In this document: piece by piece, positions 1 through 64,000 of the stretch
Layout: each line of letters starts with the position of its first letter
Position numbering within the stretch: position 1 is the first letter of the stretch
Position numbers and translations under genes: made by a program
The notes under the pieces: generated by a model
What the model saw: the letters and a program-made list of their open reading frames with translations, nothing else
The model's database searches: none
Told to the model about the DNA's origin: nothing
NCBI RefSeq assembly: GCF_030219325.1
Contig: NZ_CP126625.1
Span: 1,662,857-1,726,856, forward strand
Source: Geothrix sp.
Lineage (GTDB): Bacteria > Acidobacteriota > Holophagae > Holophagales > Holophagaceae
DNA length: 64,000 bases
Direction: 5' to 3'

Positions 1-175
1 CAGCCTTGAGCCCGCGGGCGGCCATGGCCAGGGAGATGCGCTCGACCTGGGCCACCAGTTCGGCATGGGAAACAGGTACATAGCTCCCATTCCGCTTGAA
101 TGCCAGCGCGTCGGGCAGGTCCCGCTGGACTGCCTGATAGAAAAGCTGGGCAATCGTTTCGATGGGCTGCGCCAC
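1..175 (-). CDS. AMP-dependent (long-chain acyl-CoA) synthetase, N-terminal fragment
   Basis: Only the first ~58 codons lie in the window; the gene runs off the left edge. The translated N-terminus (QPIETIAQLFYQAV..., then LAFKRNGSYVPVSHAEL) looks like the start of long-chain fatty acyl-CoA ligases, which adenylate a fatty acid and transfer it to CoA at the inner membrane. I prefer the GTG at 175-173 because GGAG lies five bases upstream; in-frame ATGs at 190 and 208 lack a ribosome site. It is divergent from the Xer recombinase gene. The family call rests on a short segment and no catalytic motif is visible. Confidence 0.55.
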   Translation of the reverse strand, partial: MAQPIETIAQLFYQAVQRDLPDALAFKRNGSYVPVSHAELVAQVERISLAMAARGLKA

Positions 176-206
176 AATGACTCCGGACATGAGGGGATGT
201 GACGGC

Positions 207-1127
207 ATGGTAGCAGGGAAGGGAGTCGCGACGCTGAGCGGGGAGGTCCGGGCGTTCCACCTCGAACAGCGCGCGAGGGGGGTTTCGCCGCACACAGCCC
301 GGGCTCAGCAGGGTGACCTGGAGAAGCTTCTCGAGCACGCGGCACGGGCCCGCTGGGACGCATGGGACGTGACCCCACGGACGCTGCGGGGCTTCGCCCT
401 GGAGCTGGGCGATCGCGGCCTGGATCCGGCGAGCCAGGCGCGCATCCTCTCGACCATCCGCGGCTTCTTCAAGTGGCTGTGGGAGACCCGACGGATCGAG
501 AAGAACCCCGCCTCCGGCCTTCGGAACCCCAAGCAGCCGAAGCGGCTGCCGGCCTTCCTCACGGAGGGCGAGAGCCGGGCACTCCTGGACCTTCCCCCGT
601 CGGCGGATTTCCCCAGCGCGCGCCTCGCCTGCCTGCTGGAGCTGCTCTACGCTTCGGGTCTACGCGTGTCCGAGCTGGTGGGACTGGATCTGCAGGACAT
701 TCTTTCAGACCAGCGCACCCTGCGAGTGCTGGGCAAGGGCCGCAAGGAACGGCTGGTCCCCTATCACCTCCAGGCAGCCGAAGTGCTCGAGGCCTACCTG
801 GGCTTCCGCTCGGGTCTCCTGGTGGCGAAGGCCCTGCCACCCAGTCCGGCCCTGTTCCTGAACCTGCGCGGGGGGCGTCTCACGCCCACCAGCGTGCGGG
901 CCATGCTCCGCGGAGCTCTGGAGGCGGCCGCGGTCCGGTCCAGGGTGAGCCCCCACGCGCTTCGGCACAGCTTCGCCACCCACCTGCTCAACCGCGGCAT
1001 GGACCTCCGGGCCATCCAGGAGCTGCTGGGCCATGCGAGCCTGAGCACGACCCAGCGCTACACTCACCTGGGGCTGGAGGAACTGGCCCGGACCTACGAG
1101 AAGGCCCATCCGCGGGCCAAGAGCTGA
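207..1127 (+). CDS. xerC: Tyrosine recombinase XerC/XerD family
   Basis: A 306-aa site-specific recombinase, the usual length for XerC/XerD, which resolve chromosome dimers at dif during division. Residues ~10-95 form the SAM-like core-binding domain and ~115-300 the catalytic domain. The full catalytic set is visible: R153 (ASGLRVSEL), K177 (GKGRK), H250-x-x-R253 (HALRHSFATHLL), H276 (LGHAS) and nucleophile Y285 (TQRYTHL). Start: ATG at 207 with GAGGGG about ten bases upstream. No integrase-type DNA-binding extension, att site or phage gene is nearby, so housekeeping Xer is more likely than a mobile-element integrase. XerC versus XerD cannot be settled from sequence alone. It is followed after 23 nt by the FAH-family gene. 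Confidence 0.85.
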   Translation: MVAGKGVATLSGEVRAFHLEQRARGVSPHTARAQQGDLEKLLEHAARARWDAWDVTPRTLRGFALELGDRGLDPASQARILSTIRGFFKWLWETRRIEKNPASGLRNPKQPKRLPAFLTEGESRALLDLPPSADFPSARLACLLELLYASGLRVSELVGLDLQDILSDQRTLRVLGKGRKERLVPYHLQAAEVLEAYLGFRSGLLVAKALPPSPALFLNLRGGRLTPTSVRAMLRGALEAAAVRSRVSPHALRHSFATHLLNRGMDLRAIQELLGHASLSTTQRYTHLGLEELARTYEKAHPRAKS

Positions 1128-1150
1128 ACCCAGACCCACAGGAGTGCCCC

Positions 1151-1837
1151 ATGGATGCGGTCGTTCCCGTTCCCGCAGTGCCCGCCCTTCCCATCGAGGG
1201 GACTGGCCAGGTCTTTCCGGTGCGCCGGATCTACTGCATCGGACGCAACTACGCGGACCATGCCCGCGAAATGGGCATGGATCCCGAACGCGAACCGCCG
1301 TTCTTCTTCGGCAAGCCCCACGACACGGTGGTTCCAGGCGGAGGTGACATCGCCTATCCGCCCGCCACATCGAATCTCCACTACGAGGTCGAGCTGGTGG
1401 TGGCCCTGGCGAAGGGTGGCCGGGACATCCCGGCTTCCGAGGCCCTCGGCCACGTCTACGGGCATGCCGTGGGCATCGACCTGACCCGCCGGGACCTGCA
1501 GGCGAAGGCGAAGGACAAGGGCCAGCCCTGGGACACGGCCAAGGGTTTCGACCAGTCGGCGCCGATCTCCCGGATCCTCCCCGTGGCGGCCGGAGGGCAC
1601 TTCGGCCGTGGTGCGATCTGGCTGTCGGTGAACGGCGTGGAGAAGCAGCGGGGCGACCTGTCCCAGATGATCTGGTCGGTTCCCGAGATCATCGCCCACG
1701 TCTCCAGGTTCGTGGCGCTCGCGCCGGGCGATCTCATCTTCACCGGCACCCCCGCCGGAGTGGGCCCCATCGTCCGCGGCGACCGGGTCCGCTGTGGGAT
1801 CGAGGGGCTGGGCGAGCTGGAGATCGTGCTGGTGTAG
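1151..1837 (+). CDS. Fumarylacetoacetate hydrolase (FAH) family protein
   Basis: 228 aa, the size of the short single-domain FAH enzymes (fumarylpyruvate hydrolase / YcgM type), metal-dependent C-C hydrolases or decarboxylases of aromatic and tyrosine catabolism. The metal-binding E-x-E is at E79/E81 (HYEVELVV), followed by the aspartate in GIDLTRRDLQ (D110) and a candidate catalytic lysine at K131 (AKGFD). The C-terminal IFTGTPAGVGP motif is typical. ATG at 1151 has AGGAG seven bases upstream. It ends nine bases before the converging cheZ gene. The substrate is not determined by context; human FAHD1-like oxaloacetate decarboxylase activity is an alternative. Confidence 0.85.
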   Translation: MDAVVPVPAVPALPIEGTGQVFPVRRIYCIGRNYADHAREMGMDPEREPPFFFGKPHDTVVPGGGDIAYPPATSNLHYEVELVVALAKGGRDIPASEALGHVYGHAVGIDLTRRDLQAKAKDKGQPWDTAKGFDQSAPISRILPVAAGGHFGRGAIWLSVNGVEKQRGDLSQMIWSVPEIIAHVSRFVALAPGDLIFTGTPAGVGPIVRGDRVRCGIEGLGELEIVLV

Positions 1838-1846
1838 AAGCGGGAC

Positions 1847-2779
1847 TCAGCTCCCGCCAGCCAGCTTGAACTGGGCGATGATGTCGTCGACGCTGTCCTT
1901 GCGGCTGTCGGCCTCCAGGCTGGTATCGAAGATGCGGTCCTGGGTGGCGACCTTCCGCTCCGAGAAGCCCTGGCCATCTCCCAGCGCCGCGGTGTGGATG
2001 TTGAAGATCACCAGCAACCGGTTCAGGCCCCCCTGGAACTGCTTGAGGAGGATGACCACCTTCTCGATCTTCTGACGCGTGATGTCCTGGAACTGGAGGA
2101 CGTTCAGGATCTCGAAAGCCTCGTCGCTGACCTTCTGCAGCATGGCCTTGGTCGGACCGAGGTCCACTTCCTGGGGCGGGGCCGCCACCTGATGGGCGAA
2201 GAGGTACTCCAGCACCTCCTGGGCCAGGGCGTTCTGCTCCTCTCCGGCGGCGGCACGATCGAGGAACCCGGCGATGGCGGCATGGAGGGCGGCCTGGTGC
2301 TGGTTCTGGCGCCCGATCCCATCCTGGCAGGCCTGTACGGCCCGCGTGGCGTCGTCGGAGGCGGCCATGAGGGTGTCCAGGCGGTTCATGACGCTCTGGG
2401 TGGCCTCCTCGGTGTCGGAGGTGATGGCGTCCAGCTGGGCGGCGAGTTCCGGGACCTGGGTGCTCTGGTGTTTCACCGAGGCGTCCAGCTGCTGCAGATT
2501 CAGGAGGGTCTGGTTGATGCTGGAGACCAGGGCCCCGAGTTCCCCCTTGGCCTCGATGTCGATCTTCTGGTAGACCCTGCCGTTGGCCATGTCCTGGGCG
2601 GCTTCGGCCAGCCGGTGGAGGCTGGCCTGTGAGTCCCCCTGCAGCTCGCTGCGCAGGTCGGCGATGAGCTGCTCCAGGCTCAGGAGGCGCTGGTCGAGAC
2701 GCTCCCGCCGGGTCTGGAATTCCGCCACCAGGCCTTCCGGGGTGCCTTCCTGCGGCTGATCTTCAGGCGTTTCATTCAT
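1847..2779 (-). CDS. cheZ: Chemotaxis phosphatase CheZ
   Basis: 310 aa, mostly long helices with low-complexity Gln/Ala stretches. CheZ removes phosphate from CheY~P. The catalytic signature is clear: FQDITRQ, with D232 and Q236 in the D-x-x-x-Q arrangement that CheZ inserts into the CheY active site. The C-terminus carries VDDIIAQF (297-304) after an acidic, flexible linker, matching the CheY-tethering peptide of enterobacterial CheZ. The N-terminal ~200 residues look like a HAMP/chemoreceptor-like coiled coil and make the protein longer than E. coli CheZ (214 aa). It is the last gene of a minus-strand operon pdxJ / receiver / DUF4388 / cheZ, 19 nt after DUF4388. The neighbouring receiver is an obvious candidate substrate. 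Confidence 0.85.
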   Translation of the reverse strand: MNETPEDQPQEGTPEGLVAEFQTRRERLDQRLLSLEQLIADLRSELQGDSQASLHRLAEAAQDMANGRVYQKIDIEAKGELGALVSSINQTLLNLQQLDASVKHQSTQVPELAAQLDAITSDTEEATQSVMNRLDTLMAASDDATRAVQACQDGIGRQNQHQAALHAAIAGFLDRAAAGEEQNALAQEVLEYLFAHQVAAPPQEVDLGPTKAMLQKVSDEAFEILNVLQFQDITRQKIEKVVILLKQFQGGLNRLLVIFNIHTAALGDGQGFSERKVATQDRIFDTSLEADSRKDSVDDIIAQFKLAGGS

Positions 2780-2798
2780 GGCGACTCCAGGGGTGCCC

Positions 2799-3617
2799 TC
2801 AGGGCGCGGGCCTCACTTTGACATGGGATCCTTCGGCCAGCCCCCAGGCCTGCATGAGTTCCCGGGGGATGGCCACCTGCTTGTCGGCGAGGCCGGTCAC
2901 GAACTCGACCCGTTCCACGGCGGGTCCCTTGGGCCAGATGACCCGGATGTTCTGGATGCCGTGGCGGTAGGGGCCGAGGGCGGTCCACCAGCCTTCCATG
3001 GCTCTGGGCAGCTCCAGATGGCCGCCCTTCTTGAAGAGGCTCGTCTTCAACTGGACGACGGTCACGTGGGCGTCGGGTTCCAGCACCTCCAGCCGTCCCG
3101 CGTCCTTCAGGATGGCCGCGGACTGGAGCACGGCCACATCGTGCTGACCCGAGGCGGACATGACGTCCTGGAAGTCGCGGTAGCCATCGAAGAAGGGCAG
3201 GATCTTGCGCTCCTCGGCGAAGAGCTTGAGGCCCTCGAGCAGTTGCGGTGCGGGGAGGGTGGGCCAGGGCACGGCCGTCAGCCGGGGGAAGATCGTGTGC
3301 AGGCGCTTGCGGCTGTCCTGGAGGCGGGCGGAATCCATGAGCAGGTCGGGGACCGTGCGCCGGATGGTGGCGGGGGTCTGGACCTGGGTGGTGAGGAACT
3401 CGAAGTGGCCGGAGTCCCATTCCAGGATTTCGAAGGCGGCCATCTCCCCGCGGGCCGACAGGGTTTCCGCGTGGATGACCTCGCCGCTGGAGAAGTACAG
3501 CACGCCGCTGATCCTGCCGGAGCTCACCTGGAGCATGCCCGTCTTCCGGTTGACGTGGAGCAGCTGGGCCACGTCGGTGAGGGAGATGCTCTCCAGGGTG
3601 CCGCGGAGGTTGCTCAT
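2799..3617 (-). CDS. DUF4388 (PatA-like N-terminal) domain protein with AbrB-like tail
   Basis: 272 aa. Residues 1-~100 (LRGTLESISLTDVAQLLHVNRKTGML..., GVLYFSSGEVIHAE) are a DUF4388/PatA N-terminal-type domain, often joined to or encoded beside response regulators in gliding, development and chemosensory systems. The last ~30 residues (DKQVAIPRELMQAWGLAEGSHVKV) resemble a SpoVT/AbrB swapped-hairpin half. The middle has no recognisable domain. Its start codon overlaps the receiver gene's stop by 4 nt (ATGA), so the two are translationally coupled, and cheZ follows. A role as effector or scaffold of this phosphorelay is inference from position. Confidence 0.75.
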   Translation of the reverse strand: MSNLRGTLESISLTDVAQLLHVNRKTGMLQVSSGRISGVLYFSSGEVIHAETLSARGEMAAFEILEWDSGHFEFLTTQVQTPATIRRTVPDLLMDSARLQDSRKRLHTIFPRLTAVPWPTLPAPQLLEGLKLFAEERKILPFFDGYRDFQDVMSASGQHDVAVLQSAAILKDAGRLEVLEPDAHVTVVQLKTSLFKKGGHLELPRAMEGWWTALGPYRHGIQNIRVIWPKGPAVERVEFVTGLADKQVAIPRELMQAWGLAEGSHVKVRPAP

Positions 3618-3991
3618 GCCTGGCGCTCCGGAGTGAGGAGCTCTTCAAGCAGCACCTTGATCCGCGCACGGTTCACCGGCTTGACCAGGAAGATGTCGGC
3701 GCCGCTTCGAAGACCCTGCGACCAGGCCCGCTCGCCGTCGAATCCGGTGAGGAGGATCACCTTCATGCCCTGGCACTCCGGGTCGTCCTTGATGGAATGG
3801 CAGAGGGCCGTCCCGCTCTCCCCGGGCATCAGCACATCCAGGAAGATCAGGTCCACGCGTTCCTGCGCCAGGGCCTTCCGGGCGAAGCTCGAATCGGCCG
3901 CCTCGAGCACCCGGTGGCCCTCCAGCTCGACGAATTCCCGCAGGACCTGGCGAACGGCGGGGTCGTCATCCACGATCAGCACGGTGCTCAT
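3614..3991 (-). CDS. Single-domain response regulator (CheY-like receiver)
   Basis: 125 aa, a stand-alone receiver. The acidic pocket is DDD at residues 8-10, phospho-acceptor D52 (LIFLDVLMPG), switch T82 (LLTGF) and conserved K104 (LVKPV). There is no output domain, so it acts by protein contact, like CheY. It overlaps both neighbours by 4 nt: the pdxJ stop upstream and the DUF4388 start downstream. With cheZ two genes on, the set encodes a receiver, its likely phosphatase and a DUF4388 protein, but no histidine kinase; the kinase must lie elsewhere. Confidence 0.9.
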   Translation of the reverse strand: MSTVLIVDDDPAVRQVLREFVELEGHRVLEAADSSFARKALAQERVDLIFLDVLMPGESGTALCHSIKDDPECQGMKVILLTGFDGERAWSQGLRSGADIFLVKPVNRARIKVLLEELLTPERQA

Positions 3992-4716
3992 GGGCGGACC
4001 TCCCCCATGGCCGTGAGCATTTCCTCGACGGCCCGGTCCAGCCCCACGAGGACGGCCCTTCCGATGAGGCTGTGGCCGATGTTGAGCTCTTCGAGTTCCG
4101 GGATGGCGGCCACCGGGCCCACGTTCTGGAGGTTGAGGCCATGTCCTGCGAGTGCGCGGAGGCCCAGGCGGCTGGCCAGTCGCGCCGCATCCCGGAGGCG
4201 GCCCAGTTCCAGGGAGGGGTCGGAATCCATGGGCAGGTCGCTGTAGGTGCCCGTGTTCAGTTCCACGGCGTCCGCCTCCAGCTTGGCGGCCATCTTCACC
4301 TGGTCGAGCACGGGATCGACGAAGAGGCTGACGTGGATGCCCGCGCCGCGCAGCTCGCGGACCACGGGCTTGAGCATCCCCTGGAGGAAGATGGCGTCGA
4401 GGCCGCCCTGGGTGGTGAGTTCCTCGCGGCTCTCGGGGACCAGGGTCACCCAGGAGGGTTTGATGGGGATGACGGCTTCCAGCGCTTCAGGCGTCGCCGC
4501 GCACTCCACGTTCAGCGGCACGGCGAGGACCTCCTTCAGCACCCGGAGATCCCGCTCCTGGATGTGCCTGCGATCGCCGCGGATGTGGACCGTGATGCCG
4601 TGGGCCCCGGCGCTCTGGGCCAGGAGCGCTGCGGCCACCGGCTCAGGCTCATGACCTCCGCGGGCCTGGCGGAGGGTGGCCACATGATCGACGTTGACGC
4701 CAAGCCTGAGATTCAA
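3988..4716 (-). CDS. pdxJ: Pyridoxine 5'-phosphate synthase PdxJ
   Basis: PdxJ condenses 1-deoxyxylulose-5-phosphate with 3-amino-2-oxopropyl phosphate to pyridoxine 5'-phosphate in the DXP-dependent vitamin B6 pathway. Diagnostic segments are NLRLGVNVDHVATLRQARG at the N-terminus, HIRGDRRHIQERDL, NVECAA, the VSLFVDPVLDQ strand, and the GHGLN and ELNIGHSLIGRAV phosphate-binding region at the C-terminus. Family proteins normally begin directly at the NLRLGVN strand; here that points to a TTG at 4716 with GGAG about seven bases upstream (242 aa). An ATG at 4770 would add 18 unusual residues. It is first in the operon with the receiver, DUF4388 and cheZ genes. Confidence 0.92.
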   Translation of the reverse strand: MNLRLGVNVDHVATLRQARGGHEPEPVAAALLAQSAGAHGITVHIRGDRRHIQERDLRVLKEVLAVPLNVECAATPEALEAVIPIKPSWVTLVPESREELTTQGGLDAIFLQGMLKPVVRELRGAGIHVSLFVDPVLDQVKMAAKLEADAVELNTGTYSDLPMDSDPSLELGRLRDAARLASRLGLRALAGHGLNLQNVGPVAAIPELEELNIGHSLIGRAVLVGLDRAVEEMLTAMGEVRP

Positions 4717-4838
4717 TGCGGGCTCCGGGGATGACTTGTAGCTTACCCACTGCCGGATCCCGGTCGCCATGAAGGTTGGAAGGGGGGAACGTCAAAAAAA
4801 GAGTTGAAACACGCATTTTGATGAATGATCATGGAACC

Positions 4839-5615
4839 ATGAGCGCGACACCCCTCCCCTCCGTGTTTCTGGCCCATGGCTCCCCCATGCTCGCCCTGGA
4901 TGGAGAGGCCTGGGGTGAGGCGGTCTCGGCCCTGGGCCGGCGCCTGCCACCCCTTCGCGCCATCCTCGTCTGCTCGGCCCACTGGGAGGCAGCCGGTCCG
5001 TTCCGGCTGTCCTCGGCCGCGACTCCCGGCATCATGCATGATTTCGGCGGCTTTCCGGAGGCCCTGTACGGGCTGGACTACCCGGCACCCGGATCTCCAG
5101 AGCTGGCCGGCGAGGCAGCCGGATTGCTGCGGGAGGCGGGCCTGGAGGCGGTGCTGGATGCCCAGCGCCCCCTGGACCACGGGGCCTGGGTGCCCCTCCG
5201 CTACCTGAGTCCGGCTGCCGCCGTCCCGGTGGTGCAGCTGTCCCTGCCCCGTCCCCGCACACCGGAGCTGCTGCTGGCCGCGGGCCGGGCCCTGGCGCCG
5301 CTCCGCAGCCGCGGAGTGCTGATCCTGGGGAGCGGCGGGATCGTCCACAACCTCGGCCGCCTGGACTGGCAGGGGGCCGCGGAACCCCGGCCCTGGGCCG
5401 TGGCCTTCCAGCACTGGGTCCACGAGCGGCTGGCCGCCGGGGACCTGGCGGCCTTGGCGGATTGGCGACAGGCCCCGGGCGCCGCGGAATCCGTACCCAC
5501 CTCCGAGCACCTGGACCCGCTCTTCGTGGCGGCGGCCGGGGGAACTTCCCCGGAAGCCATCTTCGAGGGCTGGCAGCTGGGCAGCCTCAGCCTGACGAGC
5601 TACGAGTTTCCCTAG
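4839..5615 (+). CDS. DODA-type class III extradiol ring-cleavage dioxygenase (YgiD-like)
   Basis: 258 aa from the ATG at 4839 (an in-frame ATG at 4821 and a TTG at 4776 are alternatives; none has a strong ribosome site). Class III LigB-fold dioxygenases use a mononuclear metal to open catechol rings; this subgroup includes E. coli YgiD and plant 4,5-DOPA dioxygenase. The four family histidines are visible: HGSPM near the N-terminus, SAHWE, GGIVHNLG and TSEHLDPL. It is divergent from pdxJ and its stop overlaps the converging ABC permease stop by 4 nt. The physiological substrate is not evident; many YgiD-like proteins remain uncharacterised. Confidence 0.85.
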   Translation: MSATPLPSVFLAHGSPMLALDGEAWGEAVSALGRRLPPLRAILVCSAHWEAAGPFRLSSAATPGIMHDFGGFPEALYGLDYPAPGSPELAGEAAGLLREAGLEAVLDAQRPLDHGAWVPLRYLSPAAAVPVVQLSLPRPRTPELLLAAGRALAPLRSRGVLILGSGGIVHNLGRLDWQGAAEPRPWAVAFQHWVHERLAAGDLAALADWRQAPGAAESVPTSEHLDPLFVAAAGGTSPEAIFEGWQLGSLSLTSYEFP

Positions 5616-6739
5616 GCTTCGGCCCGCTTCATGCTCCGGATGGCCACGGTCCAGATGATGCCGGTGAGGGCCAGCAGCTTCAGGACCTCGGGCCAGAAGG
5701 CTTCGAGGCCCACGCCGCGCAGCACGATGGCCCGGATGATGATGATGAAATGGGTGAGCGGCATGAGCTCACCGATCAGGTAGAAGGGCAGGGGCATGCC
5801 TTCGCGGGGGAAGATGTACCCGCTGAGGAAGATGAAGGGCAGGATCGTCAGCATGCTCATCTGGCCACTCTGGGCCTGGGTCTGGGCGATGGTGGAGATG
5901 CGGATCCCGATGCCCAGCATGGGGATGATGAACAGTCCGGCCATGGCATAGAGGAGCAGGACCGAGCCGGCCACGGGCACCTTGAAGAAGAGATGGGCGG
6001 TGCCGAAGAGGACGGTCATCTGGGCATAGGCCATGCCCACGACGGGAATGACCTTGCCGGCGAAGAGCTCCAGGGGCGTCACCGGCGTCACCAGGACCTG
6101 GTCCAGCGTCCCGCGCTCCTTCTCCCGCACGATGGCGCCGGACGCGAACATGACGCACGTCATGGAGAGGATGACGCCCACAAGGCCCGGGACAATGAAG
6201 GTGGGGCTGCGCAGGTCCGGGTTGTACCAGGGGCGGATCCGGACCTCGACCGGCATCACGGGCTTGGCCGCGCCGCCATAGCCCATGCGGTCGAAGAGCA
6301 GCTGGGTGTTCCGGAGCTGGCCTACGCCCGAGGCGGTCGCCATGGCGCTGGAAGCCGTCGTGGGGCTGGAGCCGTCCACGATGATCATCACTTCCCCGGT
6401 CTGGCCGGAGCGGATGCGGCGGGCGTAGTCGGGGGGGAACCAGACGCCGACCTGGGCCCTGCCGCGGTCGATGGCGTTCCGGAGGTCCGTCTCGGAACGC
6501 ACCTCGACCTTCACGTCGAAGTACTGGGTGGCCACCAGGCCGTCCACGAAGCTGCGGCTCTCCTGGCTCTGGGATTCGTCCAGGACCACGGCGGGCATGT
6601 GCTTGACGTCGTAGTTGATGGCGAGCCCGAAGATGACGAGCTGCATGAGCGGCATGCCCAGGGTGAAGGCGAGGGTCAGGCGGTCCCGCCGGAGCTGCAG
6701 GAACTCTTTCCAGACCAGGGCCTTGATGCGGTTCCACAT
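5612..6739 (-). CDS. ABC-2 type transporter permease
   Basis: 375 aa. One transmembrane helix near residues 20-40, a ~130-residue extracytoplasmic domain, then five C-terminal hydrophobic helices with the family motif REKERGTLDQVLVTPV. This is the ABC-2 permease topology of YbhS/YbhR-type drug and ion exporters. Start: ATG at 6739 (MWNRIKALVWKEF) with TGAGGT about seven bases upstream; the frame stays open upstream but that part lies inside the ATPase gene. It is last in tetR-hlyD-ATPase-ATPase-permease, 8 nt after the second ATPase. E. coli has two permease genes (ybhS, ybhR); only one is present here, so a homodimer is inferred. Confidence 0.9.
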   Translation of the reverse strand: MWNRIKALVWKEFLQLRRDRLTLAFTLGMPLMQLVIFGLAINYDVKHMPAVVLDESQSQESRSFVDGLVATQYFDVKVEVRSETDLRNAIDRGRAQVGVWFPPDYARRIRSGQTGEVMIIVDGSSPTTASSAMATASGVGQLRNTQLLFDRMGYGGAAKPVMPVEVRIRPWYNPDLRSPTFIVPGLVGVILSMTCVMFASGAIVREKERGTLDQVLVTPVTPLELFAGKVIPVVGMAYAQMTVLFGTAHLFFKVPVAGSVLLLYAMAGLFIIPMLGIGIRISTIAQTQAQSGQMSMLTILPFIFLSGYIFPREGMPLPFYLIGELMPLTHFIIIIRAIVLRGVGLEAFWPEVLKLLALTGIIWTVAIRSMKRAEA

Positions 6740-6747
6740 GGCGTACC

Positions 6748-7677
6748 TCAAGCGACTCGGGAGCGCTGGACCAGATCCACGAACAGGTCTTCCAGCGAGG
6801 GCGGTTCGGGGGGAAGGGCTTCGAAGGCGAACCCTTCGAGTCGCAGCCGATCCAGCAGGCCTGCGGGTTCCAGCCCGGCGGGCAGGGAGAGGCGGACGCT
6901 GCGGCCCAGCAGCTCGGCGGCCAGCACCTCCGGGTGGGTCCGGGCGGCCGCCTGGAGGGGCCGGAACTGCTCGGTCCGGAGTTCGAGGACCTGGCGGCCC
7001 AGTGCCTCCTTCAAGGCACGGGGTCTCCCGTAGGCCATGAGCCTGCCGCCCAGGATGAAGGCCAGCCGGTCGCACTGGTCGGCCTCGCCGAGGTTGTGGG
7101 TGGTGACGAGGATGCTCATACCCTCGGCCACGAGCTCGTCCATGGCCTCCCAGAACAGGCGCCGGCGCAGGGGGTCCACGCCGCTGGTGGGCTCGTCCAG
7201 GAAGAGGATCCGGGGGCGGTGCAGGGTGGCGGAGGCCAGGGCCACCCGCTGCCGCACGCCGGTGGAGAGGGTCGACACCAGCAGGTCCCGGTGTTCCCAG
7301 ACCTGCATCTCGCGCAGCCGGAATTCCACTTCGGAGGCCAGGACCCGGCCCCCGAGCCCGTACAGGCCTCCGAAGAACCGGAGGTTCTCGGCCACCGTGA
7401 GGTCGGTGAGGAGGCTGGATTTCTGGCTCATGTAGCCCATGTGGGCGCGCACCTGGTCGGCTTCGGTGAACAGGTCCCGGCCCAGTGCGCGGGCCTGGCC
7501 GGCGCTGGGGGCGAGCACGCCGCAGAGCATCCGGATGGCGGTGCTCTTGCCGGCACCGTTGGGCCCCAGGAAGCCGAAGATCTCACCGCCCTGGACCTCG
7601 AAGCTGAGGTCGGAGACGGCCGTGAACGCACCGAATCTCCGCGTCAGGCCCTGGACTTCCAGCACGGGCTCAGCCAT
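6748..7677 (-). CDS. ABC transporter ATP-binding protein (second ATPase)
   Basis: 309 aa from the ATG at 7677. A complete nucleotide-binding domain: Walker A GPNGAGKST, Q-loop region GYMSQKSSLL, a degenerate signature STLSTGVRQRVALA (LSTGV instead of LSGGQ), Walker B ILFLDEPTSGVDP and the H-loop VTTHNL. The last ~80 residues are a DUF4162-like tail typical of drug-exporter ATPases. Its start lies within the end of the preceding ATPase gene (8-nt overlap). The pair equals the two halves of the fused E. coli YbhF, here encoded separately. Confidence 0.9.
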   Translation of the reverse strand: MAEPVLEVQGLTRRFGAFTAVSDLSFEVQGGEIFGFLGPNGAGKSTAIRMLCGVLAPSAGQARALGRDLFTEADQVRAHMGYMSQKSSLLTDLTVAENLRFFGGLYGLGGRVLASEVEFRLREMQVWEHRDLLVSTLSTGVRQRVALASATLHRPRILFLDEPTSGVDPLRRRLFWEAMDELVAEGMSILVTTHNLGEADQCDRLAFILGGRLMAYGRPRALKEALGRQVLELRTEQFRPLQAAARTHPEVLAAELLGRSVRLSLPAGLEPAGLLDRLRLEGFAFEALPPEPPSLEDLFVDLVQRSRVA

Positions 7678-8554
7678 GGCCGCCTCCATCCGCGAGCGCG
7701 TGCAGGAAGACATCCTCCAGGTTCGCCTCCGCCAGGCGCACCTGCTCCACGCCAGGCAGGGCCGCCAGGCGGGCCAGGAGGGGCCCCGGCTCCTGCCCGG
7801 GAAAGCGGACGCGGAGGATGTCGCCTTCCGCGAACAGGTCCAGGGGTTCAAGGGCGACGAGGGCCTTCTGCACCTCGCGCCGGCGGGAACTCACCAGCCG
7901 GAACACCAGGCCCGGCAGGTTCCGGCGCAGGGCCGTCAGGTCGCCCTCCTCCAGGATGCGCCCCTCGTTCATCAGCAGCATCCGGTGGGCGTACTCAGCC
8001 TCGTCCATGTAGGGCGTGGAGAAGAGGACGGCCACGCCCTGGTCGTGGACCGCATGGATGAGTTCCCAGAACTCCCTGCGGCTGACGGGATCGACGCCCG
8101 TGGTGGGCTCGTCGAGCAGCAGCAGGCGGGGCTGGGTGAGCAGGGCGGCGCAGAGGGCGAGCTTCTGCTTCATTCCGCCGGACAGGGCCCCCGACAGCCG
8201 GTCCCGGAACGCCGCCAGATCCACAGATTCGAGCAGCCTGGTCATCCGTGAGCCCAGGTCCGGCAGCCCGTAGAGGCCCCCCTGGAAGCGGAGGTTCTCC
8301 TCGACGGTGAGGTCCGGGGCGAGGCTGAAGGTCTGGGGGACATAGCTGATGCCATCCCGGCCCAGGTGCCGGTGCAGTTCCCCGCCCGTGGGCCGCTGCA
8401 GGCCGGCGAACATGCGGAAGGTGGTCGTCTTGCCCGCGCCATCGGGCCCGATGAGGCCGACCAGCTCGCCTTCGGCCAGGGTGATGTCCAGGTCCCGGAC
8501 GGCCACCTTCGGGCCGAAGTGGCAGCTGAGCGCGCGGGCCTCCAGCAGGATCAT
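7670..8554 (-). CDS. ABC transporter ATP-binding protein (first ATPase)
   Basis: 294 aa. Walker A GPDGAGKTT, signature ALSGGMKQKLALC, Walker B LLLLDEPTTGVDP and a C-terminal DUF4162-like tail ending LEDVFLHAL. It matches the N-terminal half of YbhF-type tandem ATPases; with the downstream ATPase it would supply a heterodimeric motor for the single permease. In this copy the switch histidine position reads FSTPYMDEAE rather than TTH, so hydrolysis may be asymmetric (inference). It overlaps the hlyD stop by 4 nt and the second ATPase start by 8 nt. Confidence 0.9.
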   Translation of the reverse strand: MILLEARALSCHFGPKVAVRDLDITLAEGELVGLIGPDGAGKTTTFRMFAGLQRPTGGELHRHLGRDGISYVPQTFSLAPDLTVEENLRFQGGLYGLPDLGSRMTRLLESVDLAAFRDRLSGALSGGMKQKLALCAALLTQPRLLLLDEPTTGVDPVSRREFWELIHAVHDQGVAVLFSTPYMDEAEYAHRMLLMNEGRILEEGDLTALRRNLPGLVFRLVSSRRREVQKALVALEPLDLFAEGDILRVRFPGQEPGPLLARLAALPGVEQVRLAEANLEDVFLHALADGGGHG

Positions 8555-9513
8555 CGCGAAGGGCTGCCCAGGCGCACGTCCACGGCCGCGCCGGGAACCA
8601 GGCCCTTGTCCCAGCCCTGGGGCAGGTTCACGCGGGCGGGATAGACCAGGTTCACGCGTTCCTCCCGGCTCTCCACCATCTTCGGAGTGAACTCGGATTC
8701 GGAGCTGATCTCGTCAAGGGAGGCCTCCAGGAGGCGCTGGTCCGCCGTCATCACCGTCACCGGGGCGCCCAGGCGCACCTGGCCCAGGAGGGGCTGAGGC
8801 AGGTACACCCGCACCCAGAGCTGGTCGAGGCGGGCCAGGGTGAGCACTGGCTGGCCCGCGGCGATCACGCTGCCGGGCTCCCTCAGGCGGTGGGTCACCA
8901 CGCCATCGAAGGGGGCGCGCACCTCGGTGAAGCCCGCCTGGAGCCGACTCTGCTGGAGGATGGCCCGGGCCTTGCGCGCCTCGGCACCGCCAGCCTGGCG
9001 CTGCTCAATGCGGGCCCCGGCCCGGAGCTCCACCAGCGCCTTGGCCTGGAGGGACAGGTTGGCGTCGGCACGGTCGCGGCTGGCCAGGGCGTTGTCGAGG
9101 TCCGCCTGGGACATCACCTTTTCACCGAAGAGGCGCCGCGCGCGGACCAGGCTGTCCTCAGCCAACCTCAGGGCCGCCCCGGCGTCCTGCACCCGGGCTT
9201 CGCCTTGGGCGATGTCTTCCGCGCGGCTCCCCCGGTCCAGCTCCAGGCGCTTGGCATCCGCGCTGTCAAAGCCGGCCTGGTCCCGCTGCACGGCGGCCTC
9301 CAGCTCCTCGGCGGAAACCCGGGCCAGCAGGTCTCCAGCCTTCACGCGCTGTCCTTCGCGGACGGTCAATTCCACCAGACGACCACCTGATCGCGGTCCC
9401 AGGTCCGTGAGGTACCCCTCCACCCGGCCATTGAGCAGGGGCCGGTCGTCTCGCCGGCAGCCGGCGAGGATGACCAGAGACACGGGAAGCAGAAGAAGCG
9501 GGAACTTGCGCAT
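8551..9513 (-). CDS. HlyD/YbhG-type periplasmic adaptor lipoprotein
   Basis: 320 aa. The signal sequence ends in a lipobox (VILAGC, Cys at ~19), so it should be a lipoprotein. A first barrel-sandwich half (GGRLVELTVREGQRVKAGDLLARV), a long alpha-helical hairpin (~70-190) and the second lipoyl half (FTEVRAPFDGVVTHRLREPGSVIAAGQPVLTL) give the membrane-fusion-protein layout that couples an inner-membrane ABC exporter to the outer membrane. It sits between tetR (9-nt gap) and the ATPases (4-nt overlap), the order of the E. coli cecR-ybhGFSR locus. No outer-membrane factor is encoded beside it. Confidence 0.9.
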   Translation of the reverse strand: MRKFPLLLLPVSLVILAGCRRDDRPLLNGRVEGYLTDLGPRSGGRLVELTVREGQRVKAGDLLARVSAEELEAAVQRDQAGFDSADAKRLELDRGSRAEDIAQGEARVQDAGAALRLAEDSLVRARRLFGEKVMSQADLDNALASRDRADANLSLQAKALVELRAGARIEQRQAGGAEARKARAILQQSRLQAGFTEVRAPFDGVVTHRLREPGSVIAAGQPVLTLARLDQLWVRVYLPQPLLGQVRLGAPVTVMTADQRLLEASLDEISSESEFTPKMVESREERVNLVYPARVNLPQGWDKGLVPGAAVDVRLGSPSR

Positions 9514-9522
9514 GGGCCCCTC

Positions 9523-10206
9523 TCAGTGGTCCGGGTCGGGCAGGGGAGGCAGGGGGACGGCGGGATGCCGGGCGACCCCGCGCCAGAACAGGTCGAACCA
9601 GGCCCGCATGCCACCGGCCAGGTCCAGCTGGGAGGCGGGGCCCGCGAGCCGGGGCAGGAGGGCCGGGAGCAGGTCGAGGATCTCGATCTGCATCCGCACC
9701 AGGAAGAAGGTGGCCAGCAGGGGCTGAAGGTCAGGGCGCAGGTCGCCCCGGGCGATGCCCTGGTCGAAGATGGCGCGGACGGCCATCACGATGGGGCGGA
9801 TCCGGGCCTCGATCAGGTCTGTCAGGCCCTCGGCGCCCCGGACGATCTCCCCGCGGATCATGGACCGCAGACCCGGGTCATCCCTCAGGTGGCGGTGATA
9901 GACCAGCAGCACCGCCCAGAGCCGTTCCGCCGTGGGGCGGAGGTCGCCAGGATCGGCCAGCTGCTCCATCTCCCGGAGCACCCGGGGGAACCGGCGGGCC
10001 AGAAGGGCCGCGAAGAGCGCCTCCTTGCTGTCGAAGTGGTAGTAGATCAGGGCAGGATCGCAGCCCGCATGACGGGCGATGGCCCGAAGGCTGGCGGCGC
10101 GCAAGCCCTCCTGTGCAAACACGGCCTGCGCCGCGTCCAGCAGCTGGTCCGGATCCATCTTGGTGGGCTTGGGACCTCGGGTACGCGGCTGGCGGGTCGG
10201 GGGCAT
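9523..10206 (-). CDS. TetR family transcriptional regulator of the ABC exporter (CecR/YbiH-like)
   Basis: 227 aa. Residues ~17-63 are the TetR helix-turn-helix (QLLDAAQAVFAQEGLRAASLRAIA..., DPALIYYHFDSKEALFAALL); the rest is a ligand-binding, dimerising domain resembling the CecR C-terminal domain. ATG at 10206 (MPPTRQPRTRG) is chosen: upstream codons would cross a perfect inverted repeat at 10214-10235 that looks like the operator. It is the first gene of the exporter operon, so autoregulation with derepression by an exported compound is the likely logic (inference from family and layout). Confidence 0.88.
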   Translation of the reverse strand: MPPTRQPRTRGPKPTKMDPDQLLDAAQAVFAQEGLRAASLRAIARHAGCDPALIYYHFDSKEALFAALLARRFPRVLREMEQLADPGDLRPTAERLWAVLLVYHRHLRDDPGLRSMIRGEIVRGAEGLTDLIEARIRPIVMAVRAIFDQGIARGDLRPDLQPLLATFFLVRMQIEILDLLPALLPRLAGPASQLDLAGGMRAWFDLFWRGVARHPAVPLPPLPDPDH

Positions 10207-10213
10207 GAGTGTC

Positions 10214-10235
10214 CAATTCAACGAGTGTTGAATTG
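10214..10235. promoter_or_regulatory. Perfect palindromic operator upstream of the tetR-exporter operon
   Basis: CAATTCAAC and GTTGAATTG form perfect 9-bp arms around the 4-bp spacer GAGT, centred 18-19 bp upstream of the tetR start codon. It is the only AT-rich patch in the locus and has the size and symmetry of a TetR-family operator. Binding by the adjacent regulator is inferred from position. Confidence 0.7.
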
Positions 10236-10304
10236 TGTCGCGCGTCCACCGCTGGCGCAAGGGACAATGTCATTGAGTGTGGAAATGGCGTCGGGGCATG
10301 AAAA

Positions 10305-10323
10305 AGCCCCCGCTGGCGGGGGC
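10305..10323 (-). terminator. Rho-independent terminator of rpoZ
   Basis: Read on the minus strand: stem AGCCCCC, short loop GCCAG/C, stem GGGGGCT, then TTTTT. It lies 21 nt after the rpoZ stop and isolates rpoZ from the tetR-exporter operon. The inverted repeat and T-run are directly visible. Confidence 0.85.
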
Positions 10324-10344
10324 TCTCCAGGGGTGACCTCGGGG

Positions 10345-10629
10345 TCATTCGCCTGAGATGGGAACCACCGTGGTGTCTTCGATGGTGAGGATTTCGGCCT
10401 CCTCGAAGGCGATGCGGTTCTCCTCGACCTCGGCCACCGCCACCTGGCCCCAGAAGGAGGCGAGCTTGGGGGCATCCTGGGCCTGGCCGTGCTTGTTGAC
10501 GGGCACGACAACCTCGACCTTGGGGAAGGCGCCGCGCTGGAGCTGCTCGCAGCGCTTGCCCGCGATGACGACGAAGCGGTACTTGTTGGCGATTTCTTCC
10601 GGGACACGAACAATGGTGCGCTGGGTCAT
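10345..10629 (-). CDS. rpoZ: DNA-directed RNA polymerase omega subunit
   Basis: 94 aa. The NKYRFVVIAGKRCEQLQRGA segment is the conserved omega core, which wraps the beta' C-terminus, assists RNA polymerase assembly and in many bacteria forms part of a ppGpp site. The C-terminal acidic tail (VEENRIAFEEAEILTIEDTTVV) is family-like. ATG at 10629; the frame remains open upstream but nothing conserved is there. It is monocistronic, with a strong terminator at 10305-10323, and is divergent from coaBC across a 96-nt gap. Confidence 0.88.
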   Translation of the reverse strand: MTQRTIVRVPEEIANKYRFVVIAGKRCEQLQRGAFPKVEVVVPVNKHGQAQDAPKLASFWGQVAVAEVEENRIAFEEAEILTIEDTTVVPISGE

Positions 10630-10725
10630 GGGCCACTCCGAACCTGGAAGCATAGCATCTGAAAGGTGTTCCGGCAACGGATTGGGGGGGAGCCTAGGGT
10701 AGGATGGGCTCCCGGAGTCGACCTC

Positions 10726-11928
10726 ATGCAGATCATCCTCGGCATCACTGGCGGCGTCGCCGCCTACAAGTCCGCTGAGCTGGCCCGGTTGCTGGCCAAC
10801 CAGGGCCACCGGGTGCGCTGCATCCTGACCGAGGCCGGTTCCCGGTTCATCACGCCGCTGACCCTCACGAGCCTGACGGGCGAGCCCTGCTACGGCGCCA
10901 ACCCGGACCAGGGCGAGTGGCGGGCCAACCCCAGCATCGAGCACATCGAACTGGCCCGCTGGGCGGACCTGGTGGCCGTGGTGCCCGCCACCGCGAACAT
11001 CCTGGGCAAGGCCGCCAACGGCCTGGCCAGCGACCTGCTCAGCACGGTCCTGCTGGCCACCCGGGCCCCGGTGCTGTGGGCGCCGGCCATGAACACCGGC
11101 ATGTGGGAGCACCCCGCGGTGCAGGCCAACCTGCAGCGGCTCCGCAGCTTCGGCCACGCGGTGGTGGACCCGGGCGAAGGTGTCCTGGCCTGCGGCGAGG
11201 AAGGCTCGGGGAAGCTGGCGGACGTCGCCTCCATCGCCGAGGCCATCCAGGTCCACGGCACTCCCAAACTGGGGAGCCTGAACGGGCGTCGAGTGCTCCT
11301 CACCGCAGGTCCCACCCGGGAGGATCTGGATCCGGTCCGCACCCTCACCAACCGCAGCACCGGGGCCATGGGCATCGAGCTGGCGAGGGCTTTCCGGGAC
11401 GTGGGCGCCCAGGTGCAGCTGGTGCTCGGCGGCGACCTGCCGGCGCCCTGGGGCGTGGAGACGACGCGGGTCCGCAGCGCCCGGCAGATGCTGGAGGCCT
11501 GCGAGGCGCGCTGGGCCGACTCGGATGGGCTCGTGGCCGCGGCCGCCGTGGCCGACCAGCGCCCCGAAGCCGCGTCCAAGGAGAAGGTGAAGAAGACCGA
11601 TGGCACCGAGGCCCTGGCCCTGGTGCGCACCCCGGACATCCTGGCCACCCTGGCCGCGGTCCGGCGACCGGATCAGTGGGTGGTCGGCTTCGCCGCCGAG
11701 AGTGAGAAGCATCTGGAGCATGCGGGCGAAAAGCTGAGGAAGAAGCACCTGGACGCCATCCTCGTCAATGATGTCCAGGCCGGACGCGGCTTTGGGGCCC
11801 AGGCGAACGTGCTCACCCCCCTCACCGCCCAGGGGCCGCACCCGGTCCTGGGCCCCCTGCCGAAGGACCAACTGGCCCGGGCTGTCGTGCAATGGTGGGG
11901 CCAGCGGCTTGAGGGCGGGCGGAACTGA
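10726..11928 (+). CDS. coaBC: Bifunctional phosphopantothenoylcysteine decarboxylase / phosphopantothenate-cysteine ligase
   Basis: 400 aa, the usual Dfp/CoaBC length. N-terminal CoaC flavoprotein domain: GITGGVAAYKSAEL, the conserved VPATANILGKAANGLASDLL and the PAMNTGMWEHP substrate clamp with its active Asn-Met. C-terminal CoaB domain (from ~190): LLTAGPTREDLDPVRTLTNRSTG, AAAVAD and KKHLDAILVND. Together they convert 4'-phosphopantothenate plus cysteine to 4'-phosphopantetheine. Start ATG at 10726 with GGAG nine bases upstream. The usual partner rpoZ lies next door but divergent rather than co-directional. Confidence 0.95.
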   Translation: MQIILGITGGVAAYKSAELARLLANQGHRVRCILTEAGSRFITPLTLTSLTGEPCYGANPDQGEWRANPSIEHIELARWADLVAVVPATANILGKAANGLASDLLSTVLLATRAPVLWAPAMNTGMWEHPAVQANLQRLRSFGHAVVDPGEGVLACGEEGSGKLADVASIAEAIQVHGTPKLGSLNGRRVLLTAGPTREDLDPVRTLTNRSTGAMGIELARAFRDVGAQVQLVLGGDLPAPWGVETTRVRSARQMLEACEARWADSDGLVAAAAVADQRPEAASKEKVKKTDGTEALALVRTPDILATLAAVRRPDQWVVGFAAESEKHLEHAGEKLRKKHLDAILVNDVQAGRGFGAQANVLTPLTAQGPHPVLGPLPKDQLARAVVQWWGQRLEGGRN

Positions 11929-11929
11929 C

Positions 11930-12379
11930 TCAGAGTGCCGGGTCCATCCAGGGCAGCACGTCGCTGGGGCGGCCGGGCACATTGCCCACGCGGACAGCGA
12001 CCACCACGATCCAGCCCTGGGGCCGCTGCAGGGACTTCAGATCCATAAGGAGGGCCGAGCCGGGCCCCGGCAGGTCCGGGCGCCGCCGCTCCAGGACCAC
12101 CTCCCCGCGGCTGAAGACATCCTCCGGCGTGGGCTTGGTGAGCCCGAGGGGCAGGTAGAGCACCCGCACCACCTCCACGCCCACGAGGGGGCCGCCCTTC
12201 ACGTCGGTCGAGGGCAGGATCAGCCTGACCTGGCGGAGCCCCTCAAGGCGCACCTCCATGGCCTGGGCCGCCGCGCGGGGCCTGGGGATGGGGTCACCTT
12301 TGCGGCCGCACCCGATTATCAGGACGCAAAGGGTGATGGAGAGGAGTGGGTTTGCTAGTCTGAAAGAAATCATCGCCAT
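11930..12379 (-). CDS. LptM/YifL-like small lipoprotein
   Basis: 149 aa. The signal peptide ends with the lipobox LIIGC, directly followed by GRKGDP, the CGxKGxP signature of LptM (YifL)-type lipoproteins that help the LptD translocon mature. The remaining ~115 residues are a beta-rich domain (VRLEGLRQVRLILPS..., GEVVLERRRPD) that LptM of E. coli (67 aa) lacks, so it is an extended relative and the function is only suggested. ATG at 12379 or 12373. It converges on coaBC with a 1-nt gap and is divergent from the accC repeat block. Confidence 0.6.
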   Translation of the reverse strand: MAMISFRLANPLLSITLCVLIIGCGRKGDPIPRPRAAAQAMEVRLEGLRQVRLILPSTDVKGGPLVGVEVVRVLYLPLGLTKPTPEDVFSRGEVVLERRRPDLPGPGSALLMDLKSLQRPQGWIVVVAVRVGNVPGRPSDVLPWMDPAL

Positions 12380-12407
12380 CCATCATGCCCGAATCCGAGG
12401 CCCTCCC

Positions 12408-12560
12408 ATGTCTGTGACCAAGATCCTGATTGCGAACCGCGGCGAAATAGCGATCCGCGTGATCCGTACCTGCCGCGAGATGCGAGGTCCCCTCCGCGAT
12501 CCCGCAAAGCGGGGAGCGGGAGCGAAGCGATCGGGGACCGGTATCTCGCCATGGGCGTGA
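12408..12560 (+). pseudogene. accC 5' fragment, unit 1 (50-codon ORF)
   Basis: The first 25 codons are those of AccC (MSVTKILIANRGEIAIRVI, then RTCREM). The frame then runs through the palindromic insert as an Arg/Gly-rich tail (RGPLRDPAKRG...) and stops at 12558. It retains a start codon, so a 50-aa peptide could be made; nothing downstream of the ATP-grasp first strand survives. Its upstream context (CCGAGGCCCTCCC) differs from that of the other units and probably is the ancestral accC leader. Confidence 0.8.
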
Positions 12561-12603
12561 CCGGGGCGCCAGTCCAGAAGGAATCTTAAGGAAGGATGAC
12601 CAG

Positions 12604-12756
12604 ATGTCTGTGACCAAGATCCTGATTGCGAACCGCGGCGAAATAGCGATCCGCTTGATCCGTACCTGCCGCGAGATGCGAGGTCCCCTCCGCGATCCCG
12701 CAAAGCGGGGAGCGGGAGCGAAGCGATCGGGGACCGGTATCTCGCCACGGGCGTGA
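12604..12756 (+). pseudogene. accC 5' fragment, unit 2 (50-codon ORF)
   Basis: Same organisation as unit 1, with AAGGAAGG as ribosome site eight bases before the ATG. It carries a GTG-to-TTG codon change (AIRLIR instead of AIRVIR) and reads SPRA at its end instead of SPWA. No catalytic portion of biotin carboxylase is present. Confidence 0.8.
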
Positions 12757-12800
12757 CCGGGGCGCCAGTCCAGAAGGAATCTTAAGGAAGGATGACCAAG

Positions 12801-12953
12801 ATGCCTGTGACCAAGATCCTGATTGCGAACCGCGGCGAAATAGCGATCCGCGTGATCCGTACTTGCCGCGAGATGCGAGGTCCCCTCCGCGATCCCGCAA
12901 AGCGGGGAGCGGGAGCGAAGCGATCGGGGACCGGTATCTCGCCACGGGCGTGA
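12801..12953 (+). pseudogene. accC 5' fragment, unit 3 (50-codon ORF)
   Basis: Begins MPVTK like the intact gene and shares its exact upstream context (AAGGAAGGATGACCAAG), making it the closest relative of the intact start. One silent change (ACTTGC for ACCTGC) separates it in the coding part. The ORF ends at 12953, 45 nt before the true accC start, close enough for reinitiation or coupling. Confidence 0.8.
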
Positions 12954-12997
12954 CCGGGGCGCCAGTCCAGAAGGAATCTTAAGGAAGGATGACCAAG

Positions 12998-14491
12998 ATG
13001 CCTGTGACCAAGATCCTGATTGCGAACCGCGGCGAAATAGCGATCCGCGTGATCCGTACCTGCCGCGAGATGGGCATCCCCACCGTGGCGGTGTACTCGG
13101 AGGCAGACCGCGCCGCCCTGCACGTGCGCATGGCGGACGAGGCCTACTTCATCGGGCCCGCCGCCGCCCGGGAGAGCTACCTGGTGGTGGAGAAGATCCT
13201 CGACGTCTGCAGGCGCAGCGGTGCCGACGCCGTCCACCCGGGTTACGGCTTCCTTTCCGAGAATGCCGGTGCGGCGCGGGCCTTCGCGGCCGCGGGCATC
13301 ACCTTCATCGGGCCCCGGCCCGAATCCATCGAGAGCATGGGCTCCAAGACCGCGGCCAGGGTCGTGGCCCTCCAGGCAGGATGTCCCGTGGTGCCGGGCA
13401 TCCAGGAGACCATGGCCGACGAGGCCCTGCTGGCCGCCTCCCAGAAGATCGGCTTCCCCGTGATGCTCAAGGCCGCCATGGGCGGTGGCGGCAAGGGCAT
13501 GCGGCTCGTGCACAAGGCCGATGAATTCACCGCCTCCCTGGCCCGAGCCCGCGGCGAAGCGCTCTCCTCCTTCGGCGATGACAGCGTCTACGTGGAGAAG
13601 GCCATCGTCCAGCCCCGCCACATCGAGATCCAGATCTTCGGAGACACCCACGGCAACCGCGTCTATCTGCACGAACGGGAATGCTCGGTGCAGCGGCGCC
13701 ACCAGAAGGTGATCGAGGAGGCGCCGAGTCCGCACGTGACGCCAGAGATGCGCAAGGCCATGGGCGAGGCGGCCCTGAAGGTGGCCAAGGCCGTGGATTA
13801 CGTCGGCGCGGGCACCGTCGAGTTCCTGGCGGACGCCGACCGCAACTTCTATTTCCTGGAGCTGAACACCCGCTTGCAGGTGGAGCACCCCGTCACGGAG
13901 TGGATCACGGGGCTGGATCTTGTGAAGTGGCAGATCCTGGTGGCCCGGGGCGAGAAGCTGCCCATGGCGCAGGAGGAGATCCCCCTCAACGGCTGGGCCA
14001 TGGAGTGCCGGGTCTATGCGGAGGATCCCGACAAGAACTTCATGCCGAGCCCGGGGCGCATCACCTACCTGCGCACGCCCAGCGGACGCAACGTGCGCGA
14101 CGACAGCGGCGTCTACGAAGGAGCCGAGGTGCCGATGTTCTACGACCCCATGATCAGCAAGCTGAGCACCTGGGGGCCCACGCGCCTGGAAGCCATCGAG
14201 CGCATGCGCGCGGCACTGGGTGAGTACCGCATCGGGGGCATCCGCCACAACATCGCCTTCCACGAGGCGCTCATGGAGCACGAGCCCTTCCGCTCCGGCG
14301 CGCTGCACACGGGCATGCTCGACAAGCCATTCTGGAAGCGGAAGGAGCAGGGGCCCGATCTCAAATTCGCGGTGGCCGCAGCCCTGCTGCACGAGCTCGA
14401 AACAGAACAGCGCCGTGCCGTGCAACCTGCGTCGGGTGGTGAAGGCAGGCCCGATGCCTGGAAACACTGGGGCCGGTTCAACCGGTTATAG
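12998..14491 (+). CDS. accC: Biotin carboxylase subunit of an acyl-CoA carboxylase
   Basis: 497 aa. Biotin-dependent carboxylases use this subunit to carboxylate biotin on its carrier with ATP and bicarbonate. Visible motifs: N-terminal KILIANRGEIAIRVIRT, HPGYGFLSENA, the ATP-grasp glycine loop GGGGKGMRLV (~165), RHIEIQIFGD, HERECSVQRRHQKVIEEAP and ELNTRLQVEHPVTE. The length beyond ~450 and the adjacent one-domain carrier suggest propionyl-/methylcrotonyl-type rather than strictly acetyl-CoA carboxylase; no carboxyltransferase gene is in the window. Start ATG 12998, with AAGGAAGG nine bases upstream; an in-frame ATG at 12989 abuts that site and is less likely. Three truncated 5' copies precede it. 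Confidence 0.9.
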   Translation: MPVTKILIANRGEIAIRVIRTCREMGIPTVAVYSEADRAALHVRMADEAYFIGPAAARESYLVVEKILDVCRRSGADAVHPGYGFLSENAGAARAFAAAGITFIGPRPESIESMGSKTAARVVALQAGCPVVPGIQETMADEALLAASQKIGFPVMLKAAMGGGGKGMRLVHKADEFTASLARARGEALSSFGDDSVYVEKAIVQPRHIEIQIFGDTHGNRVYLHERECSVQRRHQKVIEEAPSPHVTPEMRKAMGEAALKVAKAVDYVGAGTVEFLADADRNFYFLELNTRLQVEHPVTEWITGLDLVKWQILVARGEKLPMAQEEIPLNGWAMECRVYAEDPDKNFMPSPGRITYLRTPSGRNVRDDSGVYEGAEVPMFYDPMISKLSTWGPTRLEAIERMRAALGEYRIGGIRHNIAFHEALMEHEPFRSGALHTGMLDKPFWKRKEQGPDLKFAVAAALLHELETEQRRAVQPASGGEGRPDAWKHWGRFNRL

Positions 14492-14505
14492 CTGAGGAGA
14501 AGCAG

Positions 14506-15030
14506 ATGAAACGTTCACTAATCCTCGGCAAAGACACGCAGGATGTGGAACTCACCCACCAGGACGGCATGACCACACTGGTCTGGGAAGGGGAGGGCCA
14601 CCCCATCGACATTCTCGAACTGGAGCCCGGCTGCTATTCGATCCTCATGGATGGCCGTTCCGTGGAGGTCCGCCTGGACCAGGCCAAGTCCCCCGATCCC
14701 GAAGCCCACGCCTACCGCGCCATGCTCTACGACGGAGCCTACGAGTTCTCCCTGGTGGATCCCCGCCGCACCCTGCTGTCCGGCACCGGTGGAGCAGGCG
14801 CCGGAGGCGGGCTGCTGGCCTCCCCCATGCCCGGCAAGATCGTGAAGCTGCTCGTGAAAGCCGGGGACCAGGTCCAGGAAGGACAAACCCTCCTCGTCAT
14901 GGAGGCGATGAAGATGCAGAACGAGCTGAAGACCAGCACCACCGGAACCGTCGCGACCGTGCATGTCCAGGAGGGCGCCACCGTGGAAACTGGAGCGGCT
15001 CTTATTACCGTGGTGGCGCCCGAAGTCTGA
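14506..15030 (+). CDS. Biotin carboxyl carrier protein of acyl-CoA carboxylase
   Basis: 174 aa. The C-terminal ~75 residues are a biotinyl/lipoyl barrel with the biotinylation motif VMEAMKMQNEL (target lysine at about 136) and LLASPMPGKIVKLLVKAGDQV. The N-terminal ~95 residues are beta-rich and resemble the linker domain of the longer propionyl-/methylcrotonyl-CoA carboxylase alpha chains, so this gene pair looks like such an alpha chain split in two. It starts 14 nt after accC with GAGGAGAA upstream. A 28-nt piece of its biotin-motif region is repeated just downstream at 15070-15097. Confidence 0.88.
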   Translation: MKRSLILGKDTQDVELTHQDGMTTLVWEGEGHPIDILELEPGCYSILMDGRSVEVRLDQAKSPDPEAHAYRAMLYDGAYEFSLVDPRRTLLSGTGGAGAGGGLLASPMPGKIVKLLVKAGDQVQEGQTLLVMEAMKMQNELKTSTTGTVATVHVQEGATVETGAALITVVAPEV

Positions 15031-15069
15031 GCGGGAGGCCTTGCGTATCGGCGCAGGTGATACCAAGAG

Positions 15070-15097
15070 GATGCAGAACGAGCTGAAGACCAGCACC
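15070..15097 (+). repeat. 28-nt direct copy of the biotin-motif coding region
   Basis: Identical to 14913-14940 (encoding the MQNELKTST segment), offset by 157 nt and lying 39 nt past the carrier gene's stop. Flanking sequence does not match. It looks like a remnant of a local duplication, like those at the other end of the same operon. The rest of 15031-15192 shows nothing I can assign. Confidence 0.85.
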
Positions 15098-15192
15098 GGG
15101 AAGCTAGGTCGATCACGCACGGGAATTCAAGTGATTAGGGGAATTCTCCAATTTTCAGTCAGACTACCGATGAGGATTGGGTGCGGAATTGC

Positions 15193-15220
15193 GCGGGACA
15201 GGAGTCCCGCCTTTGCGGGA
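15193..15220 (+). promoter_or_regulatory. Two mutually exclusive hairpins at the ompA1 ribosome site
   Basis: Hairpin A pairs GCGGGAC (15193-15199) with GTCCCGC (15204-15210) around loop AGGA. Hairpin B pairs TCCCGC (15205-15210) with GCGGGA (15215-15220) around CTTT and hides the GGGAGG ribosome site (15217-15222). The shared arm means only one can form. Forming A would free translation; B would block it. The pairing is seen in sequence; a switch function is inference. Confidence 0.55.
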
Positions 15221-15227
15221 GGCAGCC

Positions 15228-16367
15228 ATGAGGAATCTTTTCTTTCTGGTACTGGCAGGAGCGACTCTGGTGGTCCAGGCACAGGAGGGCCAATCCTGGG
15301 TCACTGGCCACCTTGGCCAGACTCGATTCGGGAACGGGTCGATCCTCAAGGACCAGGTGCACCTCGGGGCCGGGGTCGGGCACTGGTACACGGACCTCTT
15401 CGGTCTGGATCTCCGCGTGCTGCGCACGGACATCCAGCCCAAGAATGCCCCGGGGTCTTCCAAGAGCCAGGAGGTTCACCTGATGGCCTCTGGGCTCATC
15501 AACCTCTATCCAGGTGCCAGCAACTGGTACCCCTATCTGTCCGCGGGGCTGGGAGCGACGAACGTCGGGTCCCCCTACTCCGGGAAAAGTGATGGCACCA
15601 CCCTGATCAATTACCACGGCGGCATCGGAATCATGGGGAAGTTGACGGATGGTTTGATGCTTGATCTCAGTGCCAAGGGGATCCGGGTCGGTCCGCACTG
15701 GGATGCCAGGACTGAATACCTGGCCACGCTGGGCCTGGGCTACACCTGGGGTGGCAGGAAGGCCGCGCCAGTGCCGGCTCCCGCTCCTGCACCCGAACCC
15801 ATGCCGGAACCCAAGCCTGAGCCCGTGGCGCCGCCCCCACCGCCTCCTCCGCCCCCGGCCCCCGAACCGCCGAAGGAGGTCGTCAAGCCCGTGCCGCCTC
15901 CGCCACCCCCGCCTCCACCGGCCAAGATCGTGCTGGACGAGGCCGTGCTGCACTTTGCCAACGGCAAGGCCGAGCTGGGTCCGGATGCCAAGGCCGCCAT
16001 CCAGAAGGTGGCGGATGGTCTCAAGGCCTACCCGGGCGACTACTCCCTGGTGGTGAGCGGGCACACGTCCTCCATCGGCGGCAAGGCCCTGAACAAGTCC
16101 CTCTCCAAGCTGCGGGCCGATGCGGTGGCCAACATCCTGATCGAATCCGGCGTGGTCGCCTCCCGGGTGTCCACCGTGGGCGTTGGTCCCGACAAGCCCA
16201 TTGCCGACAACAAGACCAAGGAAGGCCAGGCCAAGAACCGGCGCGTGGAGATCGACGTCAAGGTCAAGGATGGCAAGACGGAAGTCCGCAAGACCGAAAC
16301 CGGCGTGGTGGAGGCGACCTTGCCCGCCCCCACGCCCCGGAAACCCATCAAGAAGGCCGGGAAATAG
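15228..16367 (+). CDS. OmpA family outer-membrane protein (paralogue 1)
   Basis: 379 aa. A signal peptide (MRNLFFLVLAGATLVVQAQ) is followed by an eight-strand-barrel-like domain (~20-180), a Pro/Ala/Glu linker with poly-proline runs (~183-235), and an OmpA C-terminal peptidoglycan-binding domain (~240-350: LHFANGKAELGPDAKAAI, LSKLRADAVANIL, NRRVEIDV). OmpA-type proteins tie the outer membrane to the cell wall. The usual Asp of the GHTD loop, a diaminopimelate ligand, is Ser here (GHTSSIG), while the Arg of KLRA is kept. ATG at 15228 follows GGGAGG by five bases. The linker and C-terminal domain are almost identical at DNA level to paralogue 2. Confidence 0.9.
   Translation: MRNLFFLVLAGATLVVQAQEGQSWVTGHLGQTRFGNGSILKDQVHLGAGVGHWYTDLFGLDLRVLRTDIQPKNAPGSSKSQEVHLMASGLINLYPGASNWYPYLSAGLGATNVGSPYSGKSDGTTLINYHGGIGIMGKLTDGLMLDLSAKGIRVGPHWDARTEYLATLGLGYTWGGRKAAPVPAPAPAPEPMPEPKPEPVAPPPPPPPPPAPEPPKEVVKPVPPPPPPPPPAKIVLDEAVLHFANGKAELGPDAKAAIQKVADGLKAYPGDYSLVVSGHTSSIGGKALNKSLSKLRADAVANILIESGVVASRVSTVGVGPDKPIADNKTKEGQAKNRRVEIDVKVKDGKTEVRKTETGVVEATLPAPTPRKPIKKAGK
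15717..16319 (+). repeat. Homogenised 603-bp segment, copy 1
   Basis: Covers the last barrel strand, Pro-rich linker and OmpA domain of paralogue 1. Matches 17186-17788 without indels and with about 1% substitutions. Confidence 0.95.
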
Positions 16368-16386
16368 GAAGGTCGGATGCTTTGAA

Positions 16387-16412
16387 GGGGGGCAGGGATC
16401 TCCTGGCCCCCC
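16387..16412 (+). terminator. Terminator-like hairpin after ompA1
   Basis: GGGGGGCAGG pairs with CCTGGCCCCCC with one bulged base around a short GATCT loop, 19 nt past the ompA1 stop. The following sequence is T-rich only in part (TGATTCGTCTTGGTCT), so it is a moderate-quality intrinsic terminator. Confidence 0.55.
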
Positions 16413-16639
16413 TGATTCGTCTTGGTCTCTCCCGGAGGCCACTCCAACCTGACGGGCTTTTGTAAGATCCCAAAGACGCCGACTAGCCCAGGTTCAAAAC
16501 CTGCTGGTGGTACCAGGCATGAACCGGCAGTCGATTGTCATGACGGTTGAAAAAATGCCAATGGTTTTCAGGTGCATCAGGGGTTTTGGAAGAAGTCCTG
16601 GAAGGTAAAGTGCGTGTTTCCATTTGAACCAGCCCGACT

Positions 16640-16673
16640 GCGAGGCTAGTGTGTGATGGAGGTCACACCTCGC
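16640..16673 (+). promoter_or_regulatory. Leader hairpin with GGAGG loop upstream of ompA2
   Basis: GTGTGA (16651-16656) pairs with TCACAC (16663-16668) around the hexaloop TGGAGG; outer GCGAG/CTCGC (16640-16644/16669-16673) extends it past a bulge. The real ribosome site GGAGG follows at 16678-16682, six bases before the ATG. The GGA-in-hexaloop geometry is that of CsrA/RsmA sites; the functional claim is inference. Confidence 0.45.
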
Positions 16674-16687
16674 CATTGGAGGACTAG

Positions 16688-17836
16688 ATGAAAAAAACCT
16701 TGCTGTTCCTGCTCGCCGGGACTGCCTTGACACTTTCCGCCCAGCAGGGGACCGCCTGGGTCGCTGGCTACCTGGGGCAGACTTCTTTCGATTCTGATGC
16801 CAAGTGGAATGGGTACAAGTTCAAGGATCAATTTCACTATGGTCTTGGCGTGGGGCACTGGTACACCAATCGTTGGGGCCTGGATGTCCGCGCCTTGAAG
16901 AACGACCTCGAGAGCAAAGGGCCCTCCGCCCCCAAAGGGGATGAAGCTCACCTGCTTGTCTCGGGGCTTTACAACCTGCGTCCCGGAGCCGAGGACTGGT
17001 ATCCCTATCTCGCTGCAGGCGTGGGCGGTTCGACGGTGAGCAGCGGCTACTCGCCCAGCGGGCAGCTCACCACCCGATTCAATTACCACGCCGGGGTGGG
17101 TCTCATGACCCGGCCTGCGGAGAGTTTCCTGCTGGATCTGAGTGCCAAAGCCGTCCGGGTGGAACTGCCCAAATCCAGGACGGAGTACCTGGCCACGCTG
17201 GGCCTGGGCTACACCTGGGGTGGCAGGAAGGCCGCGCCAGTGCCGGCTCCCGCTCCTGCACCCGAACCCATGCCGGAACCCAAGCCTGAGCCCGTGGCGC
17301 CGCCCCCACCGCCTCCTCCGCCCCCGGCCCCCGAACCGCCGAAGGAGGTCGCCAAGCCCGTGCCGCCTCCGCCACCCCCGCCTCCACCGGCCAAGATCGT
17401 GCTGGACGAGGCCGTGCTGCACTTCGCCAACGGCAAGGCCGAGCTGGGTCCGGATGCCAAGGCCGCCATCCAGAAGGTGGCGGATGGTCTCAAGGCCTAC
17501 CCGGGCGACTACTCCCTGGTGGTGAGCGGGCACACGTCCTCCATCGGCGGCAAGGCCCTGAACAAGTCCCTCTCCAAGCTGCGGGCCGATGCGGTGGCCA
17601 ACATCCTGATTGAATCGGGGGTGGTCGCCTCCCGGGTGTCCACCGTGGGCGTTGGTCCCGACAAGCCCATTGCCGACAACAAGACCAAGGAAGGCCAGGC
17701 CAAGAACCGGCGCGTGGAGATCGACGTCAAGGTCAAGGACGGCAAGACGGAAGTCCGCAAGACCGAAACCGGCGTGGTGGAGGCGACCCCTCCCGCTGCG
17801 ACGTCCAAGAAAACCGCGAAGAAGGCCACCAAGTAG
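16688..17836 (+). CDS. OmpA family outer-membrane protein (paralogue 2)
   Basis: 382 aa with the same plan as paralogue 1: signal peptide (MKKTLLFLLAGTALTLSAQ), barrel-like domain (~20-180), poly-proline linker, OmpA C-terminal domain. The barrel halves are clearly diverged, but from 17186 to 17788 the DNA matches 15717-16319 with a constant offset of 1469 nt; I count six substitutions in 603 nt. That points to gene conversion or a recent domain swap. The GHTSSIG Asp-to-Ser change is shared. ATG 16688 has GGAGG upstream. mscL follows 57 nt after its stop, behind a hairpin. Confidence 0.9.
   Translation: MKKTLLFLLAGTALTLSAQQGTAWVAGYLGQTSFDSDAKWNGYKFKDQFHYGLGVGHWYTNRWGLDVRALKNDLESKGPSAPKGDEAHLLVSGLYNLRPGAEDWYPYLAAGVGGSTVSSGYSPSGQLTTRFNYHAGVGLMTRPAESFLLDLSAKAVRVELPKSRTEYLATLGLGYTWGGRKAAPVPAPAPAPEPMPEPKPEPVAPPPPPPPPPAPEPPKEVAKPVPPPPPPPPPAKIVLDEAVLHFANGKAELGPDAKAAIQKVADGLKAYPGDYSLVVSGHTSSIGGKALNKSLSKLRADAVANILIESGVVASRVSTVGVGPDKPIADNKTKEGQAKNRRVEIDVKVKDGKTEVRKTETGVVEATPPAATSKKTAKKATK
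17186..17788 (+). repeat. Homogenised 603-bp segment, copy 2
   Basis: Second copy, in paralogue 2. Differences from copy 1 include GTC/GCC in the linker (Val to Ala), TTT/TTC, a three-base cluster in IESGVV codons, and GAT/GAC. Confidence 0.95.
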
Positions 17837-17850
17837 GTTGGATGACCCAG

Positions 17851-17880
17851 CGGCGGGGGTTCCGGCCCCCGCCGTCCTTT
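17851..17880 (+). terminator. Hairpin between ompA2 and mscL
   Basis: CGGCGGGGG (17851-17859) and CCCCCGCCG (17866-17874) form a perfect 9-bp stem with a TTCCGG loop, followed by TCCTTT. It is a likely terminator of ompA2. The mscL ribosome site starts only 7 nt later, so it may act as a partial terminator or leave mscL with read-through. Confidence 0.7.
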
Positions 17881-17893
17881 CCGGAGGGACGCC

Positions 17894-18286
17894 ATGTCCA
17901 TGAAAGACGAATTCAAGGCCTTCATCATGAAGGGCAACGTCATCGATCTGGCCGTGGCCGTGGTCGTGGGCGGCGCCTTCGGCAAGATCGTCACTGCCTT
18001 CGTGGATGGCATGGTCATGCCTCTGGTGACCTACGTGCTGCCCGCGAACATCAAATGGGAAGAGTGGGTCTTCGGCAAGTTCCGCATCGGTGCCGTCCTG
18101 GGTGCAACGATCAACTTCCTGATCATCGCCCTGGTGATCTTCCTGGTGCTGATCAAGCTCCTGGGCCGCTTCATCAAGAAGGAAGAAGCCCCGGCAGCCG
18201 CGCCGGACACCAAGGAATGCCCAGCCTGTCTGGAGCAGGTGCCCCTCAAGGCCACCCGCTGCAAGCACTGCACCAGCCAGCTCTGA
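17894..18286 (+). CDS. mscL: Large-conductance mechanosensitive channel MscL with zinc-ribbon tail
   Basis: 130 aa. MscL opens under membrane tension to release solutes on osmotic downshock. N-terminal FKAFIMKGNVIDLAVAVVVGGAFGKIV is the conserved S1/TM1 gate; TM2 is at ~72-92 (INFLIIALVIFLVLIKLL). After the KKEEAPAAAP linker the C-terminus has CPACLEQVPLKATRCKHC, two C-x2-C pairs forming a zinc-ribbon-like knuckle that E. coli MscL lacks. ATG 17894 has GGAGG upstream. A strong terminator follows. Confidence 0.93.
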   Translation: MSMKDEFKAFIMKGNVIDLAVAVVVGGAFGKIVTAFVDGMVMPLVTYVLPANIKWEEWVFGKFRIGAVLGATINFLIIALVIFLVLIKLLGRFIKKEEAPAAAPDTKECPACLEQVPLKATRCKHCTSQL

Positions 18287-18304
18287 GCCGCCCTCGACTC
18301 CCTG

Positions 18305-18330
18305 AAAGGGCCCGGTCATCCGGGCCCTTT
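18305..18330 (+). terminator. Strong bidirectional-type terminator after mscL
   Basis: AAAGGGCCCGG and CCGGGCCCTTT form a perfect 11-bp stem with a TCAT loop; the arms supply A and T runs at both ends. It separates mscL from ileS. Confidence 0.85.
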
Positions 18331-18377
18331 CCCTTGTGAGCGCAAGGGTTTCCGTGGTGAACTGGAAGATCAACCCC

Positions 18378-18414
18378 GGGGCGCTTGGGTGCGCCCCCCG
18401 ACGCACGAGGGCGC
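18378..18414 (+). promoter_or_regulatory. Alternative hairpins in the ileS leader
   Basis: GGGGCGC (18378-18384) pairs perfectly with GCGCCCC (18391-18397) around TTGGGT. GCGCCC (18391-18396) can instead pair with GGGCGC (18409-18414), which carries the GAGGG ribosome site of the ATG at 18417. No T-box sequence is recognisable. Regulation by switching is inference; high GC raises the chance of coincidence. Confidence 0.4.
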
Positions 18415-18416
18415 CG

Positions 18417-21221
18417 ATGAGCGAGCAAGCTCCGGTTAAGAAATATTCCGTTTTTCTTCCGAAAACGGACTTCCCCATGAAGGCCGACCTGCCGCAGCGT
18501 GAGCCCAAGCGGCTGGAGCGCTGGAAGGCCGAAAGCCTGTACCGCCGCATCGAGGCCAGGCGCAAGGCCGATAACGCGGCGGGGAAGGGGAAGGGCCGCG
18601 AGGTTCTGCATGACGGCCCCCCCTACGCCAACGGCGCCATCCACATGGGCCACGCGCTGAACAAGATCCTCAAGGACGTGGTGGTGAAGTCCCGCTGGAT
18701 GGAGGGCTACGAGTCGCCCTACGTGCCGGGCTGGGACTGCCACGGCCTGCCCATCGAGCATGCCGTCGAGAAGGATCTGGGGCCCAAGCGCCGCGAGATG
18801 AGCCGCGCCGACTTCCTCCAGCGCTGCCGGGCCTACGCGCAGAAGTGGATCGACACGCAGCGTACGGCCTTCCAGCGCCTGGGCGTGCTGGGCGCCTGGG
18901 AGCAGCCCTACGTGACCATGGATCCCGCCTATGAGGCCGAGACCGTGCGCCACCTGGCCCGGCTCTTCGACAGCGGCAGCGTCACCCGCAAGCTGAAGGT
19001 CGTGCATTGGAGCTATGGCGCCCGCACGGCCCTGGCCGAGGCGGAAGTCGAATACGCAGACAAGACTAGCCCGGCCATCACCGTGGCCTTCCCGGTCACG
19101 GACGCCGAGGCCCGGCGCCTGGAACTGCCCACGCCGCTCTTCGTGCCCATCTGGACCACCACGCCCTGGACGCTGCCCAGCAACCTGGCGGTGGCCATGC
19201 ATCCGGATCTCGAGTACGCCGTCGTCCGCGCCCGCGTGGGTGACACTGACCGCCACTACATCGTGGCCGTCACCCTGCGCGAGGACTTCGGGAAGAAGCT
19301 CGGCGTCGAGCTGCACACTGTGGAGATCCGCAAGGGCAAGGAGTTCCAGACCCTCGTGGCACGGCATCCCTGGATCGACCGGCAGAGCCCGGTTCTGCTG
19401 GCGGACTATGTCGTCGCCGACACGGGCACGGGCCTGGTCCACACCGCGCCCGATCACGGAGTGGATGACTTCAACCTGGCCCACCACCTGGGCCTGCTCC
19501 AGCTGGTGGGGCCCGACGGCAAGTTCCTGCCCGCCGTGGATGATCCTGAGCTGGAGGGGAAGAACATCTTCGAGTGCAACCCGCTGGTGGTGGACAAGCT
19601 CCGGCGCATCGGTGCGCTGCTCCACGAGGAGTCCCTCACCCACAGCTATCCCCACTGCTGGCGCACCAAGACACCCATCCTCTTCCGCGCCACGGAGCAG
19701 TGGTTCATCACCATGGACTCGGAGCTGGCCGGGAAGGGCCGCAGTCTTCGGGAACTGGGCATCGAAGGTGTCGAACAGACCCAGTGGATCCCCGCCCAGG
19801 GCCAGAACCGCATCCACGCCATGATCGCGGGTCGCCCCGACTGGTGCATCAGCCGCCAGCGGGCCTGGGGCACGCCCATCACCGTGCTGCGCTGCGAAGC
19901 CTGTGGCGAGCCGCTGGTGGCCGCCTCCATCTTCGAAACCGCCGCCGCCGCCATCGAGAAGGGCGGCATCGAAGCCTGGGCCGAACTTCCGGTGGAACAG
20001 CTGCTGCCAGCAGGGGCCAAGTGCCGCTGCGGTTGCGGGGCCTTCCTCAAGGAGACGGACATCCTCGACGTGTGGATCGACTCCGGCGTCAGCGCCTCGG
20101 TCGTCTGCGAATCCCACCCAGAGCTGAGCCGCTCCGACTACAGCCAGTTCATCTACCTGGAAGGCTCGGACCAGCACCGGGGCTGGTTCCACAGCTCGCT
20201 GCTCTTCAACCTCGCCGCCACGGGCACCAAGCCCTACAAGCAGGTCGTCACCCACGGCTTCGTGCTGGACGGCAAGGGCCAGAAGATGTCCAAGAGCCTG
20301 GGCAACGTCATCACGCCCGAGGAGATCCTCAAGACCCTGGGCGCCGACATCCTGCGCTGGTGGGCCGCCAGCTGCGACTACAGCGAGGACATCCGAATCT
20401 CCAAGGAGATCCTCGACCGCAGCGCCGATGCCTACCGCAAGATCCGCAACACCCTGCGTTTCCTGTTGGGGGCCCTGGCGGATTTCGATCCCGCCAAAGA
20501 TGTCGTCGCGCCCGCGGACCTCGCACCGCTGGACCGCTGGGTGCTGGACGCCTTCGCCCGCACCACGGTGGAAGCCCGGGACGCCTACACGCGCTTCGAG
20601 TTCCACCGCGCCACCCAGGCCATCCACGGCTTCTGCCAGCTGGAGCTCTCCGGTCGCTACTTCGAGATCATCAAGGACCGGCTCTACTGCGACGCCCTGG
20701 ATTCCGCCCGCCGCCGCAGCTGCCGCCACACCTGCTGGGAGCTGGCCAAGGGCCTCTGCACCCTGCTGGCCCCGGTCATGAGCTTCACCGCCGACGAAGC
20801 CTGGGAGCAGATCCCGGGTTGCGAAGGAAGTGTTCACGAGCAGAGGTTCCCCTCGCTCAACGGCGCCGCGGCTGAGCCGAAGTGGGAAAAGCTCTGGGAG
20901 GTGCGTGAAGCTGTCCAGGCGGCCATGGAGCCCCATCGGGCCGCCAAGACCATCGGCACCAGCCTGGATGCGGCCGTTCAGATCACGCTGAAGGATCAGG
21001 CGGATTGGGACCTGCTTGAAACCCTCGGCGAATCCCTGGACGACCTGCTCGTGGTTTCCTCCATCGTGCGAAGCGCAGCTTCGAGCGCCGACAGCGGCCC
21101 CATCGTCGCGGTCACCACCCACGACGGGCAGAAGTGCCCCCGCTGCTGGAACCACAAGGGCGGCCACGGAACCGGCGAGGATGCCGCCCTCTGTGCCCGC
21201 TGTGCCAAGGTGGTGGGCTAG
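18417..21221 (+). CDS. ileS: Isoleucyl-tRNA synthetase
   Basis: 934 aa. Class I HIGH motif as HMGH (76-79, GPPYANGAIHMGHALNKIL), the WDCHGLPIE segment, a CP1 editing domain with TTPWTLPSNLA, GSDQHRGWFHSSLL, and KMSKSLGN at ~623-630. The C-terminus has a zinc ribbon (CPRCWNH...CARC), as in bacterial-type IleS. It charges tRNA-Ile and edits Val. Start ATG 18417 (MSEQAPVKKY) follows GAGGG; 27 more codons are open upstream but cover the leader hairpins. It overlaps lspA by one base (TAGTG), a common ileS-lspA pairing. Confidence 0.97.
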   Translation: MSEQAPVKKYSVFLPKTDFPMKADLPQREPKRLERWKAESLYRRIEARRKADNAAGKGKGREVLHDGPPYANGAIHMGHALNKILKDVVVKSRWMEGYESPYVPGWDCHGLPIEHAVEKDLGPKRREMSRADFLQRCRAYAQKWIDTQRTAFQRLGVLGAWEQPYVTMDPAYEAETVRHLARLFDSGSVTRKLKVVHWSYGARTALAEAEVEYADKTSPAITVAFPVTDAEARRLELPTPLFVPIWTTTPWTLPSNLAVAMHPDLEYAVVRARVGDTDRHYIVAVTLREDFGKKLGVELHTVEIRKGKEFQTLVARHPWIDRQSPVLLADYVVADTGTGLVHTAPDHGVDDFNLAHHLGLLQLVGPDGKFLPAVDDPELEGKNIFECNPLVVDKLRRIGALLHEESLTHSYPHCWRTKTPILFRATEQWFITMDSELAGKGRSLRELGIEGVEQTQWIPAQGQNRIHAMIAGRPDWCISRQRAWGTPITVLRCEACGEPLVAASIFETAAAAIEKGGIEAWAELPVEQLLPAGAKCRCGCGAFLKETDILDVWIDSGVSASVVCESHPELSRSDYSQFIYLEGSDQHRGWFHSSLLFNLAATGTKPYKQVVTHGFVLDGKGQKMSKSLGNVITPEEILKTLGADILRWWAASCDYSEDIRISKEILDRSADAYRKIRNTLRFLLGALADFDPAKDVVAPADLAPLDRWVLDAFARTTVEARDAYTRFEFHRATQAIHGFCQLELSGRYFEIIKDRLYCDALDSARRRSCRHTCWELAKGLCTLLAPVMSFTADEAWEQIPGCEGSVHEQRFPSLNGAAAEPKWEKLWEVREAVQAAMEPHRAAKTIGTSLDAAVQITLKDQADWDLLETLGESLDDLLVVSSIVRSAASSADSGPIVAVTTHDGQKCPRCWNHKGGHGTGEDAALCARCAKVVG

Positions 21222-21712
21222 TGCGCCGACTCTGCTGGTTGCTCCTGCCGGTCTCGGCGCTCGTCGCCGATCTCGGCTCCAAGGCCTGGGTCCTGCGGAC
21301 CATCGGGGAGGGGGAATCCCTGCCCGTCATCAAGGGCTTCTTCTACCTGACGCTGGGCTTCAACCGGGGGGCCATCTTCGGCAGCCTGACCTGGCTTCCC
21401 GCCTCGGCGCGGTACCTGCTCTTCGCCCTGGCGGGGCTGGCCGCGCTCATCTATTTCGGCCGGCTCTTCCTGGCGAAGGAGACCTCAGCCTGGGAGCGCC
21501 TGGCGCTGGGGCTCATCCTGGGCGGAGCCCTGGGGAACGGCATCGACCGCCTCTACCGCGGCGCTGTAGTGGACTTCCTCGACTTCGTGTTCGGCACCTG
21601 GCACTACTGGACCTTCAACCTCGCCGACAGCTTCATCCTCGTGGGGGCCATCCTCTATGCCCTGCGGATGATCCTGGCCTCCAAGGGCGACCACCCCACA
21701 CCGGCAACCTGA
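21221..21712 (+). CDS. lspA: Lipoprotein signal peptidase (signal peptidase II)
   Basis: 163 aa with four hydrophobic helices. LspA cleaves lipoproteins at the modified cysteine in the inner membrane. Catalytic aspartates are in GNGIDRLYRGAVVDFLDF and FNLADSFI; the N-terminal ADLGSKAWV helix and FNRGAIFG loop are conserved. The GTG start shares one base with the ileS stop, so translation is coupled. Lipoproteins that could be its clients in this window include the adaptor at 8551-9513 and the LptM-like protein. Confidence 0.95.
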   Translation: MRRLCWLLLPVSALVADLGSKAWVLRTIGEGESLPVIKGFFYLTLGFNRGAIFGSLTWLPASARYLLFALAGLAALIYFGRLFLAKETSAWERLALGLILGGALGNGIDRLYRGAVVDFLDFVFGTWHYWTFNLADSFILVGAILYALRMILASKGDHPTPAT

Positions 21713-21738
21713 AGCCCAGGGGGGAGACGGGTATTCAA

Positions 21739-21810
21739 CCACAGATGAACACGGATGAACGCAGATAAGGATCTTCCTTTTTATCCGCGTTTATCTGTGT
21801 TCATCCGTGG
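21739..21810. repeat. Imperfect palindrome of CCACAGATGAAC-type repeats
   Basis: Left arm CCACAGATGAACACGGATG... and right arm ...GTTTATCTGTGTTCATCCGTGG are near-perfect inverted copies, themselves built of a degenerate ~10-bp unit (GATGAACACG/GATAAACGC). AT-rich compared with its surroundings. It lies between converging lspA and the DUF1028 gene and can act as a two-way terminator. I recall very similar units scattered in other bacterial genomes, but cannot check. Confidence 0.8.
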
Positions 21811-21825
21811 CAAACCCTACGTTTG

Positions 21826-22800
21826 CTACTGAGCTTCGATGGCTTTGAGCAGGGCCGCATCCTTGGGCAGCTGGTCCACGTCGGCGAGCCTTGGCACGAG
21901 GCGCTTCCAGAAGGGTTCCGCGGCGAAGACCTGCTTGAAGAGGGGCAGGGCCTCGTTGAGCTTGCCGCTGGAGGCCAGGACCACGGCCTGCCAGAAGGGC
22001 ATCTCCCAGATGCCGGGGGCCAGCTTCGCGGCCGCCTCATAGGCGGCCTTGGCCTCGGCCCACTTGCTGGCGGTGACGAAGCCATCGCCCTCATCCATGA
22101 GCCGGTAGGCCCGGCGCAGCTGGATGAGGCGGCCCAGTTCCTTCAGCGGATCCGAACTGTCCTCCACCCGCAGGTCGAAGAGGCGATCGTTCCAGGGCTG
22201 GCCTGAGGGTTTGCCTTTCACGATGAGGATGGCGGCGCTTTGTTTCCCGCGGATGTCACCGCCTTCGGCCTGGGCCGCGCGGAGGGCCGCCAGCAGACGA
22301 TCCGCGAGGTCGCCCTTGGTGCTGCGGAAAGCCTTGGCCATGGCGGGCCAGACGCTGGCCTGGTCCATGAGATTGGCTTCGACCGTGAAGCCTTCGCCCA
22401 CTTCGTGGCCCGCAGCCTGGATGCACTTGGCGCCGGTGTGCGCCGCGGCGCGGCCCTGGGCGTCCACCATGGCCACCTGGCGCACCTCCCGATCCGCGTC
22501 GGCCGAGAGCAGGGCCTTCATGGCCTCGGGCGCGGACTTGCCCGCCTTCATGAGCGCGAGCCCCAGGGGGCCATAGCTGGGTTCGGTGAAGCTCTGCGTG
22601 GCCACGGCACCCACACCCGGCTCCGCCCAGGGCACGGCCGAACCGACCGAGAACCAGTGGCTCTGCACCGCCACGCCCAGATCCCCGGTCACGGAATCCC
22701 GGGCGACGATGGAATAGGTGTGGACGGGGCGGCGGGGGGCCTCCCCCGCGCTTCCATCCAGCGCGAAGAAGACCAACAGGAACAAGGCGGGGCATCGCAT
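21826..22800 (-). CDS. Secreted DUF1028 (Ntn-hydrolase-like) protein
   Basis: 324 aa. A signal peptide (MRCPALFLLVFFALDGSAG) is followed by the DUF1028 domain: HTYSIVARDSVTGDLGVAVQSHWFSVG, GVGAVATQSFTEPSYGPLGLALM, and AAAHTGAKCIQAAGHEVGEGFTVEANLM. Family structures have an Ntn-hydrolase fold; the function is unknown. Residues ~235-324 form a helical, TPR-like tail (WAEAKAAYEAAAKLAPG...). ATG 22800 with GGAG upstream; an ATG at 22920 would lose the signal-peptide position. Divergent from the DUF1684 gene. Confidence 0.85.
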   Translation of the reverse strand: MRCPALFLLVFFALDGSAGEAPRRPVHTYSIVARDSVTGDLGVAVQSHWFSVGSAVPWAEPGVGAVATQSFTEPSYGPLGLALMKAGKSAPEAMKALLSADADREVRQVAMVDAQGRAAAHTGAKCIQAAGHEVGEGFTVEANLMDQASVWPAMAKAFRSTKGDLADRLLAALRAAQAEGGDIRGKQSAAILIVKGKPSGQPWNDRLFDLRVEDSSDPLKELGRLIQLRRAYRLMDEGDGFVTASKWAEAKAAYEAAAKLAPGIWEMPFWQAVVLASSGKLNEALPLFKQVFAAEPFWKRLVPRLADVDQLPKDAALLKAIEAQ

Positions 22801-22885
22801 GGGGACTCCAGTTGTGATCGGGACCTGGGTCATCCTAGATGCTTCTGGGGCATCTGGCCCAGTCCGGGCTGGTACGATGGTCTCC

Positions 22886-23770
22886 ATGAATCGATGGCCC
22901 GCACTCCTCCTCTTCAGCACCCTGGGTCTGTCGGCCCAGACGCCGGAAGGCTACGTCCAGTCCGTGGACGCCTGGCACGCGGCACGCGAGGCCCGGCTGA
23001 TGGCCGAGGATGGCTGGCTCACCCTCATCGGCCGGGACTGGCTGAACCAGGGCGAGAACACGCTCGGCTCTGCCCCCGGCTCCACCGTGCTCCTGCCCGA
23101 GTGGGCCGCACCGGCCAGGGCGGGCCTGTTCGTCCTGGAAGGCACGGCGGTGCGGTTCAAGCCCCTCCCTGGCGGTGGCCTGCTCCTCAACGGCAAGCCT
23201 GCGACCGAAACCGTGCTGAAGTCGGACGCCGACGGGACGCCGGATGTGTTCACGGCCGGGCGGGTGAAGTTCTACCTGATCCGCCGCGGAACCCGGCTGG
23301 GCGTTCGCGTCAAGGATTCCGAGAACCCCGCGCGCAAGGCCTTCCACGGCGTGCCCCGCTATCCCGTGGATGCGGCCTGGCGCGTGGAGGCGGAGTTCAT
23401 CCCCTACGCCACGCCCCAGACCCGGGCCATTCCCACGGTGTTGGGCACCACGGAACCCATGACCGCTCCCGGTCTCCTCAAGTTCAAGGTGGGCGGCCGC
23501 GAGGTCACGCTCGAGCCCATGCTCGAGGAGGGTGAGCATCCTGAGCTCTTCATCATCTTCAAGGACGCCACCAGCGCCCACGGCACCTACCCGGCCGGGC
23601 GCTTCCTGTATGCCGACATGCCGAAGGGCGGCAAGGTCATCCTGGATTTCAACCGGGCCATCAATCCGCCCTGTGCCTTCACGCTGTTCGCCACCTGTCC
23701 TCTGCCGCCCAGACAGAACCAGCTGGGCTTTGAGGTCCGTGCCGGCGAGAAGGAGCCCGAGGGTCACTGA
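22886..23770 (+). CDS. Secreted DUF1684 family protein
   Basis: 294 aa with a short signal peptide (MNRWPALLLFSTLGLSAQ). DUF1684 features: W-L-x-LxGRDWLNQGENTLGSAPG near the N-terminus, a central beta domain, and the C-terminal VILDFNRAINPPCAFTLFATCPLPPRQNQL motif, with invariant NPPCAF...TCPLPP. The family is common in secreted proteins of diverse bacteria; its activity is not known. ATG 22886; an in-frame ATG at 22877 is also possible and neither has a clear ribosome site. Confidence 0.82.
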   Translation: MNRWPALLLFSTLGLSAQTPEGYVQSVDAWHAAREARLMAEDGWLTLIGRDWLNQGENTLGSAPGSTVLLPEWAAPARAGLFVLEGTAVRFKPLPGGGLLLNGKPATETVLKSDADGTPDVFTAGRVKFYLIRRGTRLGVRVKDSENPARKAFHGVPRYPVDAAWRVEAEFIPYATPQTRAIPTVLGTTEPMTAPGLLKFKVGGREVTLEPMLEEGEHPELFIIFKDATSAHGTYPAGRFLYADMPKGGKVILDFNRAINPPCAFTLFATCPLPPRQNQLGFEVRAGEKEPEGH

Positions 23771-23864
23771 GCCGGCCCGTGCCTGCACCTGGCCTCGGGC
23801 TGGGATCCGTGATTGTTTCCACTCCCCACCCGCGGTCAGGTCCGGGTGTTTGTCTGGCGAATGG

Positions 23865-25607
23865 ATGATGTCCGACTTCCGATGGTTGCTGAAGGTGGCG
23901 GGCCTCGCCTGGGCCGGGTGTGCCCTCTGCGTGGGCCGCACGGTGGATAACGCGCCCCGGCCCAAGGGCGTGGAGGGCGGGACGAAGGGCCTCGAGCCCA
24001 TGGAGGGTTTCCAGGCGGTCCTGACCCGCCAGGCCGCCGAGATGGGGGACCCCCGCGCCCAGTTCAACCTCGGCTGGTGCCATGCCACGGGGCAGGGTGC
24101 GCCCCGGGACGATGCCCAGGCGGCGGCCTGGTACGGCAAGGCGGCGGCACAGGGGCTGCCCGAAGCCCAGTTCAACCTCGGATTGATGCTGCTCATGGGC
24201 TCGGGGATCCCCAAGGACGAGACCCGGGCCGTGGCCTGGTTCCGGAAGGCCGCGGAGCAGGGCCTTGCTCCAGCGCAGTACCACCTCGGGCTCTGCCTCA
24301 GCCTCGGACGGGGCGTGGAGAAGGACCTCATCCAGTCCGACGAACAGCTGCTGAAGGCGGCCGAGCAGGGGTACGCCCTGGCACAGTTCCTCCACGCTGC
24401 GAACTGTCTCGACGGGAAGGGGCGTCCGCGGGACCTGGGCCAGGGGGCGGCCTTCTCGCGGAAGGCGGCGGAGCAGGGCGTGGCGAAGGGGCAGTGGCAA
24501 TGGGGCGTATGCCTTTCCGAGGGGCTGGGCGTGCCCAGGGATGAGGTCGAGGGCCTCCGCTGGATCCAGAAGGCCGCGGCCCAGGGCGACCTTTCCGCCA
24601 TGGTCTCCCTGGGGCTGGCCCACGGTCTTGGCCGGGGCGTGCCGAAGGACCCCCAGGAGGCCCTCGTGTGGTTCAGGAAGGCTGCCGACCTGGGAGACGC
24701 CTCCGCGCGCTACCACCTCGGCATGTGCCACAGCAACGGGCTCGGCGTGCCGGTGGATGGCCGTGAGGCCGTCCGCTGGTTCACGGCGGCGGCGGAGCAG
24801 GGCGACGCGCGCGCCCAGGCGGCCCTTGGGGTCGCCTACCACACGGGGCGTGGCGTGCCGAAGGACGATGCCGAGTCCTTCCTCTGGACCTGGAGGGCCG
24901 CCGAGCAGGGGCATCCGTTGGGGAGCTTCAATCTGGGCCTGTCCTATGAGTTCGGCTGGGGCGTGCCGGTCAACGACAGCTCGGCCACATGGTGGTACCG
25001 CAAGGCGGCCGAGATGGGGGACGCCAGGGCCCAGTTCAACCTGGCCCTCCGGCTGGAGCAGGGCAAGGGGGTTCGCCGGGATCTCCCCCAGGCCGTGGCC
25101 TTCTACCGGAAAGCGGCCGGGCAGGGCCTCGCGGCGGCCCAGCTCAACCTGGGCGTATGCCTATCCACGGGACGGGGCGTGGGCCTCGATGCCGCGGAGG
25201 CGGTGCGCTGGTACCAGAAAGCCGCGGATCAAGGTGTTCCCGATGCCTGGTTCAACCTCGGTCTGGCCCATGTCTCCGGCGCCAGGGCCACCTGGAGGCC
25301 GCAGCAGGCCGAGCCGCTGTTCCGGAAGGCGGCCCTTCACGGGCTGGCCAGGGCCCAGGTGGCCCTGGGGAACCTCTACGCCGAAGGCCTGCTGGGCACG
25401 AAGAACCTGGTTGAAGCCCATGCCTGGCTCAGCCTCGGTGCCGCCCAGCCAGGAGAGGCGCAGATCCGGGCGCGGCGGTTCCTGGACAAGGCGGCGCGCC
25501 GCATGACGACGGATCAGATCACCCGGGCCCGGCACCGCCTGGACCAGCTGCGGCTGGAGGTGGCCGCGGTGCAGGCAGAGGCCGCCCGCCACGCAGCGGC
25601 ATCCTGA
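23865..25607 (+). CDS. Sel1-repeat (SLR) protein, probably exported
   Basis: 580 aa. After a hydrophobic N-terminus (WLLKVAGLAWAGCALCVG; a weak lipobox WAGC) the protein consists of about 13 tandem ~36-residue Sel1-like repeats (pattern AQFNLG...G.GVP+D...A..W.+KAAEQG), from ~55 to ~530, then a helical C-terminus rich in Ala/Arg/Gln. SLR solenoids are protein-interaction scaffolds in signalling, secretion and stress pathways. No enzymatic domain is seen. Double ATG at 23865/23868; the frame upstream is open but carries the DUF1684 gene's end. The partner is unknown. Confidence 0.85.
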   Translation: MMSDFRWLLKVAGLAWAGCALCVGRTVDNAPRPKGVEGGTKGLEPMEGFQAVLTRQAAEMGDPRAQFNLGWCHATGQGAPRDDAQAAAWYGKAAAQGLPEAQFNLGLMLLMGSGIPKDETRAVAWFRKAAEQGLAPAQYHLGLCLSLGRGVEKDLIQSDEQLLKAAEQGYALAQFLHAANCLDGKGRPRDLGQGAAFSRKAAEQGVAKGQWQWGVCLSEGLGVPRDEVEGLRWIQKAAAQGDLSAMVSLGLAHGLGRGVPKDPQEALVWFRKAADLGDASARYHLGMCHSNGLGVPVDGREAVRWFTAAAEQGDARAQAALGVAYHTGRGVPKDDAESFLWTWRAAEQGHPLGSFNLGLSYEFGWGVPVNDSSATWWYRKAAEMGDARAQFNLALRLEQGKGVRRDLPQAVAFYRKAAGQGLAAAQLNLGVCLSTGRGVGLDAAEAVRWYQKAADQGVPDAWFNLGLAHVSGARATWRPQQAEPLFRKAALHGLARAQVALGNLYAEGLLGTKNLVEAHAWLSLGAAQPGEAQIRARRFLDKAARRMTTDQITRARHRLDQLRLEVAAVQAEAARHAAAS

Positions 25608-25666
25608 CTTCCCGGACCCTGCTCTGAGTCCAGCATCTGCAAATGGAAAGGCCTGTTCCAGGATCG

Positions 25667-26797
25667 TCAGGAGGCGGGGAGCTCCAGCATGAAGACGCTC
25701 CCCTGCGGAGGGTTCTCCTCCACCCAGATCCGCCCCTGGTGGGCTTCGGCCACCAGCTGGCAAAAGGCCAGGCCCAGGCCCGAGCTGGACCGGGTGCCGG
25801 GTTGCCCCTCTTCAAGGCGCACGAATTTCTGGAAGATCTGCTCGCGCATGTGCTCGGGAATGCCCCTGCCCTGATCGCGGACTTCGAGACGGACGCCGCC
25901 CTCCGTGCGCTGGGCCTCGAGCCGGGTGCAACAGCCCCGGGGCGAGTACTTCAGGGCATTGTCGAGGAGGTTCAGCAGGAGCCGCCGGAGGAACTCCTGA
26001 TCGGCTTCGACCTCGAGGTCGGAAGGGCATTCCCAAACGAGGTCGTGCCCACGGGACTGGGCCAGGGACTCCACCTCCTTGAGCAGGCAGGGAATCCATT
26101 GGCGAAGCGGGATCCGTGTCTTGCGGAGCTCCAGGCCGACCTGTTCGGCGCGGCCGATGTCGAGGATGTTCTGGATCATCCGCCCCATGTACTGGGAGGT
26201 ATCCCGCAGCCGGCGGAGTTGAGTCCGCGAAGCGGTGCCGCCGTCCTCCCGCTCATCCAGCAGCTGCAGCCCAGCCTGGATGGCCGAGAGGGGATTCTTC
26301 AGGTCATGGACGATGAACTCGAAGAGCTGCTCCCGCTGCTTCTGGAGGTCGAGCAGGTTGTCCCGCTCCGCCTGGATCTCGGCCTGGAGCCGCTTGAGCC
26401 GCATGAGGCTGCGGATCCTGACGACCAGCTCGGCCGAGAGGACGGGCTTGCGCAGGAAGTCGTCCCCCTTGACCTGGAAGGCCAGGGAGTGGATGTCCTG
26501 CCGCTCATCCCCGGTCAGGAAGATGATGGGGAGCAGGTCGCCGTTCGGCAACTCGCGGATCCGCCGGCAGACCTCCAGTCCATCCATGTCGGGCATCTGG
26601 ATGTCCAGGAGGATCAGGTCCGGCTTATAGGACGAAAGCAGCCCCAGCGCGTCGACACCACCCTCAGCGGTTTCCACCTGGTAGTAGGCCCGCTCCAGCA
26701 TGGCCCGGAGGCTGCGGCGCGTCAGGGCGTCGTCATCGACCACCAGGATGCGGGCCCCGTGATCGGCCCGGCGGATGAAGATGGGTCCTGCTTCCAT
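25667..26797 (-). CDS. Response regulator-histidine kinase hybrid
   Basis: 376 aa. N-terminal receiver (~15-130: acidic DDD at 21-23, phospho-acceptor D65 in LILLDIQMPD, K117 in LRKPV), a coiled-coil linker (~133-158), then HisKA with H164 (FIVHDLKNPLS) and HATPase_c with N-box LLLNLLDNALKYSP, G1 VRDQGRGIP and G2 SSSGLGLAF. No membrane segment or sensor domain: a soluble receiver-first kinase that takes its input from another kinase. The downstream receiver is not adjacent. ATG 26797; an ordinary promoter should lie in 26798-26957. Confidence 0.9.
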   Translation of the reverse strand: MEAGPIFIRRADHGARILVVDDDALTRRSLRAMLERAYYQVETAEGGVDALGLLSSYKPDLILLDIQMPDMDGLEVCRRIRELPNGDLLPIIFLTGDERQDIHSLAFQVKGDDFLRKPVLSAELVVRIRSLMRLKRLQAEIQAERDNLLDLQKQREQLFEFIVHDLKNPLSAIQAGLQLLDEREDGGTASRTQLRRLRDTSQYMGRMIQNILDIGRAEQVGLELRKTRIPLRQWIPCLLKEVESLAQSRGHDLVWECPSDLEVEADQEFLRRLLLNLLDNALKYSPRGCCTRLEAQRTEGGVRLEVRDQGRGIPEHMREQIFQKFVRLEEGQPGTRSSSGLGLAFCQLVAEAHQGRIWVEENPPQGSVFMLELPAS

Positions 26798-26957
26798 GGC
26801 TTGCCCTCAAGGCTTTCCTCGGAAGGCAGCCGGTGTTCCTTGAATTTTCACGCCTTGCCCATGAAAAAGACGGGTGGGTGAAAAATGACCACCTCGCCGC
26901 CGGGGGCGGCAGGACGGCTTCGGTTACTTGGGGCCTGGATGGGAGAAATCGGCCCCG

Positions 26958-27356
26958 TTATTCCTTTACGACACCATCGACATACATCCAGCGCCCGTTC
27001 TCGCGGGCGAAGGTGCTGGTCTCGATGTGGAGGGTGCGGCGCCCGTTGGACTGGAGGCTGGCATGGAAGGTCACGATGCCCGTGTCGTCGTCCTTGCCCC
27101 CCTTCTCCTTCCCGACGATCTTGAGCCCCACGGCCTGGACGGACTTGCAGTAGGCGGCCAGCTCCTCGCGGTTCTCCTCCGCCCGCTTGGCTTCGGGGCG
27201 GGTGGCGATGAGGTAGTCCGCCTTGCCCAGCGCGTAGGCGGAGAAACGAGACCGCATCAGCTGCTCGGCGGTATCGGGAAACTTGCCCCCGGAATGGTAG
27301 GGGCCGCAACAGCGGTCATAGGGTTGCTTGGAGGTGCAGGGACAGGGACGGGACAT
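26958..27356 (-). CDS. YchJ family protein (UPF0225) with SEC-C motif
   Basis: 132 aa. N-terminal SEC-C zinc motif CPCTSKQPYDRCCGPYH, then an NTF2-like domain (AEQLMRSRFSAYALGKADYLIATRP..., FARENGRWMYVDG), the YchJ arrangement. The role of YchJ is unknown; SEC-C zinc knuckles also occur in SecA tails. The ATG at 27356 lies 2 nt past the hutU stop, so the two are in one transcript. A TTG at 27362 would overlap hutU. Confidence 0.85.
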   Translation of the reverse strand: MSRPCPCTSKQPYDRCCGPYHSGGKFPDTAEQLMRSRFSAYALGKADYLIATRPEAKRAEENREELAAYCKSVQAVGLKIVGKEKGGKDDDTGIVTFHASLQSNGRRTLHIETSTFARENGRWMYVDGVVKE

Positions 27357-27358
27357 GG

Positions 27359-29023
27359 TCAACCCTTCATGGGGATGTGCAACCCGATGGTCTCGGCATG
27401 CTCGCGGGCGGATTCGTAGCCGGCGTCGGCGTGGCGGAAGACGCCCATGGCGGGGTCGTTCCAGAGGACGCGGGCGATGCAGCGGTCGGCCCGCTCGGTG
27501 CCGTCGGCCACGATGACCACGCCGCTGTGCTGGCTGTAGCCCATGCCCACGCCGCCGCCATGGTGGAAGCTCACCCAGGAGGCCCCGCCACCCACGGCGG
27601 TCATGGCATTGAGCAGGGGCCAGTCGCTGACGGCGTCGGAGCCGTCCTTCATGGCCTCGGTCTCGCGGTTGGGGCTGGCCACGCTGCCGCTGTCCAGGTG
27701 GTCGCGGCCGATGACGATGGGGGCCTTCACCTTGCCGGTGCGCACCAGCTCGTTGAACTTCAGGCCCGCCAGGTGGCGCTCCCCGGCGCCGATCCAGCAG
27801 ATGCGGGCGGGCAGACCCTGGAAGGCGATCTTCTCCTGGGCGGCCTTGATCCAGCGGACCATGCCTTCGTTTTCCGGGAACAGCTCCATCATGGCGGCGT
27901 CCGTGACGGCGATGTCCGCGGGATCGCCCGAGAGCGCGGCCCAGCGGAAGGGGCCGATGCCCTTGCAGAACAGGGGCCGGATGAAGGCCGGCACGAAGCC
28001 CGGGAAGGCGAAGGCGTTCTCGCAGCCGGCCCGCTGGGCCTGGGCACGGATGTTGTTGCCGTAGTCGAAGGTGACCGAACCGAGGCGCTGAAACTCGATC
28101 ATGGCCTCGACGTGGGTCCGCATGGAAGCGAGGGCCCGCTGCACATAGGCTTCGGGCTCATCCTTGCGCATGACGGCGGCCTGTTCCAGCGTCATGCCGG
28201 CGGGGATGTAGCCGTTGTATTCGTCGTGGGCCGAGGTCTGGTCCGTGACGAGCTGGGGGATGTAGCCGCGCTTGAGGATTTCGGGCAGCAGCTCGGCGGC
28301 ATTGCCCAGCAGGCCGATGCTGCGGGCCTCGTGGGCATCCACGTACTGATCGACCAGGGCCAGGGCCGTGTCCAGGTTATCGGTCCACTCATCGAGGTAG
28401 CGGGTGTCGATGCGCTTCTGGATACGGGTCTGGTCCACCTCGATGCAGAGGGCCACGCCGCCGTTCATGGTGACGGCCAGGGGCTGGGCGCCGCCCATGC
28501 CGCCCAGGCCGGCGGTGAGGGTCCAGGTGCCGGCCAGAGTGCCATTGAAGTGCTGACGGGCGGCCTCGGCGAAGGTCTCGTAGGTGCCCTGCACGATGCC
28601 CTGGCTGCCGATGTAGATCCAGCTGCCGGCGGTCATCTGGCCGTACATCATCAGGCCCTTCTGATCCAGCTCGCGGAAGTGCTCCCAGGTGGCCCACTTG
28701 GGCACCAGGTTGGAGTTGGCGATGAGCACGCGGGGGGCGTCGGCATGGGTCTTCACCACGCCCACGGGCTTGCCGCTCTGCACCAGCAGGGTCTCGTCGT
28801 CGTTCAGGTGCTTGAGCTCCTTCACGATGGCGTGGAAGCAGTCCCAGTTGCGGGCCGCCTTGCCCAGGCCGCCGTAGACCACCAGATCCTCGGGCCGCTC
28901 GGCCACCTCGGGATCCAGGTTGTTCATGAGCATGCGCAGCGCCGCCTCCTGCACCCAGCCCTTGCAGTGCAGATGGGTGCCGCGGGGCGCGGTGATGACG
29001 GGGGACTCGGAAGCGGTGGACAT
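27359..29023 (-). CDS. hutU: Urocanate hydratase
   Basis: 554 aa, standard length. HutU converts urocanate to imidazolonepropionate with tightly bound NAD+ as electrophile, the second step of histidine degradation. Diagnostic segments: [70 protein letters not shown], and [24 protein letters not shown]. No hutH, hutI or hutG gene is present in the window. ATG 29023 with GGAG upstream; 51 nt after the Fd-MBL gene on the same strand, so possibly read with the redox block. Confidence 0.96.
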
Positions 29024-29074
29024 GGGGGCTCCAGCGGAACCCCCAAGTTTCCCACGGCTTCGCTTGGACGGCGA

Positions 29075-29935
29075 TCAAGAGCTCCTGAGCTGGGCGATGG
29101 CCCGCTCCAGGTCGCGCCGCATGGCCTCCGGGCTTTCCGCTTTGTGAAGAAAGCCATGGCCGGGGAGCACCCAGCTGAAATCGAAGGCCAGCAGCTTCTC
29201 CAGGCTGGCCAGCTGTTGCTCCCAGGAGTGCCAGTTGTAGGCGCGGGAAGCGGAGAGGTGGCCCTTGTCCGGGTTCCACCAGAGGTGATCCCCCGTGAAG
29301 AGGAAGCCCTGGTGGAGAAGGCAGACGCTTCCCGCCGTGTGGCCGGGCGTGGGAATCAGCAGCAGATCTTTGGCGAGGGGGATGGGCTCCTCTCCGTCCA
29401 CCAGCCGCTCGAGGCCGGTCATCCGGTCGGCGCGATGCATGATCCGCTCGCATCCGAAGCGTTCGTGATAGGTCGCATGATCCGCCACATCGTCCTGGTG
29501 GCTGAGGACCATCATCGCCACGCCGCCCAGGGCCGCCAGGTTCTTCATGAGCGGCTCGGCGGCTCGGGGCGAATCCATGAGGACATTGCCCGCCGGGCGC
29601 CGGATCAGGTAGCTCCAGGCGCCAAAACTCTTCTCGCTGGCATAGCCGCAGAAATAGACGCCCTCTGCCAAGGCGTGGGGGAAGGCCTGGCTGGCCCTGG
29701 CCACATCGGCCTTGTCATCGGTGCCGATGGAGCCCACGGGGCAGGCCACCAGGGCCATGGAGGCCCTGAGCCGCAGGCCGGCATCTGCAGGCTGGGCATG
29801 GACGCGCGCGTGGTCGCCACCGTCCTGGAAGGTCTCGGGGGCGAACTGGTAGCAGGTGCCGCAGTCGATGCAGGTCCGGTCCACGAAGAAGGGGCCGGGG
29901 ACGTTGTCGGCATGGGCTTCCGTTCGGCGGGCCAT
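29075..29935 (-). CDS. Ferredoxin-metallo-beta-lactamase fold fusion protein
   Basis: 286 aa. Residues ~15-75 are a one-cluster ferredoxin (DRTCIDCGTCYQFAPETF plus ACPVGSI, four Cys); ~85-286 are an MBL-fold hydrolase with PTPGHTAGSVCLL, FTGDHLWW and LPGHGFL. The first metal motif is SHQDDVADH instead of the canonical HxHxDH, so the second ligand differs. Combining an Fe-S cluster and an MBL site suggests a redox hydrolase or sulfur/NO-type chemistry (inference). It belongs to the gene block oriented away from HxlR. ATG 29935. Confidence 0.82.
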   Translation of the reverse strand: MARRTEAHADNVPGPFFVDRTCIDCGTCYQFAPETFQDGGDHARVHAQPADAGLRLRASMALVACPVGSIGTDDKADVARASQAFPHALAEGVYFCGYASEKSFGAWSYLIRRPAGNVLMDSPRAAEPLMKNLAALGGVAMMVLSHQDDVADHATYHERFGCERIMHRADRMTGLERLVDGEEPIPLAKDLLLIPTPGHTAGSVCLLHQGFLFTGDHLWWNPDKGHLSASRAYNWHSWEQQLASLEKLLAFDFSWVLPGHGFLHKAESPEAMRRDLERAIAQLRSS

Positions 29936-29957
29936 GGACTCTCCCGGGCTTTAGATG

Positions 29958-30947
<990 letters not shown>

Positions 30948-31027
30948 GGGGGCCTCCATCTCATCCAACCAAGTATGAGGCCCGGGAGTGGCGAGTGCCG
31001 ACTCCCGGGCCTGGACTGGCACCACGA

Positions 31028-31678
31028 TCAGCGGTGATCGATGACGTCCTTGGCTTCGAAGCGCACCTTGGGGGCGGTGGCGTACTTGTCATCGTCCGCG
31101 CGGTAGCCGACAGGGCAGGCGCTGACGGTGGCGTAGCCGGTGCCCTTGAGGCCCAGGATCTCGTCGTACTTGGCCGGCTCGATGCCTTCGAAGGGGCAGG
31201 CGTCGATGCCCAGCAGGGCCGCCGAGGTGAGCAGGTTGCCCATGGCGATGTAGGTCTGACGGGCGGCCCACTCGTGGATGACGGCGTGGCGGGCGCCGTT
31301 GACGAGGTCGCCCATCATGAAGCCCTTGTAGCCGGCGAGGCTCTCCACGGTGGTGCCGCGCACCTCGGCCGTGCGGGCGATGAAGCGGTCCAGGTCGGCC
31401 TCGGTGACGTCCTGCTTGGCGGCGAAGACCACCAGGTGGCTGCAGTCCTCCACCTGGGCCTGGTTCCAGGAGGCGGGCCGCAGCCTGGCCTTGAGGGCGG
31501 GGTCCGTGACCACGATGAACTTCCAGGGCTGAAGGCCATAGCTGGAGGCCGTGAGGATCAGGGCTTCCTCTAGCACGGTCCAGTCAGCGGCGGAGAGCTT
31601 CTTCGTGGCATCGAATTTCTTGGTGGCGTAGCGCCAGTTCAGCTGTTGGAGCAGGCTCTCGCCTGGGATGGAGCTCAT
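31028..31678 (-). CDS. Nitroreductase family NAD(P)H oxidoreductase (NfsB-like)
   Basis: 216 aa, the length of NfsB-type FMN flavoproteins. N-terminal [15 protein letters not shown] and [18 protein letters not shown] contact FMN; the C-terminal [26 protein letters not shown] is typical. These enzymes reduce nitroaromatics, quinones and flavins by two electrons. ATG 31678 ([17 protein letters not shown]), 28 nt after the thioredoxin gene, in the same transcription unit. With flavodoxin, thioredoxin and AKR it fits quinone/electrophile detoxification. Confidence 0.9.
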
Positions 31679-31706
31679 GGGTTCCTCAGAGTTGAAGGTG
31701 AAGCGT

Positions 31707-32027
31707 TCAGATGGCCTGCTGGATGCGGGTCCGGAGCTGGTCGATGGGCAGGGAGCCCACGATCCGATCCGTGGGTTCGCCATTCTTGAAGATCACCAGG
31801 GTGGGCATGCTCAGGACGTCGTACTGCTCGGAAAGCGGGGTGTAGTCATCTACGTTCAGCTTGGCGAAGGAGGCCTTGCCCTTGAATTCCGCAGCCAGGA
31901 GCTCTGTGATCGGGGCGATCTCGCGGCAGGGGGCGCACCATGGTGCCCAGAAATCCACGATGGTGGTGCCATTGGCCACGGCTTCAGCGAAGGTCTTGTC
32001 GGTCAAATGGGGAATGAGGTCAGACAT
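31707..32027 (-). CDS. trxA: Thioredoxin with WCAPC active site
   Basis: 106 aa, full thioredoxin fold. The active site is VDFWAPWCAPCREIAPI; the usual WCGPC has Ala for Gly, a change expected to alter redox potential modestly. The cis-Pro loop SMPTLVIFKNGEPTDRIVG is present. It reduces protein disulfides in the cytoplasm (no signal peptide). An 86-nt gap separates it from the flavodoxin gene upstream; AGGAG precedes the ATG at 32027. It may be a stress-dedicated second thioredoxin rather than the main TrxA (inference from context). Confidence 0.92.
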   Translation of the reverse strand: MSDLIPHLTDKTFAEAVANGTTIVDFWAPWCAPCREIAPITELLAAEFKGKASFAKLNVDDYTPLSEQYDVLSMPTLVIFKNGEPTDRIVGSLPIDQLRTRIQQAI

Positions 32028-32113
32028 GCCGGGACTCCTGTTTCAGAGGTCCAGATTAACGGAATCGGGCCGTTTCTCCGTCATGACAATCTCCCGGGTC
32101 GTGGATGCCAAGG

Positions 32114-32665
32114 TCAGGAAACCCTGGCCCAGCGCGCACTGGCGGTGGCGATGCGCTGGCCGAGGCGCTCGGCGCTCTTGCGGTCGGCCTCGTTGGGTTC
32201 GACCTCAGGGGCCACCTGGCCCGCCTGGGCCATGACGCCGCTGAAGCTGCCGAGGCGGTTGGTCCCTTCGTCGTTCTGGGGCAGGTCTGCGAGGCCGACC
32301 CAGACCATGCCGTGCTGCATGGCGAAGATTATGAGGGTCTGCAGGGTGTTCAGCTTGTCGCCGCTGGGGCTGCCGCTGATGGTGAAGCCCGCCGCCAGCT
32401 TGTCCTTCCACTTCCGCTCGTACCAGGGCTTGGAGCTGGCATCCATGAAGGTCTTGAAGGGGCCGCTCACGCTGCCCATGTAGGTGGGGCTGCCGAAGAC
32501 GATGGCGTCCGCGCCCTCCAGGTCCGCCCAGTGGGCCTCGACCTCCTCGACGGGGATGAGGTTCGCCTGGGTGCCAGGCACGGATTCGGCGCCGGCCTTC
32601 ACCCGTTCCGCCACCACCTTGGTGTGGCCGAAGCCGCTGTGGAACACGATGGCGATCTTGGTCAT
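32114..32665 (-). CDS. Flavodoxin-family NAD(P)H:quinone oxidoreductase (WrbA-like)
   Basis: 183 aa. FMN phosphate loop HSGFGHTKVVAERV, DAIVFGSPTYMGSVSGPFKTFMD and the FTISGSPSGDKLNTLQTLIIFAMQHGMVWVG segment match WrbA/flavodoxin_2 proteins that reduce quinones by two electrons. First gene of the leftward block; its promoter region is shared with HxlR, with repeated GTAGGCAC elements between them. ATG 32665 follows AAGGAGG. Confidence 0.9.
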   Translation of the reverse strand: MTKIAIVFHSGFGHTKVVAERVKAGAESVPGTQANLIPVEEVEAHWADLEGADAIVFGSPTYMGSVSGPFKTFMDASSKPWYERKWKDKLAAGFTISGSPSGDKLNTLQTLIIFAMQHGMVWVGLADLPQNDEGTNRLGSFSGVMAQAGQVAPEVEPNEADRKSAERLGQRIATASARWARVS

Positions 32666-32718
32666 GCTGCCTCCTTATCGGGCACTTGCATTCGGTTGGC
32701 CCGTGACCCAAACTTTAG

Positions 32719-32767
32719 GTGCTTACGATCGAAAAGAAAGTAGGCACTATTTTGGAAGGTAGGCACC
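32719..32767. promoter_or_regulatory. Repeated GTAGGCAC boxes between hxlR and the quinone reductase gene
   Basis: GTAGGCAC occurs at 32740-32747 and 32759-32766 (19 nt apart, about two helical turns), and a near-inverted copy GTGCTTAC at 32719-32726. Their place in the divergent promoter matches HxlR-family operators, which are short repeats near the -35/-10. No direct proof; confirm by comparing the same region in relatives. Confidence 0.55.
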
Positions 32768-32769
32768 CA

Positions 32770-33168
32770 ATGGTTCGTAAAGCCTGTTCTCTCGAGCCCA
32801 ACGTCTTCAGCGCCCAGTGCCCCACGCGCCAGGCCCTGGATCTCATCGCCGACAAGTGGACCACCCTGCTGATCTACCTCCTCTCCCGGGGCAAGCAGCG
32901 CTATGGCGACCTGCACCGGCAGGTGGGCGGCATCAGCCAGAAGATGCTCACCCAGACCCTGCGCAAGCTGGAGCGCGATGGCCTGGTCACCCGCCACGTC
33001 TACCCCGAGGTGCCGCCCCGCACCGAGTACGAACTGACGAAGCTGGGGCACACGCTCATCGAGCCCATGGGCGCCCTCTGCGAGTGGGCCGGCACCCACC
33101 TGTCCGAGCTGGAGCAGGCCCGCAAGCGGTACGACCACCTGCAGAAGAAGGCCACCCTCAGCGCGTGA
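32770..33168 (+). CDS. HxlR family transcriptional regulator
   Basis: 132 aa, single winged-helix domain: CPTRQALDLIADKWTTLLIYLLSRGKQRYGDLHRQVGGISQKMLTQTLRKLERDGLV, then the wing RHVYPEVPPRTEYELT. The Cys near position 18 (QCPTRQ) matches the redox cysteine used by YodB/QorR-type HxlR sensors of quinones and electrophiles. Another Cys lies at CEWAG. ATG 32770; the GTG at 32719 falls in the operator. It is divergent from the flavodoxin-thioredoxin-nitroreductase-AKR-MBL block, which it probably represses. Its end overlaps the converging mocA gene by 11 nt. Confidence 0.9.
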   Translation: MVRKACSLEPNVFSAQCPTRQALDLIADKWTTLLIYLLSRGKQRYGDLHRQVGGISQKMLTQTLRKLERDGLVTRHVYPEVPPRTEYELTKLGHTLIEPMGALCEWAGTHLSELEQARKRYDHLQKKATLSA

Positions 33169-33712
33169 ACCGCAGGTCTTCCGGCGTGTCGAGATCCCAG
33201 GTCCCCTCGGGGAAGGGGATGGTCGGGGCGTTCTCCCGGAGGAGGATGGGCTTGGCGCCCCGGTCACCCGCCAGGCCCAGCAGTTCCGGGAAGAGCCGGG
33301 CTGGAAAGATTGCCGGGATGCCGGGGCGGCCTCCGTAGGCACACGCGACGGGGGCCGTGCCCTCCTGCGCGCCGTGCAGCTGGAGGAGCCGCCCGAGCAG
33401 GGGGGGATCCACGGCCGGCTGGTCGATGGCGAGGAGGAGGACGGCAGCCGTGGAACCGGGCAGGGCGGCGATGCCCGCCCGGATGGAGCTGGCCATGCCT
33501 TCAGCGGCTTCGGCGTTCCGGACCACGCGCACCGACGGATCCAGCGCGCCGGGGTCCCAGTCGCCCACCACGGCGAGCACAGGCGTGCAGCCGGCCGCCT
33601 GGGCGATCCTCACCGTCCGCTGGAGCAGCGTCTCGCCGTCGAGCACGAGCAGGGCCTTCGGACCACCCATGCGCCGGCCGGATCCGGCGGCCAGGATGAG
33701 CGCGGGGATCAC
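33158..33712 (-). CDS. mocA: MocA-type molybdenum cofactor cytidylyltransferase
   Basis: 184 aa. NTP-transferase signature LILAAGSGRRMGGPKALL at the N-terminus, VVRNAEAAEGMASSIRAGI, LLAIDQPAVDP and the C-terminal WDLDTPEDL. MocA adds CMP to the molybdenum cofactor to give the MCD form used by xanthine-dehydrogenase family enzymes. The GTG start overlaps the xdhC stop by 4 nt (GTGA). It is the last gene of the molybdenum hydroxylase operon, consistent with this job. A MobA-like GTP enzyme is less likely given the context. Confidence 0.88.
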   Translation of the reverse strand: MIPALILAAGSGRRMGGPKALLVLDGETLLQRTVRIAQAAGCTPVLAVVGDWDPGALDPSVRVVRNAEAAEGMASSIRAGIAALPGSTAAVLLLAIDQPAVDPPLLGRLLQLHGAQEGTAPVACAYGGRPGIPAIFPARLFPELLGLAGDRGAKPILLRENAPTIPFPEGTWDLDTPEDLRFTR

Positions 33713-34677
33713 GGCATGACCCGGGTCCGGGTCCCGCCCAGCGACGACCCCGAGCGCTCCGTGGCGAAGGCCTGGACCTCGGCGAGGATGGCCAGGGCGA
33801 TGCCTTCGGGATCCGTCGCCCCGAGATCGAGGCCAACGGGTGTGTGGAGTCGCGCATCGGGATGCAGGCCCTCTGCCGCCAGCTCCCCGAGGAGCTTGGC
33901 GCCCCGGGCGCGGCTGCCCATGAGGCCCAGGTAGCCGGCCTTCGAAGGCAGGAGCAGGCGCAGGGCTTCCAGGTCCTTGGCGTAGTGGTGCGTCATGAGG
34001 ACCACCGCGCTGCGGGCGTCCAGGGGCAGGGTGGGCAGCACCTGGGCGGGATGGCCCGAACGCACCGCGTCCGCCTCCGGAAAGCGCGCGGGCTGGGCGA
34101 AGGCCGGCCGGTGGTCCACCACGCCCACGAACCAGCCCAGCGCCTTCGCCAGGTGGACGAGGGGGCGGCTGTCGTCGCTGGCGCCGAGAATCCAGAGTGC
34201 CAGGGGGGGATGGATGATCTCCGTGAAGCCGGGACCCGGGTCTCCCGCCTGGGCGAGGAGGCAGCGCTGGCCCAGGCCATCGGGATCCAGGTCGGTGTGG
34301 AGGACGATGCCGGTCCGGGAAGCCCAGGCCTGCTCGATCCAGGTCATCCACTGGGGGAAGCCGGGCAGCGGCTCGATCAGGATGTCGAGCACGCCCTCGC
34401 AGCCGCTGCCGCTGCCCCAGACCAGGTCGAGCTCACCGCGGAGGTCGTACTGCACCAGCTTCGGCCTGCCCTGGGCCAGCGCTTCCAGCGCCCGCGCCTG
34501 AACATCGCCTTCGAGGCAGCCGCCGCTGAGGGAGCCCCGCAGGGGCCCGCTGGCATCCAGCAGCAGCCTTGCCCCGGTCCGGCGGTAGCTCGCCCCCTCG
34601 GCTCGCACCAGGGTCGCGAGTGCCAGGGGACCCGGGCGTTCGCGGACCAGGCGCAGGATGTCCTGAAGCTCTTTCAC
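33709..34677 (-). CDS. xdhC: XdhC family molybdenum hydroxylase maturation factor
   Basis: 322 aa. The N-terminal XdhC_CoxI domain (LATLVRAEGASYRRTGARLLL, GSLSGGCLEGDV) and C-terminal Rossmann XdhC domain (LWILGASDDSRPLVHLAKALGWFVGVVDHRP, YLGLMGSRARGAKLL, HTPVGLDLGATDPEGIALAILAE) are both complete. XdhC binds the cofactor, protects its sulfurated form and inserts it into the large subunit. The GTG start overlaps the large-subunit stop by 4 nt and the stop overlaps mocA, so all are coupled. Confidence 0.92.
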   Translation of the reverse strand: MKELQDILRLVRERPGPLALATLVRAEGASYRRTGARLLLDASGPLRGSLSGGCLEGDVQARALEALAQGRPKLVQYDLRGELDLVWGSGSGCEGVLDILIEPLPGFPQWMTWIEQAWASRTGIVLHTDLDPDGLGQRCLLAQAGDPGPGFTEIIHPPLALWILGASDDSRPLVHLAKALGWFVGVVDHRPAFAQPARFPEADAVRSGHPAQVLPTLPLDARSAVVLMTHHYAKDLEALRLLLPSKAGYLGLMGSRARGAKLLGELAAEGLHPDARLHTPVGLDLGATDPEGIALAILAEVQAFATERSGSSLGGTRTRVMP

Positions 34678-36824
34678 TTGAAAGTGTCGGCGCCGACCGG
34701 CACCCGGCGGATCCGTTTGCCGGTGGCCGCGAAGACGGCGTTCAGCACCGCGGGGATGGCGAGGGGCACGGGCGGCTCACCCATGCCGGAAGGCGCTTCG
34801 GTGCTGGCGACGATGACGGTCTCGATGGCGGGCATGTCGGCGAGGCGCAGCACGGGGAAGTCGTGGTACCCCGTCTCCACCGTGCGTCCCTTGTCCCAGG
34901 TGATCTGGCTGAAGAGCGCCGACAGGCCGAAGGCGATGCCGCCTTCCACCTGGGCCTCCAGCCCGGCCGGGTTCACCACGAAGCCGCAGTCCACGGCGCA
35001 GGTGATCTTGTGGACGCGCAGCTGGCCCTTCTCCACCGAGACCTCGGCCACCTCGGCGGCGTAGGTGCGGCCGTCGTAGGCATGGCAGGCCAGCCCCAGC
35101 CCCCGGCCCGCGGGCAGCTTGCGGCCCCAGCCGGCCTTCTCGGCAGCCACCTGGAGCACCTTCTTCAGGCGCCGGATGTCCGCCTCGTCCCGCCCGAACT
35201 TGACGATGCCCTGGTTGCCCATCAGGTCGAGCCGCAGCTGGAGGGGATCCCTGCCGGTGGCATGGGCCACTTCATCCAGGAAGCATTCGCGGGCGAAGAC
35301 ATTGGGCACGATCTCGATGCCGCGCCACCAGCCGAGTGGTGTGGGGGCCTCCACTTCGGCGTAGTCCACCCGGATGGCGGGGATGGCGTAGGGGATGTCC
35401 AGGGCGCCGCTGGCCTCGGCGGAGGCCATGGCCGGCGACTTCTGGCCGCCCATCCAGGACCGCAGGATGGAGGGCCCGGCGATGCGGTGCGCCCAGGCCG
35501 ACAGACCGCCAGAAGCGTCCAGGCCCGCCCGCAGCCGATGCAGGGTGGCGGGGTGGTGCAGGTCATGGCGGAGGTCATCCTCCCGGTCCCACACCACCTG
35601 GACCGGCCCGCCCCCCAGAGCCTTGGCCACCTGCGCGGCCTCGGTGCTGAAGTCGGTACCGAGGCGGCGTCCGAAGCCACCGCCGATGAGGGCCACATTC
35701 AGCTTCACCTGTTCGGGCTTGAGGCCCAGGGCGGCCGCGGCGGTGTTCTGGGCCCGGTTCGGAGACTGCGTTCCGGTCCAGAGCTCCGCACCTTCGGCCT
35801 GGAGCTGGACTGTGGCGTTCATGGGCTCCACCGTGGCGTGGGCCTGGTAAGGGAAGGCGTATTCGGCCTCCATCACTTTGGCGGCGCTGGCGAGGGCCTT
35901 CTCGGCGTCGCCGGCCTTCCAGGCCTCGTCGCCGGGTCCGGTCAGGGCCGTCCGCATCTTGGCTTCCAGCGCGGCGGAGTTGAAATCCTTCCCGGCGCCC
36001 TCGTCCCAGGTGGTGCTGGCGGCCAGGGCCTCGCGGCCCTTGAAGGCGGCCCAAGTGCTGTCGGCGACCACCGCCAGACCCGTGGGCACCTTCACCACGG
36101 CCTTCACGCCCTTCACGGCCTTCGCCTTGGCCTCGTCCCAGGCCTTGGGCTGGCCGCCGGGAACCTGGCAGCGCAGCACGGCCGCGAAGCGCTGGCCGGG
36201 GCGGCGCACGTCCAGTCCAAACACCGCCTTGCCGGTGACGATGGCCGGGCCATCGAAGCGGGGCATGCGCTTCCCCAGCAGCCGGTACTCGCTGGCCTTC
36301 TTGAGGGGCGGATCCTTGGGCACCGGCAGCTTGGCGGCGGCTTCCGCCAGGTCGCCGTAGCCGAGCTTGCGGCCGCCGGGGCCCAGCACGAAGCCGTTCC
36401 TGGTGGAGCACACCTGCGCGTCGACCTTCCACTGCGCTGCGGCGGCGGCCACCAGCATCTGGCGCGCGGCCGCACCGGCCTTGCGGAGCGGATTCCAGGT
36501 GCTGCTGACGCTCGTGCTGCCGCCGGTCTGCATGGACTTGAAGTCCGGTCCGGGGTTCGCGTTGACGACCTCGATCCGGGACCAGTCGAGGTCCAGTTCT
36601 TCCGCCAGCGCCATGGGCAGGGCCGTGCGGACCCCCTGGCCCATCTCGGTCTTGGGGACGGTGATCCGCACCGTGCCATCCGGCTTCAGGGCCAGGAAGG
36701 CATTGGGCCTGAACTCGACCTTGGCAGCCTCGCCGGGCTTGGGTTTGGCCTCCAGATGCAGGCCCAGGATGAGGCCGGTCCCGGTGGCCCCCGTCACCTT
36801 GAGGAACTCCCGGCGGCTGGTCAT
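34674..36824 (-). CDS. Molybdopterin-binding large subunit, isoquinoline 1-oxidoreductase (IorB) type
   Basis: 716 aa. N-terminal twin-arginine signal SRREFLKVTG followed by a hydrophobic stretch, so the enzyme is probably exported folded with its cofactor. Xanthine-oxidase-family domains follow: PKTEMGQGVRTALPMALAEELDLDW, GGSTSVSSTWNPLRKAGAAARQML, LIGGGFGRRLGTDF, and a C-terminal VNPAGLEAQVEGGIAFGLSAL and GEPPVPLAIPAVLNAVFAATGKRIR. The two-subunit, FAD-less layout with a 2Fe-2S partner matches IorAB-type hydroxylases or aldehyde oxidoreductases; the substrate is unknown. ATG 36824 overlaps the small-subunit stop (ATGA). Confidence 0.9.
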   Translation of the reverse strand: MTSRREFLKVTGATGTGLILGLHLEAKPKPGEAAKVEFRPNAFLALKPDGTVRITVPKTEMGQGVRTALPMALAEELDLDWSRIEVVNANPGPDFKSMQTGGSTSVSSTWNPLRKAGAAARQMLVAAAAAQWKVDAQVCSTRNGFVLGPGGRKLGYGDLAEAAAKLPVPKDPPLKKASEYRLLGKRMPRFDGPAIVTGKAVFGLDVRRPGQRFAAVLRCQVPGGQPKAWDEAKAKAVKGVKAVVKVPTGLAVVADSTWAAFKGREALAASTTWDEGAGKDFNSAALEAKMRTALTGPGDEAWKAGDAEKALASAAKVMEAEYAFPYQAHATVEPMNATVQLQAEGAELWTGTQSPNRAQNTAAAALGLKPEQVKLNVALIGGGFGRRLGTDFSTEAAQVAKALGGGPVQVVWDREDDLRHDLHHPATLHRLRAGLDASGGLSAWAHRIAGPSILRSWMGGQKSPAMASAEASGALDIPYAIPAIRVDYAEVEAPTPLGWWRGIEIVPNVFARECFLDEVAHATGRDPLQLRLDLMGNQGIVKFGRDEADIRRLKKVLQVAAEKAGWGRKLPAGRGLGLACHAYDGRTYAAEVAEVSVEKGQLRVHKITCAVDCGFVVNPAGLEAQVEGGIAFGLSALFSQITWDKGRTVETGYHDFPVLRLADMPAIETVIVASTEAPSGMGEPPVPLAIPAVLNAVFAATGKRIRRVPVGADTFK

Positions 36825-37282
36825 TTCACACCTCCCGCGGCGCGCAGCACGGCTTTCCGGACGCGCGAATAGGTGCCGCAGCGGCACACGTGATCTGCGA
36901 AGGCCTCGTCGATGTCGCCATCGGTGGGATGAGCCTTGTGCTTGAGGAGGGCCGCGGCGGTCATGATCATGCCAGGCTGGCAGTAGCCGCACTGGGCCAC
37001 GTCCTCGGCAAGCCAGGCCTGCTGCACCGGGTGGGTGCCATCCTTCGAGAGCCCCTCCACGGTGACGACGGTGTGGCCGGCTGCCTCCTTCAGGCTCGTC
37101 TGGCAGGACTTCACGGCCTTGCCATCCAGGTGGATGGTGCAGGATCCGCAGACGCCCTGGCCGCAGCCGAACTTGGTGCCGGTGAGGCCGAGGGTGTCCC
37201 GGAGGATCCAGAGCAGCGGAGTGTCGGCCTCGGCGTCCACGGTGCGGACGCGGCCATTCACGGTGAGCTGGAAGGAAGGCAT
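36821..37282 (-). CDS. (2Fe-2S)-binding small subunit of molybdenum hydroxylase (IorA type)
   Basis: 153 aa. The N-terminal plant-type ferredoxin domain (GTKFGCGQGVCGSCTIHLDGKAVKSC) binds the first cluster and the C-terminal helical domain (AQCGYCQPGMIMTAAALL, HVCRCGTYSRVRKAV) the second. It carries electrons from the molybdenum site to an external acceptor. No signal: export would be piggy-back on the Tat-bearing large subunit. ATG 37282 follows AGGAG. First gene of the operon, divergent from the NTF2-like gene. Confidence 0.93.
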   Translation of the reverse strand: MPSFQLTVNGRVRTVDAEADTPLLWILRDTLGLTGTKFGCGQGVCGSCTIHLDGKAVKSCQTSLKEAAGHTVVTVEGLSKDGTHPVQQAWLAEDVAQCGYCQPGMIMTAAALLKHKAHPTDGDIDEAFADHVCRCGTYSRVRKAVLRAAGGVK

Positions 37283-37381
37283 GGCAGCTCCTGGAAACCT
37301 CAAGTGATGAGGCTTCCACCCTACGCCCAGGGAGACTCCGCCGCAACGGTGCTAGGGTGTGGTCACGTTCCCGGGGGTGCC

Positions 37382-38242
37382 ATGTCGAGAGCCTGGACCG
37401 TCCTGCCGTGTCTCGTTGCCGGTGTGGGACCCGCCTTCGCCCAGGCGCCGAGCCTGGAGCCGGTGCTCCGGGCCGAGCTGGCCTTCGCCCGCATGGCCGA
37501 TGAGAAGGGCATCCGCACGGCCTTCCTGACTTGGCTGACCGAGGATGCGAGCGTCTTCTCGCCTCGCATGACCAACCGGAAGGAGCAGTACGGGCCCGAG
37601 CCCGGCGATCCCGGCCACCTGGTCTGGTACCCGGAGGCCATGGGCCTCGCCGCCTCGGGCGACCTGGCCTGGAGCCTCGGTCCCTGGACCTACGCAGTGA
37701 AGAAGGGCGGGGCGGTCCTCGTGCATGGCCATTTCCTCTCTGTCTGGCGGAAGCAGGCCGGCGGTGGCTGGAAGGCCGTGGCCGACATCGGTGTCCCCCA
37801 CGCGGCACCGGAGCGCCCCGTGGAGCCGTTCGCCATCTGGGACGCTGCACCCATGAAGCGGCTGACCCAGTCGAAGGGGTCCGATGCCACGCCGGTGTTG
37901 CTGCGGAAGGAGGCTGACCTCGCGGCGGCCTGGGTGGAGAAGGGCGGGCTGGCCCTGCTGCCGGAGCTGGCGAAGGCGGGCCGGGTGCTGCGTCCGCGGC
38001 GGATGCCCCTGCGGGATCCTGCCGAGATCGAGAAGGCCCTGGAGGCCGACCGGCCCGGCGCACGCTGGGAACCGGCCAGGATCCAGGTGGCGGCTGGCGG
38101 TGATCTGGCCTGGACTTGCGGCGAGTCCGGTCCTGATGACCGGGGCGCCACGGCCAGCTTCCTCCGGATCTGGACGCTCGAAGGGGGGGACTGGAAGGTG
38201 CTGTTCGATGTGCGCCTGCCGCATCCGGCCCCGCCGAAATAG
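37382..38242 (+). CDS. Secreted protein with two SnoaL/NTF2-like domains
   Basis: 286 aa. Signal peptide MSRAWTVLPCLVAGVGPAFAQ. Two similar ~120-residue halves, each starting with an F-x-x-x-A-x-x-x-G-I-type or weight-type segment and ending in a W-KV-FDVR/W-AVADIGVPH strand (WKAVADIGVPHAAPERP; WKVLFDVRLPHPAPPK). This suggests an internal duplication of a DUF4440/SnoaL-like fold. No catalytic motif is recognised and the function is unknown. ATG 37382 with a G-rich site upstream. It precedes fliO by 48 nt but is not a known flagellar gene. Confidence 0.7.
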   Translation: MSRAWTVLPCLVAGVGPAFAQAPSLEPVLRAELAFARMADEKGIRTAFLTWLTEDASVFSPRMTNRKEQYGPEPGDPGHLVWYPEAMGLAASGDLAWSLGPWTYAVKKGGAVLVHGHFLSVWRKQAGGGWKAVADIGVPHAAPERPVEPFAIWDAAPMKRLTQSKGSDATPVLLRKEADLAAAWVEKGGLALLPELAKAGRVLRPRRMPLRDPAEIEKALEADRPGARWEPARIQVAAGGDLAWTCGESGPDDRGATASFLRIWTLEGGDWKVLFDVRLPHPAPPK

Positions 38243-38264
38243 CCCTGGCATCCCTCTCGCCCTT

Positions 38265-38284
38265 CTCCCGTGTTGTGTCGGGAG
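38265..38284 (+). promoter_or_regulatory. Hairpin sequestering the fliO ribosome site
   Basis: CTCCCG (38265-38270) pairs with CGGGAG (38279-38284) around TGTTGTGT. The 3' arm is the GGGAG ribosome site of the GTG at 38291. It would reduce initiation of the first gene of the export-gate operon unless opened. The pairing is seen; the regulatory effect is inferred. Confidence 0.45.
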
Positions 38285-38290
38285 TTTGTC

Positions 38291-38821
38291 GTGCTGCGAC
38301 GGTGGGTGCTTTTCCTTGGATTGGCGGCGGGCCTGGGTCTTGGGGCCCAGGCTCAGGGGCGGCCCGCCCCCCCGCCCACGGCTTCGGAAAAGGAACTGCA
38401 GGCTCCCTTGACGCTGGAGGACGGAAAACCGACGCCCGGTCAGGCTGCGGAGGCACCCCCCTCGGGCCTGCGGGCCTTCGGATCGCTGGTGCTGGTGCTG
38501 GGGCTGGCGGGCGCCAGCCTGTGGGCCCTCAAGAAATACGGCCGCGGCCGGATCCCCGGCGGGGGCGGCCACAAGCTGCGGGTGGAGGAGACCCTGGCCC
38601 TGGGCGACCGGCGCTTCGTGTCGATTCTGGACGTGGAAGGCGAGCGGTTCCTCATTGCTCTGGCGCCCCAGGGCATCAGCCTGCTTTCGCGGCTGGATCC
38701 TGGTGACCGGGGCGAGCCGGGCACCTTCGATGACGCCCTGAACCGCCAGGTGGATCTGGGCCGTCCCGTCCCCGTGAAGGAGATGGAAGCGATGCTCAGG
38801 CAGGGTGGGGGCGGACAGTGA
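38291..38821 (+). CDS. fliO: Flagellar biosynthesis protein FliO
   Basis: 176 aa. A signal-like N-terminus, a short periplasmic Pro-rich part, one transmembrane helix (~63-83, LRAFGSLVLVLGLAGASLWAL), then the FliO/MopB beta domain (LRVEETLALGDRRFVSILDVEGERFLIALAPQGISLLSRL). FliO chaperones assembly of the FliP ring. GTG at 38291 fits the GGGAG seven bases upstream; a GTG at 38270 lies within the hairpin. Overlaps fliP by 4 nt. Confidence 0.88.
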   Translation: MLRRWVLFLGLAAGLGLGAQAQGRPAPPPTASEKELQAPLTLEDGKPTPGQAAEAPPSGLRAFGSLVLVLGLAGASLWALKKYGRGRIPGGGGHKLRVEETLALGDRRFVSILDVEGERFLIALAPQGISLLSRLDPGDRGEPGTFDDALNRQVDLGRPVPVKEMEAMLRQGGGGQ

Positions 38822-39573
38822 ACCGGTTGATGCGCTGGCTTCCCACGCTCCTCCTGCTGACGGCGGGCCTGAGCCTCTGCGCGCAGCAGGCGGCGCCCCT
38901 GCCGTCCGTCACCGTGGATTTCGGCAAGGCACCTACGGGCCCGGCCCTCAGCTCCAGCCTGCAGGCCATGCTGCTGCTGACGATCCTGACCCTGGCCCCG
39001 ACCATCCTCATGACCGCCACCAGCTTCACGCGCATCGTGGTGGTGATGCACTTCCTCCGCCAGGGCCTGGGCACTCAGCAGACGCCCTCGAACCAGGTGC
39101 TCATCAGCCTCTCGCTGGTGCTCACCTTCTTCATCATGGCGCCCACGGCGCGGGAAATTAACAGTACCGTCCTCCAGCCCCTGCAGCGCAATGAGCTGAC
39201 CACGGACCAGGCCCTGGACCGCACGGCGGCGCCCATGAAGGTGTTCATGCTGCGTCACACGCGGAAGAAGGACCTGTCGCTGTTCCTCAAGATCGCCAAG
39301 GCCCCGGCGCCCAGGACCAAGGCCGACGTGCCCATGGAATGCCTGCTTCCGGCCTTTCTCATCAGCGAGCTGAAGACCGCCTTCGAGATCGGCTTCATGA
39401 TCTTCCTGCCCTTCCTGGTGGTGGACATGGTGGTGGCCAGCATCCTGCTCAGCATGGGCATGATGATGCTGCCGCCGGTGGTGATCTCGCTGCCCTTCAA
39501 GGTGCTGCTCTTCGTGCTTGTGGACGGCTGGTACCTGATCGTCGGCTCCCTGGTGAGGGGGTACACCGGATGA
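38818..39573 (+). CDS. fliP: Flagellar biosynthetic protein FliP
   Basis: 251 aa, core subunit of the flagellar type III export gate. Signal-like N-terminus, then TILTLAPTILMTATSFTRIVVVMHFLRQGLGTQQTPSNQVL, the best conserved FliP segment, and the C-terminal ECLLPAFLISELKTAFEIGFMIFLPFLVVDMVVASILLSMGMMMLPPVVISLPFK. Four membrane helices. GTG start overlaps fliO (GTGA); the stop overlaps fliQ (ATGA). Confidence 0.97.
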   Translation: MNRLMRWLPTLLLLTAGLSLCAQQAAPLPSVTVDFGKAPTGPALSSSLQAMLLLTILTLAPTILMTATSFTRIVVVMHFLRQGLGTQQTPSNQVLISLSLVLTFFIMAPTAREINSTVLQPLQRNELTTDQALDRTAAPMKVFMLRHTRKKDLSLFLKIAKAPAPRTKADVPMECLLPAFLISELKTAFEIGFMIFLPFLVVDMVVASILLSMGMMMLPPVVISLPFKVLLFVLVDGWYLIVGSLVRGYTG

Positions 39574-39848
39574 ACGAGCTGCTGATCGCCCAGATCGGAA
39601 AGGAAGCCCTCAAGACCGCGCTGCTGGTGGCTGGACCGGCCCTGCTGGTGTCGCTCGTGGTGGGTCTGATCGTCTCCGTGTTCCAGGTGGTGACGAGCCT
39701 CCAGGACCAGACCATCGCCTTCGTGCCCAAGGTCATCGCCGTGATGGTGGTGGTGGCCATCAGCTTCCCCTGGATGATGCAGGTGATGCTCCGGTTCACC
39801 ACGCGCATGTTCACCGACTTCAATGCCGTCGTACGACAGCTGACCTGA
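39570..39848 (+). CDS. fliQ: Flagellar biosynthetic protein FliQ
   Basis: 92 aa, two transmembrane helices (LLVAGPALLVSLVVGLIVSVFQ and VIAVMVVVAISFPWMMQVML) with the conserved TSLQDQTIAFVPK loop between them. A component of the FliPQR export gate. ATG overlaps the fliP stop by 4 nt; fliR begins 7 nt after its stop. Confidence 0.95.
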   Translation: MNELLIAQIGKEALKTALLVAGPALLVSLVVGLIVSVFQVVTSLQDQTIAFVPKVIAVMVVVAISFPWMMQVMLRFTTRMFTDFNAVVRQLT

Positions 39849-39855
39849 GGCGGTC

Positions 39856-40641
39856 GTGACCCCCACGCTCATGAACACCTCCGTCTGGGCCATCACGGGC
39901 GCCAAGGCGGTGCTGTGGGTGCTGGTGCTCACGCGCATGACGGGCCTGCTGGCGACCCTGCCGATCCTGGGCTCCGAACAGGTGCCGCTGCAGCTCCGGG
40001 CGGCCCTGGGCGCGCTGCTGACGACGGTGCTGCTGCCGGTCGTCCCCGTTCCGGCCAACCTCCCCTCGGGGCTGCCCGAGCTGGTGGGGCTGATGGCCTC
40101 GGAGCTGGCGATCGGCCTCCTCCTGGGGAGCGTGGTGGCCTGGATCCTCGAGGCGGTGTCCTTCGCCGGGACCCTCATGGATACCCAGATGGGCTTCTCC
40201 TTCGTCCAGTTCCTGGATCCCGCCACCTCCCAGAGCACCTCGATCTCCGGCTCCCTGATGATGCAGATCTCCGCCCTCCTGGTCTTCCTCACGGGGCTGC
40301 ACCATCAGATGATCCTGGCGCTGGTGGACAGCTACCGCATCGCGCCCATGGGGCAGGGGGTGCCGCTCCAGGCCTTCGGCCTGATCACCCTGATCGGGCA
40401 GATGCTGGCCAAGGGCTTCCAGCTGGCCTTCCCCGTGCTGGCCGTGCTGTTCCTGATCGACCTGATCCTGGGCATCTCCGGGAAGTTCATGCCCCAGCTG
40501 CAGCTGCTGCAGCTTAGTTTCCCGCTGAAGATCGCCCTGGGCATGACGGTGCTGGGCCTGGTCCTCCGGGAGCTGGGTCCCTGGCTCTCCCCGCTCCTGG
40601 CCTCTGCGCCGAAGCTCGCCCTGAAGCTGCTGGGAGGTTGA
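39856..40641 (+). CDS. fliR: Flagellar biosynthetic protein FliR
   Basis: 261 aa with about six hydrophobic helices; conserved LTRMTGLLATLPILGSEQVPLQLRAALG, AGTLMDTQMGFSF and LAFPVLAVLFLIDLILGISGKFMPQLQLLQLSFPLKI. FliR completes the FliPQR gate and contacts FlhB. GTG 39856 with GAGG six bases upstream; an ATG at 39871 is possible. flhB starts 1 nt after the stop. Confidence 0.95.
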   Translation: MTPTLMNTSVWAITGAKAVLWVLVLTRMTGLLATLPILGSEQVPLQLRAALGALLTTVLLPVVPVPANLPSGLPELVGLMASELAIGLLLGSVVAWILEAVSFAGTLMDTQMGFSFVQFLDPATSQSTSISGSLMMQISALLVFLTGLHHQMILALVDSYRIAPMGQGVPLQAFGLITLIGQMLAKGFQLAFPVLAVLFLIDLILGISGKFMPQLQLLQLSFPLKIALGMTVLGLVLRELGPWLSPLLASAPKLALKLLGG

Positions 40642-40642
40642 G

Positions 40643-41698
40643 GTGGCGCACGATCCCGGCAAGACCGAGAAGGCCACCCCCAAACGACGGCAAAAGGCCC
40701 GGGAGGAGGGCTCCGTCCCGCGCAGCGCCGACTTCGACGGCGCCATCCTGCTCTGGGGGAACTTCTTCCTCTTCCTGGGGCTGGGCGGGGCCACCATGGC
40801 CCTGCTGACCAGGCAGGTCGCCCATTTCCTCGAGAGAGCCAGGCCCGGGGCCCTGGCGGATGCGGGCCAGGTGACGCTGCTCGGCGATGTCTTCATGATT
40901 CTGGGACGGCTCCTGCTGCCCTTCCTGCTCATCAATCTGCTGGTGGCGCTGATCACCGGGTTCTCCCAGCGCGGATTCACCATCAGCGCGAAACCGCTCC
41001 TGCCGAAATTCGAGAAGCTGGACCCGGCCAAGGGGTTCCAGCGCCTCTTCTCCTCGAAGGCCCTGGTGGATCTTCTCAAGAGCCTGGCCAAGTTCGCCCT
41101 GCTGGCCTGGGTGGCCTATGGTGTGCTGGCGCCGCGGATTCCGGCGCTCCTCGGCACCCTGAAACTGCCCCTGGGGCAGTCCCTGAACCTGTTCCAGGGG
41201 ACGGTTTTCGCGCTCTACCGCAACGTGATGTTGGCCATGCTGGTGCTTGCCGTCGCTGATTTCATCTGGCAGCGCACCTCCTGGGAGAAGAGCATCCGGA
41301 TGACCAAGCAGGAAGTGAAGGACGAGTTCAAGGACGCCGACGGCAGCCCCGAGATCAAACAGCGGCAGAAGTCCATCATGATGGCGGCGGCCCGCCGCCG
41401 CATGCTGTCCGAAGTGCCCAAGGCCACGGTGGTGGTGACCAATCCCACCCACGTGGCCGTGGCCCTGCGCTACGACGAGAAGACCCTCGCCCCGGTCTGC
41501 GTGGCCAAGGGGCTCGACCACCTGGCGCTGAAGATCAGGGAGAAGGCCAAGGAATCCGGCGTGCCCATCCTCGAGCGCCCCGAGGTGGCGCGGGCCCTCT
41601 ACCGCTCGGTGGAGGTCAGCAAGCCCATCCCCCGCGACCTCTACCAGGCCGTCGCCCAGGTGCTGGCCTTCGTGTACCGGCTCCGGGGGGCCGCATGA
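40643..41698 (+). CDS. flhB: Flagellar export switch protein FlhB
   Basis: 351 aa. N-terminal KTEKATPKRRQKAREEGSVPRSADF, four membrane helices (~33-215), then the cytoplasmic autocleavage domain with NPTH (TNPTHVAVALRYDEKTLAPVCVAKG). Cleavage between N and P switches export from rod/hook to filament substrates. GTG start at 40643 following AGG. flhA does not follow here; the next gene, 67 nt on, is a receiver-SHOCT protein. Confidence 0.97.
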   Translation: MAHDPGKTEKATPKRRQKAREEGSVPRSADFDGAILLWGNFFLFLGLGGATMALLTRQVAHFLERARPGALADAGQVTLLGDVFMILGRLLLPFLLINLLVALITGFSQRGFTISAKPLLPKFEKLDPAKGFQRLFSSKALVDLLKSLAKFALLAWVAYGVLAPRIPALLGTLKLPLGQSLNLFQGTVFALYRNVMLAMLVLAVADFIWQRTSWEKSIRMTKQEVKDEFKDADGSPEIKQRQKSIMMAAARRRMLSEVPKATVVVTNPTHVAVALRYDEKTLAPVCVAKGLDHLALKIREKAKESGVPILERPEVARALYRSVEVSKPIPRDLYQAVAQVLAFVYRLRGAA

Positions 41699-41765
41699 GG
41701 TCCGCGCTGGAGTTCCCAATCCAACGGGCCGAAAGGGTATCGTTAGACCAGCCTGAGGATGTCCC

Positions 41766-42413
41766 TTGACCCGGCCCATCGTTCCGCCCCACCTCCCCGC
41801 CCCCAGCCTCCTGCTGGTGGACGATGACCCCATGCCCCGGGAGACGCTCTCGACGCTGCTCTCGGCCGAGGGATTCCAGGTGGTGACCGCCTCCACGGGC
41901 GAAGAGGCCGAGGGGAAGCTCAAGGCTGAGCAGCCGCCCTTCGACCTGGTCATCACGGACCTGGTCATGCCCGGCAAGACCGGGATGGACGTGCTGAAGT
42001 GCGCCCTGAACCGGAATCCCAGCTGCACGGTGCTGGTCCTCACCGGATTCGGAAGCGTCCGCGAGGCCACCGAGGCCATGGAGCTCGGCGCCTTCGACTT
42101 CGTCACCAAACCGATGCAGATCGACCAGTTCCGGAACACCCTGCGGCGGCTCATGGAGCGGCGGACGCTCACTCATGAGCGGGACGAACTTCGGGACAAG
42201 GTGAAGGCCCTGACCGAACGCGCTGAGCGGCTGGAAACCACCCTTGGGCGCATGGAGATCCTGGCCAACCAGATGGCCCCGACCAGTGGACCCGCCCGCC
42301 CGGACGCCCTGGCGGACCTGGAGCGCCTCGCCGCGCTGAAGTCCAAGGGGCTCCTCTCGGATGAGGAGTTCGAGCAGGGGAAGAAGAACCTCCTGGCCCG
42401 GTGGCTCGCATGA
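41766..42413 (+). CDS. Receiver-domain protein with C-terminal SHOCT motif
   Basis: 215 aa. Receiver ~13-130: acidic DDD (19-21), phospho-acceptor D65 (LVITDLVMPG), T93 (VLTGF), K115 (VTKPM). A coiled coil follows (~130-165, ERDELRDKVKALTERAERLETTLG) and the last ~30 residues (LADLERLAALKSKGLLSDEEFEQGKKNLL) are a SHOCT short C-terminal domain, thought to mediate oligomerisation. No DNA-binding domain. A TTG start at 41766 with GAGGA six bases upstream is the only one that keeps the first receiver strand. Overlaps the TPR gene by 4 nt. Confidence 0.85.
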   Translation: MTRPIVPPHLPAPSLLLVDDDPMPRETLSTLLSAEGFQVVTASTGEEAEGKLKAEQPPFDLVITDLVMPGKTGMDVLKCALNRNPSCTVLVLTGFGSVREATEAMELGAFDFVTKPMQIDQFRNTLRRLMERRTLTHERDELRDKVKALTERAERLETTLGRMEILANQMAPTSGPARPDALADLERLAALKSKGLLSDEEFEQGKKNLLARWLA

Positions 42414-44212
42414 GACGCCGCGGGGACCGCGCGGTCTGGCTCTTCCTGCTGGTCGCCTTCCCCCTGCTGGCCCAGCATGCGGCACCCGCCAAGGCCGAGC
42501 CGCACGCGCCCGCGGCGAAGGCACCCACCGGGCGGATGACGGATGCCGACGTGGCGGAGCTGGCCAAGGGTGCCCTGACCGCCGAGAATCTGACCTCCAT
42601 CCGGGCCGCCCTCGGTCGGCTCAAGGCACACACCTTCAAGTCCAGCAAAGTCCCCGAACGGGAACTGGTCCTCTATGCCCAGGGCGTCCTCGAAGCGCGG
42701 CTGGGCAACCTTCCCGGCGCCACGGTGGCGCTGAAGAAGCTCGAGCGGCAGTGGCCGAAGTCGCCCTTCATGGGGGAGGCCCACACGATTCTCGCCGAGG
42801 ATGCGCTCGTCCATCGAAGGTACAAGGAGGCCGAGGGGCGGCTCCACCAGGCCCTGGCCGCGGACATCCCCTCTGAGCTGAAGCGGAAACCCCAGGAACT
42901 CCTGATCTGGGCCCTGGTCGAGCAGGAGCGCCCCCAGGAGGCCCTGCCCATCGTGCAGTCCCTGCGGCCCCTCGAAGGGAGGGAGAAGCCCAGCGAGCGG
43001 GGCCTGGCAGCCATTGTGGAGGTCCTGTGCGCGACCGGTGAGCGGGAACAGGCCCAGGGCGCCCGCAAGGATTTCCAGAACCTCTACCCCAAGAGCGAGC
43101 TGATGCCCCGGGTGGACCTGGTGTGGGGCCGCCTGCTGGGCCGGTCCGGCGAAGCCCAGGAATCCGCCCAGGTCCTCCGGAAGCTCATCAAGGATTATCC
43201 GGGCTCGAGCCAGGCCGACGATGCGCGCCTGGCGCTCGCGAACCTGCTGACGGACGGGAGCCTCCCGGATACCAAGGACCTGCCCAGCGCCGAGGCCCTG
43301 CTGGCCGAGGTGCGGAAGGCGGGCAAGGGCCTTCCGAAGCGGACCGCCCAGGTCGTGGAGTTGCGCCTGTTGGTCGGGAAGCTGCTCTGGGAGGACGCTC
43401 TGAACCTGGTGGACCGCATGGACCCCGCGACCCGGGAGACGGTGCCCGAGGTGAAGAAGCTCTGGACCGAAGCCTGGAACGCCTGGGTGGGCCAGCGCCT
43501 CGAAAAGGGTTTTCCAGGTGAGTTGCTGGCCCGGCTGAAGGCCGGGACCTTCGCTGCGCTTGAGCCGGCCTTCCGCAAGGGCGTCGTTGAGCTGCTCGCC
43601 GCCCAGGGCCTGCTCGAGCTGATCCCCCGTCTTCTGCCGGAAGCCCCGGCGGCGGAGCGGGGCGGCCTCCGGAAGGCCGCCCTGGCCAAGGTGCAACCGG
43701 AAGCCCAACCGCAGGCCATCCTCCGCCTGCTGCCCGCCAAAGCTGAAACCCCCGATGAGGCCCTCCTGAGGGCGCGCGCAGAGGGCGCGCTGGAGCACTG
43801 GGCTCCGCTGCGTGCGGCCCTGGGACGCGCCAGACCTGGACCGGAGCGCATGGCCGGAGTCCTTCGCCTGCTGCAACGGCCCGTGGCCGCTCCGGAAACC
43901 GGGGCCCAGCGGCTCCAGGAGGCCGAAGGCTGGCTGAGGCGGGCCACCGAAAAACCGGAGGTAAGAGAACCCCTGGCGATCCTGGTGGCGGATCTGCGCT
44001 TCCAGCACGGCGATGTCCGCGGGGCCCTGGCCCTCTATCCCGCCAAACCCGTGGCCCCGGAGCAGCGGGGCTGGGTGGCCCTCATGCGGACCCAGGCCCT
44101 GATCAAGCTGGGGCAGCGGGACCAGGCCAAGGGGCTCATCAAGGCGGCCCGGGACGAGCAGGGCTTCAAGGGTCAGCGGGACGCCCTCGCCAAGAGCCTG
44201 GGAGCCTACTAG
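42410..44212 (+). CDS. Secreted TPR-repeat protein
   Basis: 600 aa. Signal peptide (RAVWLFLLVAFPLLAQ), an Ala/Pro linker, then an all-helical tetratricopeptide solenoid (ELVLYAQGVLEARLGNLPGATVALKKLERQWPKSPFMGEAHTILAEDALVHRRYKEAE...). TPR proteins of this kind scaffold envelope or motility complexes. It is coupled to the receiver-SHOCT gene (ATGA overlap) and follows the flagellar genes, so a link with motility is possible but not shown. No enzyme domain. Confidence 0.82.
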   Translation: MRRRGDRAVWLFLLVAFPLLAQHAAPAKAEPHAPAAKAPTGRMTDADVAELAKGALTAENLTSIRAALGRLKAHTFKSSKVPERELVLYAQGVLEARLGNLPGATVALKKLERQWPKSPFMGEAHTILAEDALVHRRYKEAEGRLHQALAADIPSELKRKPQELLIWALVEQERPQEALPIVQSLRPLEGREKPSERGLAAIVEVLCATGEREQAQGARKDFQNLYPKSELMPRVDLVWGRLLGRSGEAQESAQVLRKLIKDYPGSSQADDARLALANLLTDGSLPDTKDLPSAEALLAEVRKAGKGLPKRTAQVVELRLLVGKLLWEDALNLVDRMDPATRETVPEVKKLWTEAWNAWVGQRLEKGFPGELLARLKAGTFAALEPAFRKGVVELLAAQGLLELIPRLLPEAPAAERGGLRKAALAKVQPEAQPQAILRLLPAKAETPDEALLRARAEGALEHWAPLRAALGRARPGPERMAGVLRLLQRPVAAPETGAQRLQEAEGWLRRATEKPEVREPLAILVADLRFQHGDVRGALALYPAKPVAPEQRGWVALMRTQALIKLGQRDQAKGLIKAARDEQGFKGQRDALAKSLGAY

Positions 44213-44259
44213 GCCTGAATGCGGTACAGGTATGCTGGGACTTCCCCCCGGAGATCCTG

Positions 44260-44838
44260 ATGCGTCCCCTGATCGCCGCCCTTCTGTTCATCGCCGTGTT
44301 CGATCTCAGCGCCGCACCCAAGCCGAAGGTCAAGCTCACCACGAGCATGGGCGTCATCGTGATGGAACTGGAGCCCGAGGTGGCGCCGAAGACCGTGGAG
44401 AACTTCCTCAAATACGTGAAGAAGGGCCAGTATAAAGGGACCATCTTCCACCGCGTCATTTCGGGGTTCATGATCCAGGGCGGCGGCTATGTGGACTACC
44501 TGGGTAAGAAGCGCACCGATGCGGCGATCCCCAATGAGGCCGACCGCTCCGCCGCCGCGGGTCTGAAGAACAAGCGTGGGACCCTGGCCATGGCCAGGAC
44601 AGCTGATCCCCACAGCGCCGCCGCGGAGTTCTTCATCAACGTGGTGGACAACCCCTTCCTGGATTTCAAGGGCAAGGCCAACGACAAGACCTGGGGCTAC
44701 TGCGTGTTCGGCAAAGTGACCCAGGGCATGGATGTGGTCGACCGCATCAAGGCCGTCAAGACCAGTAACAAGCGCAGCGACTTTCCTTCCCTGCCCGTGA
44801 AGCCCGTGCTCATCACGGATGCGGTGCAGCTCCCATGA
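44260..44838 (+). CDS. Exported cyclophilin-type peptidyl-prolyl isomerase
   Basis: 192 aa. Signal peptide (MRPLIAALLFIAVFDLSAA), then a cyclophilin domain: TTSMGVIVMELEPEVAPKTVENFLKYVKKGQYKGTIFHRVISGFMIQGGG, with catalytic Arg/Phe in FHRVI and Phe/Met/Gln in GFMIQGG, and AEFFINVVDNPFLDF. The TSMG...bacterial (PpiA-like) form acts on prolyl bonds of envelope proteins. ATG 44260, GGAG about nine bases upstream. It converges with the Kdo-kinase-like gene, overlapping by 26 nt. Confidence 0.95.
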   Translation: MRPLIAALLFIAVFDLSAAPKPKVKLTTSMGVIVMELEPEVAPKTVENFLKYVKKGQYKGTIFHRVISGFMIQGGGYVDYLGKKRTDAAIPNEADRSAAAGLKNKRGTLAMARTADPHSAAAEFFINVVDNPFLDFKGKANDKTWGYCVFGKVTQGMDVVDRIKAVKTSNKRSDFPSLPVKPVLITDAVQLP

Positions 44839-45523
44839 CCGCGAAGGCCTCGGCCGGGGCGCCGAGCTTGCGGAGGCTGCGTTCGAGCCGGGTCCGGTAG
44901 CGGGGCCAGAGATCGGGCCCGGCGTGCTCGAAGCGGGCCCGGTCCCAGTCGAGCAGCAGGGCGCCTCCCGAAGGCGGCAGGATCACGTTGGTGGCGTTCA
45001 GATCGGGTGACCAGAGGCCCCATTCGCAGAGCGATCCGATGAGGCGCCGGATGTCGGCGCCGCGTTCCGCGCTGAGATCCCAGCGGCGCGGCCAGGGCTC
45101 TCCCTGGGCCAGACGGGTGATCAGCACGCCCTCGACGCCGAGGGCCCTGGGACGCCACGCGTAGCCGACGGGCTCGACGGTGGGAAAGCCCGCCTCCCAC
45201 AAGCCGCGATGGATGGCATGCTCTGCGGCGAAGCGGAGGTGGGTGCGGTAAGTCCGCTCGTTGACGTGGCGCAGCAGGCCGCCCCGGCGGTAGGGCCGGA
45301 GGACGAGGTCGCCCACGCGGAGAACGCCGCCGCGGCCGAAGGCGCCCGCCAGCGGAACGGGCTCGCCAGTGGGGACCGCGCCGCCCGGCGTGCAAACCCG
45401 CCAGCCGCCGCCGAGACCCGGCAGCTCCAGGTTCAGGCGGCATCCAAGCGGACGGAGGGCCATGCCGGGTTCGAAGGGCCACTGGGGCGGGAGCGGGGGG
45501 ATGATGTAGGGATCGTGGATCAT
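44813..45523 (-). CDS. LPS/Kdo kinase (KdkA/WaaP-like) family protein
   Basis: 236 aa. A small protein-kinase-like fold: LVLRPYRRGGLLRHVNERTYR at the ATP site, EHAIHRGLWEAGFPTVEPVGYA, GVLITRLAQGEPWP (hinge), catalytic loop PDLNATNVIL and metal motif LLDWDRARF in place of DFG. This matches 3-deoxy-D-manno-octulosonic acid kinases that phosphorylate LPS core at the inner membrane. ATG 45523 has no strong ribosome site; the frame extends upstream without conserved sequence. Overlaps the cyclophilin gene tail to tail. Confidence 0.8.
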   Translation of the reverse strand: MIHDPYIIPPLPPQWPFEPGMALRPLGCRLNLELPGLGGGWRVCTPGGAVPTGEPVPLAGAFGRGGVLRVGDLVLRPYRRGGLLRHVNERTYRTHLRFAAEHAIHRGLWEAGFPTVEPVGYAWRPRALGVEGVLITRLAQGEPWPRRWDLSAERGADIRRLIGSLCEWGLWSPDLNATNVILPPSGGALLLDWDRARFEHAGPDLWPRYRTRLERSLRKLGAPAEAFAVMGAAPHP

Positions 45524-45819
45524 GGCGTTGGAGTACAGCTTGCCGTGCCATCGTCCGGAACGCAAAAGAAGGAAGCTGGAACGAACCCACGAGCACTTGT
45601 CAACCGGGAGATGTTCCGCACGCCTGCCACCAAATGTGGGCAGAGACCCAAGTGGCTTGTGCTGAAAGGAATTCTCGGGGTTCACCCGGTGACTTCCCAC
45701 AGTGGATGTGGAAATCGCCGGCGAGCCGGGTTGTCCATCCGGAGCTTCGCCTCGGTTTCTGCAGATCTGGAGAGGCGGGTTCTTGTCCCAACCCCGCAGT
45801 GGACCACTATGCTGAAGAC
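45524..45819. other. Non-coding divergent region
   Basis: 296 nt between the Kdo-kinase-like gene (-) and the DUF2344 gene (+), less GC-rich than its surroundings. It must hold both promoters. Several weak DnaA-box-like words occur (TTGTCAACC, ATTTCCACA on the minus strand, TTGTCCATC), none matching the consensus well. I see no RNA gene or clear terminator. Confidence 0.4.
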
Positions 45820-46935
45820 GTGAGCAACCGAGCGAGCCATCCCGCCATTCCGGCCGAAGCACTGGCGCGGAGGAGCCGTCTGCAGGCCGCGCTGAGGAGC
45901 ATGGAAGCCGTCGCACCCAGCCGGGAACCAGCCTGTCTGCAGGCGCTGCGGGCCCTGCTGTCAGGCCCCCCCACCGCCGCGATGGACGCCATGGTCGAGG
46001 CGATCAGCACCGCCGAGCTGGCGGAGGAGGCCAGCGAGCGGATCCGATCACTGCGCCCTGATGCGGGAAACGCCGAGGTGGCCAAGGCTCTCGCCCTCCG
46101 GCTCGCTCCGCTCGCCGCGGCCGCCCAGCAGCGGCGGGCCGCACGTTGGCAGCTGGATACCCGCCGCACTCTGATCCGCTTCACTTATGCGAAGGAACCA
46201 GGCGCCCTCGACTACGACGATGGGGATCTCCATGCCCTGTTCCTGCAGGCCTTCCGCCTCGAGGGGCTGGGCCTGGCCCTGGATCTCGGCAAACGGCCGC
46301 GACCGCTTCTGACCGTTGGACTTCCACTCTCCGCAGGCATCGGGAGCCGAGGCGAGTCCATGGACGCAGTCCTGAAGCGCGAACCGGCGGAAGATCCAAC
46401 GGAGCTGATGACCAGGCTGAACCTGCGTCTTCCCCAAGGATTGAGGATCGATCGGTGGATTCCCCTGCCGGGATATGCGACCGCGCCCTCCGATCTGGCC
46501 CGGCTGTCGCACTGGGTCTGGAGGGTGGATCCGGCACTTCGAGCTCAGCTGGAAGCGGGGGTGGCGATCTTCCTGGGGGCGAGCACCTGGCCCTGGGAAC
46601 GGGGACCCGCGAAATCCGAGACACCACTGGACCTTCGGATGATCCTCTCCGGATTGCAGTGGACCGACGAAGGGCTCCGCTTCGACACCTGCATGGGGCC
46701 CCACCAGGCGGTCAATCCACTCAAGCTGCTCGGCGCAGTCCTCGGGCTGGAACCATCCGACATCACGGGGCTCGTCCGCACCGGCGTGGAGTTCGATCCT
46801 GATCCGCGGCTCGGCCAGGCCGACCGTTTCGAGCCCAAGCTGAAGAACATGTACGAGGATGCCGTGCTGCTGGGCGGCGGCTCGAACATCGTGCTGGTGG
46901 ACGAGGACGACGACGAGCCCACGATCCTAGGCTGA
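45820..46935 (+). CDS. DUF2344 (radical-SAM-associated, TIGR03936-like) protein
   Basis: 371 aa from the GTG at 45820 (62 more codons are open upstream but look non-coding). The region ~110-330 fits DUF2344: RTLIRFTYAKEPGALDYDDGDLHALFLQAFRLEGLGLAL, KRPRPLLTVGLPLSAGIGSRGESMDAVL, RLPQGLRIDRWIPL, followed by DLRMILSGLQWTDEGLRFDT. The C-terminus is acidic (VDEDDDEPTIL). Such domains normally sit with, or fused to, a B12-binding radical SAM protein, which is absent here. The function is unknown. Its end overlaps the converging ftsW gene by 9 nt. Confidence 0.72.
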   Translation: MSNRASHPAIPAEALARRSRLQAALRSMEAVAPSREPACLQALRALLSGPPTAAMDAMVEAISTAELAEEASERIRSLRPDAGNAEVAKALALRLAPLAAAAQQRRAARWQLDTRRTLIRFTYAKEPGALDYDDGDLHALFLQAFRLEGLGLALDLGKRPRPLLTVGLPLSAGIGSRGESMDAVLKREPAEDPTELMTRLNLRLPQGLRIDRWIPLPGYATAPSDLARLSHWVWRVDPALRAQLEAGVAIFLGASTWPWERGPAKSETPLDLRMILSGLQWTDEGLRFDTCMGPHQAVNPLKLLGAVLGLEPSDITGLVRTGVEFDPDPRLGQADRFEPKLKNMYEDAVLLGGGSNIVLVDEDDDEPTILG

Positions 46936-48042
46936 GACGTCCTTGCTGATGGAGAGCAGCAAGCCGAGGCAGATCAGGCTGGTGATGAGGCTGTTCGGGC
47001 CGAAGGAGATGAAGGGCAGGGGGATGCCCTTGTTCGGCGCCAGCGAGAGCACCACGCTCATGTTCATGAGGGCCTGCACCACCAGCAGCAGCACGAAGCC
47101 CATGGCGCACAGCTTCAGGTAGCCGTCGCCCACCCGCCGGGCGATGCGGTAGCCGCGCCAGAGGATGGCGATGAAGAGGGCCAGGATGGCCACCGTTCCT
47201 ATGAGGCCCGCCTCCTCGGCGATGACGGCATAGATGAAGTCCGTGTGGGCTTCCGGCAGGAAGAAGAGCTTCTGTTTTCCGCCACCGAGCCCCACGCCCA
47301 TGAAGCCGCCGTTACCCACGGCAACGAGGCTCTGCAGGGCCTGGTGCCCCTTACCGAGGGGATCGGCCTCGGGGTTGAGGAAGCTGGTGACGCGGGCCAG
47401 GCGATAGGGCGAGAGCACCACGAAGGCCGTGCCGAGCACGCCCAGGATGGGAATGGCCACGGCAAAGATCCACTTCGGCGCCCCCCCCAGGAAGACCACC
47501 ATCAAGGCCACGAAGACGATGAGGAAGGTGGTGCCGAAGTCGGGTTCGCGGAGGATGAGGGCCAGGGGGATCAGCAGAATGCCCGCCAACCCCAGCAGCT
47601 TGGGCAGCGCGTCCCGGTGGTGCGTCCAGGCCTCGCGGTTGCGGATCATCCAGGAGGCGGCGATGAGCACCGAGAGGGGCTTGAAGAACTCCGAAGGCTG
47701 GAGGCTCACGGGACCCAGCCGGATCCATCGGTGGGCGCCGTTGATCTTGGGGCCTAGGAAGAGCACGGCCACGAGGAGCCCGATCAGGACGAAGTAGGCC
47801 ACCATCAGCGGGCGAGGGTGATCCTGCAGGGTTGCGAGGTCCACCTGGGAGAGGGCCAGCATGAACGTGATGCCGATGCCTCCACCCAGGAGCTGGCGCG
47901 TGAGGAAGGCCGTGGCTGCCGCGTGGTTCTGGGAGGCCTTGATGGCCGAGGCGGAGTAGATCCAGACCATGCCCACGGCCACCAGGGCCAGGGCGAAGAG
48001 CACCAGCCAGCGGTCGACGGGACGGCGGACGTCGGGGGCCAT
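46927..48042 (-). CDS. ftsW: FtsW/RodA family peptidoglycan polymerase
   Basis: 371 aa, ten hydrophobic helices. SEDS glycosyltransferases polymerise lipid II; FtsW works at the septum. Signatures: PVDRWLVLFALALVAVGMVWIYSASA, GPKINGAHRWIRLGPVSLQPSEFFKPL, REPDFGTTFLI, PYRLARVTSFLNPEADPLGKGHQALQSLVAVGNGG, LPEAHTDFIYAVIAEEAG and GIPLPFISFGPNSLI. The catalytic Asp is in EADPLGKG. Last gene of the bshC-to-ftsW operon, 1 nt after glmM. FtsW versus RodA is by similarity of the septal type. Confidence 0.93.
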   Translation of the reverse strand: MAPDVRRPVDRWLVLFALALVAVGMVWIYSASAIKASQNHAAATAFLTRQLLGGGIGITFMLALSQVDLATLQDHPRPLMVAYFVLIGLLVAVLFLGPKINGAHRWIRLGPVSLQPSEFFKPLSVLIAASWMIRNREAWTHHRDALPKLLGLAGILLIPLALILREPDFGTTFLIVFVALMVVFLGGAPKWIFAVAIPILGVLGTAFVVLSPYRLARVTSFLNPEADPLGKGHQALQSLVAVGNGGFMGVGLGGGKQKLFFLPEAHTDFIYAVIAEEAGLIGTVAILALFIAILWRGYRIARRVGDGYLKLCAMGFVLLLVVQALMNMSVVLSLAPNKGIPLPFISFGPNSLITSLICLGLLLSISKDVSA

Positions 48043-48043
48043 G

Positions 48044-49363
48044 TCAGGCGATGGTCAGGTCGCGGCGGGCCGCGGCTTCGAGTTCATGGAGGGCCTGATC
48101 CACCCAGGCGGACTCCTGGGCCTCCACCATGAGGCGGAGCTTGGGTTCGGTGCCGGACCAGCGGATCACCTGGCGGACGCCATCGCCCCAGCGGGCGTCG
48201 ATGACGGCCATGGCGGCGGCCAGCGCGTCGCAGGCCTCGACGGCCTTCCGGTCTCGGGCCACCAGATTGACGAGCCGCTGGGGCCAGGGCCTGAAGGTCC
48301 AGTCCCAGCGGTGTTCCGGGGCGCGGTGGAGCAGGGCGCGGAGGATGGACAACCCCGCCGCGAGTCCGTCGCCGCTGGGCCCCACGCGTTTCTGGATGAG
48401 GTGGCCCGAGGCCTCCGCGGCCAGATCCCAGCCGCGCCTTGCCATCTCGCGCAGCAGGTACTTGTCCCCGACAGCGGTGCGGACGAAGGGGACGCCCGCA
48501 TGGTGCAGGACCTGGGCCAGACCGCCATTGGTCATCAGCGTGCCGACCACACCCGGGGGGGCGTCGCCGCAGGCCAGGCGATCCTGGGCAAGGAGCCAGA
48601 GCATCTGGTCGCCATCCACCACGCGACCCGCGCCGTTCACCATCAGGCAGCGATCCCCATCGCCGTCGAAGGCGATGCCCAGGTCGGCGCTCCGGGCCAC
48701 CACGGCGGCCGCCAGGGCATCCAGGTGCGTGGAACCGACGCCCACGTTGATGTTCGGTCCATCCGCGGGGACGCCGAGCCAGTGGAGGTCGCCACCGCGG
48801 AAGAGTTCCAGGGCGGCCTCCGCCGTGGCGCCGTGGGCGCAGTCGATGACCACGCGGAAGTCGGGGGGAAGGGTGATGCCTTCGAGGTGGTCCAGGTAGG
48901 GCTTCAGCTCCAGGCGGGCCGGTGGCGCGGAGATCGTCGTGGGTTCGGCCAGCTCGCCGAAGGCCGCCTCGATGGCCCGCTCCTGGTCCTCCTCCAGTTT
49001 CTCGCCAAGCTCGTTGAAGCCCTTGAGGCCGTTGTCCTCCGGGGGATTGTGGCTGGCGGAGATCATGAGGCCCCAGGTCTTCTCGCCTTCGGCGCTCAAC
49101 CTTGCCACGTTCCAGGCCACCGCGGGCGTCGGGGCCATGCCCAGCGCCAGTACCTTGAGGCCCAGGCCCACGCCCAGGATGAAGGCCTCGGACATGGGGC
49201 CCGAGCTGGAGCGGGGATCCCATCCGACCACCAGCCGCCGGACGCCTGCCATGCGCGCCACCTGGGCCCAGGCGGCACCCCAGCGGGTCACCTCCTCCAG
49301 CGTGAGCGGAGAGCGCAGGGCGACCCCTCGAATGCCATCAGTGCCGAAGTAACGGAGGCTCAC
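48044..49363 (-). CDS. glmM: Phosphoglucosamine mutase
   Basis: 439 aa. GlmM isomerises glucosamine-6-phosphate to glucosamine-1-phosphate for UDP-GlcNAc, feeding peptidoglycan and LPS. Motifs: RYFGTDGIRGVA, phosphoserine loop MISASHNPPEDNGLKGF, metal site FDGDGDRCLMV, sugar loop EASGHLI and phosphate loop RWSGTEPKLRLM. The GTG start at 49363 abuts a 7-bp hairpin whose loop is the AGGAG ribosome site, and overlaps the stop of a 48-codon leader ORF (GTGA). The same cassette precedes nnr at 60765-60791. Envelope neighbours ftsW, folP and ftsH share the operon. Confidence 0.95.
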   Translation of the reverse strand: MSLRYFGTDGIRGVALRSPLTLEEVTRWGAAWAQVARMAGVRRLVVGWDPRSSSGPMSEAFILGVGLGLKVLALGMAPTPAVAWNVARLSAEGEKTWGLMISASHNPPEDNGLKGFNELGEKLEEDQERAIEAAFGELAEPTTISAPPARLELKPYLDHLEGITLPPDFRVVIDCAHGATAEAALELFRGGDLHWLGVPADGPNINVGVGSTHLDALAAAVVARSADLGIAFDGDGDRCLMVNGAGRVVDGDQMLWLLAQDRLACGDAPPGVVGTLMTNGGLAQVLHHAGVPFVRTAVGDKYLLREMARRGWDLAAEASGHLIQKRVGPSGDGLAAGLSILRALLHRAPEHRWDWTFRPWPQRLVNLVARDRKAVEACDALAAAMAVIDARWGDGVRQVIRWSGTEPKLRLMVEAQESAWVDQALHELEAAARRDLTIA

Positions 49364-49506
49364 GCGGCACCTCCTGTGCCGCGCCCGTCATTCGGCCCAT
49401 CCTGGGCCTCATCCCTGCGGGACCGGACTTTCGTCCGGTGGCGCTCGGCTCCTGCCTCGCGCTCGGGGTTCGGCTTCGCCAAATTGGCACTTCGCTCGTG
49501 CTTCAT
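49360..49506 (-). CDS. Small leader ORF (48 aa) coupled to glmM
   Basis: Starts ATG 49506 (or 49512, MSMKHER), 9-15 nt after the folP stop, and ends in the TGA of a GTGA overlap with the glmM start. The product is basic and polar (MKHERSANLAKPNPEREAG..., ending GRGTGGAA), with no known domain. A shorter ORF with the same LAKPxP core and the same GRGTGGAA end precedes nnr, 11 kb away. The shared ends suggest selection for coupling or a mobile small element rather than for a protein. No ribosome site is obvious, so expression is uncertain. Confidence 0.45.
   Translation of the reverse strand: MKHERSANLAKPNPEREAGAERHRTKVRSRRDEAQDGPNDGRGTGGAA
49364..49382 (-). promoter_or_regulatory. Ribosome-site hairpin of glmM: AGGAG in the loop
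   Basis: Read on the minus strand: GCGGCAC, loop AGGAG, GTGCCGC, then directly the GTG start. Perfect 7-bp stem. The 27-nt cassette 49360-49386 is identical to 60765-60791 before nnr. A second shared 15-nt palindrome (TTTGGCGAAGCCGAA) lies at 49469-49483. Confidence 0.7.
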
Positions 49507-49521
49507 GCTCATGAGGCAAGG

Positions 49522-50336
49522 TTACCCGATGGCGTGGGTTCTGAAGACCCTGTAGTCCCACCGCCGCGCCTCGGCGTGGGCATCTGCCGTGAGCCCATCG
49601 CGCTGGCCTGGTGGCAGGCCGGGCGCTCCGGCCCGGGCGGCCAGGAAGCGCTTGCGCGAGATGCCGAGGCAGAACCGTTCCACCGGCCAGGTCAGGGCTT
49701 CCGGAAGGCGGGGCAGGGCCTGCCACAGGGCCAGGTCCTCCCGGAAGGTGGTGCCGAAGCCGAACCCCGGATCGAGGAGGATCCTGGTCCCGAAGACGCC
49801 CGCCTGCAGGAGGCGGTCACGGACGGCGCACAGCTCCCGGATGGCCGCCTCGGCATCCCTCGGAGTGGGATCGTCGTAGGGCGGCATGTGGAAGCCCGCG
49901 CCCTCCCGGCGGCTGCGCATGGCAATGAGGCCACAGCTCGATCCGCCGGCCAGATCCAGCATGGCGGGGTCGGAGAAGCCGGTGACGTCGTTGAGCACGG
50001 CGACGCCCGCAGCCAGACCGCGGGCTGCCACGCCCGCGTGACGGGTGTCCAGGCTGAGGGGGATGGCGGGGAGCTGCTCGCCCAGGGCGGCCAGGACGGG
50101 CTCCAGACGCTCCCACTCGGTGGTTGCGGAGACGGGCGCAGCGCCGGGCCGCGTGCTCTCCGCACCCAGGTCCAGCATCCCAGCCCCGGCCGCCACCAGG
50201 GCGCGGGCCTGCGCCAGGGCCGCTTCCGGCGCCAGGAACCGGCCGCCATCGCTGAAGGAGTCGGGGGTCAGATTGAGGATGCCGATGAAAAGGGGACCGC
50301 CCTTCAGGAGCGGTCCCCAATCAAACGGGAGCATGG

Positions 50337-50340
<4 letters not shown>
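49522..50340 (-). CDS. folP: Dihydropteroate synthase
   Basis: 272 aa TIM-barrel enzyme joining p-aminobenzoate to the pterin diphosphate in folate synthesis; the sulfonamide target. Motifs: [67 protein letters not shown] and LGISRKRFL. The GTG start at 50340 overlaps the ftsH stop (GTGA); an ATG at 50334 is two codons on. ftsH-folP-glmM is a frequent order in bacteria. Followed by the glmM leader ORF. Confidence 0.95.
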
Positions 50341-52268
<1,928 letters not shown>

Positions 52269-52312
52269 AGGGTCACTCCTTGGGGCCGGAGCCCAGGTGG
52301 CCCTCCAGTTTA

Positions 52313-53296
52313 CTAGGTCCGGGAAGGCAGCGGACCTTGTCTTAGATGCAGATACCCACCGCCAGGTTCAGGGTTTAGGTGGAAATTCCCCCAGGATGAG
52401 GGTTGGCGGCCATGGGCGAGGCGCTCGGCCAGCCAGGGCGTGAGGTTCCGCAGCAGACCGGCTTCCCTCGTCCAGCCCAGGCGACGGAAGGCTGACTCCA
52501 GCGTCCATCGGAGTTCCGCCTCGTCCCAGTCGCCCTTTTCGAAGGCGATGCCTCCATCCGCGATGGACCAGCGGGAGCCCTCCCGGGTCAGGATGAAGCC
52601 TCGCGCCAGCCGCTCGGCCTCCTCTGCCTGCCGATGCGTTTCGAACAGGTGGCGGTCCAGGTCGGGGGCCTCCTGTCTCAGATCCACGAGCAGCCGCCGC
52701 CAGCGGTTGCGCGGGGTGAAGGGTTCACCGTTGCTCGTGTCCTCCCGCCAGGGGATCTTCCGTGCGGCCAGGTAGATGCGCAGGTCCTCACGCCGGACCT
52801 CCGCCAGGGGGGACCAGCGCAGGTCCTGGCGCGGCGCCAGGGGATGCAGGCAGCCCAGCCCGCCGCCCCGCGCGAGGCGGATGAAGACGGTCTCGGTGTG
52901 GTCGTCCAGCGTGTGCCCCGTGGCGACCGCCGCGGCACCGCCCTGTTCGGCTTCCTGGCGCAGCCAATCCCAGCGCAGCTCCCGGGCGGCCATCTCCAGG
53001 CCAAGGCCCTGGTCTCGCGCGTGGGTCCTGACACCGAGGCTCGCCTCGGCCAGATCCAGATCCAGAGCCCGGCAGAGCTGGCGGACGAAGTCCGCATCCT
53101 CCGCAGATTCCGGCCGCAGGCCGTGATCGGCATGGGCCACCGACAAGTCCAGCCCCAGGCTCTTGCGGAGCGTCCAGAGCAGGAGCAGCAGGGCCACGGA
53201 ATCGCCGCCGCCCGAGCAGGCCACCAGCACGCGACCGCTCACGCCATCGCCCCGGCGCTGGATCTGCGCGAGGAGGTCAGACTCGAAGCGGTTCAC
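52313..53296 (-). CDS. tilS: tRNA(Ile)-lysidine synthetase
   Basis: 327 aa. PP-loop [14 protein letters not shown] (~28-40), [30 protein letters not shown] and GCLHPL are TilS signatures. It adds lysine to C34 of tRNA-Ile(CAU), an essential decoding step, using ATP. The C-terminal part is shorter than E. coli TilS (432 aa) and may lack the last subdomain. The GTG start overlaps the bshB1 stop (GTGA). ftsH follows after 44 nt. Confidence 0.93.
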
Positions 53297-54027
53297 GCAG
53301 GCTCTTCCAGGCGGGCGAGAAGATCGGTCAGGGCCTTTGGAACGGGGCGTTCACACCACAGGGCCTCGGCCCAGTCGCACATGCGCAGGGAGCCCCAGTG
53401 CATGGCGCGGCCGAGGACCCCGCGGCGGAAGGCGGGATGCGCGATGCGCGTGACGGGCTGCGACGGATCCTGATCGAACTGACTGCCGAAGGCATCGAAG
53501 GCGGCCATGCGGCGAGCCCACACGGCACTGACATCCACCAGCAGATCGGGCTGGCCGGGATTCTCGCCGCCCACCCAGGCCAAGGCCTCGGGCCGGAATG
53601 GGGAGCCGGGACAGGGGTAGTTCTTCAAACCCGTATAGTAGGCCGCTTCCCGGGCGAGGCGGTGGGCACGGCGGTGGTCGGGATGGCGGTCCTCCGGTGC
53701 GGGCAGGATCAGGACCCGGGGCCGGAGCCGGCGGAGCTCGGCCATGAGACGCAAGCGGTAGGCCTCGTCTTCGGTGAAGCGGCCATCTGGGAAATCCAGC
53801 ACGAATCGTGGAACACCGAGAATCCCCGCGGCTTCCTGGGCTTCGATCCGGCGGGTCTCCGCCGTGCCGCGCGTTCCGAGATCGCCGCTGGTGAGGTCGA
53901 GGATGGCGGCCTTCAGGCCCCGATCCGAAGCCAGGGCCAGGATCCCGCCCACGTGGACCTCGACATCGTCCGGGTGGGCCCCGATGGCCAGGAGGTCGCA
54001 CCCGTCGTGGGGGGCAGTGGGGCTCAT
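53293..54027 (-). CDS. bshB1: Bacillithiol biosynthesis deacetylase BshB1 (LmbE family)
   Basis: 244 aa. Zinc motif AIGAHPDDVEVHVGG, then LTSGDLGTRGTAETRRIEAQEAAGILG, LDFPDGRF, PEDRHPDHRRAHRLAREAAYY and FGSQFDQDP, all typical of BshB1, which deacetylates GlcNAc-malate to GlcN-malate. Start ATG 54027 overlaps the bshC stop by 4 nt. With bshC it gives two of the three bacillithiol steps; bshA is not in the window. Confidence 0.88.
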   Translation of the reverse strand: MSPTAPHDGCDLLAIGAHPDDVEVHVGGILALASDRGLKAAILDLTSGDLGTRGTAETRRIEAQEAAGILGVPRFVLDFPDGRFTEDEAYRLRLMAELRRLRPRVLILPAPEDRHPDHRRAHRLAREAAYYTGLKNYPCPGSPFRPEALAWVGGENPGQPDLLVDVSAVWARRMAAFDAFGSQFDQDPSQPVTRIAHPAFRRGVLGRAMHWGSLRMCDWAEALWCERPVPKALTDLLARLEEPA

Positions 54028-55196
54028 GGTTCCTCCACCAGGATGACGGGGCGGGTCCCGTCCATGCGATCCAGGATGGCATCGAGCAGGGCACCGGACC
54101 TCAGCCACGGGAGACCCGGAATCACCCGCTCCTGGGGCCGCCCGAAGGGGAAGAGGGTCTGCCTGAGAAACTCCGGATCGCCGCCCAGCATCCGGCCGGC
54201 CGCCTCCCGGTGGAGGCGCCGGTCCAGCTTGCCGAGCCGCTCCCGGCTGCGGGCCTGCTCGCGGCGGAAGCGCTCCTGGATGGCCATGGGCCAGGCTGAG
54301 TCCGGCTGAATCTCCTGCACCATTCCGGTCGGGAAGACGCCGGCCCACGGCCCAAGGTTGTCCCAGGCTCCCAGGCGGAGCGCGTCCATCTGGTCTGGAG
54401 CGATGCGGTACCCGGAAGGCATGACGAAGACACTGGGACGCGGCAGGATCCTCGGCGCGGGCAGACCCACCCGATCCCACAGCGGCTCGCAGAGCCGCCA
54501 GTAGGCCCGCTCGGAGGGCCCCAGCACCACGGCCGCGACCGGCAGCAGCAGGGACTGCATCAGGGGGCGGATGGCAGCGCCCGGGCTCAGCCAGAGCCCC
54601 TTGGCGAGGACCTCGCCGGGCTCCAGCCGTTGCCGCCGGCCCGTCCCGGGATCCAGGGAGAACCAGGCGGCCTGGACTCGCGGGTCCAGCGGCAGGGGGG
54701 CACCCTGGGCGATCAGACGATCGGCCTGCTGGACGAGTCCGGCCTGCAAATCCAGACTGCGCCAGCGTTCCAACTCGGCCTGGATGGGGTCGCGCACCTC
54801 AGGGTTCGTGGGCGAGAAGGGGCGAAGGCCACGCTCCCACAGAGGCCGGCCCAGAGCCAGGACATGCCCGCGCAGCGTGGGGGCCTCTGGCTCGGGCAGT
54901 GGTCCCCAGAGCTTCGTGGCCTCGGCCTGGTGCTGGGGCGACCAGGGCAGCCAGCCCGTGGCGGTGCCGGGGCGGGTGTCGAAGCGGAACCGGTGGCGCA
55001 CCAGCCGGGATCCGTCCCAGCCCACCACGGAGGCCACCTCGGCGTGGTCGTGGTCTTCATCGGCCAGCCAGTACACGGCCTCGGCGCCGGTGCGGCGCGC
55101 CTCGGCCAGAGCCGCCAGGGCCTTGGCGATGGACAGGGCAGGGCTCCATCCCGCGCCGATCTGCTGGCCGGTGGCGATGACGGGCCTGGGGCTCAT
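54024..55196 (-). CDS. bshC: Putative bacillithiol cysteine ligase BshC (short form)
   Basis: 390 aa, clearly shorter than the ~540 aa of Bacillus BshC. The N-terminal TGQQIGAGWSPALSIAKALAALAEARRTGAEAVYWLADEDHDHAEV matches the BshC signature, and later parts (VVLGPSERAYWRLCEPLWDRVGLPAPRILPRPSVFV, LLDAILDRMDGTRPVILVEEP) keep the core order. The C-terminal coiled coil of Bacillus BshC seems reduced. BshC adds cysteine to GlcN-malate. ATG 55196 with GGGGG five bases upstream (or 55202). First gene of the operon down to ftsW. Confidence 0.78.
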   Translation of the reverse strand: MSPRPVIATGQQIGAGWSPALSIAKALAALAEARRTGAEAVYWLADEDHDHAEVASVVGWDGSRLVRHRFRFDTRPGTATGWLPWSPQHQAEATKLWGPLPEPEAPTLRGHVLALGRPLWERGLRPFSPTNPEVRDPIQAELERWRSLDLQAGLVQQADRLIAQGAPLPLDPRVQAAWFSLDPGTGRRQRLEPGEVLAKGLWLSPGAAIRPLMQSLLLPVAAVVLGPSERAYWRLCEPLWDRVGLPAPRILPRPSVFVMPSGYRIAPDQMDALRLGAWDNLGPWAGVFPTGMVQEIQPDSAWPMAIQERFRREQARSRERLGKLDRRLHREAAGRMLGGDPEFLRQTLFPFGRPQERVIPGLPWLRSGALLDAILDRMDGTRPVILVEEP

Positions 55197-55273
55197 GGAC
55201 ATCCCCCGGAGGACGGATCCAATCGGGGCAGCAGCCGCTCGGTACACATGGGCCCCAGCCTACCCGATATGCG

Positions 55274-55747
55274 ATGCTCGACGGGATGCTGAGCGTCGAA
55301 CCCTGGATCCCCCCCGCTTCGCCCGATCTCGCGATCCTCGCCATGGAGGCCGCGGATGAGGCGGGTCTGGCCTCGCTCCGCGCCTGGCCCAGCGTGAGCA
55401 AGGGTGGTGTCAGTTTCGGGCAGCTGCCGCCCTTCCTCTGCTGGCGGGGACAAGTGGATGAAGCCTGGCACCTGGTCCTGCTCCAGGCCCGGGAGGTGGG
55501 GGCCCTGGTCCACGGGGCCAAGACGGCCCCGCTGCCAACAGGTTGGCTGGAGGCTCTCGATCTGGAGGCCCTGGCCCGCCCCCTGGCCCGCCACCCGGCT
55601 TTTCCTGGGGGAACCTCAGTTCATGTGGTTCAGCTACCCGGGACGGAGGCCTTCCGGGTTCGCACCTTCGGAACGCCGGCGCCAGATCTGGTCGCCGAGG
55701 TTCTGAAACGCACCAGTCACATCCAAATCTGGCACCTGGCCGATTAA
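55274..55747 (+). CDS. Hypothetical protein
   Basis: 157 aa from ATG 55274, or 153 from 55286 (GACGGG upstream). Not recognised. No signal peptide or membrane segment; the composition is Ala/Leu/Pro/Trp-rich and soluble. Segments such as PFLCWRGQVDEAWHLVLLQAREVGALVHGAKTAPLPTGWLEALD alternate strands and helices. It is divergent from bshC and starts 19 nt before the MgtC-like gene on the same strand. The reading frame looks coding (third-position G/C bias), so it is probably a real gene of unknown role. Confidence 0.65.
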   Translation: MLDGMLSVEPWIPPASPDLAILAMEAADEAGLASLRAWPSVSKGGVSFGQLPPFLCWRGQVDEAWHLVLLQAREVGALVHGAKTAPLPTGWLEALDLEALARPLARHPAFPGGTSVHVVQLPGTEAFRVRTFGTPAPDLVAEVLKRTSHIQIWHLAD

Positions 55748-55766
55748 CCAGGGCAAGGGGACCACC

Positions 55767-57074
55767 ATGCTCAGCCTGGACCTGTCCACCCTCAAGGAAG
55801 CCGCCATGGCCGTGGCGCTGGGCCTGATGATGGGCCTTGAGCGCGAGCGGAGCGGCTTCGAGCGCCGTCAGGAAGGGCCCGACCACCCCTTCAACCGGCG
55901 TGCTGGCGATCCGGCCGAGGAAACGCACGGCAGCCTGGGCGCACGGACCTTCTCGCTGCTCACACTGCTGGGCTGGATCTCGGTGAAGGTTGGCGGCGAG
56001 AGCCTGGCCATGCCCATCGCGGTCATGGCCTTCGCGGCGCTGATGATCGGGCTCTTCTACTTTGAGACCAGTTCGTCTGATCGCGGTCTCACCACGGAGA
56101 TCGCGGCCCTCTCGGCGCCCCTGCTGGGGATGCTGCTCACGCGGGACGCGCTGCTCGCGGTGGCCGTGGCCGTGATCGTCACCCTGCTGCTGCTGTCCAA
56201 GCCCTGGATCAGGGCGTGGATCCCAAGGCTGCACCGCGAAGACCTGACGGCCTCCATCCAGCTGCTCATCGTCTTCGCGATCCTGCTGCCGATGTTGCCG
56301 GAACGCACCCTCGATCCCTGGGGCGTCCTTTCACCCCGCAAGGTGGGGTGGATGGTCGCGCTGATCGCCGCCGTGGACTTCCTCGGCTACGCGCTGAACC
56401 GGCTGCTGGGCGCCCGGCGCGGGGCCCTGATGACCGGCCTGGTGGGAGGGCTGGTCAGCTCCACCGTGGTGACGGTCTCCATGTCCCGGCAGGCCCGCGA
56501 GGATCCGTCGCTGAGGGATCCCGGCCAGGTGGCGGTGCTGCTGGCCTGCTCCGTGATGGGTTTGCGGGTGGCCATCCTCGCGGGAGTGGTGGGCGGGCCA
56601 ACCCTGGTCAGACCCTTGCTGCTGCCCATGGCGGCCATGGTGCTGGTGCTGCTCGGGGCCAGTGGGTGGATCTATCGCACTGGGGCCATGAAGCCCGCAG
56701 GAGAGGAGGTGGCCGTCCGGAACCCCTTCCACTTGAAGCGGGCCACGGCATGGGGTCTGGCGCTGGCTGGCGTCCTGCTGGCCTCGGCTGCGGCCCGGGC
56801 CTGGTTCGGGGACCGGGGCCTCCTCATGGCCGCCGGGCTCTCGGGTCTGGCCGATGTGGATGCCATCACCCTGGCGGTCAGCAGCCAGGTCCGGGGCGTG
56901 GGGCTGCCTGCGTCCACCGCCGTGCTGGCCATCATCCTGGCCATCGGCACAAACACATTGGCCAAAGCCGGATTTGCCTGGATTTCAGGCGGACGAGCCT
57001 TCGGCCTGCGTCTGGCCGCGCTGCTCGGGGGATCCCTCGCGGCGGCCCTGCTTGTGGCCTGGATCCAGGCCTGA
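55767..57074 (+). CDS. MgtC/SapB-DUF4010 family membrane protein
   Basis: 435 aa with about twelve hydrophobic helices. N-terminal MgtC/SapB part: KEAAMAVALGLMMGLERERSGFERR and GSLGARTFSLLTLLGWISV; C-terminal DUF4010 part: GLVGGLVSSTVVTVSMSRQAREDP, GLSGLADVDAITLAVSS, and AIGTNTLAKAGFAWISGGR. Family members are predicted inner-membrane transporters or stress-adaptation proteins; the substrate is unknown. Start ATG 55767 after AAGGGG. It ends 10 nt before a converging small gene. Confidence 0.85.
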   Translation: MLSLDLSTLKEAAMAVALGLMMGLERERSGFERRQEGPDHPFNRRAGDPAEETHGSLGARTFSLLTLLGWISVKVGGESLAMPIAVMAFAALMIGLFYFETSSSDRGLTTEIAALSAPLLGMLLTRDALLAVAVAVIVTLLLLSKPWIRAWIPRLHREDLTASIQLLIVFAILLPMLPERTLDPWGVLSPRKVGWMVALIAAVDFLGYALNRLLGARRGALMTGLVGGLVSSTVVTVSMSRQAREDPSLRDPGQVAVLLACSVMGLRVAILAGVVGGPTLVRPLLLPMAAMVLVLLGASGWIYRTGAMKPAGEEVAVRNPFHLKRATAWGLALAGVLLASAAARAWFGDRGLLMAAGLSGLADVDAITLAVSSQVRGVGLPASTAVLAIILAIGTNTLAKAGFAWISGGRAFGLRLAALLGGSLAAALLVAWIQA

Positions 57075-57084
57075 GTGCGCTGAG

Positions 57085-57270
57085 TTATTTCCCGCGGTTG
57101 CTCATGCGGGTGTGCGCCACACCACTCTTGCCTTGGGGCTTGGTGGACGCCCTGACCGTGGGCTTGGGGCCCGCGGTCGCCTTGGGCTTCCCGGCCGAGG
57201 CCGTGGAGGCGGGCTTGTCCGCGGCCTGAACGGACTTCAGGAGGTCGGCGGGGACGAGCGGCTTGGTCAT
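57085..57270 (-). CDS. Small Lys/Ala/Pro-rich protein
   Basis: 61 aa, basic, Lys/Ala/Pro/Thr-rich and probably disordered (ADKPASTASAGKPKATAGPKPTVRAST...). No recognised domain. ATG 57270 has AGGAG seven bases upstream, next to a CTGTCGACAG palindrome. The low-complexity basic composition recalls small nucleic-acid-associated proteins, but that is only an impression. Divergent from the aldehyde dehydrogenase gene. Confidence 0.6.
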   Translation of the reverse strand: MTKPLVPADLLKSVQAADKPASTASAGKPKATAGPKPTVRASTKPQGKSGVAHTRMSNRGK

Positions 57271-57411
57271 GGGGGACTCCTGTCGACAGTCTAGCCGCTT
57301 CCGGGCGCGAGACCGCGTTCCGCATGATGTGACGGGGTTCCTGGGAGGTCGCGCGGAACGGTGGATATGCTGGAAGGAGCCGGAGATGCCGGCGGATCTT
57401 GATGGTGAACC

Positions 57412-58743
57412 ATGGGCGCAGACGGATGGGAGAGGCTGGCAGAGAACGCGCTGCTGGCCTTCGGCATGTGGTCCGGCACCTCGAGGCTCGTCCGAAGACG
57501 CCTGCTGGAGGCTTGGCTGGAGGCATTGGCGCCGGTGCGCGAGCTGCTGGCCCAGGAGATGACCCGGGAAACCGGGAAGCCCATCACCCTGGCCCGGGGT
57601 GAGGTCGGGCGCGCCGAGGCGACCCTGAAGGCCACCTTTGAGGCCGTGGCCTCGTTCGGCGAAGAGAGCGTCCCCTACGATCTGATGGCCGGGGCGGATG
57701 GCTGCCGGGCCACCTTCCGCCGTTTCCCGTTGGGGCCCGTGCTGGCCATCACGCCCTTCAACTTCCCCGTGAACCTGGCCATGCACAAGCTGGCCCCGGC
57801 GCTCAGTGTGGGCTGCAGCGTCATCTGGAAGCCCTGCCCCCAGGCGCCCCGCACCTCGCAGCTGCTCTGGGAGAGCTTCGAGGCGGCGCGGCTGCGCGTC
57901 GCGGCTCCCGACCACCTGCTGCAGCTGGCCGGCTCGGATCCCGTCCGGGCCGAGGCTCTGGCCCGGGATCCCCGCATCGCCGGCGTGAGCTTCACCGGCT
58001 CGGAGCGGGTGGGCCGGCACCTGGAACAGGTCCTGGCCGGGAAACGCCTGCTGCTGGAACTGGGCGGCAACGGGGCCGTGGTCGTGGACGAGGGCGTGGA
58101 TGCCACGGCGGTGGCCGGACACCTGGCGCCGGCCGCGGTGGCCGGGGCCGGACAGAGCTGTTCCAAGGCCCAGCGGATCTATGTGCACGGCCGTCTCTGG
58201 GACGCCTTCGTGCCAGCCTTCGTCGCCGCCGTGAAGGCACTGCCCGTGGGGGACCCCTTGGATCCCGCGACGGCGGTGGGACCCGTCATCGACGAGGCCA
58301 CGGCCATCCGGATGGATGCCAGCCTGGATCGCGCGGTGGCGGCGGGGGCCGAGGTTCTGCTTCGGGGTGTCCGTCAGGGCGCCCTGCTGCCGCCAGCCAT
58401 CCTGACGGGCGTGCCCGAGGACGACCCGCTGCAGTGCGAGGAGGCCTTCGCCCCCGTGACGGTGCTGACCCGCGTCGACACCTTCGAGACGGGCCTCGAC
58501 CGGGCTGCGGCCACGCGCTTCGGGCTGCGGGCCAGCGCCTACAGCCGCGATCTGCGGCACCTCCATCTGGCGGAATCGAAGCTGAGGGCCGGCGGTGTGC
58601 TCTTGAACCTGCCCCCCACCTTCCGGCTGGATGCCGCGCCCTTCGGCGGCGTCGCCGCCAGCGGCAACGGTTTCGAGGGGCCCCGCTGGGCCATGGAGGG
58701 CTTCACGGAAGGCCGCCTCATCGTCCAAGGCCCCGCCCTTTAA
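57412..58743 (+). CDS. Aldehyde dehydrogenase family protein
   Basis: 443 aa, slightly shorter than usual (~480). NAD(P) fold: ITPFNFPVNLAMHKLAPALSVGCSVIWKP, SFTGSERVG, catalytic Glu in LLLELGGNGAVVV and catalytic Cys in GAGQSCSKAQRI; C-terminal EEAFAPVTVL and PPTFRLDAAPFGGVAASGNGFEG. It oxidises an aldehyde to an acid (glyceraldehyde-3-phosphate or succinate-semialdehyde dehydrogenase-like). The N-terminal ~20 residues are short. ATG 57412 lacks a strong ribosome site. 21 nt before the next gene. Confidence 0.9.
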   Translation: MGADGWERLAENALLAFGMWSGTSRLVRRRLLEAWLEALAPVRELLAQEMTRETGKPITLARGEVGRAEATLKATFEAVASFGEESVPYDLMAGADGCRATFRRFPLGPVLAITPFNFPVNLAMHKLAPALSVGCSVIWKPCPQAPRTSQLLWESFEAARLRVAAPDHLLQLAGSDPVRAEALARDPRIAGVSFTGSERVGRHLEQVLAGKRLLLELGGNGAVVVDEGVDATAVAGHLAPAAVAGAGQSCSKAQRIYVHGRLWDAFVPAFVAAVKALPVGDPLDPATAVGPVIDEATAIRMDASLDRAVAAGAEVLLRGVRQGALLPPAILTGVPEDDPLQCEEAFAPVTVLTRVDTFETGLDRAAATRFGLRASAYSRDLRHLHLAESKLRAGGVLLNLPPTFRLDAAPFGGVAASGNGFEGPRWAMEGFTEGRLIVQGPAL

Positions 58744-58764
58744 GATCCGCCCCGGAGTCCTGAC

Positions 58765-59103
58765 ATGCCCCTGACCATGCCCTTCGAACCCGGCGATCTG
58801 GTGGTGGTGGTGCTCCAGTCGCCCCGGGAGCGCATCTGGGGCGCCCTGCTCGGGCTGGATGCGGCCGGCATCGCCATCCGGGGTCTCGACCTGACCCCCT
58901 GGGAAGAGGTGCTCTCGCTGGTGCGGACTGGCGAATCCGATCAGGTGGCCCTCGGTACCCGCTTCCTGCCCATGCACCGCGTGGAGGCGATGTACCTCGA
59001 CGAGGCCAGTTCCGGTGCGCCGAGCCTGGCCGTGACCTTCAAGAACCGCACGGGCCAGGAGGCCCGCGCCTTCCTCGTTCCCACCCAGTCACCGACGGCC
59101 TGA
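58765..59103 (+). CDS. Conserved small protein of unknown function
   Basis: 112 aa, predicted beta-rich: FEPGDLVVVVLQSPRERIWGALLGLDAAGIAIRGLDLTPWEEVLSLVRTG. The pattern (a barrel-like strand order with a W-E-E metal-like or acidic turn) recalls small Hfq/Sm-like or PRC-type barrels, but no family is certain. ATG 58765 with GGAG. Located between the aldehyde dehydrogenase and pta in one co-directional cluster (21-nt and 18-nt gaps), so probably co-transcribed. Confidence 0.7.
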   Translation: MPLTMPFEPGDLVVVVLQSPRERIWGALLGLDAAGIAIRGLDLTPWEEVLSLVRTGESDQVALGTRFLPMHRVEAMYLDEASSGAPSLAVTFKNRTGQEARAFLVPTQSPTA

Positions 59104-59121
59104 CCCCCCACGGAGGATTCC

Positions 59122-60126
59122 ATGTCCCACGCCAACCACACCCTCTGGATGGAGCGCTTCCGGGCCCGCGCCAAGGAACTGCAGCGTCACATCGTGCTGC
59201 CGGAGGGCCGTGAGGATCGCACGCTGCAGGCCGCCCAGCTGCTGCTGGACCAGGGCCTCTGCCGCCTCACCCTGCTGGGCGATCCCGCCGCCATGACGGC
59301 GCGGGGCGCGGCCCTGGGCCTCTCCCTGAAGGGCGCCATGCTGGTGGATCCCGCCACGAGCCCGCTGCTCCAGGAACTTGCCGGAGCCTACTACGAGCGC
59401 CGCAAGGCCAAGGGCATCACCGAAGCCCAGGCGCTGGAAGGCGTCCACAACCCGCTGTGGTTCGGGGCCATGCTCGTGCAGTGTGGCCACTGCGACGGCA
59501 TGGTCGCCGGCGCCCTGAACACCACCGCCGAAACCGTACGGGCCTGCCTCCAGGCCATCGGCGCCGCCAAGGGGATCAAGACCGTCTCCAGCTTCTTCAT
59601 GATGATCCACCCTGACGCCTCCTATGGCGAACAGGGCGCGGTGATCTTCGCTGACTGCGCGGTGGTGCCTGATCCCACCCCGGAACAGCTGGCAGACATC
59701 GCCATCGCCGCCGGGGAGAACGCCCGCAGCGTCATGGGCGTGGAACCCCGCGTGGCCCTGCTCAGCTTCTCCACCCGCGGCTCTGCCGAGCACCCCTGCG
59801 TGGACAAGGTCCGCGCGGCCCTGGCCATCATCAAGGACAAGGCGCCGGACCTGGCGGTGGATGGCGAGCTGCAGGCCGATGCCGCCCTGCTGCCTTCCGT
59901 GGGCCAGCGCAAGGCGCCCGGCTCGAATGTGGCGGGACGCGCCAATGTGCTGGTCTTCCCCGACCTCAACGCCGGGAACATCTCGTACAAGATCGCCGAG
60001 CGCATGGGCGGGGCCGCGGCCATCGGGCCCTTCCTCCAGGGCCTCGCCAAGCCGGCCAATGACCTCAGCCGGGGCTGCAGCGCCCAGGACATCGCCGACA
60101 CGGTGGTGCTCACGGCCCTCCAGTGA
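59122..60126 (+). CDS. pta: Phosphate acetyltransferase
   Basis: 334 aa, the short (single catalytic domain) Pta. It interconverts acetyl-CoA and acetyl phosphate. Motifs: [101 protein letters not shown] and [47 protein letters not shown] 59122 with GGAGG. The stop overlaps the GTG start of purN (GTGA). No ackA is next to it. Confidence 0.95.
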
Positions 60127-60704
60127 AGCGGCTCGCCCTCTTCATCTCCGGCGCCGGCGGCAACGCCCTGAACCTGCTCAGGGCCTGCCGGGAGGGCCGG
60201 GTGGCCGGCCTGCCGGTGTTGGGGTTGGCCTCCACGGCCAAGGCCGGCGGTCTCGCGCTGCTGGAGGCTGAAGGGTTGGGTACGGTGGTGGTGGTCCGCA
60301 AGGACTTCGGGTCGGACGAGGCCTTTTCGGAGGCCTGCTACCAGGCGGCGGAGGCAGCCGGGGCCGAGGTCATCTGCCTCTGTGGGTGGCTCAAGAAACT
60401 GACGGTTCCGACGCGCTGGGCGGGTCGCATCCTCAACATCCATCCGGGCCTCCTGCCCCAGTACGGGGGGCCGGGCATGTACGGCATGCACGTCCACCGC
60501 GCCGTCATTGATGCAGGAGAAGCCGAATCCGGCGCCACCGTGCACCTGGTGGATGACGAATACGACCGCGGGCGGATCCTCGACCAGCTGCGGGTTCCCG
60601 TCCTGGCTGGGGATACTCCCGAGGATCTCCAAAAGCGGGTCTATGCTGCCGAGATGGAGCTGTTCCCCAGGGCGCTGGCGGCATATCTTTCGGAACGGGC
60701 CTAA
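60123..60704 (+). CDS. purN: Phosphoribosylglycinamide formyltransferase
   Basis: 193 aa. PurN transfers a formyl group from 10-formyl-THF to GAR in purine synthesis. Motifs: [14 protein letters not shown], the folate/catalytic site [49 protein letters not shown] with catalytic N-H-D. The usual SGxGSN is SGAGGN. The GTG start overlaps pta by 4 nt. It ends 9 nt before the nnr leader ORF. Confidence 0.93.
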
Positions 60705-60713
60705 ACTGTTCGC

Positions 60714-60791
60714 ATGAGAACGAAGCAGAGGCGGAGTTCCACTTTGGCGAAGCCGAAGCCCGGAGGGCGCGGCACAGGAGGTGCCGCGTGA
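60714..60791 (+). CDS. Small leader ORF (25 aa) coupled to nnr
   Basis: ATG 60714 to TGA 60791, which overlaps the GTG of nnr (GTGA). The product has MRTKQRRSS, then LAKPKPGG and RGTGGAA; the LAKPxP core and last eight residues match the glmM leader ORF. No ribosome site stands out, and the reading frame may simply be carried by the shared DNA cassette. Its exact stop-start overlap at both sites argues for translational coupling. Confidence 0.4.
   Translation: MRTKQRRSSTLAKPKPGGRGTGGAA
60769..60787 (+). promoter_or_regulatory. Ribosome-site hairpin of nnr: AGGAG in the loop
   Basis: GCGGCAC, loop AGGAG, GTGCCGC, then the GTG start at 60788. Identical over 27 nt (60765-60791) to the glmM site at 49360-49386. 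A TTTGGCGAAGCCGAA palindrome is at 60743-60757. Confidence 0.7.
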
Positions 60792-62182
60792 TTCCTCTAC
60801 TTACCGCCGACGAGATGCGGGCTGCGGAACGCCAGGCCATTGAGGGCTGGGGCGTTCCGTCGCTGACCCTCCAGGAGCATGCCGCCCTCGGGGCCTTGGC
60901 CCTGCTGCCACCGGGTGAGCCCATCCATGTCCTGGCCGGCCCCGGCAACAACGGTGGGGATGCCCTGGCCTTGGCGCGCCTGGCTCGATTGCAGGGACGG
61001 ACGGTCCAGGTCTGGGCACCCAGCATCTGGGCTGAATGGCGAGGGGATGCCGCGATCCAGGCCCGGTTGTGGAAGGGACTCGGCGGCGAGGTCCAGACCG
61101 CGGCAGATCCGGCCGAACTCATGAGGACCTGGCGCGGCTGGGTGGTCGATGGGCTCTTCGGCCTCGGCACCACGCGCCCCCTGGAGGGGACGACCTTGAC
61201 CTGGGTGCGGGCCCTGAATGCCAGCGGTTTGCCGGTGCTCGCCCTGGACCTCCCTTCGGGACTGGATCCCAACACGGCCGAGCTCTCTGGCGAGGCCGTC
61301 CGCGCCACCCGGACCGCCTGCTTCGGGGCCCTCAAGGTCTGCCATGGGCTGCTCCCGGCGCGGGATCTTTGTGGGGAGATCTCGGTCGTCCCCATTCCCC
61401 TGGACCGGGCGCCCAGGGCGGCCATGCAGCTGCTCGAGCGCCCGGCGCTTCCGGCCCGCGAATGGAACGCCCACAAGGGCAGCTTCGGCCATGTGGTCAT
61501 CCGGGCGGGCAGCCTCGGCATGAGCGGCGCTGCCGTGCTGGCGGCCCTGGGCGCCCTGCGGGTGGGGGCGGGCCTGGTGACGGTGCTTTCCGAACCGGAG
61601 GTCCGGGCTGAGATCGCGGCCCAGGTGCCCGAGGCCATGGTGCGGGCCTGGCAGGGATCGGTTCCCGCGGAGGCCGATGTCCTCCTGGTGGGCCCGGGCG
61701 GCATCAGCCAGGTGCCCGACTGGGATGGCCCGCTGGTGGTGGATGCCTCGGCCCTCAAGGAAGGCGAGGGGCGGCGGTGGATGGATCGTCCGGGCACGGC
61801 CATCACACCCCATCCGGGCGAGTTCGCCCGCCTCTTCCGCTTGTCCCGCCCCCTCCTGATGGATGAGCGCCTCGCGCAGGCCCGCCAAGTGGCGGCCGGG
61901 CGCCCCGGTGTCCTGCTCCTCAAGGGCGCCCAGAGCGTCATCGCCGGCGGCGCGCGGGAGGAGCTCTGGATCAATCCCACGGGCCACCCGGGCATGGCCA
62001 CCGGTGGCAGCGGCGACCTGCTGGCCGGCATGGTGGCGGGCTTCCGGGCCCAGGGTCTGCCCATGCGCGAGGCGGTGGCCGCCGCGGCCTGGTTCCATGG
62101 TGCCGCCGGGGATCGCCTGCCCGGGGCCGGCCTGCTCCCCACGGATCTCGCGGGGCTCCTGCCGGAGCTCCTGCGTGCCTGA
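60788..62182 (+). CDS. nnr: Bifunctional NAD(P)H-hydrate repair enzyme
   Basis: 464 aa, somewhat shorter than the E. coli Nnr (YjeF, 515). The N-terminal epimerase domain (~1-205: TADEMRAAERQAIE, LAGPGNNGGDALALARL, VVDGLFGLGTTRPLEG, ALDLPSGLDPNTAELSG) and the C-terminal dehydratase domain (~215-464: KGSFGHVVIRAGSLGMSGAAVLAALGALRVGAGLVTV, TPHPGEFARL, LLLKGAQSVIAGG, NPTGHPGMATGGSGDLLAGMVAGF) are complete. It repairs NADHX/NADPHX. GTG start behind the SD-loop hairpin. Overlaps tsaE by 8 nt. Confidence 0.95.
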   Translation: MIPLLTADEMRAAERQAIEGWGVPSLTLQEHAALGALALLPPGEPIHVLAGPGNNGGDALALARLARLQGRTVQVWAPSIWAEWRGDAAIQARLWKGLGGEVQTAADPAELMRTWRGWVVDGLFGLGTTRPLEGTTLTWVRALNASGLPVLALDLPSGLDPNTAELSGEAVRATRTACFGALKVCHGLLPARDLCGEISVVPIPLDRAPRAAMQLLERPALPAREWNAHKGSFGHVVIRAGSLGMSGAAVLAALGALRVGAGLVTVLSEPEVRAEIAAQVPEAMVRAWQGSVPAEADVLLVGPGGISQVPDWDGPLVVDASALKEGEGRRWMDRPGTAITPHPGEFARLFRLSRPLLMDERLAQARQVAAGRPGVLLLKGAQSVIAGGAREELWINPTGHPGMATGGSGDLLAGMVAGFRAQGLPMREAVAAAAWFHGAAGDRLPGAGLLPTDLAGLLPELLRA

Positions 62183-62609
62183 GCTGTTCCTGGCCGATGA
62201 AGAGGCCACCGAGGCCCTGGGCGAAGCCCTGGCCCGGCTGACGCCTCCCGGCGGCACTTGGCTTCTGAAGGGCGAGCTGGGCGCCGGCAAGACCACTTGG
62301 ACCCGCGGCTTCCTGCGGGGGCTTGGCGGCGATCCAGAGGAAGTGGCCTCGCCCACCTATGCGGTCCTGCACCGCTACGGCTGTGCCGGAGGGCGCCTGT
62401 TCCACCTGGACCTCTTCCGCACGGGGCCCGAGGGCGCCTGGTCGCTGGGCCTCGAAGAGAGCCTCGGCGCCGAAGACCGGCTGGTGGTGGAGTGGGCCGG
62501 GGGAGGTGGGCCCTGGCCCACGGACTGGGTGGCCCGTCTGGAGCTCAGGGCGCGGGAAGCGGGACGGCAGGCCGATTGGACACTGCCTGACGAGCCGGCC
62601 GCGCGATGA
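62175..62609 (+). CDS. tsaE: tRNA t6A37 biosynthesis ATPase TsaE
   Basis: 144 aa. Walker A GELGAGKTTWTRGFLRGLG (~33-51), SPTYAVLHRYG, HLDLFRTG and LVVEWAGGGG mark TsaE, the small ATPase that works with TsaB/TsaD to make threonylcarbamoyladenosine in ANN-decoding tRNAs. GTG start at 62175 lies within the end of nnr (8-nt overlap), the common nnr-tsaE order. Gap of 7 nt to rmuC. Confidence 0.93.
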   Translation: MPELFLADEEATEALGEALARLTPPGGTWLLKGELGAGKTTWTRGFLRGLGGDPEEVASPTYAVLHRYGCAGGRLFHLDLFRTGPEGAWSLGLEESLGAEDRLVVEWAGGGGPWPTDWVARLELRAREAGRQADWTLPDEPAAR

Positions 62610-62616
62610 TGGACGC

Positions 62617-63888
62617 ATGAGCCTCGCCCTCGTCCTTTCCGTTCTCACCTTCCTCCTGGCTGCCGTGGCGGCCTGGGCCAGCCTGCGCCGGCCCACCGCG
62701 GATCCCGCCCCCTTTGACGCCCTGCGGCGCCATGCGGAGGAACTGGCCTCGCGGGATCGGACGGAATCCCACCAGGCTCTGGTGTCCCAGCTTCAGCCCC
62801 TGGTGGCTGAGCTGGGCGGGATCCGCACCGCCCAGGCCGAAAAGCTGGCCGAGGGCTTCCGGCTGCTCGTCACGACCACCCAGGAGGCCCTGAAGTCCTC
62901 CCGGGACGAGCAGGCCGCGCAGCTGAACCAGGTACAGCAGCAGGTGGAGAAGCGCCTGGCGGCCATCCAGACCTCGACGGAAGAACGCCTGGAGCAGATG
63001 CGGCGCACGGTGGACGAGAAGCTGCACGAGGCCCTGGAGAAGCGCCTGGGCGAGAGCTTCAACCTGGTGGCCCAGCGCCTCGAGCAGGTGCAGAAGGGAC
63101 TGGGCGAGATGCAGTCCCTGGCCCAGGACGTGGGCGGTCTGAAGCGGGCGCTTACCAACGTGAAGACCCGCGGCGTGCTGGGCGAGGCCCAGCTCGGGGC
63201 GTTGCTGGAGCAGTTCCTTTCGCCCGGGCAGTACGCCGCCAACGTGAAGATCCGGCCCCGCTCGCCGGAGATCGTCGAGTTCGCCGTGAAGCTGCCGGGG
63301 GCCGAGGAGGGTGGCACGGTCTGGCTGCCCATCGACGCGAAGTTCCCCCTGGAGGACTACCAGCGGCTCATGGAGGCCTACGAACTGGGCGACCTCCCCG
63401 CCGTGGAGGCCGCCGGCCGGGCGTTGGAGGTCCGGCTGCTGTCCCAGGCCCGGGACATCCGCGACAAGTACATCGCCCCCCCCAACAGCACGGACTTCGC
63501 GCTGCTGTTCCTGCCCTTCGAAGGCCTCTATGCCGAGGCCCTGCGGCGGCCGGGCCTGCTGGAGCGGATCCAGCGGGAATGCAAGGTCACCTTCGTGGGC
63601 CCCACCACGCTGACGGCCTTCCTCAACAGCCTGCAGGTGGGCTTCAAGACCCTGGCCATCAGCAAGCAGAGCGGCGAGGTCTGGAAGGTGCTCGGGCAGG
63701 TGAAGACCGAATTCGGGAAATTCGGGGAGTCCCTGGCCTCGGTCCAGAAGAAGCTCGACGAGGCCAGCACCAAGCTGGGCGAAGTGTCCAAAGGCAAGGA
63801 ACGCATGGAGAAGCGTCTGGCGGGGGTGGAGGCCCTGCCGGAAGTGGAGGTCCAGGGCACGCTGCCGGGCCCGTACCGGGGGGAATAA
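62617..63888 (+). CDS. rmuC: DNA recombination protein RmuC
   Basis: 423 aa. N-terminal membrane anchor (LALVLSVLTFLLAAVAAWASL), a long coiled coil (~45-180), then the RmuC nuclease-like domain: VKTRGVLGEAQLGALLEQFLSPGQYAANVKIRP, IVEFAVKLPG, VWLPIDAKFPLEDYQRLMEAYE, DIRDKYIAPPNSTDFALLFLPFEGLYAEAL and VTFVGPTTLTAFLNSLQVGF. RmuC limits inversion between short inverted repeats. ATG 62617. Last gene of the pta-purN-nnr-tsaE series. Confidence 0.93.
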   Translation: MSLALVLSVLTFLLAAVAAWASLRRPTADPAPFDALRRHAEELASRDRTESHQALVSQLQPLVAELGGIRTAQAEKLAEGFRLLVTTTQEALKSSRDEQAAQLNQVQQQVEKRLAAIQTSTEERLEQMRRTVDEKLHEALEKRLGESFNLVAQRLEQVQKGLGEMQSLAQDVGGLKRALTNVKTRGVLGEAQLGALLEQFLSPGQYAANVKIRPRSPEIVEFAVKLPGAEEGGTVWLPIDAKFPLEDYQRLMEAYELGDLPAVEAAGRALEVRLLSQARDIRDKYIAPPNSTDFALLFLPFEGLYAEALRRPGLLERIQRECKVTFVGPTTLTAFLNSLQVGFKTLAISKQSGEVWKVLGQVKTEFGKFGESLASVQKKLDEASTKLGEVSKGKERMEKRLAGVEALPEVEVQGTLPGPYRGE

Positions 63889-63943
63889 TTCACTTCACAA
63901 TCCCAGGGAATGCCTTAGGATTCGGGCAAACACCGGGGGGGTG

Positions 63944-64000
63944 ATGCTGAAGGGACGCGAACGCCACGGGGCCGGCGATGTCATCGCCGTGGACCGGAAC
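63944..64000 (+). CDS. Start of an unidentified gene (truncated at window edge)
   Basis: ATG 63944 (or GTG 63941) follows a GGGGGG tract and stays open to the window end (MLKGRERHGAGDVIAVDRN...). Only 19 codons are visible, too few to name. It starts 55 nt after rmuC. Confidence 0.35.
   Translation, partial: MLKGRERHGAGDVIAVDRN

Follow-up and report, generated by a model that had tools for sequence, protein, structure and literature searches.

The hairpin and mini-gene before glmM in a Geothrix genome are one copy of a small dispersed structured element of Holophagaceae

IS200/IS605- and RAYT-type elements are hairpin-ended and occur as short, non-autonomous copies. The MIRUs of mycobacteria insert at start codons and have an internal ORF that is coupled at a -4 nt spacing (PMC12548453). 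Between senX3 and regX3 they form tandem units of 77 bp and 53 bp, for which a promoter role has been reported (PMC4213456), and parA, which is leaderless in M. marinum, has in M. bovis a 77-nt leader made of MIRU (PMC4128351). The Start-Associated Sequences (SAS) of cluster K mycobacteriophages have AGGAG flanked by GGG/CCC arms and usually lie 3-7 bp 5' of start codons (PMC3203893), and BRE is a dispersed repeat of ~90 bp, some copies of which overlap ORF ends by a few bases (PMC3110155). We analyzed a 64-kb stretch of Geothrix DNA (the window) and found that the hairpin and mini-gene before its glmM gene are one copy of a small dispersed structured element of Geothrix and two other Holophagaceae genera. 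Dispersal, exact insertion at start codons, a kept reading relay and a kept fold were all observed, and we put at roughly 0.86 the probability that what precedes glmM is a miniature mobile element of Holophagaceae with RTGA start codons as its insertion sites.

Like the MIRUs, the Geothrix element is a short dispersed repeat with several copies and tandem arrays, and it lies at start codons with an ORF overlap of -4 nt, a coupling that is known by sequence only. Unlike theirs, its host is no mycobacterium and belongs to another phylum, and the element has a covarying fold of four hairpins in which a loop displays AGGAG and a stem takes in the start-codon base; MIRU hairpins, or a start-codon base held in a stem, find no mention in the available parts of the literature consulted. 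The two were compared by description, and contig matches confined to Geothrix, Holophagaceae and Acidobacteria say nothing on distant kinship. Since the phylum differs, a covarying fold was not seen for MIRUs and the likeness is one of description, we have not filed the element as a MIRU; it appears to follow a MIRU-like way of life, set apart from MIRUs proper. SAS differ in being 13 bp long and phage-borne, in lying near rather than at the start codon itself and in having no coupled sORF (short ORF) reported in the parts of the source available. They were rejected as an identity for the element, whose sequence differs by eye from the SAS (GGGATAGGAGCCC before phage gene starts) and matches 0 phage records. 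BRE is likewise set apart by description, the accessible part of its source reporting neither start-codon insertion nor coupling. IS200/IS605- and RAYT-type elements are alike in their hairpins and short copies; the difference is that the genome containing the window (the source genome) has no Y1 transposase match.

The features at the glmM junction are as follows.
48044..49363, minus strand: glmM, with phosphoglucomutase/phosphomannomutase domains I-IV (Pfam)
49360..49363, minus strand: GTGA, in which the sORF stop TGA overlaps the glmM start GTG
49360..49512, minus strand: element copy 1, composite, 153 nt, equal to a 50-codon sORF from the ATG at 49512 to the TGA at 49362-49360
49363..49383, minus strand: hairpin H4 of copy 1, 8-bp stem, loop AGGAG at 49375-49371
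49387..49464, minus strand: H3 loop of copy 1, enlarged by 75 nt in frame
49470..49482, minus strand: H2 of copy 1 (TTGGC-GAA-GCCGA), from covariation and model match
49487..49508, minus strand: H1 of copy 1 (GCAT/GTGC), from sequence and covariation structure
49519..49524, minus strand: -10-like TAACCT, 6 nt 5' of the sORF ATG, a putative promoter box
49522..50340, minus strand: folP (pterin-binding enzyme, Pfam), the gene upstream of glmM

The original prediction had described here a 7-bp stem, GCGGCAC/GTGCCGC, around an AGGAG loop. These pairs are present at 49382-49364 on the minus strand; the length is one pair short, since C49383 also pairs with G49363 (8 bp), and the stem thus takes in the initial G of the GTG with which glmM starts. 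The 27-nt hairpin before glmM has a folding energy of -17.7 kcal/mol (mean of shuffles, -8.9), and 0 of 200 shuffles were as stable. The predicted ORF of 48 codons is correct when counted from the second ATG at 49506 (50 codons from the ATG at 49512), and its stop does lie in the GTGA overlap with the glmM start, at 49363-49360. In this copy the H1 loop is ACGA in place of AGGA, and the 75-nt enlargement, which is shared in frame with a copy before a murF-like gene (L002/L035), holds the hairpins GGC-AGGA-GCC, ACCGGAC-GAAA-GTCCGGT and GGCCC-AGGAT-GGGCC. The TAA of the TAACCT box doubles as the folP stop. A search of the source genome for the hairpin itself, suggested by the original prediction, showed no enrichment (13-nt pattern, at most 1 mismatch: 17 matches vs. 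30 for the pattern read backwards); the junction stands above chance because the whole of it is a dispersed repeat with covarying stems. An Rfam scan of positions 49200-49700 returned no family, its two matches (E 0.97 and 2) falling far below gathering.

When the junction was used as a query against the source genome (a single contig of 3.73 Mb), a further copy with 87% identity and several shorter ones were recovered. The basic unit is 78 nt long (ATGAGC...GAAGCAGGAGCG.AG.GCCACTTTGGCGAAGCCGAAGCCCG.AGGGCGCGGCACAGGAGGTGCCGCGTGA, with many variants) and encodes a peptide resembling MSTKQERSATLAKPKPEGRGTGGAA followed by a stop; its short ORF forms four hairpins. Since the unit ends in RTGA, the sORF stop overlaps the start of the next gene by 4 nt, and this relay, as read from the sequences, is kept open across copies. 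A covariance model was built from 74 distinct units, those left from 87 full ones after 7 not 78 nt long and 6 duplicates were dropped (the distinct 27-mer set held 49). At E < 1e-8 the model gave 15 matches in the source genome, i.e., 14 units with the glmM copy counted twice, at 12 loci, two of which lie inside the window (49360-49512, minus strand, and 60714-60791, plus strand). By BLAST the element was present in 34 of 37 genus members and in 0 of 23 genomes outside the genus. Two genus genomes that had no BLAST match, G008 and G018, gave one model match each, which ends before a 10-codon ORF only. The structure model matched 17 of 199 genomes of the phylum; 14 of the 17 belong to the genus, with no genus member in the list of 37 genomes left unmatched, and two of the four listed genomes of other Holophagaceae genera matched (15 and 3 matches). 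A degenerate core pattern run over genome contigs found 54 stretches, and every record title among them reads Geothrix, Holophagaceae or Acidobacteria bacterium. The last of the 17 genomes matched by the structure model belongs to another Acidobacteriota family; its single good match lies on a 4,126-base contig (L303, G158:C248) and may reflect transfer or contamination. Spread via phages or plasmids was considered and set aside, the pattern having matched 0 viral contigs and blastn with one unit 0 plasmid and 0 phage records. No such element is described for Geothrix or Acidobacteriota in the literature searched, a body of material that omits most subscription papers.

The four hairpins are supported by covariation. 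Among the 74 units, 95.7% of cells were paired, a figure that is favored because the structure was drawn from the same sequences, and 13 of 20 pairs had changed on both sides. The covariation score was 0.276 vs. 0.117 +/- 0.006 in shuffles, with 0 of 500 as high, counts that are not probabilities because the units are related to each other; slid versions of the structure reached at most 0.075. RNAalifold, unaided, produced essentially the same four hairpins, and a further set of 22 matches, to which the two other genera contributed 16, scored 0.507 vs. 0.124 in an alignment fitted to the model. H4 displays AGGAG in its loop, and the base that closes its stem is the initial one of the start codon that follows: column 55 and this base form C-G in 47 and U-A in 24 of the 74 units, so that GUG and AUG starts are each matched by their own stem partner. 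GGA occurs in the H1 loop of 62, the H4 loop of 70 and both loops of 58 of the 74 units.

Comparison with relatives revealed how the element came to precede glmM. We found glmM in 40 of 41 genus genomes and read 30 loci, our own and 29 of the 39 others. At all 29 of the latter, glmM begins directly at ATGA, and the folP-glmM junction has no element. In G013, the closest (91% glmM protein identity), the empty site reads ...GGGTAACCTTGCCTG ATGAGTCTCCGC, as compared with ...GGGTAACCTTGCCTC ATGAGC-element-GTGAGCCTCCGT at the filled site of the source genome. The glmM start codon is GTG in the source genome and ATG in the 29 relatives read; therefore, the GTG came with the element.

The second window copy lies before nnrD and is a single unit.
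60123..60704, plus strand: formyltransferase (purN-like, Pfam), the upstream gene
60702..60707, plus strand: -10-like TAAACT, 6 nt 5' of the sORF ATG, a putative promoter box, its TAA being the formyltransferase stop
60714..60791, plus strand: element copy 2, a simple 78-nt unit with a 25-codon sORF ending in GTGA (model match, 102.7 bits)
60788..62182, plus strand: nnrD (YjeF_N and Carb_kinase, Pfam), with a GTG start supplied by the element

Thirty loci were read for nnrD, which was found in 39 of 41 genus genomes. Eight have the element, one (L261) has by eye a remnant, two have other mini ORFs and 19 are empty, with the start ATGA in 17 and ATGC in 2. Examined for a single origin, the insertion history at this locus takes 5 changes on a weakly supported tree. 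The empty sites at glmM (29/29) and nnrD (19/30) together establish that insertion took place exactly at the start codon. The two other mini ORFs, 33 nt long (ATGAAC...GTGAT) and coupled to nnrD in G020 and G029 (L281, L283), are perhaps decayed element copies or perhaps another family.

We then examined 90 sites, 10 of the 12 loci of the source genome and 80 fetched from the top of the match list; because of that choice good copies are over-represented, and orthologous sites were counted more than once. The right end was RTGA at 82 sites, ATGT at 3 (orthologous genes), GTCA at 4, which have no start codon, and a contig end at 1. The terminal RTG opens at least 60 codons in 76 of the 82 and fewer in 6, while other RTGA in the flanks do so in 861 of 1779. 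At the left, a start was found for 80 sites: ATGA at 71, GTGA at 8 and CTGA at 1. When the 85 sites with a right end (82 RTGA, 3 ATGT) were taken for clustering, 81 with an ORF of at least 30 codons gave 38 clusters of downstream proteins from unrelated genes. Named by eye (the Pfam check covers the window genes only), these include hemC-, NAD synthase-, murF-, nuoB-, nuoC-, dnaE-, ddl-, prmA- and dnaJ-like genes and others; in the two other genera enolase and threonine synthase are examples, also by eye. Directly after the start codon, A is found in 37 of the 38 target clusters vs. 26 of 47 SD-supported starts, the latter from crude start calls.

The relay from the leftmost ATG or GTG, through stop-start overlaps, to the gene start was intact at 71 of 76 sites with both ends (41/43 simple, 30/33 composite or tandem), a count to be set against the rough expectation that an insert of random length would keep frame in ~1/3 of cases. 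Of the five failures, three concern the ATGT genes, whose start is still overlapped by an sORF that stops a few bases past it; the others are a frameshift (L166) and a copy of doubtful status in the vicinity of csrA (L038). The frame is mostly kept in composite and tandem forms, with up to five units spaced at 74 nt, and 74 of the 87 full units have an open sORF of their own. Variation by codon position was 0.203/0.141/0.173; reading frame 1 was unusable as a control because every unit has TGA at positions 2-4. With no third-position excess, selection on the sORF peptide at the protein level found no support, and it is therefore the open frame alone that is evidence for translation.

Left of the element, a TANNNT box lies 4-8 nt before the start at 33 of 80 sites, at exactly 6 nt in 27. 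In 500 shuffles the count averaged 2.5 and never exceeded 9, and such a box precedes 4 of 145 first ATGs of long ORFs, a background that rests on crude start calls. SD-like motifs were present at the left start of 27 of the 80 sites, and 24 had neither. A TAAnCT-type (TAATCT-type) box persists in the glmM relatives and, judged by eye, does so even at L104, L108 and L109, where folP seems to stop at another position. These boxes look like the -10 boxes of leaderless mRNAs; TANNNT is given as the mycobacterial -10 (PMC4128351).

How a gene could survive such an insertion is suggested by this anatomy. As the sequences show, the original start of the target becomes that of the element's sORF, and the far end of the element supplies the SD-loop hairpin and a new RTG start that overlaps the sORF stop by 4 nt. 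On an mRNA that is often of the leaderless type, a ribosome would be recruited to the sORF by the start signal native to the target and, in reading the sORF, would melt H4, freeing the spacer and the start-codon base that the stem would otherwise enclose. It would then stop at TGA and, helped by AGGAG, restart on the overlapping RTG; termination-reinitiation at such overlaps has been tested in Haloferax volcanii and E. coli (PMC6728339). Because the element brings a mini-gene, a ribosome-site hairpin and a start codon, the gene on which it lands can probably still be translated. The host protein would still be made from its first Met, so that insertion into core operons would be tolerated.

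The readings that compete with this one differ in what the hairpins and the coupling are for. The original prediction held that the junction is a glmM-specific leader controlling UDP-GlcNAc supply through an SD displayed in a loop and read through by a coupled upstream ORF. Its hairpin, SD in the loop and coupled ORF are all present, and the arrangement fits the anatomy and the relay intact at 71 of 76 sites. The control of UDP-GlcNAc, however, is improbable in the extreme: by its own refuting condition such a reading fails, since none of the 29 relatives read has the hairpin and ORF in front of glmM, and the same element precedes many unrelated genes. We also consider it very unlikely that the AGGA-loop hairpins represent CsrA operators dispersed over the genome. 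Most units have GGA in both the H1 and H4 loops (58/74), the enlargement in the glmM copy holds two more AGGA-loop hairpins and csrA is present in the source genome, but only 29 of the 41 genus genomes gave a csrA match; G013, which is 95% complete, gave none despite its 11 element matches, and H1 of the glmM copy is without GGA. CsrA was thus rejected as the reason for the AGGA loops, the element being kept where csrA was not found.

Use to the host is a further consideration. Some sites are common to many genomes with varying copy number, such as a kinase-like locus that accounts for 9 fetched sites, and the relays stay intact, as would be expected of a domesticated family whose copies are retained because the coupled relay usefully tunes expression; given the patchy presence at glmM and nnrD and the unrelated targets, we regard this as unlikely. 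There is a somewhat better, although still doubtful, prospect that the four hairpins are conserved for mobility, i.e., for ssDNA or RNA recognition by the mover, and that coupling merely lets copies survive. The GGA loops of the outer hairpins H1 and H4, stems that covary with a peptide free to vary, and tandem growth at RTGA with a 74-nt period (five identical-scoring units in G033) are all consistent with it, but the in-frame composite lengths and open frames suggest that translation matters. A Y1 transposase (IS200/IS605, RAYT) was rejected as the mover, there being no match in the source genome and matches in only 4 of 41 genus genomes, a result that also counts against this reading. Returning to the miniature element that inserts at RTGA starts, we tentatively suggest, at less than even odds, that it homes to start codons: with the start-codon base in its 3' hairpin stem, it might move as ssDNA or RNA to RTGA starts, preferring leaderless genes and bringing a complete start module. 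If true, this would be a MIRU system that arose by convergence outside mycobacteria, and it could reveal how MIRUs move.

These results indicate that the MIRU strategy of inserting at a start codon and relaying translation to the gene by way of a mini-ORF occurs outside mycobacteria, here with an explicit covarying fold that is hence testable. Natural pairs of filled and empty sites (two loci compared, many more likely), several of them in core genes, lend themselves to measuring the coupling and the cost of insertion. Annotators should be aware that GTG starts such as that of glmM here come from an inserted element.

Several minor observations concern repeats within or beside the copies. A second repeat is nested in element copies, with 23 inserts (L153, L165, L178 and others) in a listing of only those fitting a pattern with inverted ends; it is 51 nt long in 18 of the 23 and otherwise 52 or 58 nt. 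Its inverted ends are CTCCGCC/GGCGGAG and CTCCATGT/ACATGGAG, with GGAGG or AGAGG at the borders. Inserts of the 51-nt type occupy the AGGAG loop of H4, and where a relay could be traced through them it stays in frame. At L018, L158, L192, L306 and L307, copies run not into a gene start but into a duplicate of the upstream gene's end (encoding IIAGELDR or similar; our guess is nuoD), the ends being GTCA in L018, L158 and L192 and GTGA with a 10-codon ORF in L306 and L307; L158 has three such copies with a 155-nt period. At L009/L038 (G000:C1:3560053-3560574), csrA follows a gene that is fliW-like by eye, and a damaged element copy lies ~280 bases downstream. Finally, before a kinase-like gene with a MKIAFIGTHGVGKTTL-like start (L015, L137, L174, L180, L189, L190, L194, L195, L202), the number of tandem units varies between genomes, with five in G033, making this a natural VNTR locus.
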